A stretch of 34,433 bases of DNA from Verrucomicrobiota bacterium (GTDB lineage: Bacteria > Verrucomicrobiota > Verrucomicrobiia > Limisphaerales > SIBE01). The position numbers and the translations under genes are program-made. How positions within the stretch are numbered: position 1 is the first letter of the stretch; each line of letters starts with the position of its first letter. Shown in pieces: positions 1-34,433 of the stretch. Under the pieces are notes generated by a model, which saw only the letters and a program-made list of their open reading frames with translations, was not told the DNA's origin and searched no databases. The stretch is taken from NCBI GenBank assembly GCA_016871535.1, contig VHCZ01000041.1:1-34433 (forward strand), in the 5' to 3' direction.

Positions 1-96
1 ATAACTAATTTAGTTAAATCTAAATGACTTTGGCCAGGGTTGGGGATTGGGAATTTTCGTTTGCTTTCCAGACCGCTCCATCTAATAAACACGCCC

Positions 97-1197
97 ATGG
101 CAATTCTTGAAATCAAATCGTCCGCTTCCTGCACATACGACATGATCGCGCTGGGAGAAATCATGCTCCGGCTCGATCCCGGCGAAGGCCGCGTTCGAAC
201 GGCCCGCGAATTCAAAGCCTGGGAGGGGGGCGGGGAGTACAATGTCGCGCGGGGCTTGCGCCGCTGTTTTGGAATGCGGACAGCCGTCTGCACCGCATTC
301 GCTGATAACGAGGTGGGACGCCTCATCGAAGATTTCATTCTTCAGGGCGGAGTCGATACGACGTTCGTCAAATGGAGAAGCTACGACGGCGTCGGACGCT
401 CGGTGCGGAACGGACTGAATTTCACGGAGCGTGGCTTTGGCATCCGAGGCGCCGTCGGCGTTCCGGATCGGGGCAACACCGCCGCTTCGCAACTCAAGCC
501 CGGCGATTTCAATTGGGACGACATCTTCGGCAAGCAAGGCGTGCGCTGGTTCCACACAGGCGGGATTTTCGCGGCGCTGTCGGAGACCACGGCCGCGTTG
601 GTGGAGGAAGCCGTGCAAGCGGCCAAGAAGCACGGAACCATCGTTTCCTATGACCTGAACTACCGGCCTTCTCTTTGGAAATCGATCGGCGGCCACAAAA
701 AAGCCCAGGAGGTCAATCGCCGCATCGCCAGGCATGTGGACGTGATGATTGGCAACGAAGAGGATTTCACTGCGTGCCTTGGATTCGAGGTGGAGGGCGT
801 GGACGAAAACATTTCCACTATCGATGTCACGGCTTTCAAGAAGATGATCGAGAAGGTGGTGCGGGAGTTCACGAATTTCAAAGCCACCGCCACCACGCTG
901 CGAGCCGTCAAATCGGCCACGCGCAACGACTGGGGCGCCATCTGCTGGGCGGGCGGAAAATTCTACGAAGCCACGAACCGCGCCGACCTGGAGATTCTGG
1001 ACCGCGTCGGGGGCGGGGACAGTTTCGCTTCCGGCCTCCTCTATGGGTTCATGACGACGGGTGATCCGCAAAAGGCAGTCGAATATGGCGCGGCGCACGG
1101 CGCGCTGGCCATGACGACTCCGGGCGACACTTCCATGGCCTCGCTGGCCGAAGTGGAAAAACTCATGTCCGGCGGCGGCGCTCGCGTGCAGCGGTAG
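97..1197 (+). CDS. PfkB-family sugar kinase, probably 2-keto-3-deoxygluconate kinase
   Basis: This is a ribokinase/PfkB-fold carbohydrate kinase that would phosphorylate a sugar acid or sugar with ATP in the cytoplasm. The N-terminal motif G-E-I-M-L-R-L-D-P and the sugar-binding stretch W-E-G-G-G-E-Y-N-V-A-R resemble KDG-kinase-like PfkB proteins. Near the C-terminus D-R-V-G-G-G-D-S-F is PfkB signature 2, with the catalytic base Asp at 1018-1020. I chose the ATG at 97 because the fold starts soon after it; an in-frame ATG at 40 adds 19 residues with no family character. The product is about 366 aa, longer than a typical KDG kinase (about 310-340) because of inserted loops. No Shine-Dalgarno is visible. 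KDG specificity is inference; ribokinase or fructokinase activity is possible. If it is KDG kinase, it would fit uronic-acid catabolism alongside the polysaccharide-directed sulfatase protein downstream. Confidence 0.85.
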   Translation: MAILEIKSSASCTYDMIALGEIMLRLDPGEGRVRTAREFKAWEGGGEYNVARGLRRCFGMRTAVCTAFADNEVGRLIEDFILQGGVDTTFVKWRSYDGVGRSVRNGLNFTERGFGIRGAVGVPDRGNTAASQLKPGDFNWDDIFGKQGVRWFHTGGIFAALSETTAALVEEAVQAAKKHGTIVSYDLNYRPSLWKSIGGHKKAQEVNRRIARHVDVMIGNEEDFTACLGFEVEGVDENISTIDVTAFKKMIEKVVREFTNFKATATTLRAVKSATRNDWGAICWAGGKFYEATNRADLEILDRVGGGDSFASGLLYGFMTTGDPQKAVEYGAAHGALAMTTPGDTSMASLAEVEKLMSGGGARVQR

Positions 1198-1211
1198 CAA
1201 TCGCCAAGCAG

Positions 1212-1230
1212 GGCAGGCATCTTGCCTGCC
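1212..1230. repeat. Short perfect hairpin downstream of the sugar kinase
   Basis: An 8-bp perfect stem (GGCAGGCA / TGCCTGCC) with a 3-nt loop lies 15 bp after the kinase stop. A near-identical hairpin lies at 1420-1440. It has no T-run, so it is more likely a small repeat than a canonical terminator, although it could still stop transcription. Confidence 0.6.
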
Positions 1231-1231
1231 T

Positions 1232-1355
1232 GAGAGCGTGTTTGGAAAACCGTGAAATGCCCGTAGCCGCCAACGTGAGGAGGCGGATTTCCCCGAGAAT
1301 CTGATGGCGGTTCCGGCTCTTCACATCGGTGGCTACATTTTCAAAACACGCTCTC
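1232..1355. repeat. MITE-like palindromic element, family A copy 1
   Basis: A 124-bp imperfect palindrome bounded by GAGAGCGTGTTTGGAAAA and its near-complement TTTTCAAAACACGCTCTC. The arms continue inward with GTAGCC..CC.A.GTGA opposite TCAC.T.GG.GGCTAC. It has no coding capacity. Related ends occur at 17416-17520 and at 34308 onward. Together with the two GGGCAGGC hairpins on either side it fills the whole gap between the kinase and the Sel1 gene. Confidence 0.75.
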
Positions 1356-1419
1356 TATGTCTGGAAATCCACATTCGTCCGGCGCTGGAGCGCGACAATA
1401 ATTCCTCTGCGGCATTTCG

Positions 1420-1440
1420 GGGCAGGCTGGAAGCCTGCCC
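1420..1440. repeat. Short perfect hairpin at the 3' end of the Sel1-repeat gene
   Basis: A 9-bp perfect stem (GGGCAGGCT / AGCCTGCCC) with a 3-nt loop touches the stop codon of the minus-strand Sel1 gene. It shares its arm sequence with the hairpin at 1212-1230. It may act as a terminator for the minus-strand transcript, but there is no U-tract. Confidence 0.6.
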
Positions 1441-4019
1441 TACGGGCCCGGCCTCACTTGAGTTGAGAACAACGTGAAGGGCTCGGCAGTGATCGCCACC
1501 AGAAACGGCGCCGCGCCGGCCAGCTTCGATTCGTAATCAATGCGTGTCACAGCGACCAGCGGCGTCGAGTTCGTCCACATGGTCTTGAACAGTTGCACGG
1601 AGCGCACGCCCCCGTGGCGGATCATCGCCGGATTGACGCCTTCCCACACAACGGGCGCATCGCCGGGTTGAGGGACGCGGTTCGCGTAATTCCACCAATC
1701 CCGGACGTCCCGGCCATACACGATGGGAACTTCCGCTTCACGGCCATCGGCGAAGTGGATTCGGAAGGCGCCGACGGTTGCGCCATTTGTGGTTGAGTAC
1801 GCGCAGGCGTGCAGGAAATGGAGCGTCTTGCACTGCTGATCGACGCGGATTCCGGTCACACGCGCTGGATATTCCGGCGTCCTGGACCGCAATTTGACGC
1901 GCACACTCTTGTCACCGGGCAGAGACCTGGCTGGATCGTCCGGGACATCACGGGCCAGTTGCATCAAACCGCGGACATCGAAAGCGATTCCCGCGAAGTT
2001 CACCAGGCCTTGAGGCAAACTCTGGAGATCGTTTCGTTCCGCGCCTTCGAGCCAGCTTTCGGTCAACGCTGCGTTGTAATGCGGCGTGAGGTCAAGCTGC
2101 AAGGCCCGGGCCTCGGAACTGCGTGCCGGAATGAGCGGGGCCAGCTTTCTTTTCCACTGCGCGGTGACGAATTCCGAGGCGCGACGCTCGCCTTCTGTAA
2201 TTTGTGCGGCGGTCAATTCCTTTCCCAGATCAGGCAAACTCGCCATCGCTTCAGCGTGAGTTTGTGACGCCGCCAGACTGATCCATTGGTAAGCCGCGAT
2301 CAAATCGCGATCGGTCCCCTGCCCTTTCCAGCACATCTGGCCAAATTGGTTTTGTCCGGTCGGGTGATCTTGCTCCGCCGCGCGGCGCGACCACGCGGCG
2401 GCCTGCGCCAGATCCTTCGCGACCCCTTTCCCGAAATAGAACATCAAGCCGAGGTTGGCTTGCGCTGAGGCATGGCCCTGGGCAGCGGCACGTTGAAACC
2501 ACGCGAAGGCCTGGGACAAATCCTGCGGCACGCCTTCGCCTTGAAAATAGAGCAGGCCCAAATTGTTTTGCGCTTCGTCCAGGCCCAACGCAGCCGCCTT
2601 CTGAAACCCGGCGAGCGCCTCGGCCAGATTTTGCGGCGTGCCCGTTCCGTCCTTCCGCAATTCCGCGAGCGCGTTTTGCGCCAGCGCCACACGTTGTTCG
2701 GCTATTTCCTGCAAAGCCGTGAACGCCTCACGATTTCCTTTTTCGACGGGAGGGCGCAACAAACGAACCGCGGCCAGGTGATTCGTGGGGGTTCCCTGAC
2801 CGCGCGATAACATTTTCGCGAGTCCAACTTGGGCCGAAACGGAACCGAGGTCCGAGGCGCGCCGAAACCATCCGAGCGCGGCCGCGTAGTTCGTCCCAAC
2901 ACCGCGGCCTTCTGCATAAAGGAGGCCCAGCGACTCCAGAGCTGCCAGGGAGTTTTGCTCGGCGGCATTCCGATACCAAACGATGGCTTCCGGGACACTG
3001 CGGGCGACACCTTCGCCCCGTTCGTACATCGCACCGAGCCGCGCCTGAGCCTCCGGCCAACCCTGGTCGGCTGCTTTGTGATACCAGAGGAATGCTTCCG
3101 CGAAATCCTGCGCCGCCCCATCGCCCTTGGCGCAAGCATCCCCCAGCGCCATCTGTGCAAGCGCATGTCCTTGCTGAGCCGCCTTGCGATACCAGTTAAG
3201 CGCCTCGGATTTGTTCTGAGCGAGGCCCTCGCCCGCGCTATATCGTGCTCCCAGACCAAATTGCGCATCGGCCAATCCGAGCTCCGCAGCCTTCCGCTCC
3301 CATTGCAAAGCCCCAGCCAGATCGCGCGCCACGCCCTGGCCTTGGGTCAGCGCGACCGCCAGCGCGCGCTGAGCGCGCGGGTGATTTTGATCCGCCGCTT
3401 TCCTGAACCACGAGAGCGCCTCCCGTTCATCGCGGCCAATGCCCGTGCCTTGCGCGTACATAACGGCCAGATTGAATTGGGCGTGGACGTATCCCTGCTC
3501 GGCGGCCTTTCGATACCATGCGACCGCATCGGCGAAATCCTGGCGAACACCTTGCCCTTTGTCGTAGCAGACCCCCAAATCATTTTGCGCACCGGCGTGA
3601 CCTTGCCGCGCCGCTTTCAAGAGCCAGGGAACAGCCTCGGAAAAACTCTGCGGACCGCCGCGCCCCGAAGAACACATTTGAGCCAGCTCAAACTGAGCTT
3701 CCGCGTGCCCTTGCTCCGCGGCTTTCTGGAACCCTTTCCGGGCTTCGGCAAAATTCTGAGGCACACCTTTCCCTTCCAGATGAAGTTTTGCCTGTCTGAA
3801 TTGAACCTCGGCGGAGCTCACCTCGGCGGCGGCCATGGAATTAGTCGAGGCGGTCGAGTTTGTTTCAATCTTGATGGCCGCGGTCGGATCAGACGCGGCA
3901 GTGTCCTCAGGCCGCGGTGAGTTCCGTCTCGCGATCAACCAAAGAAGGCAGACCGCGCACAGAGCAACGATTCCCAGCGCAATTTTCCTTCGCTTGAGTT
4001 TGAGTTCCAGCATAGTCAT
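1440..4019 (-). CDS. Membrane-anchored Sel1-repeat (TPR-like) protein
   Basis: An 859-aa protein with a short basic N-terminus, one transmembrane segment (about residues 13-30, ending L-L-W-L-I-A-R-R) and a Ser/Thr/Ala-rich linker. About 14 tandem Sel1-like repeats follow (roughly residues 67-590, each about 36 aa, with the recurring pattern A-Q-x-x-L-G-x-x-Y-x-x-G-x-G-V ... A-x-x-W-x-x-K-A-A-x-Q-G). Repeat 11 is extended by about 15 residues. The C-terminal 220 residues form a non-repeat domain rich in beta structure, with R-D-V-R-D-W-W and W-E-G-V-N-P motifs, which I do not assign to a named family. Sel1 solenoids are protein-interaction scaffolds, so a periplasmic or surface scaffold is likely but its partner is unknown. 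The start ATG at 4019 has a second ATG two codons later. The upstream gene on the same strand ends 68 bp away. Confidence 0.85.
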   Translation of the reverse strand: MTMLELKLKRRKIALGIVALCAVCLLWLIARRNSPRPEDTAASDPTAAIKIETNSTASTNSMAAAEVSSAEVQFRQAKLHLEGKGVPQNFAEARKGFQKAAEQGHAEAQFELAQMCSSGRGGPQSFSEAVPWLLKAARQGHAGAQNDLGVCYDKGQGVRQDFADAVAWYRKAAEQGYVHAQFNLAVMYAQGTGIGRDEREALSWFRKAADQNHPRAQRALAVALTQGQGVARDLAGALQWERKAAELGLADAQFGLGARYSAGEGLAQNKSEALNWYRKAAQQGHALAQMALGDACAKGDGAAQDFAEAFLWYHKAADQGWPEAQARLGAMYERGEGVARSVPEAIVWYRNAAEQNSLAALESLGLLYAEGRGVGTNYAAALGWFRRASDLGSVSAQVGLAKMLSRGQGTPTNHLAAVRLLRPPVEKGNREAFTALQEIAEQRVALAQNALAELRKDGTGTPQNLAEALAGFQKAAALGLDEAQNNLGLLYFQGEGVPQDLSQAFAWFQRAAAQGHASAQANLGLMFYFGKGVAKDLAQAAAWSRRAAEQDHPTGQNQFGQMCWKGQGTDRDLIAAYQWISLAASQTHAEAMASLPDLGKELTAAQITEGERRASEFVTAQWKRKLAPLIPARSSEARALQLDLTPHYNAALTESWLEGAERNDLQSLPQGLVNFAGIAFDVRGLMQLARDVPDDPARSLPGDKSVRVKLRSRTPEYPARVTGIRVDQQCKTLHFLHACAYSTTNGATVGAFRIHFADGREAEVPIVYGRDVRDWWNYANRVPQPGDAPVVWEGVNPAMIRHGGVRSVQLFKTMWTNSTPLVAVTRIDYESKLAGAAPFLVAITAEPFTLFSTQVRPGP

Positions 4020-4087
4020 TGGCCTCTGTTTTCTCCGTTTGCTCCAGTTGGAAAGAAATCTTTAGGACGGACGGATTTCATTTCATT

Positions 4088-5752
4088 TCATGGCTTGTCG
4101 TCGGCGTCAGGGAAATTGGGGTCCAGTTCCAAAAGGATTCTCTTCCGCGTTTGGTCCGTGTCCACGCCCATGTTTTGCAGAACCCGAGCGGCAACGCCGT
4201 CCCCTTCGGCCAGAAGTCCGAGCAAGAGATGCTCGGTTCCAACGTAAGTGTGATGGAGCGCTTTGGCCTCTTTCGCGGCCAACGACAGCACTTTTTTGAC
4301 ACGGGGAGTGTAAGGGATGCTTCCGACCGTCTTCTGGTCCGGACCTGTTCCCACCAGTGCCTCAACTTCGGTTCTAACCTTTTCGAGATCCAGTCCGGCT
4401 TGCCGCAGCACGTTCACCGCGACGCCTTGGCCAAGCTTGATCAGGCCGAGTAACACGTGCTCAGTCCCAATGAAATTGTGGTTGAAACGTTCCGCTTCCT
4501 TGCGAGCCATCTCCAGGACTTGCTGCACCCGCGGTGTGAGGTTGCTCGAACGTTCCGGAGCTGTCTTGTCCGATCCCGAAGGAAGCCACTGGCGAACCCA
4601 TCTCAGGAATGTGGGAGGCTGGGTTTCCGGAAGTCTCCAGGACACGCGTTCGCTGGTCTCCCCGGTTTGTAGGCGAATCATGTCATCCAAAAGGATTCTG
4701 CATTTGTCCCGATCGCTCACGTAGGCCGCTTCGACCAGCGCCATGGTCTTCAGATTGTCACGTCCGCTGATCGCGGGCTCGTTTCCCGTCTCCAAAGCAA
4801 TCAGCAACTGGGCCATGGTGCCGATGAAGGCGTCCGGGAACCAGCTTTCGGTCCAGCGCGGTTGGTGAAACTCGTAGTCGCCTTTGGTCGCATATCGAAT
4901 TGTTGAAGGCGCCGTGTACGGATCGCGGCACCAGCCGATGTCGCCGATGGCCAGGCCGTTCGTGCCCTCGATCCGCCATTGGATGCGAATGTCGGCAGGG
5001 CACCCTTCCTTTGCGGGGCCGGTCCAGGTGTCGTCGATGCCCACGCAGCGCAGGCCGCTCGTGTAGTCGAGGATGTAGGAACAAATGCCGTCGGTGTGCG
5101 GGAAACTTGTGCGCGGATCCGTGCGGACGCTGCAATAGATGCCCTCCGGATTGCCAAACCAATAACGAAACGCATCGAGGTGATGGATCGACATGATGCG
5201 AAGCGTCAGCCAACCCAGTTCCTTTTGCCAGGGCATCCAGTGCGGGATGCCGCGCATATCGATCGTCGCGAACACCGGTTCGCCAAGCGTGCCGTTTTCG
5301 AGCAACGTCTTGGCGGCGCGGACGGATTGGTCGTAGCGCATGTTTTGGTTCACGGCGAGAACGATGCCGGCCTTCTCGCAAGCTTCAACGGCCGCCACCG
5401 CCTCGGCGTAGTTCACCCCAAGAGGCTTTTGAGCCAGGATCCCTTTGACCGTCCTCCGCTCGCAGGCGGCTTTGATGAAATCAACCTGGTGCATGGGCGG
5501 CACGGCGATGTCGAGCACTTCGATGCTCGGATCGTCCAGGAGTTCCTCCGGACTGGCACAGACTTTGGGAACGCCATGGCGCTGGGCGACTGGCTCGGCG
5601 CGGCTGCGCGTCCGGGCTGCAATCGCCACCGGATTGAACCCGGCCTTCCGATAGGCCACAAGGTGACAGTCATTTACGATGAAACCGCTGCCAATGATGC
5701 CGAGGCGAAAATCTTTTCGCTTCGGCAGCGGAGGATGGATGTTCAAGTCCAT
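4088..5752 (-). CDS. Gfo/Idh/MocA oxidoreductase fused to a double ClpC N-domain
   Basis: A 554-aa fusion. Residues about 14-380 form an NAD(P)-dependent Gfo/Idh/MocA oxidoreductase. The Rossmann motif G-I-I-G-S-G-F-I is near residues 18-25, Q-K-P-L-G stands where E-K-P-L is usual, and an alpha/beta C-terminal domain includes the I-H-H-L-D-A motif. After a linker, residues about 404-544 hold two Clp_N repeats. Each begins T-P-R-V-x-x-V-L, contains (I/V)-G-T-E-H-x-L-L-G-L, and ends near the D-P-N-F that precedes AAA-1 in ClpC. No AAA+ domain follows; the protein ends ten residues later. The Clp_N part closely resembles the start of a verrucomicrobial ClpC. The frame is continuous with no internal stop, so this is a genuine fused ORF as sequenced. 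The sugar substrate is unknown. There is no signal peptide, so it is cytoplasmic. Confidence 0.88.
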   Translation of the reverse strand: MDLNIHPPLPKRKDFRLGIIGSGFIVNDCHLVAYRKAGFNPVAIAARTRSRAEPVAQRHGVPKVCASPEELLDDPSIEVLDIAVPPMHQVDFIKAACERRTVKGILAQKPLGVNYAEAVAAVEACEKAGIVLAVNQNMRYDQSVRAAKTLLENGTLGEPVFATIDMRGIPHWMPWQKELGWLTLRIMSIHHLDAFRYWFGNPEGIYCSVRTDPRTSFPHTDGICSYILDYTSGLRCVGIDDTWTGPAKEGCPADIRIQWRIEGTNGLAIGDIGWCRDPYTAPSTIRYATKGDYEFHQPRWTESWFPDAFIGTMAQLLIALETGNEPAISGRDNLKTMALVEAAYVSDRDKCRILLDDMIRLQTGETSERVSWRLPETQPPTFLRWVRQWLPSGSDKTAPERSSNLTPRVQQVLEMARKEAERFNHNFIGTEHVLLGLIKLGQGVAVNVLRQAGLDLEKVRTEVEALVGTGPDQKTVGSIPYTPRVKKVLSLAAKEAKALHHTYVGTEHLLLGLLAEGDGVAARVLQNMGVDTDQTRKRILLELDPNFPDADDKP

Positions 5753-5784
5753 AACCAGAGTGAACCGCTACATTCGGTCGGTAT

Positions 5785-5934
5785 TGGGGAGCACGCGCGC
5801 CCTCGCGTGTTCCGACCGGCGCCTCGCCGGTCGAGCTGGACGCTTCGAGCACTCACCGAATGATGACGTCCTCCGACGCGCGCAGGTAGTCGGCGAGGCG
5901 CCGACCACGGCACGCGAGGCGCGTGCGCTCCCCA
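5785..5934. repeat. MITE-like palindromic element, family G
   Basis: A 150-bp segment with imperfect inverted ends. The left end is TGGGGAGCACGCGCGCC and the right end, complemented, reads TGGGGAGCGCACGCGCC, each followed inward by TCGCGTG. A second internal pair (GGCGCCTCGCCGG and CGGCGAGGCGCCG) strengthens the palindrome. It lies between the fusion oxidoreductase start and the sulfatase stop. It has no coding content. The remaining bases to 6013 hold nothing I can name. Confidence 0.75.
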
Positions 5935-6013
5935 TCTGAAACGCAAAGCCGGAAATTGTCGCTGTTCGATGGGGCATAGGCGCGTCCATCAGATGAAGAA
6001 TAGGTGCGTCCGC

Positions 6014-9000
6014 TCAGCGATTGAAATAGTTCGGCGCGACCCAAACGCCGGGATTCTGTTTCACCGCGTGCAGCCAAAGGAGGTTGTAGGCCAGATTCCC
6101 CACCATCAAATCGCCCTCGTAGTGATCGACCGACGTGGCGCCACGAAACAGGCCCTTGTGGAAAAGCCGCTCGATGGCCAGTCGCGCGTAACGCTCGGCT
6201 TGCGCCAGGTGTTGGGGCTTCCTTTGAAGCGCATAAAGGTCCGTGAACAAACCCAGGATGCTGGCATAAACGTGCGCGCGGACGATTTCGTGAGGTGGGG
6301 GAGGTTCGTGCGTCGCGTAATGGCTCGCGCAATCCTCAGCCAAACGAAGCGAACGCGCATCGCCGGTCAACCGGTGCAACGCCAGAATCAGGCCAATGTT
6401 GTCCGCCGTGAAACCGCCACCGTATCCGTAACGGTAAGGCTCGGAGTAATCGGGTTTTTGTCCCGGATCGGTTTTCATGGGAAAGCCAGCCAGAAACTTC
6501 CCTTCCTTAAGTTTGTGCGGCAGACCAAGCACGCTTTCCGCATAAGCCTTGCCCGCGCTGACGAAGCGCTCCCTCACCTCGCCGGGCGGCAGAAGCGTGG
6601 CCGATTCCAGAAGACTTACCGCAAGGCTCAAAGTGGATTCCACCGTGGCCGTGCCGGCCTGGCTGCCGCGCGTGGTGCTCGGAAGAATTCCCGTCCCCCG
6701 GTCACGCGCGCTCCAATGGTGATCGATCATCCGCCGACACCACTCCAGGTATTTGGGATCGCTTGTCTTGGAGTAGGCGAAGGCCCATAAACTGATGTAA
6801 AAGCCGCCGTGCCTGGGAAAATCCATTCCGCCGAGATTCTTCGGGCGCGGGCTCGGCAGCGCTTTGAACAAATCGGCGTGGCGATCGAAGTGAAAAGATT
6901 CGAGATCACCGACGTGATTGAGCAAGCCATCCGCTTCGCGCCGAATCGCCTCCGGACCGAGCGACCAAACGCTATCCCAGAACGCCGCGGGAATGCCGCC
7001 AAGGAATTCATGCGTCGGATGACCCGGCTTCTCCTGAAAGAAATCCCAATACGCGTGCTCGCCCCAGGGAAAGAGTCCCGTAGGCTGCGGACAGTTGCTC
7101 AGGAAGAATTTCAGATAATCGGTCGCCGCGTTTCGATATTTGGAATCGCCGCACAGTTCGCTCGCCCATTCGCACGCCCGGAGCAGCATGATGTCGTGCA
7201 TCAGGTTCCCACCGCGCAGCGAGCGATCCGAATAACGCTGGCCTTCGATATTCGCGGGAATGTCATCGGGAATGCGATGAGTTTCCATGTCGAGCAGCGA
7301 AGCGAACATCGGGCTGTGAAACTTGCCGTAGCGGTCGGTCCCTTCGGCGATCATCGTGTCCAGGAACGCGCGGACGTAATGCAGGTAACCTTTGGCTTCA
7401 TCGAACTTCACGCCCGGCGCCACGTATTTCTCACCCAACGCGCGGCGAAGGACGAACCGTTCGGAGCCTTTCTCGTCTGCGATGGGTGAATCTTTGCGGA
7501 CCCCAGCCACTGTGCCAGGCGGGCTGGCATAAACCTCAATCTCGTGCAGCCTCGGATACGAATGATCCTCGCGCCAGGTGTCGCGGATGCGAACGCGGAG
7601 CCGGCTCGCCTTCACGGGAGGAAAATCGACGACCGTGCTCACGTTGGTCGTGCCTTTCACAATGGCCACCGGTGTGGCCCCTGCCCAATTCGTATTCACC
7701 CACGCGTAAACCTCAAAATCCTTCAATGCCAGCCGATCTCGGAAGATCGTGGAAAGCAGCACCAGGCGTTGAACGGTTTGCGGCTCGTTGAATTGGATCA
7801 CGATATTCGCCGGCTGAAAACTGAGCGGGTGCGCTTCGCCGACCCACTTGGTTTCCGGATTGCCGTCGATGGCATTCTCGATCTTGAACTCGTCGCCTGG
7901 CGTCGCGTGTGAAGCGAAGATTTTGGCCCGGCTCGCCAGGTCAATCTTCGTCGGGAGCATTGGATCGGCTGTGGACCTGGTTCGGATTTGATCCCACGGT
8001 TGCACGCCAGCGCGCGCCGCCCACCTTTCGTATTTGGCTGCGAGCGATTTCACTTTCGCGGGAAGAGCCGGCGCCAGATTGTTCAGTTCACTTCGATCCG
8101 CTTCCAAGTCGTACAGTTCCCAGTCGCGTTTATGTTGGGCGACCAGTTTCCATTTGCCCTCACGCACCGCGCGATTGCCTTCGTGCTCCCAGTAAATGGC
8201 ATCCCGGCTGATCCGCGAGCGGCCTCGCAGAATCGGGACGAGGCTCTTTCCTTCCAATGGGACGATTTCGCGTGCTTGGAAAGTTTTCGGATAACGAATG
8301 CGCGCGACGTCCAGGCAGGTCGCCATCAGGTCGATCAAATGCCCCGGTTCATGAGTCAGTCCGGATTTCTTGATCACACCGGGCCAATGCGCGATCAGAG
8401 GCGTCGAGATGCCCCCTTCGTGGACCCAGTGTTTGTAGAGGCGAAAAGGCGTGTTGCTTGCGTTGGCCCAAGGCGGCCCGTAGCTGAGAAATGATTCTCG
8501 TGTGCCGGGGAGTGCTCCGGGCGCGCCTCGATCGATCTTCTCCGCGCAACCGCCGTTGTCCGCGAGAAAAAGTATCAAGGTATTCTCGAAACGACCGGTC
8601 TTCTGGAGCTCGGCGAGGATTCGCCCGATGCCTTGATCCATCCGGTCGATCTGCGCGGCATAAACCGCCATCCGCAAATCCCACGCGTCTTTGTCCTTCA
8701 CTTCCTCCCATGGTGGGACGTCCTTGTCGCGCGGCGTCAGCGGCCAGCGGCGGTCCACGAGGCCGAGCTGGATCATCCGTTCGAGGCGTTGCTTGCGCAG
8801 CTCGTCCCAGCCGATCAGATATTTCCCGCGATATTTCTCAATGTCTTCGGGCAGCGCGTGCAGCGGCCAGTGCGGCGCCGTGAAAGCGACGTAGAGAAAA
8901 AACGGATTCGCTCGCGACCCGGAGTCCGCGATGAACCGGACCGCGTTGTCCGCAATCGCGTCGGTCAGGTAGAAATTCTCCGAGGGCGGGGTGTGCGGCT

Positions 9001-9526
9001 GGTCGTCGATGGCCATTTTGCGGCCCTCGTCCAATTGGAAGTAACTGCTCCCGCCGCTGATGAGCGCGTACGATCGCTCGAACCCGCGGTCCACCGGCCA
9101 GTGGGGACGATTCTCGCCGACGTGCCACTTGCCGGACATGAAGGTCTGGTAACCCCCGTGTCGCAGCGCTTCCGCGATCGTGACACAACGGTCGTTAAGA
9201 TAGCCCTGGTAAGCGGGACTTCCCCGATTCTGCACCATGTGGCCAATGCCGGCCTGATGCGGATAAAGCCCGGTCAACAGGGCCGCGCGCGTCGGACAAC
9301 ATCGTGCGGTGTTGTAGAATTGCGTGAACCGAAGCCCGCCGGCAGCGAGCCGGTCGAGATTGGGCGTGGCGATTTCTCCGCCGTAACAGCCGATGTCCGA
9401 GAACCCCATGTCATCCGCCATGATGAGGACGATGTTCGGTCGTGCAGCCGCTTCCGCCAAGCGCGGTGTGGAGACCAGGCAGGCACACAAAGCAACCAGG
9501 ACAAGCGCGGAGAAAGGGCGTGGCAT
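6014..9526 (-). CDS. Exported trimodular sulfatase / discoidin / alpha-alpha toroid protein
   Basis: A 1170-aa secreted protein. Residues 1-28 are a signal peptide. Residues about 29-510 are a type I (formylglycine) sulfatase: metal ligands D38-D39, signature C-C-P-T-R with the formylglycine Cys at 76, S-G-K-W-H-V-G at 131-137 (K133, H135), A-P-H-W (H219) and A-D-N-G-G (D323, N324). Residues about 530-668 look like an F5/8-type (discoidin, carbohydrate-binding) beta-sandwich with I-E-N-A-I-D-G-N-P-E-T-K-W. Residues about 690-1170 are helical and rich in aromatic motifs such as W-G-E-H-A-Y-W-D and P-R-H-G-G-F-Y, resembling (alpha/alpha)6-toroid glycosidases or lyases. It would remove sulfate from a polysaccharide and possibly cleave it. 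Single-domain sulfatases are about 450-550 aa, so the C-terminal half is extra. Maturation needs a formylglycine-generating enzyme not encoded here. Confidence 0.9.
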   Translation of the reverse strand: MPRPFSALVLVALCACLVSTPRLAEAAARPNIVLIMADDMGFSDIGCYGGEIATPNLDRLAAGGLRFTQFYNTARCCPTRAALLTGLYPHQAGIGHMVQNRGSPAYQGYLNDRCVTIAEALRHGGYQTFMSGKWHVGENRPHWPVDRGFERSYALISGGSSYFQLDEGRKMAIDDQPHTPPSENFYLTDAIADNAVRFIADSGSRANPFFLYVAFTAPHWPLHALPEDIEKYRGKYLIGWDELRKQRLERMIQLGLVDRRWPLTPRDKDVPPWEEVKDKDAWDLRMAVYAAQIDRMDQGIGRILAELQKTGRFENTLILFLADNGGCAEKIDRGAPGALPGTRESFLSYGPPWANASNTPFRLYKHWVHEGGISTPLIAHWPGVIKKSGLTHEPGHLIDLMATCLDVARIRYPKTFQAREIVPLEGKSLVPILRGRSRISRDAIYWEHEGNRAVREGKWKLVAQHKRDWELYDLEADRSELNNLAPALPAKVKSLAAKYERWAARAGVQPWDQIRTRSTADPMLPTKIDLASRAKIFASHATPGDEFKIENAIDGNPETKWVGEAHPLSFQPANIVIQFNEPQTVQRLVLLSTIFRDRLALKDFEVYAWVNTNWAGATPVAIVKGTTNVSTVVDFPPVKASRLRVRIRDTWREDHSYPRLHEIEVYASPPGTVAGVRKDSPIADEKGSERFVLRRALGEKYVAPGVKFDEAKGYLHYVRAFLDTMIAEGTDRYGKFHSPMFASLLDMETHRIPDDIPANIEGQRYSDRSLRGGNLMHDIMLLRACEWASELCGDSKYRNAATDYLKFFLSNCPQPTGLFPWGEHAYWDFFQEKPGHPTHEFLGGIPAAFWDSVWSLGPEAIRREADGLLNHVGDLESFHFDRHADLFKALPSPRPKNLGGMDFPRHGGFYISLWAFAYSKTSDPKYLEWCRRMIDHHWSARDRGTGILPSTTRGSQAGTATVESTLSLAVSLLESATLLPPGEVRERFVSAGKAYAESVLGLPHKLKEGKFLAGFPMKTDPGQKPDYSEPYRYGYGGGFTADNIGLILALHRLTGDARSLRLAEDCASHYATHEPPPPHEIVRAHVYASILGLFTDLYALQRKPQHLAQAERYARLAIERLFHKGLFRGATSVDHYEGDLMVGNLAYNLLWLHAVKQNPGVWVAPNYFNR

Positions 9527-9689
9527 GAGTTCATTTCAAGAGCGGCGGGAACAATTGACAATCACATTTTTGGGACTGTGGACTTTGGACTTTGGGAACA
9601 GTGTGCCGTCTGGATCGGATGCACAACCACGAAACACGCAAGCCCGAATTGCACCGGTACCCGCAGATCTGCACTCGGCCCATGAACAA

Positions 9690-9773
9690 GGTAGGGCGAG
9701 CCTGTCCCGGCGAGCCGGTCTGGACGTGCTCCACGCACGTAGATCGGCTCGCTGGGGACAGGCTCGCCCTACC
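9690..9773. repeat. GTAGGGCG palindromic element, family D copy 1
   Basis: An 84-bp hairpin whose arms start GGTAGGGCGAGCCTGTCCC and end with the complement GGGGACAGGCTCGCCCTACC. A CATGAAC box sits just outside the left arm at 9681-9687. It belongs to the same family as 17322-17409, 30188-30293 and 28395-28488. It occupies the middle of the 330-bp gap between the sulfatase start and the phosphoesterase stop; the rest of that gap holds nothing else I can name. Confidence 0.8.
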
Positions 9774-9856
9774 CAGAACGAAGAATGACCTTGGTTTTCA
9801 GAGCGCCGGTGGAGCCGTGTCATGCTCCTTGAACGGCTCTCCGTTGCTGAGCGCCT

Positions 9857-12526
9857 TCAGTCCCGATCCACACGTTTGCTCGTCGGCAAGATCGCCCACG
9901 CCGGATAGGGCGCATGGCCCTTCTGCGCGAACCAAAGGATTCGGTTCAGCAAATCTTCCGGGCACTTGTCGATTTGATCGAGCGGCAGACGCTGTGAAAG
10001 CTCGGCGTATCGGCGTTGCACCGGATCCTTGATCGCCTGACGCTCCGGATTCAATTGATCGAGCGGAATATTGTTCGGCACCGCCTTGAACGGAGTGAAA
10101 TCCGGGGTCATCGTAAAACAGTCGCTCATCGGCGTCGCCGCCGCGTCCATCTGATTCATCGGCGGCAAACCGAGAATGAGTTCCATCGTCCGCAGCATCC
10201 CTGGCTGATTGTATTGCGTGCTGACCACCGCGCCGCGTTTCGTGTACGGGCTGATGACGTAAGCGGTCGTGCGGTAGCCGCTGACATGATCCCAACCGCC
10301 CTGCGGATCGTCCTCAATGGCGAAGATGCACGTCTCCTTCCAGAACCGGCTGTGGCTGATCGCTTCCACGATCTGGCCAAAGGCCAGGTCGTTGTCCGCG
10401 ACGTGCGCGGCGGGCGTCGGCATTTTCGGTTTGGTTCCGGAAGTGTGATCGTTCGGCAGGCAGATGATGACGAGATTCGGGAAATTGCCGGTGCGCTCGT
10501 ATTCCTTGAACTCCTTGATGAATTGCGCCGCGCGAAACACATCCGGAACGTCCATCGACCAGCCCACCGTTTCCATGTTCAAATGCGGCCGCAGCGATTC
10601 GATGGCGGGTCGGCTGCGCATGACCGTCAGGCCCGTCTGTTTCGTAAAGTCGTTGTAAAAATCGATGAAACCGGGCGCCGGCTTGCGTTGCGGGTCTTTC
10701 CAGCCGGTGACGGCAATGGCGAACTCGCCGTAATCCCGGATCGTTTTACCGTGCTCGAGCGCGTTGTCCCAGATGAAGCCGCCGGGCGAATACGCCAGCG
10801 CGTCCACGTCATCATCCTCCATCCCGTCCGGGTAACTGCGGGGGAAACCCGCGAAGGATTTCTCCATGTAATCGGTCGTGATGCCGGTGGTCGCCCATTG
10901 ATGGCCGTCCGCGCTCAGAATTCCCGAGCAATACGTGTTGTCCAGGAGCACGAATTCGCGAACCATCTTGTGCTGGTTCGGCGTGATCTGCTCGCCAAAG
11001 ATGCAAAGACTCGGATCGCCGTTGCCTGCTTTCACGTCGCCCAGCACCTGATCGTACGTCCGGTTTTCTTTGATGATATAGACCACGTGCTTGAAAACCG
11101 ACGGCTCCCCTGCCCTTTCGGGAACCGGACGCGGCGGTTGATTGGGCCGAGGCGGCAACTGTGCGGCTTCAATCATTTCACGCCGGCAGTTGGCCAGGAC
11201 GGTTCGGGTATGTTGAACGAGCTGATTGCGGTTGGGCACCGGCACAAGAGACACGGTTCCCAGGTATTGGTGGGAGTTGAACTTCACCGGCTCGTTCGGG
11301 AGCGTGCGGCGGCCGGAACCAATGCCTTTGATATTGGCAACGTGAAGCATCTTGCGTGGGCCGTCCCAGACGATCGCGCCGGGAAACCAGCCGACCGGAA
11401 TCAAGCCGAGCAATTTCGATCGGCCAGGCCGAAATGAAACCACCGCCACGGCGTTCTGCGTGCCGTTACAGACGTAGAGCGTTCTGCCCGATGCATCGAA
11501 GGCCAGCGCGTTCGGGCTGGCCCCAAAATAATCCTTCGGCTGCCAGCGCAGCGAAATAGTTTCAACGACCTTGTCGCTGCGCGTGTCGATGACGCTGACG
11601 GTGTCGCTGGCGGCGTTGGCAACGACCAAATGCCTGCGGTTTGGCGTCAGCGCCAGTGCGGAGGAATGCAGACCCAGGAGAATCTCCTTAACCACTCGGC
11701 CCGATTCCAAATCGATTAACGAGACTGATCCTTCGTTCGCGATGTGCCGTCTGGGATCGACACGGACCAGCGTGCCGCGCCCGGCCGGGCCGGTGACGCT
11801 CTCGGCGTCCGGACGGCGGCCTCCCCAATTGCTGACGTAAGCTTTGCGGCCCACGAGCGTGACGTCGTAGGGCGCCACGCCCACGTCGAAGAATCGGACC
11901 GGCTTTCGGCTTTCCAGATCCAGTTCCAGAAGGCGATTGGACAAATTGAGAACCACGTACAGGCGCTTCGCATCGGGGGACAGCGCCAGGCCCGAGGGAA
12001 TTTCGTTCGTCCGGCGGGGAAGGCCGGTTCCAGGCAGCAGAATCGAGAAAAGTCCGCTCACTTTGCCGTCCTTTGCGACCGCGAACACTTTGACGCTGCC
12101 GTTGACATTGGAGAGATAAACGCGCGTTCCGTCCGGCGAGAAGATCAGTCCCGTGTAACTCACCTGGCCTTCTTTGTCCGGCTGCAGGATGTGCGTGGAA
12201 ACAACGCCGGGCCTCGGCTCGCCCGCTTGCTCGGAAGGCAACGGAACGCGTTGGCGAATGGCGCCGGTCGCCGGATCCAGCACGACAATCTCGTGCGTTT
12301 TGCCGGAGGTCACCAGCAGGCGCCCATCCGGACTCAGAGCGAGCGCTTGAGGGCGCATCTCCGGGAGTTCGATTTGTTTTCCGGCCGGCGTCAGGATTTG
12401 ACTGACGGGCAGCACGACGCGATTCGAGCTGGAATAGCCGACGGTTTCGTACGGAGGGGAGGATTGGGCGTGGAGGCTGATCGGTCGCAGCAAAACCAGC
12501 ACGAATAAGCAAATCAATCTTCTCAT
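9857..12526 (-). CDS. YncE-type beta-propeller / phosphoesterase (alkaline-phosphatase-like) protein
   Basis: An exported two-domain protein of about 889 aa. The start at 12526 is preferred over the in-frame ATG at 12568 because it places a signal peptide (M-R-R-L-I-C-L-F-V-L-V-L-L) at the very N-terminus. Residues about 35-460 form a YVTN/YncE-type propeller with repeated A-L-A-L-(S/T)-P-x-(G/R)-R-x-L-x-V blades. From about residue 477 a phosphoesterase domain begins with V-V-Y-I-I-K-E-N-R-T-Y-D, the family's E-N-R-x-(F/Y)-D metal-site motif. It continues with D-G-H-Q-W, D-D-P-Q-G-G-W-D-H-V and a C-terminal T-K-R-G-A-V-V-S segment. The architecture matches proteins usually named bifunctional YncE family / alkaline phosphatase family. 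It probably hydrolyses phosphate esters in the periplasm; the substrate is unknown. It is transcribed divergently from the PQQ-propeller gene. Confidence 0.88.
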   Translation of the reverse strand: MRRLICLFVLVLLRPISLHAQSSPPYETVGYSSSNRVVLPVSQILTPAGKQIELPEMRPQALALSPDGRLLVTSGKTHEIVVLDPATGAIRQRVPLPSEQAGEPRPGVVSTHILQPDKEGQVSYTGLIFSPDGTRVYLSNVNGSVKVFAVAKDGKVSGLFSILLPGTGLPRRTNEIPSGLALSPDAKRLYVVLNLSNRLLELDLESRKPVRFFDVGVAPYDVTLVGRKAYVSNWGGRRPDAESVTGPAGRGTLVRVDPRRHIANEGSVSLIDLESGRVVKEILLGLHSSALALTPNRRHLVVANAASDTVSVIDTRSDKVVETISLRWQPKDYFGASPNALAFDASGRTLYVCNGTQNAVAVVSFRPGRSKLLGLIPVGWFPGAIVWDGPRKMLHVANIKGIGSGRRTLPNEPVKFNSHQYLGTVSLVPVPNRNQLVQHTRTVLANCRREMIEAAQLPPRPNQPPRPVPERAGEPSVFKHVVYIIKENRTYDQVLGDVKAGNGDPSLCIFGEQITPNQHKMVREFVLLDNTYCSGILSADGHQWATTGITTDYMEKSFAGFPRSYPDGMEDDDVDALAYSPGGFIWDNALEHGKTIRDYGEFAIAVTGWKDPQRKPAPGFIDFYNDFTKQTGLTVMRSRPAIESLRPHLNMETVGWSMDVPDVFRAAQFIKEFKEYERTGNFPNLVIICLPNDHTSGTKPKMPTPAAHVADNDLAFGQIVEAISHSRFWKETCIFAIEDDPQGGWDHVSGYRTTAYVISPYTKRGAVVSTQYNQPGMLRTMELILGLPPMNQMDAAATPMSDCFTMTPDFTPFKAVPNNIPLDQLNPERQAIKDPVQRRYAELSQRLPLDQIDKCPEDLLNRILWFAQKGHAPYPAWAILPTSKRVDRD

Positions 12527-12640
12527 AGGCAGCGCGCGCGATTGAATCAGAGTTGACGCGTCAGGCAAAGGGAGATTACTTCGCTGCCAGCCGACTTCGC
12601 AGCGGATTTAGGAATCTGAATCCAGTTGCTCACGCTCGCC
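12527..12640. promoter_or_regulatory. Divergent intergenic region, presumed bidirectional promoter
   Basis: This 114-bp gap separates two divergently transcribed secreted-protein genes, so promoters for both must lie in or near it. I do not see clear -35/-10 boxes or an operator palindrome. The call rests on gene arrangement only. Confidence 0.4.
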
Positions 12641-14050
12641 ATGAAACTCAAGTTTTGCCTCGTCGTTCTCACCCTACTCCAAGCTCACGGGGTTTCCGCA
12701 GCGGTCGCCTGGCCGCAATTCCGCGGGCCAAATTGCTCAGGCGTTTCTGAATCCGACAAACCGCCCGTCGTCTTTGGGCCGGCCACGAATCTGCTTTGGA
12801 AAACCGCAGTGCCGCCAGGCTGGTCTTCGCCCTGCGTTTGGAACGACCGGATTTTTCTCACTGCTTTCGAGAACGGCAAACTCATGACGGTCGGCCTTCG
12901 CCGAAGCGACGGGAAGAAGCTCTGGGAACAGGCGGCCCCGGCGGAGAAGATCGAAGAGATCAATCCCGTCAGCAGTCCCGCTTCGGCCACCCCCGCGACC
13001 GATGGCCGGCGCGTCTATGTTTATTTTGGCTCCTACGGTCTGCTCGCTTATGACTTCGCGGGACGCGAACAGTGGCGGAAGCCGCTGCCGCTCGTCACGC
13101 TTTCGAATGGGAGTGGCACCTCGCCCGCGTTGATCCAGGGACGATTGGTCATCAATCGCGATCAAGAGCATGGAAAATCCTCTCTGCTCGCCGTGAATCC
13201 GCGCAATGGCCGGACCGTTTGGGAAACGCCACGCCCCGACTTCGCCAGCAGTTATGCGACGCCCATCTTGTGGAAACATGGCCAGGACGAAGAGATCGTG
13301 GTCGCGGGCAGCGTTCGGGTCGTGGGCTATGGCATCAAGGACGGCCAGGAACGGTGGTGGACCGGCGGCCTGGAAGCCGTGAGCGTGTGCCCAACGCCGA
13401 TCATTGGCGATGGCCAGCTTTTCGCGGCATCCCGCAGTTTCGGCGGCAACAACATGCCGCCGTTCCCGCAAATGCTCGCGGACATGGATCCCAACGGCGA
13501 CCGCAAGATCGCGCGCGCGGAAGGGAAGGGCTTGCTCGGCAACAAGGCCATCTTCGACGCAACAGACACCGACCACGACGACATCGTGACCGAGCAGGAG
13601 TGGAATGCCGCCCTGGCGTTCATCGCCAAAGGCGATCATGGGATTTTCGCCGTGCGTGCCCCGGGGAGCGGTGACTTGACGGACTCTCATGTCGTTTGGA
13701 AACAGAAGCGGGGCATCGCGACAGTTCCTTCCCCATTGTTCTTCCGTGGGCGGATTTACGCGGTCCAGGACGGTGGCCGCGTGACGTGTTTCGAGGCCAA
13801 GACCGGGAGAATCCTCTTCGAACAAGAACGCCTCGGCGCCGACGGTGAATACTACGCTTCCCCCATCTGCGCGGATGGAAAAATCTATTTCGCCTCCACG
13901 CGCGGCACCGTGAGCGTCATGAAAGCCAGCGACACGTTACAGGTGCTTGCCCGAAACGATCTGGGCGAACGCCTCATGGCCACGCCTGCCATCGCCGACC
14001 ACAAACTCTACGTGCGGACCGCGAACCATCTCTGGGCCTTCGGGAAGTGA
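12641..14050 (+). CDS. Secreted PQQ-like beta-propeller protein with embedded EF-hands
   Basis: An outer-membrane-assembly/PQQ-dehydrogenase-like propeller of about 469 aa. I chose the ATG at 12641, which gives a clean signal peptide (M-K-L-K-F-C-L-V-V-L-T-L-L) followed by W-P-Q-F-R-G-P-N, the standard opening of this verrucomicrobial/planctomycetal family. Blades carry the usual A-x-(D/N)-x-x-(T/N)-G-x-x-x-W/F pattern (N-P-R-N-G-R-T-V-W-E; E-A-K-T-G-R-I-L-F-E). Between two blades, at about 13481-13620, two EF-hand-like loops are inserted (D-P-N-G-D-R-K-I and D-T-D-H-D-D-I-V-T-E-Q-E), suggesting calcium binding. There is no quinone-dehydrogenase catalytic motif, so enzymatic activity is not claimed. 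A truncated relative of the same family lies at 17530-18645. Confidence 0.85.
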   Translation: MKLKFCLVVLTLLQAHGVSAAVAWPQFRGPNCSGVSESDKPPVVFGPATNLLWKTAVPPGWSSPCVWNDRIFLTAFENGKLMTVGLRRSDGKKLWEQAAPAEKIEEINPVSSPASATPATDGRRVYVYFGSYGLLAYDFAGREQWRKPLPLVTLSNGSGTSPALIQGRLVINRDQEHGKSSLLAVNPRNGRTVWETPRPDFASSYATPILWKHGQDEEIVVAGSVRVVGYGIKDGQERWWTGGLEAVSVCPTPIIGDGQLFAASRSFGGNNMPPFPQMLADMDPNGDRKIARAEGKGLLGNKAIFDATDTDHDDIVTEQEWNAALAFIAKGDHGIFAVRAPGSGDLTDSHVVWKQKRGIATVPSPLFFRGRIYAVQDGGRVTCFEAKTGRILFEQERLGADGEYYASPICADGKIYFASTRGTVSVMKASDTLQVLARNDLGERLMATPAIADHKLYVRTANHLWAFGK

Positions 14051-14233
14051 CCGCACTCAGCAATTCTCATTTGACTTGGCACACTCGCTTTTGCTGGCAG
14101 TTCCAATCGACACCGGGCAATATTGGTCTTCTGCTGTGGCAAGCATTGATCCAGAACCTAACGAGGAAATGAATTCCTGCCGCTGAGGAGTTCAAAGCAC
14201 TCATGAAACAATTGAGTCTGTTCCAGCTTCTGA

Positions 14234-14510
14234 CTAGTGATGTGTCTCACAAATGGCTGGAGTTATGTTGCGCCCAAAACGGCCTGGGGCAAGGCGCGAC
14301 GAGGGAGCATAGCCCCAGTGCTCTGCGACCGAGGAGCAACGCAGCCCCAGACCGTTTTCGGCGCAACCCTTCGGGCCGCAGGTCTTTTGGCCTCCCGCTT
14401 CGTTGCTCGCGCCTTACAGACCCACCAGGGGTATGCGCGTCGCTCGCGCCTCGCGGGAGGCCAAAATCCCTTGCGGCATAACTCCAGCCATTTGTGAGAC
14501 ACATCACTAG
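14234..14510. mobile_element. 277-bp non-autonomous element with perfect 34-bp terminal inverted repeats
   Basis: The left end (14234-14267, starting CTAGTGATGTGTCTCAC) and the right end (14477-14510) are exact reverse complements over 34 bp. The interior has no credible ORF; it contains short GC-rich palindromic pieces and reads CCGTTTTCGGCGCAACCC and TTTGGCCTCCCGC. The length, perfect ends and lack of a transposase suggest a MITE or a deleted insertion sequence. No clear target-site duplication is visible. The right end overlaps a possible GTG start (14494) of the following ATPase gene. The preceding 180 bases (14051-14233) hold nothing I can name. Confidence 0.8.
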
Positions 14511-14520
14511 CGGTTTGGAA

Positions 14521-15969
14521 GTGCTCATCCGCAACGCCAATCCCTGGTGGCGCGGGGAAGCAATCTCGGACGTGCCTCCATTTCGCCGTTGGGCGTTTGA
14601 CCCCGTTTTGGAGAGCCTGCTCAAAGGCATGACACCGGCTACGGTGCTGCGAGGTCCCCGCCAAATCGGGAAGACGACGCTGCTGGTCCAAGTTATTCAA
14701 AAGCTCCTGGCGGATGGCACTGCGTCCAGCCGAATTCTTCGGCTGCAATTTGACGACCTGCCGGAATTGAAGAAGCTAGCGATGCCACTCGTTGAATTAG
14801 TGGATTGGTACGCGAAGAATGTCCTCCACAAAACCCTCAACCAAGCCGCCAACGAAGGCGGCCCGCCTCTATTATTCTTGGACGAAGTCCAGAATTTGGC
14901 GGATTGGGCGCCGCAACTCAAACACCTGGTGGATATTGGCCGCGTGCGCGCTCTGGTGACCGGCAGTTCCGCACTGAGAATCGAAGCAGGGCGAGATAGT
15001 CTTGCCGGAAGGATCACGACTTTCGAGATGGGGCCGCTGCTTCTGCGCGAAATTGCAGAATTGCGGGGCTTTGGCCATGCGCCAGCCTATTTGCCCCACA
15101 ACGGTCTGGGACCGCTCAAGGAAAAGAGCTTTTGGGAAGGCCTTCGAGAATTTGGAGAAACCCATGCGCGTCTGCGCCGGGACGCATTCAAAGCATTCTC
15201 AGAGCGCGGCGCCTATCCAGTCGCTCAAGTTCGCACGGATATGACCTGGGAAAAAGTCGCGGACTTCCTGAACGAGACGGTCATACGCCGCGCCATCCAG
15301 CACGACCTACGCATGGGGCCGAAAGGCCAAAAGCGAGACGAACACCTCCTGGAGGAAGTCTTCCGACTGGCTTGCCGCTACGTGGGACAGTCTCCGTCGC
15401 AGACCTTGTATTTGGAGGAGATCAAGCGCGCGATGAACGCCAACATCGGTTGGCAAAGAATCTTCAACTATCTGAAGTTCCTCGATGGCACATTGCTGGT
15501 CCGATTGGTCGAGCCGCTCGAACTGCGGTTGAAGCGACGTCGGGGCGCGTCCAAGATCTGTCTTTGCGACCACACACTTCGGGCGGCCTGGCTTCAAGAA
15601 AAGATTCCCTTGTCGCCCGAGGACTTGAACGCAGCCCCGCATCTGGCAGACCTGGCAGGCCGGGTTGCCGAAAGCGCCGCGGGTTACTTGCTCCGTTCCA
15701 TCATTGGCTTGGATGTGGCCCATTTCCCAGAACGAGGCGCTGAGCCCGAAGTGGACTTCGTGCTAACTGTTGGCGAGCAGCGAATCCCAATCGAAGTCAA
15801 GTATCGCCGACGAATCGATTTCCAGGACACTCACGGACTACGCTCCTTCATCGAAAAAGCACATTACCATGCCCCTTTCGGAATTCTGGTCGCTCAAGGG
15901 GAAGAGGAATCCGTTCGTGACCCTCGAATTGTATCTCTTCCGCTATCCAGTCTGTTACTCATGCGGTGA
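14521..15969 (+). CDS. AAA-family ATPase with C-terminal DUF4143 (PD-(D/E)XK-like) domain
   Basis: A member of the AAA_14/DUF4143 ATP-binding protein group, common in bacteria and archaea with no settled function. The protein (about 482 aa) opens with the family-typical N-P-W-W, then Walker A G-P-R-Q-I-G-K-T-T (Lys about residue 51), Walker B L-L-F-L-D-E-V-Q, and V-T-G-S-S-A as sensor. The C-terminal DUF4143 part contains E-P-E-V-D-F-V-L followed by I-P-I-E-V-K-Y, the D-...-E-x-K arrangement of a PD-(D/E)XK nuclease-like fold. I prefer GTG 14521, which gives a short leader before N-P-W-W. A GTG at 14494 would start inside the terminal repeat of the adjacent mobile element. The gene stands alone. 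Such genes are often horizontally spread, which its setting among repeats supports. Confidence 0.85.
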   Translation: MLIRNANPWWRGEAISDVPPFRRWAFDPVLESLLKGMTPATVLRGPRQIGKTTLLVQVIQKLLADGTASSRILRLQFDDLPELKKLAMPLVELVDWYAKNVLHKTLNQAANEGGPPLLFLDEVQNLADWAPQLKHLVDIGRVRALVTGSSALRIEAGRDSLAGRITTFEMGPLLLREIAELRGFGHAPAYLPHNGLGPLKEKSFWEGLREFGETHARLRRDAFKAFSERGAYPVAQVRTDMTWEKVADFLNETVIRRAIQHDLRMGPKGQKRDEHLLEEVFRLACRYVGQSPSQTLYLEEIKRAMNANIGWQRIFNYLKFLDGTLLVRLVEPLELRLKRRRGASKICLCDHTLRAAWLQEKIPLSPEDLNAAPHLADLAGRVAESAAGYLLRSIIGLDVAHFPERGAEPEVDFVLTVGEQRIPIEVKYRRRIDFQDTHGLRSFIEKAHYHAPFGILVAQGEEESVRDPRIVSLPLSSLLLMR

Positions 15970-15990
15970 CAGGGAATCGATCGGAGTAAC

Positions 15991-16092
15991 CCCTCAGTTA
16001 ACGACGGTGGGGCAACGCTCCTGCGGAGCCTTTCTTCGATGGCATTGGCTCGGCGGGAGTCCTCGCCCCACCGTAACTACCATAACTGAGGG
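15991..16092. repeat. Palindromic element, family E copy 1
   Basis: A 102-bp palindrome: CCCTCAGTTAACGACGGTGG at the left, and at the right GCCCCACCGT...AACTGAGGG, its complement with a short interruption. The interior has CGCTCCTGCGGAGCC. Related sequences occur at 17241-17295, 22143-22218, 29141-29217 and 31264-31333. It separates the ATPase stop from the selenoprotein candidate and could act as a bidirectional terminator. Confidence 0.75.
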
Positions 16093-16148
16093 AAGAGATT
16101 GCCCGCGTCTCTGTAACTCATGCGCCCTGGCGAGCGTCTAAGCCTGCA

Positions 16149-17171
16149 ATGGAATTGGCCCCTGCTCTGGTCCGTGCGCTCGTGCTGCTGGCACTGCCTT
16201 GTCTCAGCCTGGTATCCCCTCTCCTGGCGCAGCTGCAGGATTCCTGGGAGCGATTGCGCGGTTTCGACGCCAACAAGGACGGCAAAATTTCGCGCGACGA
16301 ATTTCCCGGTCAACCACGCGGGTTCCAACGCATGGACGCCAACGCCGACGGTTTTATCACGCGGGAGGAAGCCGGCGCTCTCCGCGGGCGTTTGGGTCCC
16401 GGCCCAGGAGGGAACTTTGGCCCGCCAGCCGGAGGCATGGGCCTATTGATGCAACTCGATGCCAATGGGGATGGAAAGATTTCCCAGAAGGAATGGTCCG
16501 AGTTTTTCGAGAAAGCGGATGAGAACGGCGACGAAATCCTGCAACCGGAAGAATGGCAGGCCGCCACGAACCGCGAACGCCTCAACGATCCTGCGCCCGC
16601 TGTGGGCGCCAAAGCTCCTCAAGTCAAAGCCAAACCTCTCGGGAGCCGGCGCGAGACCGACTTGTCGACGCCAGAGCGGACCACGGTGCTGATTTTCGGC
16701 TCGCACACCTGAGGCCCGTTTGTCCAGCAGGCCGTGCGCTTGCAAGAGGTCTATGACTGCTTCAAAGACCGCGCGGATTTCTACTGGATTTACGTCCGCG
16801 AGGCACATCCCTCGGATGGTTTCCGACCCGCACGGCACGTGAGCATTGAGCAGCCGACGACTTTCGGTCGGCGGACGCAAGTGGCCAGCACTTGTTCCGC
16901 GGATTTGAAACTCACGATCCCGGTTTTGGTCGATGACATGGAGGACACGGTGGCCAAGGCTTACAATGCGTTGCCCGATCGCCTCTTCATCCTGAATTCG
17001 GAGGGGACCATCGCGTATCGCGGCGACCGCGGCCCGCGCGGATTCAAAGTGGATGAGATGGAACAGGCACTGGCCAAACTTGTGCCCGCATCTTCCGTGG
17101 CCCAGAGCAGCGCCTCGAAGGGTAACAAGAATCCGCGCAGCACTCGCCGGCCACCGAAGCTCCGGCGTTAG
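16149..17171 (+). CDS. EF-hand / iodothyronine-deiodinase-like selenoprotein (TGA 16710-16712 read as selenocysteine)
   Basis: Two open frames (16149-16712 and 16734-17171) are in the same phase and joined by a single TGA. Read through as selenocysteine, they give one 340-aa protein. Residues 1-27 are a signal peptide. Four EF-hand loops start at D40, D63, D104 and D124 (pattern D-x-N-x-D-G-x-I-x-x-x-E, the last less regular). From about residue 178 a deiodinase/thioredoxin-fold domain reads V-L-I-F-G-S-H-T-U188-G-P-F, followed by Y-V-R-E-A-H-P-S-D-G-F and a cis-Pro region L-T-I-P-V-L-V-D. Animal deiodinases carry F-G-S-x-T-U-P and E-A-H-x-S-D-G-W at the same relative positions. A candidate bacterial SECIS follows the TGA. 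The likely role is a periplasmic, calcium-responsive redox or reductive-dehalogenation enzyme; the substrate is unknown. The alternative is a nonsense-mutated Cys/Sec homologue, which I consider unlikely. No sel genes are in the window. Confidence 0.85.
16727..16743 (+). promoter_or_regulatory. Candidate bacterial SECIS hairpin
   Basis: Six base pairs, GCAGGC with GCUUGC (one G-U), close a five-base loop CGUGC with G as the second loop base. The loop begins 21 nt after the TGA at 16710-16712. Known bacterial SECIS elements lie in the coding sequence about 16-37 nt after the UGA, with a short apical loop carrying a G in its first two positions, so the geometry fits. Structure was judged by eye only. 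Confidence 0.6.
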
Positions 17172-17240
17172 CTTCCAGGATTGATCTACCAAAGAACGCC
17201 TCCAGGCGCAGTCAGACTGCGACGTTGAAATAGTGAATCT

Positions 17241-17295
17241 CAACGACGGTGGAGTGAGGCTTCTGTCCGGCCACGCGTCGATGGCAATTGGCTCG
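17241..17295. repeat. Degenerate half of a family E repeat
   Basis: CAACGACGGTGGAGTGAGGC and GTCGATGGCAATTGGCTCG match the left half of the family E copy at 15991-16092 in order and spacing. The right half is missing, apparently replaced by the family D copy at 17322. It is part of the 358-bp repeat-filled gap downstream of the selenoprotein candidate. Confidence 0.5.
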
Positions 17296-17321
17296 CGGAC
17301 AACAATTCTCAGTCGGACTTC

Positions 17322-17409
17322 GGTAGGGCGAGCCTGTCCCCGGCGAGCCGCGTTCAACGTGTTCCCAAGACTGTCGGACACGGCTCGCCGGGGACGGACT
17401 CGCCCTACC
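17322..17409. repeat. GTAGGGCG palindromic element, family D copy 2
   Basis: An 88-bp hairpin, left arm GGTAGGGCGAGCCTGTCCCC, right arm complement GGGGACGGACTCGCCCTACC, with a second internal pair (CGGCGAGCCG and CGGCTCGCCG). It closely resembles 9690-9773 and the core of 30188-30293. It abuts a family A element six bases later. Confidence 0.8.
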
Positions 17410-17415
17410 TTCACT

Positions 17416-17520
17416 GAGGGCGTGTTCTGAAAATGCGGACACAGGTTCTCCTCCTCGAAACGGCCCGCAATCGAGGACAAGGAGGAGGACGAGTCACAAG
17501 CGACATTCCAAACACGCTCT
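17416..17520. repeat. MITE-like palindromic element, family A copy 2
   Basis: About 105 bp bounded by GAGGGCGTGTTCTGAAAATG and CATTCCAAACACGCTCT, near-complements of each other and of the ends at 1232-1355. An internal CTCCTCCTCG/CGAGG...GGAGGAG pairing extends the palindrome. Its right end lies nine bases before the ATG of a propeller gene that has lost its 5' part, so it marks a rearrangement point. Confidence 0.7.
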
Positions 17521-17529
17521 GAAGGATCA

Positions 17530-18645
17530 ATGGAGAGTTTGCATTGTGGTTGCGCATTTCGTAAAACCACCGCCATGCGCCACGATCCATATCTGACGAC
17601 AGCGGTCCGGTCTGAAGCCGGCTCCAAATTGTCGCTTCGGGCGCTTGGCCTGGACGCAGCCAGCGGGAAGCCGCAGTGGGACTCTGAAGTTTTTGGTTCG
17701 GATGAATCTGTCGCGATTCACAAGAAGAACAGCCACGCCAGCCCCACGCCGATCGTGGAAGGCGACCAGCTTTACGTGCATTTCGGTCATCAAGGCGCCG
17801 CGTGTCTGGACGTGAACGGGAAAATCATCTGGCGCAACTCCAGTCTGAACTACCCGCCGGTCCACGGCAACGGAGGCTCGCCCATCCTTGCGGACGAGGC
17901 GCTGATCTTCAGTTGCGATGGCGGCCGCGATCCGTTTGTCGTGGCGTTGAACAAGGCAAACGGGCAGGTGCTCTGGAAGATCGAACGCAGGACGGATGCC
18001 TCGAAGAAGTTTTCATTCAGCACCCCGTTGTTGATCACCGTGAACGGGCAAAAGCAGATTATCAGTCCCGGCAGCAATGCGGTCTGTGCTTATGATCCGA
18101 AAGACGGTCGGGAAATCTGGCGCGTGCGCTACGACGGTTATTCCGTGATTCCGCGGCCCGTGTATGGACACGGCCTGCTTTTTATCGGCACCGGCTTTGA
18201 TCGACCGACCGTGATGGCGATTCGTCCGGATGGGCGCGGCGATGTGACAAAAACCCACGTGGCGTGGACGGTGACTCGCGGTGCGCCCAAGACGCCTTCA
18301 CTGCTGCTCGTGGGCGAGGAACTTTACATGGTGGCCGACAACGGAATCGCCAGTTGCCTGGACGCGCGGACCGGACGCAGCCATTGGGAAGAACGAATCG
18401 GCGGCGATTGCTCAGCCTCGCCGTTCTATGCCGATGGAAAGATTTACACCCAGAACGAAAGCGGAACCGGGACCGTGCTCGTGGCCGGGAAAACCTTCCA
18501 AAAACTGGCCGAGAATGCCTTAGAAGAACGAACCCTCGCTTCCTGCGCCGTCGGCGACGGCGCAATCTTCATCCGCACCGAGACAAGCCTCTATCGGATT
18601 CAATCCGCGAAAGGTGGGCAGGCCGAGAGCGGACGAGCGGAGTGA
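17530..18645 (+). pseudogene. 5'-truncated PQQ-like beta-propeller gene
   Basis: The 371-aa frame encodes the middle and C-terminal blades of the same PQQ-like propeller family as 12641-14050. Family features include K-K-N-S-H-A-S-P-T-P-I-V-E-G-D, V-H-F-G-H-Q-G, Y-P-P-V-H-G-N-G-G-S-P, I-F-S-C-D-G-G and the final blade E-N-A-L-E-E-R-T-L-A-S. The signal peptide, the W-x-x-F-R-G-P opening and the first blade or two (roughly 80-100 residues) are absent. The first about 25 residues (M-E-S-L-H-C-G-C ...) do not look like this family. The break coincides with the family A repeat ending at 17520. Without a signal peptide the product could not reach its usual location, so I call it a decaying gene, although the rest of the frame is intact and the loss may be recent. 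Confidence 0.7.
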
Positions 18646-18739
18646 AGGAGGGGTGGAGCAGTGGAATAGTGGATTTCGTGGATTAATGGATTCGTGGATC
18701 ACGTCGATATTTAACGTTTAACGCCCGGATCCCAAACCG

Positions 18740-18976
18740 AACCCTGCCGCGAAGACCGTCGAAAACCTCAATCGCCGCGCGTCCGTCTCCGCCGATGGAA
18801 TTGACGGTAAGTCGAACCTCGGACACGCCCTCGAGCTCGGCGAGCAACTCCCCGGCGCCGGCGCCGGAGCAACCGAGATTGTCGCCGATGGCAACCTGCG
18901 CGATGTCGCCGCAACGATGGACGGTGAACCATGAAGGCGTCATGCGATGACTCGCATGAACCTTGAAAACGCCGGT
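18740..18976 (-). pseudogene. Fragment resembling a ClpP-type (S14) / phage prohead protease
   Basis: In one minus-strand frame a stretch of about 79 residues contains G-D-I-A-Q-V-A-I-G-D-N-L-G, then A-G-E-L-L-A-E-L, then V-R-L-T-V-N-S-I-G-G-D-G-R-A-A-I-E-V-F-D. This resembles the start of ClpP-like head-maturation proteases, in which an I-N-S-P-G-G-D-V motif follows an a-x-x-L-x-x-L helix. The catalytic Ser and His region is missing: the frame runs into unrelated sequence on both sides, with no start and no family C-terminus. It is best read as a prophage remnant. The family call is by motif only. Confidence 0.4.
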
Positions 18977-19107
18977 TGACCTGCCAACCCGCGCAACCGC
19001 AGCAAGACTCCGCTCTTGCCGTCCGGAAGTGTCGAAACCCTTGCATGCAGTTGAGCCAGGTCCATACCGTGCAGACCGTGGGATTGACGACAGATCGACC
19101 GGAGAAC

Positions 19108-19243
19108 CGTAGCGCAGATTTTCAATCTGCTGTATCGCCGATTTCCAATCGGCAGGGCGCCGGCAAGTCCCAGCGTGCTCGGACTGGGAGAGGCCCCGCA
19201 GAATACAATTCTGCGATACGGCAGAGTGCAACTCTGAGCTACG
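19108..19243. repeat. Cruciform-like repeat with five consecutive hairpins, family H
   Basis: A 136-bp segment closed by CGTAGC and GCTACG. Between them are hairpins at 19114-19130 (GCAGATT/AATCTGC), 19137-19153 (GCCGATT/AATCGGC), about 19168-19187 (CCCAG/CTGGG), 19197-19215 (CGCAGAAT/ATTCTGCG) and 19222-19236 (CAGAGT/ACTCTG). The multi-branched fold resembles a cloverleaf, but it lacks tRNA consensus features. It is embedded in the decayed 3' part of the recombinase remnant. Confidence 0.7.
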
Positions 19244-19264
19244 AGCTTTGTCGTCCATCCCGCG

Positions 19265-19841
19265 GACCAAGCAGTAAGTCTTTCGCGCTCGCCTGGCGGT
19301 GCGTCGCAAACCCGCGAAAGCGAGAACTTCGCCAACGCGCCCTGCTTCGAGAGCGCTGTGCCGGGTTCGTCGTGGAACCCAGGACAGAGCGGCGCTTTGG
19401 GATCATCGCCCGCGGGCAGTGTCTCCAGATGCCGGCGCAGCGGCTTCGCAATCGGCGCGATCTGGATTCGGCCAGTCTTCTGCGTGCGGATCGTCAATTC
19501 GTCGCGCTCCAAGCCGGGGTTGGCCCAGGTGAGCGAAACCACGTCGCTGAGTCGCAAGCCGGTGTAGAGCGCAACGAGAATCGCCGTCTTCCAGTCCTGG
19601 CCCGCGACGGCCAACAGGTTCTTCAATTCGTCCATCGTGAAGGCGCGCCGCTCGCTCTTGCCCGCTGTGGAGAGATTCTCCACGAATTTGCGGGGTTCAC
19701 GTCGAACACACGCTGCATGAAGGCCGTTTCCAAAGCCATCCGGAGAATCCTCAGATGCAGGTTGACCGTCGCGTTTGCAATCTTGCCCGCGGGGTTGTCG
19801 TACTCTCCGCCAGGTTTTCCACCCATACGCAACAACTTCAT
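19265..19841 (-). pseudogene. Frameshifted, 3'-truncated tyrosine recombinase (integrase)
   Basis: The N-terminal SAM-like core-binding part lies in one frame (from 19841: T-V-N-L-H-L-R-I-L-R-M-A-L-E-T-A, then V-F-D-V-N-P-A). The catalytic part continues in another (from about 19690: R-R-A-F-T-M-D-E-L, then A-L-Y-T-G-L-R-L-S-D-V-V-S-L-T-W with the box I Arg). The change of frame occurs at the N-P-A-(K)-F junction near 19690, where one base appears to be missing. After L-C-P-G-F about 19330 the similarity fades, and the box II H-x-L-R-H and the Tyr nucleophile are absent, replaced by the hairpin repeat at 19108-19243. It cannot be active. It marks an old integration event together with the ClpP-like fragment. 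Confidence 0.75.
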
Positions 19842-19909
19842 CTCCTAATTTGCCGCACTGAGTTGCAGCAAATCCGGTGGTTGCGGCGTGCGAGACGCGC
19901 TCGTCTGCT

Positions 19910-22027
19910 TCATAACCCCGCGTCGCTTGACCTTGGCGCTTCCCTACCGACCTCCCAGATGGCGAGGCACGCCTGCGCCGCTTCAGGATCGTTCAAGCAC
20001 ACGGCCCCGCTTCGGATGCGTGCAACCGGCGCGCCTTCCAAGCGCAGGGGCGCGCGATCCAGCAATGCGCGTGCATATTCCTGCAAACCAGTGAACCCAT
20101 GCCTGCGCAACGCCGCCGTGTTTACGATGCGAAATAGCCCATGGCTACCCGGCGCCGTGTGTTTCATCAGTTCGGCCGCTATCCGCCCCATCGTGTAGCG
20201 AGGATTGATTTCCACAATCGGTTTCAGTCTGCTCATGCCCCCCGCGTCACGATAGACCAATGCGTCTATTCCGAGTGGTCCTTCATAACCAACCGCGCGA
20301 AGTTCCTGTTCCAGCGATTCCATCAGCTTCTCATACATCTGATAAATCTCCGGCACGATCTGCGGAGAGCCCGCGAAAGCACGGGTAACGGCAGACGGCA
20401 GACGCTTCGCGAAATTTGGCGCCGCAGTGTTCGCCCGAAACTGGCCTTTGGCATCATTGATCAAGCCCGTGTAACCGATCAGCTTCAATCCGCCGCCGGT
20501 CATCTCGAATTGCATTGAAAAGTCGGCCAGGCGCTCCAGCCACGGCTCCACGACGACGCCGCAGGGTTGCTGCACCGCGGATTCGATCCAGCGCCGCTGC
20601 GTATCCAGCAGCTCCGGTTCCCAAAGACGGATCGCATTGTGTCCCGCCAGACCCAGCGATTGTTTGATCACAACGCGGTGGTGGCCTCCGGCGCGAATCG
20701 CCGCAAGGGCATCCAGCGCTTCTTCGCACGTCCGGGCCGCCGTTCCGACAACCGAGGACGAACACAGCCACCTTGTCTGGAGTCGCCCGCTCTCACCGAG
20801 CATCTCCAGGAAGCGCCGGAGGAAGCTCGCGCTCCAGGCTTTTGAATACAGAGCGGCAACTCGCTCGTTGAATCGCTGCTCCGCGCTTCGTTGTTCGCCG
20901 TTCACGCTCGGGAACAATGGCGCCAACATCGCCAGGCTGTCCGGAGACCAGGCCCAAGGCCGGAGGCATCCGAGCTTGCGCGTTTTCAACTGCGTGGCTC
21001 TGGCCAATTCGACAAACTCCGGCAGGTGGAACCCGGCGTCTTTCAATGTGCTGAGGAACTGCGCGGAAGGTTTCGTTTGCACCAGCGCGATGTCGTCCTG
21101 GCGGCAGAGGAATTGCGGCAGGTTTTGCAGGTCACGCGCAAGCTGCTGCTGCTGCTGCACGGGAGTGAACGCATCGCCCTGCGCGATGTAAGCCTCGGCG
21201 AACGGGTTAAACACGAACACGCTCGGGGTGCGTCCACGAGACTGCGCAAACACATTCAGTTGAGCGATGAACTCGGCATCCAGTCCGGCGGCGCGGCGCC
21301 CTTCAACATTGAGGTGGGATCCCCCTTTGGCCCGCTGTGGAGATAACGGGAATCTGAGCTGACGGCAGAACGCCTCCCAGTCGCTCTCGTGCGGGTTCTT
21401 CCACTTGCGAAACCACTTCAGCCCGTAGGCCACGTGGGCGACCTCGTCGTGATAAACCCTGTCCAGCAACCGCGCGGATTCGTCGTCGCCTACCTGTTTG
21501 AAACCGGCCGCGAACTGCCGCGTAAAATCGAGGTTGGCCTGCTCAAACGTCAGGCTCAGTCCGGCCACGTAATCCATCGGGTTCTCCATCCTGGAAATGG
21601 CGCGCCAGAAATAGCCGCTCACGGGGAGATCCCCGAATTGCACGCCGCACGCGCGCATCCGATCGATGTACCATTGGGTGTGTTGCTGCTCATCCTTCAA
21701 TGTTTGCAGCACCCCCCGGCGGAAGGCGGCGGGGGCATCTGGAAATCGCAGCAGCACCAGCGCCATCAGTTCGGTAGCAAGCAGTTCGTGATTCGCAAAG
21801 AAGTGCAGGAGACGGCCGCGGTGTTCGGAGTGTTCCAGCTCGTCAAGCCGCGGAAACTCGCGCGCGCCGCCCTGCGGCTTGAAGTGCAGCTCACGGGGAC
21901 GTGCCGGCAGGGTGGGCGCAACGATTGCGCCGCCCGGTCGCTCGTCGGCGATGTTCGCCGGGCACTGAAGCTTTGCCTCCAGGCTCGTCGAAAACAGCAC
22001 CTGCTCTGCAAATTCGCGCAGCTCCAT
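19910..22027 (-). CDS. DUF455 ferritin-like / ATP-grasp fusion protein
   Basis: A 705-aa cytoplasmic protein. Residues about 1-290 are a DUF455 ferritin-like helical domain. Likely diiron ligands are visible: E81/E86 (H-E-L-L-A-T-E-L), E113-x-x-H116 (D-E-Q-Q-H), E162 (T-F-E-Q-A-N) and E195-x-x-H198 (Y-H-D-E-V-A-H). The C-terminal half resembles an ATP-grasp ligase, with V-V-I-K-Q-S-L-G-L-A-G-H (lysine and glycine-rich loop), G-V-V-V-E-P-W-L-E-R, and E-I-N-P-R-Y-T-M-G-R near residue 620 as the metal-binding end. The combination suggests an ATP-dependent ligase coupled to an iron oxygenase or redox domain; the substrate is unknown. The start M-E-L-R-E-F-A-E-Q-V-L fits the family's N-terminus. 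No biosynthetic partner genes are adjacent. Confidence 0.8.
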   Translation of the reverse strand: MELREFAEQVLFSTSLEAKLQCPANIADERPGGAIVAPTLPARPRELHFKPQGGAREFPRLDELEHSEHRGRLLHFFANHELLATELMALVLLRFPDAPAAFRRGVLQTLKDEQQHTQWYIDRMRACGVQFGDLPVSGYFWRAISRMENPMDYVAGLSLTFEQANLDFTRQFAAGFKQVGDDESARLLDRVYHDEVAHVAYGLKWFRKWKNPHESDWEAFCRQLRFPLSPQRAKGGSHLNVEGRRAAGLDAEFIAQLNVFAQSRGRTPSVFVFNPFAEAYIAQGDAFTPVQQQQQLARDLQNLPQFLCRQDDIALVQTKPSAQFLSTLKDAGFHLPEFVELARATQLKTRKLGCLRPWAWSPDSLAMLAPLFPSVNGEQRSAEQRFNERVAALYSKAWSASFLRRFLEMLGESGRLQTRWLCSSSVVGTAARTCEEALDALAAIRAGGHHRVVIKQSLGLAGHNAIRLWEPELLDTQRRWIESAVQQPCGVVVEPWLERLADFSMQFEMTGGGLKLIGYTGLINDAKGQFRANTAAPNFAKRLPSAVTRAFAGSPQIVPEIYQMYEKLMESLEQELRAVGYEGPLGIDALVYRDAGGMSRLKPIVEINPRYTMGRIAAELMKHTAPGSHGLFRIVNTAALRRHGFTGLQEYARALLDRAPLRLEGAPVARIRSGAVCLNDPEAAQACLAIWEVGREAPRSSDAGL

Positions 22028-22142
22028 TCTTGATCTTGAGCACCCAGCCTACAGCCGGCGCGTTCTGCGATCCAGCAGGCAGTCGCGCCTCTGCCATTTG
22101 CGATCGAACCGCGCCACCTTTTGCTGAAGCGAAGCTTTCTAT

Positions 22143-22218
22143 CCCCTCAGTTAACGACGATGGGGCGACGCTCCTGCGGAGCTTCTTTTCGTTGGCATTG
22201 GCTCGGCTATACTGAGGA
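22143..22218. repeat. Family E palindromic repeat, copy 2 (damaged)
   Basis: CCCCTCAGTTAACGACGATGG, then CGCTCCTGCGGAGC and TTGGCATTGGCTCGGCT, match the copy at 15991-16092 for about 65 bp. They then break into TACTGAGGAG. A sequence like the missing right half (GCCCCACCCTCAACTGAAGG) reappears near 22439-22459, so the unit may have been split by the element at 22244-22378. Confidence 0.65.
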
Positions 22219-22243
22219 GACTGCAGGATAGGCGGACTTCCTT

Positions 22244-22378
22244 CCCCCTCACCCCGGCCCTCTCCCTTGGGGAGAGGGAAAATCGTTGGCCGCACTCCGA
22301 CAAGCTGAGCGTGGCGGATCGGTCGATACGCCGGCGCAGGATTCCCTCTCCCTGAGGGAGAGGGCCAGGGTGAGGGGG
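22244..22378. repeat. REP/MITE-like element with CCCTCACCCC...CCCTCTCCC ends, family F
   Basis: A 135-bp segment. The left end CCCCCTCACCCCGGCCCTCT and the right end, complemented, CCCCCTCACCCTGGCCCTCT are near-identical, and each is followed by its own hairpin (CCCTTGGGGAGAGGG; CCCTCTCCCTGAGGGAGAGGG). This type of sequence is widespread in bacterial intergenic regions. It lies in the 492-bp gap between the DUF455 gene and glcD and is flanked by pieces of a family E repeat. Confidence 0.8.
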
Positions 22379-22519
22379 AGCGCGGCGTCCAATAACCAAG
22401 CGCTGTAGCTTATCCCACGGACTGCCACAGTAAGCCTCTGCCCCACCCTCAACTGAAGGCATGCGAAGCTTTCACTTTCCCGATTCAAAATCTCTCCGAC
22501 CGGGCGTAACTTCTCCGCC

Positions 22520-23971
22520 ATGCAATCATCGACTTCCTCTCTTTCGCCAGCCTTGATCGATGCCTTGCGCGCGGAGTTGGGCAGCGATTCCATCGTGACG
22601 AAGCCGGAAGATCTGCTTGTGTATGAGTGCGACGCGTACACGCTGGAGAAGAATTTGCCCAACGTCGTGGCCCTTCCCCGCACGACGGAAGAGGTTGTCG
22701 CAGCGGTTCGGCTGTGCGCGGCGCACAAAGTCCCCATCATCCCGCGCGGCGCCGGCACGAGCTTGAGCGGCGGAGTGCTGGCCGTCACCGGCGGCGTGAT
22801 GATTGCCGTGACGCGCATGAATCGGATCCTGTCGGTCGATTATCGAAATCGCCGCGCGTTGGTGGAAGCCGGCTGCGTCAATGCCTGGATCACCAATGCG
22901 GTCAAAGCGAAGGGCCTGCTCTACGCCCCGGATCCGTCCAGCCAGCCCGCGTGCACGATTGGCGGCAACGTCGCCACCAATTCCGGCGGCCCGCACACGT
23001 TGAAGTACGGCGTGACCACCAATCATGTCCTGGGCTTCGAGATGGTTCTGCCGGATGGCGCAGTGATCTGGCTTGGCACGAAACCGGACGGCGGCGAAGA
23101 CGCCGAGGTCTGCGACTTGCGCGGCGCGGTCATTGGCTGCGAAGGCATGTTCGGCGTCGTCACGCGCGTCCTCGTCAGGCTGATTCGCGCCCCGCAAGCA
23201 TACAAAACTTTGCTCGGCATCTTCGAGAGTGTCGATGCCGCGAGCCAGAGCGTCAGCGACATCATCGCCGCCGGCATCGTTCCGGGCGCGATGGAAATGA
23301 TGGACCAGGCCATCACGCAAGCGGTCGAGGCGGCGTATCGGTTCGGATTTCCGAGCGACGCCGGCGCCGTTCTCATCGTGGAATTGGACGGCTTGCCGGC
23401 AGGGCTGGAACGCCAGACGGCGCGTGTCGTCGAGATTTGCCGGAAAAACTCCGCGCGCGAAATCCGGGTTGCCAAGACCGACGAAGAACGGGCTTTGCTC
23501 TGGAAATGCCGCAAGCGCGCCTTTGGCGCGGTCGGGCGGCTGAGCCCGAACTTTCTGACGCAGGACGGAGTCGTCCCGAGATCCAAGCTTCCGGAAATCA
23601 TGCGATTCATCCAGGCGACGAGCCAGCAATTCGGGTTGCGCATCACGAATGTTTTCCACGCGGGCGACGGGAACATCCACCCGCTCGTGCTCTATGATGA
23701 ACGCGATCCGGATCAGGTCCGCCGCGCCGTCGCTGCCGGAGAAGCGATCCTCGATAAGTGTGTCGAACTGGGCGGCAGCGTCACGGGCGAGCATGGCATC
23801 GGCGTGGAGAAAATCGATTTCATGGCCAAGCAATTCAGTCCGGATGACCTCGACGCCATGCGCGCGCTGCGGACGGTGTTCGACCCCGAACTGCGCTGCA
23901 ATCCGCACAAGATGTTCCCCGGCTCCAAGCGCTGCTCCGACTTCGCGCCCCGAAAACAGATCGCGGCCTGA
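22520..23971 (+). CDS. glcD: FAD-binding glycolate/lactate-type oxidase subunit GlcD
   Basis: A 483-aa flavoprotein of the FAD-binding-4 (PCMH) plus FAD-oxidase C-terminal family, which oxidises 2-hydroxyacids such as glycolate or D-lactate. The FAD site is seen in I-I-P-R-G-A-G-T-S-L-S-G-G and G-G-N-V-A-T-N-S-G-G-P-H-T-L-K-Y-G. The C-terminal domain has F-H-A-G-D-G-N-I-H-P and G-G-S-V-T-G-E-H-G-I-G-V-E-K, the classical GlcD-family metal/substrate motifs. The length fits GlcD (about 490). The GlcE and GlcF partners are not adjacent, so the exact substrate and electron acceptor remain open. It heads a compact same-strand cluster: the next gene (parB) begins 42 bp downstream. Confidence 0.92.
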   Translation: MQSSTSSLSPALIDALRAELGSDSIVTKPEDLLVYECDAYTLEKNLPNVVALPRTTEEVVAAVRLCAAHKVPIIPRGAGTSLSGGVLAVTGGVMIAVTRMNRILSVDYRNRRALVEAGCVNAWITNAVKAKGLLYAPDPSSQPACTIGGNVATNSGGPHTLKYGVTTNHVLGFEMVLPDGAVIWLGTKPDGGEDAEVCDLRGAVIGCEGMFGVVTRVLVRLIRAPQAYKTLLGIFESVDAASQSVSDIIAAGIVPGAMEMMDQAITQAVEAAYRFGFPSDAGAVLIVELDGLPAGLERQTARVVEICRKNSAREIRVAKTDEERALLWKCRKRAFGAVGRLSPNFLTQDGVVPRSKLPEIMRFIQATSQQFGLRITNVFHAGDGNIHPLVLYDERDPDQVRRAVAAGEAILDKCVELGGSVTGEHGIGVEKIDFMAKQFSPDDLDAMRALRTVFDPELRCNPHKMFPGSKRCSDFAPRKQIAA

Positions 23972-24013
23972 GAGCCTGTTGACAAGGCGTTTCCTGTTCG
24001 ACACTCTCGCCGC

Positions 24014-24952
24014 ATGGCAAAACCGGCGTTAGGTCGAGGTCTCGGCGCGCTTTTGGGCGGAGCGCCTCTCGCCCCGAAAGCGCCGGCTCCGCTTCCCCTG
24101 CTCTCGGCCCCGCCAGCCGCACCCGACGAGCCTGCGGACGACACGCCGGAACGCATCCAACGCGTCGCCCTGCCCCGCATTCATCCTTGCCCGCTCCAGC
24201 CGCGCAAAGATTTTCCCGAAGCCGCCTTGCGCGAACTGGCAGACTCCATTCGCGAGCAAGGCATCGTGCAGCCGCTCATTGTGCGGCCGCGCGGCGACGG
24301 TTTCGAGTTGATCGCCGGGGAACGCCGCTGGCGCGCCGCCCAAATGCTCGGTTTGAGCGAAGTCCCGGTGATTGTTCGGGAGGCGGACGACCGGGCGGTG
24401 CTGGAGCTGGCGTTGATCGAGAATCTTCAGCGGGAAAATCTGAACCCGCTCGAAGAAGCGCTCGGTTACGCCCAACTCGTCGATCAGTTCCAACTCACGC
24501 AAGAAACCGTGGCGGCGAAAGTCGGGAAAAGCCGCGCGGTCGTGGCCAATGCGCTGCGGCTGCTCAAGCTGCCGCCCGAAATCCAGAACTACGTTCGCGA
24601 TGGCCGCCTGTCCGTTGGCCACGCCAAAGTAGTGCTCGGCCTCAATCGCGCCGAGGAACAATCGCTCGCCGCCGACCGCATCATTCGCCAGGGGTTGAAC
24701 GTGCGGCAGACCGAAGATTTGGTCGCGCGGCTTCAAAACCGCAACACTGCCGTCAGCGGCAAGACCGGTGGAAAAACCCCGATGCCTTTGCAGGATGCCC
24801 ACATGATGGATCTGGAGACGCGGCTCCAGCAGCGTTTCGGCACCAAGGTCGTGGTGCGCTATCGACAAGGCAAGGGCGCCATCGAGATTCGCTTTTTCAC
24901 CGACGACGACCTGGAACGCGTCCTGGAAATCGTCGGCGTGAAATTGGATTGA
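24014..24952 (+). CDS. parB: Chromosome-partitioning protein ParB
   Basis: A 312-aa ParB/Spo0J-family CTPase that binds parS sites and organises the origin region. It begins with the typical K-P-A-L-G-R-G-L-G-A-L-L-G-G, followed by a Pro/Ala-rich linker. The ParB N-terminal domain includes L-Q-P-R-K-D-F, S-I-R-E-Q-G-I-V-Q-P-L-I-V-R and the box G-E-R-R-W-R-A-A-Q. The L-I-E-N-L-Q-R-E-N-L-N-P-L-E-E-A motif leads into the helix-turn-helix (T-Q-E-T-V-A-A-K-V-G-K-S-R-A-V-V-A-N). A short C-terminal dimerisation domain ends the protein. A parA gene would normally be next to it but none is present in the window. No parS-like palindrome was noticed by eye. Confidence 0.95.
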   Translation: MAKPALGRGLGALLGGAPLAPKAPAPLPLLSAPPAAPDEPADDTPERIQRVALPRIHPCPLQPRKDFPEAALRELADSIREQGIVQPLIVRPRGDGFELIAGERRWRAAQMLGLSEVPVIVREADDRAVLELALIENLQRENLNPLEEALGYAQLVDQFQLTQETVAAKVGKSRAVVANALRLLKLPPEIQNYVRDGRLSVGHAKVVLGLNRAEEQSLAADRIIRQGLNVRQTEDLVARLQNRNTAVSGKTGGKTPMPLQDAHMMDLETRLQQRFGTKVVVRYRQGKGAIEIRFFTDDDLERVLEIVGVKLD

Positions 24953-24967
24953 GGATTCCGATTCACT

Positions 24968-26092
24968 ATGACTCCACCCGAATTGCGCGAGAAATGCGCT
25001 CAGCAACTCACGGCGGCGGCGGGCCGCGCGCCGCAATTATCCGTCTTCGCGGGGCTGGACGGCTTCGTCGATGAAATCGTCCACGTGGTGGACAAGCGCG
25101 ACAGCGCCGAGTCGTATCAACGCATTCCGTCCATCAGCCACCTGGCCGACCGCGTCAAGGCCGCGGCCGGCAAGAGCACGAACATCGAATTGGTCAACCA
25201 ACGCACCAAACTCGGCGGCAACGGGCCGATTCTTTCCAACGCGCTGGCGAGCTTTGGATTGAAGGTGATTTACGTGGGCGCGCTCGGTTACCCGACGATT
25301 CATCCGGTGTTCAGCAGTTTCTGCAAACAAGCCGAGGTCTATTCGATTGCCGAGCCGGGCCACACGGACGCGCTGGAGTTCGAGGACGGCAAGCTGATGC
25401 TCACGAAAAGCATTCAACTTAAGGAAGTGAACTGGGCCAACATCCAGGAGCGGTTTGGCCGCGACCGGTTCCGTCAATATTTCACGAACGCGGACCTCGT
25501 GGCATTTGTGAACTGGACGATGATCCCGTACATGACCGATCTTTGGGAAGCGCTGCAACGCGAGCTGTGCCCGACGTTGCGCGGCCGCCGGCGCTTGATG
25601 TTCTTCGATCTGGCGGACCCGGAGAAGCGGCTCGTGAACGACATTGCCCGCGCACTGGAGTTCGTGGGGCGGTTTCAGGAATACTTTGACGTCATCCTCG
25701 GCTTGAACGAGAAGGAATCCTTCGAGTTGATGAAAGTGCTCGGGATCAAACCCAAAGCGGCCACCCCCGAAGGCTTGTCCGAGCTGGCCCGCGAGATCGT
25801 CCGCATGCTGGAAATCAACACGCTGGTGATTCATCCGACGCGCTATGCGCTGGCCGCGACCAAAGACAGCGTCCACGTGGTCGATGGGCCATATATCTCG
25901 AAGCCGCTGATCACGACGGGCGCGGGTGATCATTTCAACTCGGGTTTTTGCCTGGGCCGGTTGCTCGGATTGGACAACGAACTCAGCGTCCTGACGGGCG
26001 TGACGACGAGCGGTTTTTATGTCCGGACCGCCAAGAGTCCCTCGATTCCGGAACTCGCCGAAATGCTCCACCGCTGGCCGACGACGAATTGA
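24968..26092 (+). CDS. PfkB-family carbohydrate kinase
   Basis: A 374-aa PfkB/ribokinase-fold kinase of unknown sugar specificity. The N-terminal part has F-A-G-L-D-G-F-V-D-E-I and the substrate-binding G-G-N-G-P-I-L-S-N-A-L. The C-terminal signature T-T-G-A-G-D-H-F-N-S-G carries the catalytic Asp and anion-hole glycines. It differs from the kinase at 97-1197, being only distantly related within the superfamily. The start at 24968 lies 15 bp after the parB stop, and the stop is 7 bp before the def start, so parB, this gene and def look co-transcribed. A weak GAGG lies about 16 nt upstream of the ATG. It is cytoplasmic. I do not assign a substrate. Confidence 0.85.
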   Translation: MTPPELREKCAQQLTAAAGRAPQLSVFAGLDGFVDEIVHVVDKRDSAESYQRIPSISHLADRVKAAAGKSTNIELVNQRTKLGGNGPILSNALASFGLKVIYVGALGYPTIHPVFSSFCKQAEVYSIAEPGHTDALEFEDGKLMLTKSIQLKEVNWANIQERFGRDRFRQYFTNADLVAFVNWTMIPYMTDLWEALQRELCPTLRGRRRLMFFDLADPEKRLVNDIARALEFVGRFQEYFDVILGLNEKESFELMKVLGIKPKAATPEGLSELAREIVRMLEINTLVIHPTRYALAATKDSVHVVDGPYISKPLITTGAGDHFNSGFCLGRLLGLDNELSVLTGVTTSGFYVRTAKSPSIPELAEMLHRWPTTN

Positions 26093-26099
26093 CTTGGAG

Positions 26100-26690
26100 A
26101 TGATTCTTCCCGTTTTGAAATACGGTCACCCGATTTTGCGCCAGAAGGGCGCGCGCATCGACGAAATCACGGCGGAGATGCGCCACCTCATCAGCGACAT
26201 GAAAGAGACGATGCACGCCGCGAAAGGCATCGGCCTCGCCGCCCAGCAAGTTGGGAAGGCCCTGCAACTGGCGGTCGTGGATGTGCGCGCGGTCACGGAT
26301 CGGCCCTCGACGTTGCACCTGAGCGGCCAACCGGCGGAGGTCGCGGATTTCATGCCCGTGATTCTCATCAATCCTCAGGTGACACCCGTCGCGGAGCCGG
26401 TGGCGGGTCCGGAGGGCTGCCTGAGTTTTCCGGAGATTTATGCCGAGATCAGCCGTCCCGAATCGGTTGAAGTCACGGCGACCAACGAGAAGGGAAAAAA
26501 GTTCACGTTCCGTTGCGGTGGATTGCTCGCCCGCGCCATCCAACACGAGGTGGATCACCTGAACGGCATTCTCTTCATTGACCGGATGAGCACTGAGATA
26601 AGACAGGAACTGAAACCGGAGCTGGATGAGCTTCAAACCAGCACGAAAGAGGCGCTCAAGAAAAAGATCAAGACTTGTAACCCCCTATGA
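26100..26690 (+). CDS. def: Peptide deformylase
   Basis: A 196-aa metallohydrolase that removes the formyl group from nascent N-terminal methionine. All three signature motifs are intact: G-I-G-L-A-A-Q-Q (residues 43-50), E-G-C-L-S (C107) and Q-H-E-V-D-H (H149, E150, H153), with C107, H149 and H153 as metal ligands. I start it at ATG 26100, since I-L-P-V-L-K-Y-G-H-P-I-L-R is the family's usual N-terminus; a longer frame beginning at 26019 would overlap the kinase gene. An insertion of roughly 15 residues (about 64-82) separates motifs 1 and 2. Its stop overlaps the start of the next reading frame in an ATGA, suggesting translational coupling. Confidence 0.95.
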   Translation: MILPVLKYGHPILRQKGARIDEITAEMRHLISDMKETMHAAKGIGLAAQQVGKALQLAVVDVRAVTDRPSTLHLSGQPAEVADFMPVILINPQVTPVAEPVAGPEGCLSFPEIYAEISRPESVEVTATNEKGKKFTFRCGGLLARAIQHEVDHLNGILFIDRMSTEIRQELKPELDELQTSTKEALKKKIKTCNPL

Positions 26691-26888
26691 AACACATGGA
26701 CCTCCCCACACAATTCTCCAGACGGAAATTCTTCGGACTCACGGGCAGCGCGGTGGCTGCTTTTTCTCTCGTGCCTCGTCATGTCTTGGGGGGCGCAAGA
26801 TTCGTGGCGCCGAGCAACAAGGTTAACATTGCCATTGTCGGCGCCGGCGGGCAGGGCCGGACCAACACGCGCGCGCTGTTCCAAGAGG
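26687..26888 (+). pseudogene. 5' fragment of a Tat-exported Gfo/Idh/MocA oxidoreductase
   Basis: The frame starts in an ATGA overlap with def. It encodes a Tat signal (S-R-R-K-F-F-G-L-T-G) and the beginning of a Gfo/Idh/MocA Rossmann domain ([23 protein letters not shown]). After about 67 residues the similarity stops abruptly near 26885-26890 and the sequence becomes the antisense of an AAA-type gene fragment. The remaining roughly 350 residues of a normal enzyme are absent. The frame continues as non-homologous residues to 27073. This is a truncated gene at a recombination junction. Confidence 0.8.
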
Positions 26889-27195
26889 CATCCTCCAGCC
26901 GCAAATGGCGCCCCATGCGCATGACCAGTCCGTCATACCATTGCTCCGCCGTGAGGTTCAGGCCGATGGCCGTCAGATCCAGCGCGATGACATGGATTCC
27001 CGCCTCACGCAATTTGACGGCGGTGCGGACCATCAAACTGGACTTGCCCATCTGGCGGGAAGTCAAGACGTAGCAGAATTCTCCGATCCGCAGTGCCTCC
27101 AACAAATCCCGATCCGCACGCCGTTCCACGTAACAGAGGGCGCCCGCGCCCAGAGTGCCGCCGGTCACATAGAATGTGGCCTCTGGATTGCCCAT
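26886..27195 (-). pseudogene. 5' fragment of an AAA-like (AAA_35-type) ATPase gene
   Basis: From ATG 27195 the minus strand encodes [22 protein letters not shown], then [15 protein letters not shown] (Walker A), and I-A-L-D-L-T-A-I-G. This is the N-terminal part of AAA-like domain proteins often linked to TIR, WD40 or guanylate-cyclase modules. It stops near 26886, where it meets the oxidoreductase fragment in opposite orientation. Everything after the first about 100 residues is lost. The 238 bases from 27196 to 27433 hold nothing else I can name. Confidence 0.7.
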
Positions 27196-27433
27196 GCCTT
27201 TGTGGCTCGTCTCGGATGGTCGAGAGAAAGTCCAAGCCGTGAGTGAGACTTCAAGGCCGCTGTTGCTGTCCTGGCAATCGACCTTCCGCATCATCCAACG
27301 AGTGGAAAAACGCAGTCAAGGCGAATTCCGACGAATCCTAACTAACCAACACGGACGGTCGGTGCATCCCTGATTACCACGACTGTGACACTTGCGAATG
27401 GTTCAGGCGCAGGCGCGGCATTTATTCCCGATC

Positions 27434-29122
27434 TCAGGACGGACCCTCGACGACGCTGCTGATCTCGCCCGCCTTGAGCCGGGTCCGCAGCCTCTGGCCC
27501 GGACGCACGTCTTGCGCGGCGCGAATGATCTTACCGGAACTGGCGTCCTGGGTGATGGAATAGCCGCGTTCGAGGACGTTATGAGGCGAAAGCAAACGCA
27601 GGCGCGCCCCGGCGGTTTGCACGCGGGATTGCAGCGATTCCAATTTGTGACGCGTTTGGTCTCCAAGTTGCGCCTGCAACTGCACCAACAACTCTCGACG
27701 GCGCAGTAAAATCATTGCAGGCCGCAGGCGCAGAAATCTCTGGGCCACCGATTGCCAGTGCCCGGACTGCTCTCGAAAACCGAAATGAACGCACCGCAGC
27801 AGTGTGCTCTGCAAATCGTCCAGCCGCTGAAATTGCTCTTGAATGCGCCGGCGCGGATGCGCCCGGCTCAGCCGCCCCGCCAGATCTTCCAGCGCTTCGC
27901 TGTCCACTTCGATCCTCTTCCGAACGAGATCAAGAAGCCGGGTCGAAGCGCGGGTCACGAACTCACGGCTGGCGAACACTCCTTCCGTGATCAATTCCGC
28001 GGCCACACTCGGCGTCGCCGCTCGCATGTCGGCCACAAAATCACTGATCGTAAAATCAATCTCGTGGCCTACGGCCGAGACAACCGGGATCGCCGATTCA
28101 AAAATCGCGCGCGCCACGCTTTCCTCGTTGAACGCCCACAAATCCTCCAGGCTGCCGCCGCCGCGCGTGACCAGAATCAGGTCCAGCCTAGCCCCGCCCC
28201 CAACCCCTCCAGGACCGATCGCGGATTGCGGATTGCGGATTGCGGAACCAGAACTCCGCACTGCGCATTCTGCATTCCGCAATTGGACAAGTTCTCCTCC
28301 TGGGAGGGCTGAAGGAATGGGTTCGTGGGGAGGCAGAAGATCAGAGGGCGTCGGTTCATGGCAAGCTTCCTTGGTCCCAGCACCATGCTTGCGGCCCATG
28401 AACTCGTCGCTGGTAGGGCGGTGCTGCTGCGCCGCCGTAGCGACAGAAAACCGGCTGCGCGGCAACGCAGCCCTACCGGGTTCATGGCAGGCCCATTCGT
28501 TGAGCAGCCGGATCGCGGCGGCGATTTCCTCAGCGGCGCCGCGGCCTTGCACTCGGCACGGCGCCAGGACCACTTCCAGGGCCGGATTCCTTCGCTCGAT
28601 CACATGGATCACGTCCCGCAATGCGGCCCCCGTCGGGGAAGTGACGATCCCGATTCGCCGCGGGAAACGGGGCAGCGGGCGTTTGCGTTCGGGGGCAAAG
28701 AGACCTTCGGCATTCAGTTTCTGTTTGAGCCTCTCGAACGCGATTTGCAGCGCGCCGACGCCCTGTAATTCCACCTGGGTGACGCGAAGCTGATATTGCC
28801 CGCGCGCCTCATAGACGGTGAGGTCGCCGAAGAGCACGACCTTCTGTCCGTCGCTCAGCAGGTTGCGGCTGAAACTGGTGGCTTCGCCGCGGAACAGCAC
28901 GCAGTTCAGTTGCGCGCCGGCGTCTTTGAGAGAGAAGTAGGCATGGCCGGAGCCTTGCAAGCGCAGATTCGAGATTTCCCCCGTCACCCAAACGGAGCCG
29001 ATCTCCCGCTCGATCAGCCGTCTGACCGACGCGGTCAGTTCGCTCACGGTGAGGACGCGGCGGGTTGCTTCCATCGGAAATAGCTCGCCAAAGTCCCACT
29101 GGGATTTGAGGGGTTTGCTCAA
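27434..29122 (-). CDS. xseA: Exodeoxyribonuclease VII large subunit with an in-frame repeat insertion
   Basis: A 562-aa XseA; E. coli XseA is 456 aa. Residues about 22-115 are the OB-fold (L-T-V-S-E-L-T ... V-W-V-T-G-E-I-S-N-L ... H-A-Y-F-S-L-K-D). The catalytic domain begins R-I-G-I-V-T-S-P-T-G-A-A-L-R-D and continues G-G-G-S-L-E-D-L-W-A-F-N, V-S-A-V-G-H-E-I-D-F-T-I-S-D-F-V-A-D and A-A-T-P-S-V-A-A-E. The C-terminal N-V-L-E-R-G-Y-S-I motif is present. Between A-A-I-R-L-L-N and D-L-I-L-V-T-R-G-G-G, where other XseA proteins have a few residues, about 100 low-similarity residues (209-311) are encoded by palindromic repeats with no stop or frameshift. The start at 29122 precedes an alternative ATG at 29074. 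The partner xseB is not present. Whether the insert is tolerated is unknown. Confidence 0.9.
   Translation of the reverse strand: MSKPLKSQWDFGELFPMEATRRVLTVSELTASVRRLIEREIGSVWVTGEISNLRLQGSGHAYFSLKDAGAQLNCVLFRGEATSFSRNLLSDGQKVVLFGDLTVYEARGQYQLRVTQVELQGVGALQIAFERLKQKLNAEGLFAPERKRPLPRFPRRIGIVTSPTGAALRDVIHVIERRNPALEVVLAPCRVQGRGAAEEIAAAIRLLNEWACHEPGRAALPRSRFSVATAAQQHRPTSDEFMGRKHGAGTKEACHEPTPSDLLPPHEPIPSALPGGELVQLRNAECAVRSSGSAIRNPQSAIGPGGVGGGARLDLILVTRGGGSLEDLWAFNEESVARAIFESAIPVVSAVGHEIDFTISDFVADMRAATPSVAAELITEGVFASREFVTRASTRLLDLVRKRIEVDSEALEDLAGRLSRAHPRRRIQEQFQRLDDLQSTLLRCVHFGFREQSGHWQSVAQRFLRLRPAMILLRRRELLVQLQAQLGDQTRHKLESLQSRVQTAGARLRLLSPHNVLERGYSITQDASSGKIIRAAQDVRPGQRLRTRLKAGEISSVVEGPS
28190..28498. 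repeat. Repeat cluster inserted in frame inside xseA
   Basis: About 310 bp inside xseA that correspond to the extra residues. It contains a family D palindrome (28395-28488) with GCCCATGAAC and GTTCATGGC ends enclosing GGTAGGGCGG...GCCCTACC. A second GGTTCATGGCAAGC end lies near 28353. A triple GCGGATT tandem with an inverted partner (GATTGCGGATTGCGG ... TTCCGCAATTG) spans about 28211-28286. Read on the minus strand these give repeated C-H-E-P and R-N-P-Q-S-A-I peptides. Confidence 0.75.
28395..28488. repeat. GTAGGGCG palindromic element, family D copy inside xseA
   Basis: Outer ends GCCCATGAAC / GTTCATGGC and inner arms GGTAGGGCGG / GCCCTACC match the arrangement at 30188-30293 (CCATGAAC ... 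GTTCATGG). The centre differs: CGCCGCCGTAGCGACAGAAA and GGCTGCGCGGCAACGCAGCC. It contributes uninterrupted codons to the xseA frame on the minus strand. Confidence 0.75.
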
Positions 29123-29140
29123 GGTATTCGCTCAATGAAG

Positions 29141-29217
29141 GCGGGGCGAGGCTCCTGTCGAGCCAATGCCATCCAGGGCAAAGCTCGGGGGGCGTCTCGC
29201 TCCACGGTCGTTTGCGG
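29141..29217. repeat. Family E-related palindromic repeat between xseA and the YmdB-like gene
   Basis: GCGGGGCGAGGCTCCTGTCG, then AGCCAATGCCATC, then CTCGCTCCACGGTCGTTT. It shares order and wording with 31264-31333 and, more distantly, with 15991-16092. It lies in the 166-bp gap upstream of xseA on the minus strand. Confidence 0.6.
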
Positions 29218-29288
29218 GGGGTTTACTGTTCATGCCACGCTTCGCTTCATTTCAATTTCAAATCTGAAATTGCAGCGAGAGTTTCCCT

Positions 29289-30077
29289 TCAACTCGATTT
29301 CAGCGGGACGGAGACGCGTTCGATGCTCACGGCTTTTCCGGTGTCGGGATCGACCTCCAGGAGCGCGCCTTGCAGCAGAACACGGTTGAAAGCGACTTCA
29401 AACCGCTGCGGCTGGCTGGTCAGAAACCGTTTCACAATCGGTTCGATCTCGCGCCCCAGCACGCTCTCGTGCGGGCCGGTGAATCCGGCGTCGCAAAGGA
29501 ACGCTGTGCCGCCCGGAAAAATCTGCTCGTCCGCCGTCTGCACGTGCGTGTGCGTGCCAATGACGGCGCTGACCTGGCCGTCGAGGAATCGGGCCAGCGC
29601 AATCTTCTCCGAGGTCGCCTCCGCGTGAAAATCCACGAGGATGACGCGCGCGTGCTCGCGGAGCCGTTTGACTTCAGCTTGGGCGCACCAGAAAGGGTTT
29701 TCCAAGTTCGGCATGAACGTGCGGCCTTGCAGATTCATGACCGCGACGTTGGGAATTCCATCGACCTGAAAGACGGTGCTCCCCTGTCCCACCGTGTTGG
29801 GCGGATAGTTGAGTGGACGCAGAAAGCGCGGTTCGTGCACGAGCAGATTGGTCACTTCCTTCTGGTCCCAAAGATGGTCGCCCGTGGTGATGATATCGAC
29901 TCCGGCTTGAAAAAGTTCCGCGGCGGTTTCGGTCGTGATGCCGGACCCGCCGGCCGAGTTTTCTCCGTTCGCAATGACCACGGCGATCTGGTGCTGCTCG
30001 CGAAGCCTCGGAAGGAGGGTTGCCACGGCCCGTCTCCCCGGACGCCCCACCACGTCGCCAATGAAAAGTATCTTCAC
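29289..30077 (-). CDS. YmdB/TIGR00282-type metallophosphoesterase
   Basis: A 262-aa cytoplasmic dinuclear-metal phosphodiesterase of the YmdB family; Bacillus YmdB hydrolyses 2',3'-cyclic nucleotides. Metal-binding positions are visible: D8 (F-I-G-D-V-V-G-R-P-G-R), E39/N40 (N-G-E-N), D67-H68 (T-T-G-D-H-L-W-D), H151 (V-D-F-H-A-E-A-T-S-E-K), and H176 and H178 (G-T-H-T-H-V-Q-T-A-D). The usual G-N-H appears here as G-D-H, a conservative change at a metal ligand. The length and the full set of motifs match the family. In many bacteria this gene sits near rny, but here the downstream neighbour on the same strand is xseA, across a repeat. Confidence 0.9.
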   Translation of the reverse strand: MKILFIGDVVGRPGRRAVATLLPRLREQHQIAVVIANGENSAGGSGITTETAAELFQAGVDIITTGDHLWDQKEVTNLLVHEPRFLRPLNYPPNTVGQGSTVFQVDGIPNVAVMNLQGRTFMPNLENPFWCAQAEVKRLREHARVILVDFHAEATSEKIALARFLDGQVSAVIGTHTHVQTADEQIFPGGTAFLCDAGFTGPHESVLGREIEPIVKRFLTSQPQRFEVAFNRVLLQGALLEVDPDTGKAVSIERVSVPLKSS

Positions 30078-30187
30078 TGGTGCGAGAGTAAGCGCCGGGT
30101 TTCGGCTGGCAAGGAAAGGATTGACCTTCCGCCTGGATTCGCGACAGCATGCCTGCGATGCAAATCCTCAGCGTGGTTGCGTGCATT

Positions 30188-30293
30188 CCATGAACCGAAC
30201 GGTAGGGCGAGGCTGTCCCAGCGAGCCGAGTCAGACGTGTTCCAGTCACGTCGAGCGGCTCGCCGGGACGGACTCGCCCTACCAAGTTCATGG
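30188..30293. repeat. GTAGGGCG palindromic element, family D copy 3 (most complete)
   Basis: A 106-bp palindrome with outer ends CCATGAAC / GTTCATGG, arms GGTAGGGCGAGGCTGTCCC / GGGACGGACTCGCCCTACC and an inner GCGAGCCG / CGGCTCGC pair. It is the most complete family member here. It lies in the 254-bp divergent gap between the YmdB-like gene and the FG-GAP gene, so it must lie in or near their promoters. Confidence 0.8.
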
Positions 30294-30331
30294 GCCGTGA
30301 GCAGGGTAATCAGACGAAAGCAGCTTTCCAT

Positions 30332-31201
30332 ATGAACTTCACGAGATTCATTTCCTGTGCATTAGCCGGGGCCTGTTTGCTGGTCCCGAATGCCTCCTTG
30401 GGCGGCGTGGCCGAGAAATCCGGAATCGGCCCAGCGACGGTGGCCGTTCGAACCACGACCGCCGGCGCGTGGAGCGATTTCAACGGGGACGGCATGAACG
30501 ACCTCGTCTGGCAAGGCGCGAACGGCTTTCTGGCTTTCTACATTATGAACGGCCCAGCGACTCGCTTCGGTCTCACGCCCTACAAGATCGAGTCCGGATG
30601 GGAAATTGGCGGGACGGCGGATTTCAATCGCGACGGCAAGGCGGATATCGTGTTGATGAAGACCGATGGTTCCGTTGCGTTCTGGTTGATGGACGGCACT
30701 GAGATTACGCGCGGGATTGTTCCTTACAAAGTGCCGGCAGGCTGGCGAATCGCAGGAACGGGAGATTTCAATGCGGATGGCCAGCCGGACATCCTGTTGA
30801 CGCACACCGATTCTTCCGTGGCGTTTTGGCTCATGGACGAAACGACCCTTCGCACCGGCGTCGTTCCATTCAAGGTGCCTGGCGGCTGGCAGATCGCCGC
30901 CATCGGCGATTTCAATGGAGACGCCCAGAGCGATCTGGTGTTTGTGAGCACGGAAGGATTGGTGGCAGTCTGGTTGATGGATGGGATCAAGTTCGCCGAC
31001 AGCGTGATTCCTTTCCGCATGCCGGCGGGATGGCAATTGATCGGCGCAGGCGATTTCAATGGCGACCGCAATACGGATTTGGTCATTCAGACCAGCAATC
31101 AGCTCTTTGCCTTCTGGTTGATGGAAAAAACCCGATTCAAAGCCGCCGTCGGCCCCTATCAATTGACCGTCGATCCGTGGAGGTTGGTCGGACCGCGATA
31201 A
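30332..31201 (+). CDS. Secreted FG-GAP/VCBS repeat protein
   Basis: A 289-aa exported protein. I chose ATG 30332, which gives a signal peptide (M-N-F-T-R-F-I-S-C-A-L-A-G-A-C-L-L-V); a frame start at 30290 lies inside the neighbouring repeat. The mature part is five tandem units of about 47 residues. Each carries a calcium-type loop (D-F-N-x-D-G/R-x-x-D-(L/I)-(V/L)) followed by (F/V)-(A/V)-(F/V)-W-(L/I)-M-(D/N/E) and G-W-x-(I/L)-x-G. These match FG-GAP/VCBS repeats, which form integrin-like propeller blades; five units plus the ends could close a small propeller. No catalytic or anchoring domain is attached. The function is unknown, possibly surface or extracellular binding. Confidence 0.82.
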   Translation: MNFTRFISCALAGACLLVPNASLGGVAEKSGIGPATVAVRTTTAGAWSDFNGDGMNDLVWQGANGFLAFYIMNGPATRFGLTPYKIESGWEIGGTADFNRDGKADIVLMKTDGSVAFWLMDGTEITRGIVPYKVPAGWRIAGTGDFNADGQPDILLTHTDSSVAFWLMDETTLRTGVVPFKVPGGWQIAAIGDFNGDAQSDLVFVSTEGLVAVWLMDGIKFADSVIPFRMPAGWQLIGAGDFNGDRNTDLVIQTSNQLFAFWLMEKTRFKAAVGPYQLTVDPWRLVGPR

Positions 31202-31263
31202 GTTACAGGCGATTGGCAATCGGTTGGCTATTGGCTATGGGTGATGGGTAATGCTTCAAGCTG

Positions 31264-31333
31264 GTGCGGCGAGGCTCCAGCCGAGCCGCTGCCATCGAGG
31301 AAGGGCTCAGCCTCGCTCCACCGTCGTTTACGG
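31264..31333. repeat. Family E-related palindromic repeat upstream of the DUF3500 gene
   Basis: GTGCGGCGAGGCTCCAGCCG, then GCTGCCATCGAGG, then CTCGCTCCACCGTCGTTTAC. It is the closest relative of 29141-29217 in this window. It occupies part of the 206-bp gap between the FG-GAP and DUF3500 genes. Confidence 0.6.
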
Positions 31334-31407
31334 CGAGGTGTAATGTTTCAGCGTTTCAGCGGCATTTTCCTGTTGCCTTTCTGCTCCGTTGGTTTTGACT
31401 TTCGGCC

Positions 31408-32442
31408 ATGACAACACTCCCGTTCCTTCGCACCTCACTCATTTTCGCGCTGGCTTCCATCTTTGTAGTTCGACTGCTCGCGCTTTCGCCCGCCGAGGAC
31501 CTGGCGGGAGCAGCGAACAATTTCCTCGCCGCGCTCACCGCGGAGCAGCGTGTTAAGGCCACGTTCGACTTCAAATCCGGCGAGCGCGAGAATTGGCACT
31601 TCATCCCAAGAGCCAGAAAAGGACTGACCTGGAAGGAGATGAAGCCCGAGCAACAACACCTCGCCCATGCTCTGCTCAGCAGCGCCCTCAGCCAGCGCGG
31701 CTACATGAAGGCGACCACCGTCATGAGCCTGGAGCAAGTGCTCAAGGAGTTGGAAGCCGGCAGCGGCACGATGGTTCGTGACGCCGAGCTTTATTATTTC
31801 AGTGTCTTCGGCAATCCCAGTGAGAAAGAGGTTTGGGGCTATCGCGTCGAGGGCCATCACCTCTCGCTCAACTTCACCCTTGCGCCGGGAAAACCGGTCG
31901 CCGTGACGCCCTCTTTCTACGGCGCAAACCCCGCCGAAATTCGCAGCGGCCCGCGCAAAGGTTTGCGAACGCTCGCCCGGGAAGAAGACCTGGCCCGAAA
32001 GCTGGTCGTGTCATTGAGCGAGGAACAAAGGAAGGTCGCGCTCTACACCAACGTGGCTCCCCGGGACATCATCACCTTCACCAACCGGACCTTGAATGTG
32101 CTCAAGCCCGAAGGCTTGGCGATGAACAAATTGACCAAAGCGCAGGCGGAGACGCTTTGGGATCTCCTTCAGGAGTACGTCCGCAACTATCGTCCCGAAC
32201 TGGCGGACAAGGAACTCGAACGCATCCAAAACGCCGGCCTGGAAAAAGTCTATTTTGCCTGGGCCGGCCCGACTGAGCCTGGCAAGGGCCACTACTACCG
32301 CATCCAGGGGCCGACCTTCCTCGTGGAATACGACAACACGCAAAACAACGCGAACCATATCCACGCCGTCTGGCGTGATTTGCAGAACGACTTCGGCGAC
32401 GACGTGTTGAAGCGGCACTACCAGGAGCAGCCGCACAAGTAA
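31408..32442 (+). CDS. DUF3500 family exported protein
   Basis: A 344-aa protein with an N-terminal hydrophobic signal ([15 protein letters not shown]), so it is probably periplasmic or secreted. The body matches the DUF3500 pattern by eye: [11 protein letters not shown], a long helical region with [24 protein letters not shown], and near the C-terminus [27 protein letters not shown] and N-H-I-H-A-V-W-R-D. The conserved histidines and acidic residues suggest a metal site, but no activity is established for the family as far as I know. It is followed 56 bp later by the YbjQ-like gene on the same strand. Confidence 0.85.
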
Positions 32443-32498
32443 GGATCTGCAACTTTCGTTCGAGCTTCCGTGTCTTCACCGGTGAGAACGCTCGACTT

Positions 32499-32819
32499 AT
32501 GACAACGACTACCACTCCCAATATCGAAGGGCGCCCGGTCGCTCAATACCTCGGCATCGTCACTGGCGAGGCCATCATCGGCGCGAACATGTTCCGAGAT
32601 ATCTTCGCCAGCATCCGCGACCTGGTCGGTGGACGCTCGGGCTCTTACGAGAAGGTTTTGGCCAGCGCCCGAAAGGTCGCTCTTGGCGAAATGGAAGAGG
32701 AGGCCAGATCGCTGAGCGCCGATGCGGTCGTCGGCGTCGATCTCGATTACGAAGTGCTCGGCGCGCAAAACGGCATGCTCATGGTCACGGCCAGCGGCAC
32801 CGCCGTAAAGCTGAGTTAG
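32499..32819 (+). CDS. YbjQ/UPF0145 family protein
   Basis: A 106-aa cytoplasmic protein of the YbjQ (UPF0145, putative heavy-metal-binding) family. Characteristic segments are [14 protein letters not shown], a central R-D-I-F-A-S-I-R-D-(L)-V-G-G-R-S-G-S-Y-E, and [15 protein letters not shown] with the final M-V-T-A-S-G-T-A-V. The length is standard for the family. The proteins form pentameric rings; the metal-binding name is historical and the role is unproved. It converges with the aminotransferase gene. Confidence 0.92.
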
Positions 32820-32824
32820 ACCCG

Positions 32825-32846
32825 AGTAGCACGGCTGAGCCGGGTG
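32825..32846. terminator. Possible bidirectional terminator hairpin
   Basis: Between two convergent genes, GTAGCAC.GGC TGA GCC..GTGCTGC can fold into an imperfect hairpin (AGCAC with GTGCT, GGC with GCC). It lies 6 bp after the YbjQ stop and about 20 bp from the aminotransferase stop. There is no clear T-tract, so the call rests on position and the inverted repeat. Confidence 0.35.
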
Positions 32847-32867
32847 CTGCTTCGCTGTCCGCAGTGC

Positions 32868-34202
32868 TCAGGCCGCATAGTGGCGGGCTACTTTGCGAAT
32901 CCCCTCGGCCACCCCCAGAATGAATTCCTCCGTCATGGCCTCATGAATTGTGACACGGATGCCCGTCTGCAAGATCGCTTCGGCCTCCGGGCATTCAACC
33001 TTCGTGTAATCCATCGAAGTCAGGCCCGTTTCCCGAAGCGGCCAACGCCCGTTGAAGAATCCGTGCTTGAGAAACACGGGATTGCGATGCAGCGGCACGG
33101 GAATGTAACCGGCCGACGCCGGCACGCCTTCAGCCGACAGCGCTTTGACGAACTCGGCGCGGTCGCAGCGGAATGCCGAGGGTGAAAGTCGGAACATGTA
33201 AAACCAATACGAACAGCGGTCGCCGGAAGCGACATGATGCGGCCGGATGCCGGCCAACCCGGTGATCTGCGCCGTCAGCAGGTCGCCCAGACGCGCGCGT
33301 TGGGCGACGATACCTTCCAGGCGTCCGAGTTGAGCGGCGGCCACGGCGGCTTGCGGTTCGCTCATGCGATAGTTCGTGGCAAAGCACTCAAACAAGCCGC
33401 CCTTCTCCCGGTCGAAACCCTTGTCGCCGTATCGTTGCAGAAGCGGGCCAAAGCGCTCGTCGTTTGAGCCGACGATTCCGCCGTCGCCGCACGTGACGTG
33501 TTTGGAGTTCTGTAACGAGAAACAAGCGATATGGCCCACCGTGCCGACGGGCTGTCCTTGATATTTCGTTCCCCAGGCCTGGGCACAGTCTTCGATCAGA
33601 ATCAAGTTGTGCCGGTCTGCGATCGCCTTCAACGCGGTCATGTCGCACGGGTTGCCGGCCAGGTGCACGGCGGTGATAACTTTGGTTCTCGCGGTGATGC
33701 GGCGTTCGACATCCCGCGCGTCCAGGTTATAGGTGTTCGCGCCCAAATCCGCGAACACCGGCACGCCTTGCTGGTAAATCACGCCGATGACCGTTCCGAT
33801 GTCCGTAATCGGCGCCGTGATGACTTCATCGCCCGGCCCGATGCCAGCCGCCGCCACGGCGATGTGCAGCGCCGCCGTTCCAGAGGAACAATTCATGGTG
33901 TATTTGAGCGGACAGATTTTGCGAAAGCGCTCAAGCAGGAGCGTGGTCTGAGGCCCCTTCCAATAAAGCAGCGACTCCTGGCCGAGCATCGCGTTGAGCC
34001 GTTCCCGTTCCGATTCGCCCCAGCGGATCGGCAAGCGGATCGATTTCTTGACCGCTTTCTCTCCGCCATGCAATGCGAGCTTCGGGAGCGAAGGAGGTTT
34101 GGCGGCCTCCTGGACGCTTGGGAGCGCAGCAGCCAAAACCACGCCGGAGGAAGCCGCCAAGAATCCGCGTCGCGAAATAAGATCGAAACTGTTTGAGCTC
34201 AT
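32868..34202 (-). CDS. Tat-exported DegT/DnrJ/EryC1 family aminotransferase
   Basis: A 444-aa PLP-dependent sugar-aminotransferase-fold protein. I start it at ATG 34202, where M-S-S-N-S-F-D-L-I-S-R-R-G-F-L-A-A-S-S-G is a twin-arginine signal; the longer frame to 34430 only adds translated repeat sequence. Fold features include S-S-G-T-A-A-L-H-I-A-V (residues 106-116, cofactor phosphate loop), D-E-V-I-T-A-P-I-T-D, I-E-D-C-A-Q-A-W (D205, pyridine nitrogen) and S-L-Q-N-S-K234-H-V-T-C-G-D-G-G with the Schiff-base lysine. The catalytic residues are intact, so it may be active. Most family members are cytoplasmic nucleotide-sugar enzymes; Tat export fits a protein folded with its cofactor before secretion. 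The substrate is unknown. Confidence 0.88.
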   Translation of the reverse strand: MSSNSFDLISRRGFLAASSGVVLAAALPSVQEAAKPPSLPKLALHGGEKAVKKSIRLPIRWGESERERLNAMLGQESLLYWKGPQTTLLLERFRKICPLKYTMNCSSGTAALHIAVAAAGIGPGDEVITAPITDIGTVIGVIYQQGVPVFADLGANTYNLDARDVERRITARTKVITAVHLAGNPCDMTALKAIADRHNLILIEDCAQAWGTKYQGQPVGTVGHIACFSLQNSKHVTCGDGGIVGSNDERFGPLLQRYGDKGFDREKGGLFECFATNYRMSEPQAAVAAAQLGRLEGIVAQRARLGDLLTAQITGLAGIRPHHVASGDRCSYWFYMFRLSPSAFRCDRAEFVKALSAEGVPASAGYIPVPLHRNPVFLKHGFFNGRWPLRETGLTSMDYTKVECPEAEAILQTGIRVTIHEAMTEEFILGVAEGIRKVARHYAA

Positions 34203-34280
34203 AAAAGCATTCAGGCGCTCCCGGACACGGGACACAAGTCTAAAACTTGGAAAGCTTTCTTCCCGCGCACATCTGTCGCC

Positions 34281-34305
34281 GGTAGGGCGGAGCTGCCGCT
34301 CCGCC
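34281..34305. repeat. Short GTAGGGCGG hairpin
   Basis: GGTAGGGCGGAGC TGCC GCTCCGCC: GGCGGAGC pairs with GCTCCGCC. It begins with the same GGTAGGGCGG word as the family D elements but is much shorter. It lies upstream of the aminotransferase gene and directly before a family A end. Confidence 0.5.
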
Positions 34306-34307
34306 AT

Positions 34308-34433
34308 CAGAGCGTGTCCGAAAATTGCGCGGGGTCCTGCGGCGAGGGATTTTGGCTGTGGCCAAGGCGGCGAGGTCCGAGCATCCCCAACGCGGGCTGT
34401 AAGGACCGAGCCAACGCAGGCCACGGACAAAAG
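34308..34433. repeat. Left end of another family A-like element, cut by the window edge
   Basis: CAGAGCGTGTCCGAAAATTG resembles the boundary sequences at 1232 and 17416. About 110 bases follow with no gene (CGGCGAGG words, a CGTTGGCTCGG-type palindrome), running to the end of the window. The opposite end is not visible, so element length and type cannot be determined. Confidence 0.45.

Follow-up and report, generated by a model that had tools for sequence, protein, structure and literature searches.

Here we describe a gene that, with a probability of about 95%, encodes a bacterial selenoprotein with selenocysteine (Sec) at residue 188, a conclusion drawn from sequence comparison that we regard as close to settled. 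The gene occupies positions 16149..17171 on the forward strand of the window, the 34,433-nucleotide stretch of Verrucomicrobiota DNA that was analysed. Its in-frame UGA is located at the catalytic site of a deiodinase-like domain whose homologues have Cys or Sec at this position, and the host has SelA, SelB, SelD and tRNA-Sec. Taken as a whole, it is quite probable that the product is one exported Sec188 redox protein, in which EF-hands would bind Ca2+ and Cys249 would resolve the oxidised Sec.

The gene runs from the ATG at 16149 to the TAG at 17169-17171 and comprises 340 codons plus TAG, an extent that agrees with orthologues of the same layout. The sole in-frame interruption is the TGA at 16710..16712 (forward strand), codon 188, which is predicted to encode Sec because homologues in the order have TGA at the same codon in every locus extracted and others have Cys. 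The read-through product has 340 residues and contains the motif FGSHT-U188-GPF, followed by EAHPSDGF (E218-F225). A preliminary description of this DNA had reported two frames in the same phase, separated only by this TGA and carrying FGSHT, GPF and EAHPSDGF, and the sequence reads as claimed. It had also anticipated that automatic annotation would split the gene, and plain ORF calling indeed yields two ORFs, 16149-16712 (187 amino acids) and 16734-17171 (145 amino acids, with a GTG start). TGA is the normal stop of six neighbouring genes within the window, which rules out a general reassignment of the codon. A comparison with plasmid records gave no DNA match.

Homologues of the protein were searched in 320 genomes of the order to which the window belongs. 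This gave 19 deiodinase matches in 17 genomes, each with exactly one internal stop, which is TGA every time, and in every locus extracted from these 17 genomes it is located at the codon of FGSxT-U-[GP]PF. In the wider phylum, three more loci (L032, L034 and L035) are interrupted by TGA at this codon. Because GTDB contigs were scanned with a Cys codon pattern, only Cys forms could be returned; the scan gave 22 homologues with Cys at the column of residue 188, mostly from Planctomycetota and Verrucomicrobiota. Cys forms that align at this column also come from Acidobacteriota and others, so that homologues of both kinds, which the preliminary description had suggested looking for, were found. 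In a maximum-likelihood tree the Sec and Cys forms interleave, with four changes, and a Sec form (L062) and a Cys form (L041) are sisters with a support of 98/88. The window protein clusters with the EF-hand Sec proteins in this tree with a support of 90/58, which is not firm. Across the 120 codons 3' of the TGA, dN/dS between close orthologues is 0.03-0.10; these codons are under strong purifying selection.

In the host genome, selA (468 bits) and selB (323.5 bits) are adjoining on contig C102. The tRNA-Sec scores 68.6 bits and has the anticodon tca according to ARAGORN, and selD (370 bits) has its own in-frame TGA at the active site (SSCAGUASK). All four components that the preliminary description had named for a search of the genome, selA, selB, selC (tRNA-Sec) and selD, are thus present. 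Among the genomes compared, selB is above the cut-off in 20 of the 21 that have Sec forms (the exception is a genome of 50% completeness) and is missing from both that have Cys forms, a contrast that rests on two genomes since just two with Cys forms were compared; it is also present in 15 of the 20 genomes that have no clear homologue of full length. The host has a second UGA gene, an AhpD-like gene (L002:130-1143, G000:C127, minus strand) whose CYYU (CxxU) motif contains an in-frame TGA; its reading frame continues into the C-terminal half of a deiodinase-like domain that has no FGSxTU of its own. In the relatives G006, G007 and G004, the AhpD part is present and the deiodinase-like fusion is absent; the fused gene would be a chimera of recent origin or a product of assembly.

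Two other readings of the TGA were weighed against Sec. It could result from a nonsense mutation or a sequencing error, the protein being an ordinary Cys form, or could separate two distinct genes, as both halves are open ORFs and the genome is a draft. However, 17 genomes of the order have TGA-interrupted homologues, the TGA lying at one and the same codon in every locus extracted, and L032, L034, L035 and L030 have TGA too, while TAA or TAG never occurs. The purifying selection 3' of the TGA and the full Sec machinery likewise argue against this reading, which is scarcely credible; a nonsense mutation or sequencing error is ruled out by the same-codon TGA in many genomes together with the downstream selection. 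The PF00837 match described below, the EF-hand matches and the TGA orthologues show that a single gene, and not a chance arrangement, extends across the TGA. A full protein without selenium would result if the UGA were read through non-specifically or as another amino acid, and the weak SECIS evidence for the window gene alone would agree with this. Such decoding is very unlikely, because Cys occupies the catalytic position in homologues, although the Cys scan itself required Cys, and because selB accompanies the TGA forms and is absent from both Cys-form genomes, an observation that is independent of the Cys scan. That TGA is a normal stop in the neighbouring genes also speaks against it. The assignment of the TGA to Sec188, proposed in the preliminary description, is strongly supported by the TGA homologues of the 17 genomes, the Cys homologues, the Sec machinery and the downstream purifying selection.

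A candidate bacterial SECIS hairpin, GCAGGC-CGUGC-GCUUGC, is located at 16727..16743 (forward strand). In the window and in the EF-hand orthologues it has 6 base pairs and a 5-nt loop with G at loop position 2, and starts 14 nt past the UGA. One pair shows a compensatory change on both sides, being C-G in the window and in L035 and G-C or G-U in orthologues, and 88.9% of the hairpin cells pair, against 36-60% in slid versions. Compared with synonymous recodings, hairpins are somewhat stronger in Sec forms, with a mean z of -0.92, and less so in Cys forms, with -0.22 (Mann-Whitney p 0.0099, with relatedness ignored). For the window gene alone, 29 of 100 synonymous recodings are as good as the native hairpin, which is not significant, and a search of the region with the Rfam SECIS families found nothing up to E 10. 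For these two reasons the hairpin is a candidate only, and its role as a SECIS element is plausible.

The predicted protein can be described as composed of an export signal, an EF-hand region and a Sec domain. Residues 1-28, MELAPALVRALVLLALPCLSLVSPLLAQ (16149..16232, forward strand), form a hydrophobic, signal-peptide-like N-terminus by direct reading of the sequence, and the orthologues likewise start with hydrophobic stretches that end in AQ; both agree with the signal peptide of the preliminary description, and the protein is probably exported. The region 16257..16559 (forward strand) encodes four EF-hand loops, DANKDGKISRDE, DANADGFITREE, DANGDGKISQKE and DENGDEILQPEE. As previously suggested, there are four of them; they are canonical, and the Pfam models EF-hand_5 (61.1 bits, E 4.5e-17) and EF-hand_1 (57.4 bits, E 5.1e-16, four stretches) are both above cut-off, so that the loops are predicted to bind Ca2+. 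The thioredoxin-fold deiodinase-like domain comprises about residues 149-309 (16593..17075, forward strand). The search of the read-through sequence against PF00837 (T4_deiodinase) that had been advised gave 99 bits and E 3.5e-28, the gathering cut-off being 27 bits, and the match crosses the TGA.

The EF-hand and Sec deiodinase layout was found in the genome of the window and in at least 11 further genomes, all of one family within the same order, and the complete layout of signal peptide, EF-hands and Sec domain is common to at least 12 genomes of the order. Cys forms with EF-hands are found as well, in Planctomycetota (L040, L043 and, by eye, L044) and in Verrucomicrobiales (L051, L059), some of these EF-hand scores being below the Pfam cut-offs. 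In a genome of the same family as that of the window, locus L030:211-1812 (G002:C439) has a divergent Sec domain (FGCLTU-PPF) at the N-terminus and four EF-hand loops at the C-terminus, which is the reverse of the domain order in the window protein. Since the Sec forms, the Cys forms and the reversed L030 all carry both parts, the pairing of EF-hands with a deiodinase domain is recurrent. Within the window, a PQQ-like beta-propeller protein encoded at 12626-14050 also has EF-hand-like loops (MDPNGDRKIARAEG and DTDHDDIVTEQEW).

The AlphaFold model of the protein has a mean pLDDT of 80.6, with values above 90 across most of the deiodinase core and low values in parts of the EF-hand region. Its best structural matches are mouse DIO3 (4tr3, Z 20.6) and DIO2 (9h48, Z 20.5), the next being at 16.5, and phmmer comparisons with solved deiodinase structures gave 6.5e-18 and 1e-13. 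The deiodinase-like fold of the preliminary description is thus consistent with both the PF00837 match and the model. Peroxiredoxins and ResA-type thioredoxins (AhpE, Bcp, ResA) share the thioredoxin fold and rank behind with Z of about 15-16.5, clearly below DIO3 and DIO2; moreover, EAHPSDG is a deiodinase feature. All 42 homologues have the active-site residues T, P, F, Y, H and R, while S and E are found in 41 of them. The proton relay of deiodinases consists of six residues, Ser, Thr, Tyr, Glu, His and His (PMC11592359), of which five are present here as S185, T187, Y215, E218 and H220, while His219 of DIO3 aligns with Pro236. The window protein therefore shares with vertebrate DIO1-3 the fold, FGSxTU-PF, EAHPSDG and five of the six relay residues, and has R294 at the place of Arg275 of DIO3. 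It differs from them in the Pro that replaces a relay His, in the missing proximal Cys and in the place of its candidate resolving Cys; moreover, DIO1-3 are membrane-anchored, whereas the window protein is predicted to be exported and has EF-hands.

The proximal Cys, two residues before Sec (Cys124 in DIO1, Cys168 in DIO3), forms a selenenyl-sulfide in DIO1 (PMC9141512). His186 occupies this site in the window protein, and the candidate resolving residue for Sec188 is Cys249 (16893..16895, forward strand), conserved in homologues and located in the helix after the EAHP loop. Of the 31 homologues that lack the proximal Cys, 29 have the helix Cys, and none of the 11 that have the proximal Cys does, so that the two are mutually exclusive among the 42 homologues: 11 have only the first, 29 only the second, and 2 neither. 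The Fisher test gives p 1.8e-8, which is inflated by relatedness and is no proof, since the tree needs only about two changes of the proximal Cys. With two changes underlying it, the pattern is a lead, by which each homologue apparently retains a single Cys to pair with residue 188.

In the mechanism that we propose from these comparisons, SelB and tRNA-Sec would decode the UGA at 16710-16712 as Sec188, aided by the hairpin just downstream. The N-terminal EF-hands of the exported protein would, judging by their loops, bind Ca2+, probably for folding, stability or attachment, and the C-terminal domain would act like a peroxiredoxin or a deiodinase. The Sec188 selenolate, backed by S185, T187, Y215, E218 and H220, would attack an oxidised small molecule or protein, most likely a peroxide or a disulfide. 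The oxidised Sec188 would then be resolved by Cys249 as a selenenyl-sulfide, which a thiol partner would reduce. A thiol/selenol redox function outside the cytoplasm is the outcome we moderately favour, and the odds of a Sec188-Cys249 couple are about even. The conserved auxiliary Cys249 fits a peroxiredoxin-like role, and such redox chemistry is likelier than the calcium-tuned dehalogenation raised in the preliminary description, for which no specific support emerged. In the gene neighbourhood, no neighbour common to the window and the other Sec-form loci points to a partner or a substrate.

Ca2+ may be structural or regulatory in this protein. Secreted EF-hands are commonly structural, which counts against a switch in which Ca2+ binding would toggle the redox domain on and off; in addition, nothing in the comparisons points to coupling, the model is of low confidence in parts of the EF-hand region, and many deiodinase-like relatives have no EF-hands. 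A switch of this kind, by analogy with the one proposed for SELENON in the ER, is doubtful, even with SELENON as a known parallel (PMC10650576), the EF-hands and the Sec domain kept together in at least 12 genomes and the same pair, in reversed order, in L030. The selenoprotein could also be an extracytoplasmic reductive dehalogenase of iodinated or brominated aromatics, like the vertebrate deiodinases, as DIO3 and DIO2 are its nearest solved structures and S185, T187, Y215, E218, H220 and R294 match residues of the DIO relay and substrate clamp (PMC11592359). We consider this unlikely: besides the change of the relay His219 of DIO3 to Pro236, the loop Trp207 is replaced by Phe225 and the proximal Cys168 by His186, no dehalogenation genes were recognised nearby, and thyroid hormones are not expected in such bacteria according to an earlier study (PMC1088965). 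The chance is very small that the protein is a calcium-gated exported selenoenzyme for the reductive dehalogenation of natural aromatics that carry iodine or bromine; if it were, it would correspond, in free-living organisms, to the thyroid-hormone deiodinases and would have its own Ca2+ switch.

Bacterial Sec and Cys deiodinase-like proteins were described in a 2005 study of the Sargasso Sea (Zhang et al., PMC1088965), excerpts of which suggest a redox role, place Sec at the deiodinase active site of these PF00837 proteins and contain no mention of EF-hands. Reviews give the motif of bacterial deiodinase-like selenoproteins as UxxC (PMC13188914, PMC9312934), which is absent here, the window protein having U188-G-P-F191. 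The NCBIfam model NF038285, 'deiodinase family protein' (deiodinase_rel), has 347 positions and covers both the EF-hand region and the deiodinase domain. The Cys form L040, from Planctomycetales, matches it over 4-346 with 461 bits, whereas the window protein scores 217.1 bits, below the curated cut-off of 250 bits. SELENON (SEPN1) also combines EF-hands with a thioredoxin-fold Sec domain outside the cytosol (PMC10650576); however, its Sec domain is of another family, and the likeness is an analogy only. Thus, of the earlier claim of a new selenoprotein, the selenoprotein stands and the novelty of the family does not, given the Sec proteins of 2005 and the Cys-form NF038285. No paper on a bacterial EF-hand deiodinase selenoprotein was found in the open-access literature, subscription papers being outside the search; the enzyme family is known, and its selenium-plus-calcium version is little described.

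A group of Verrucomicrobiota has a conserved EF-hand and Sec-deiodinase protein, which routine annotation is likely to split or miss. The deiodinase fold occurs in bacteria in many Sec and Cys versions that are apparently soluble and exported, some of them closely related, so that comparisons among them could show directly what exchanging Sec for Cys does, where the resolving Cys lies and whether calcium has an effect. These proteins also bear on the origin of the animal deiodinases. Some loci of relatives have other arrangements. In a genome of the same genus as that of the window, L026:1449-1629 (G007:C173) has a signal-peptide-like start joined out of frame to about 35 C-terminal residues of the deiodinase-like protein, and looks like a remnant from an internal deletion. 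The Sec-form gene of L035 (G248:C2) has an apparent frame shift about 65 codons past the TGA, with two matches in different frames, which is perhaps a sequencing error. Finally, two Sec deiodinase-like genes adjoin in tandem at L063 (G575:C109), and contig C130 of that genome carries a third copy, which bears EF-hands (L100).
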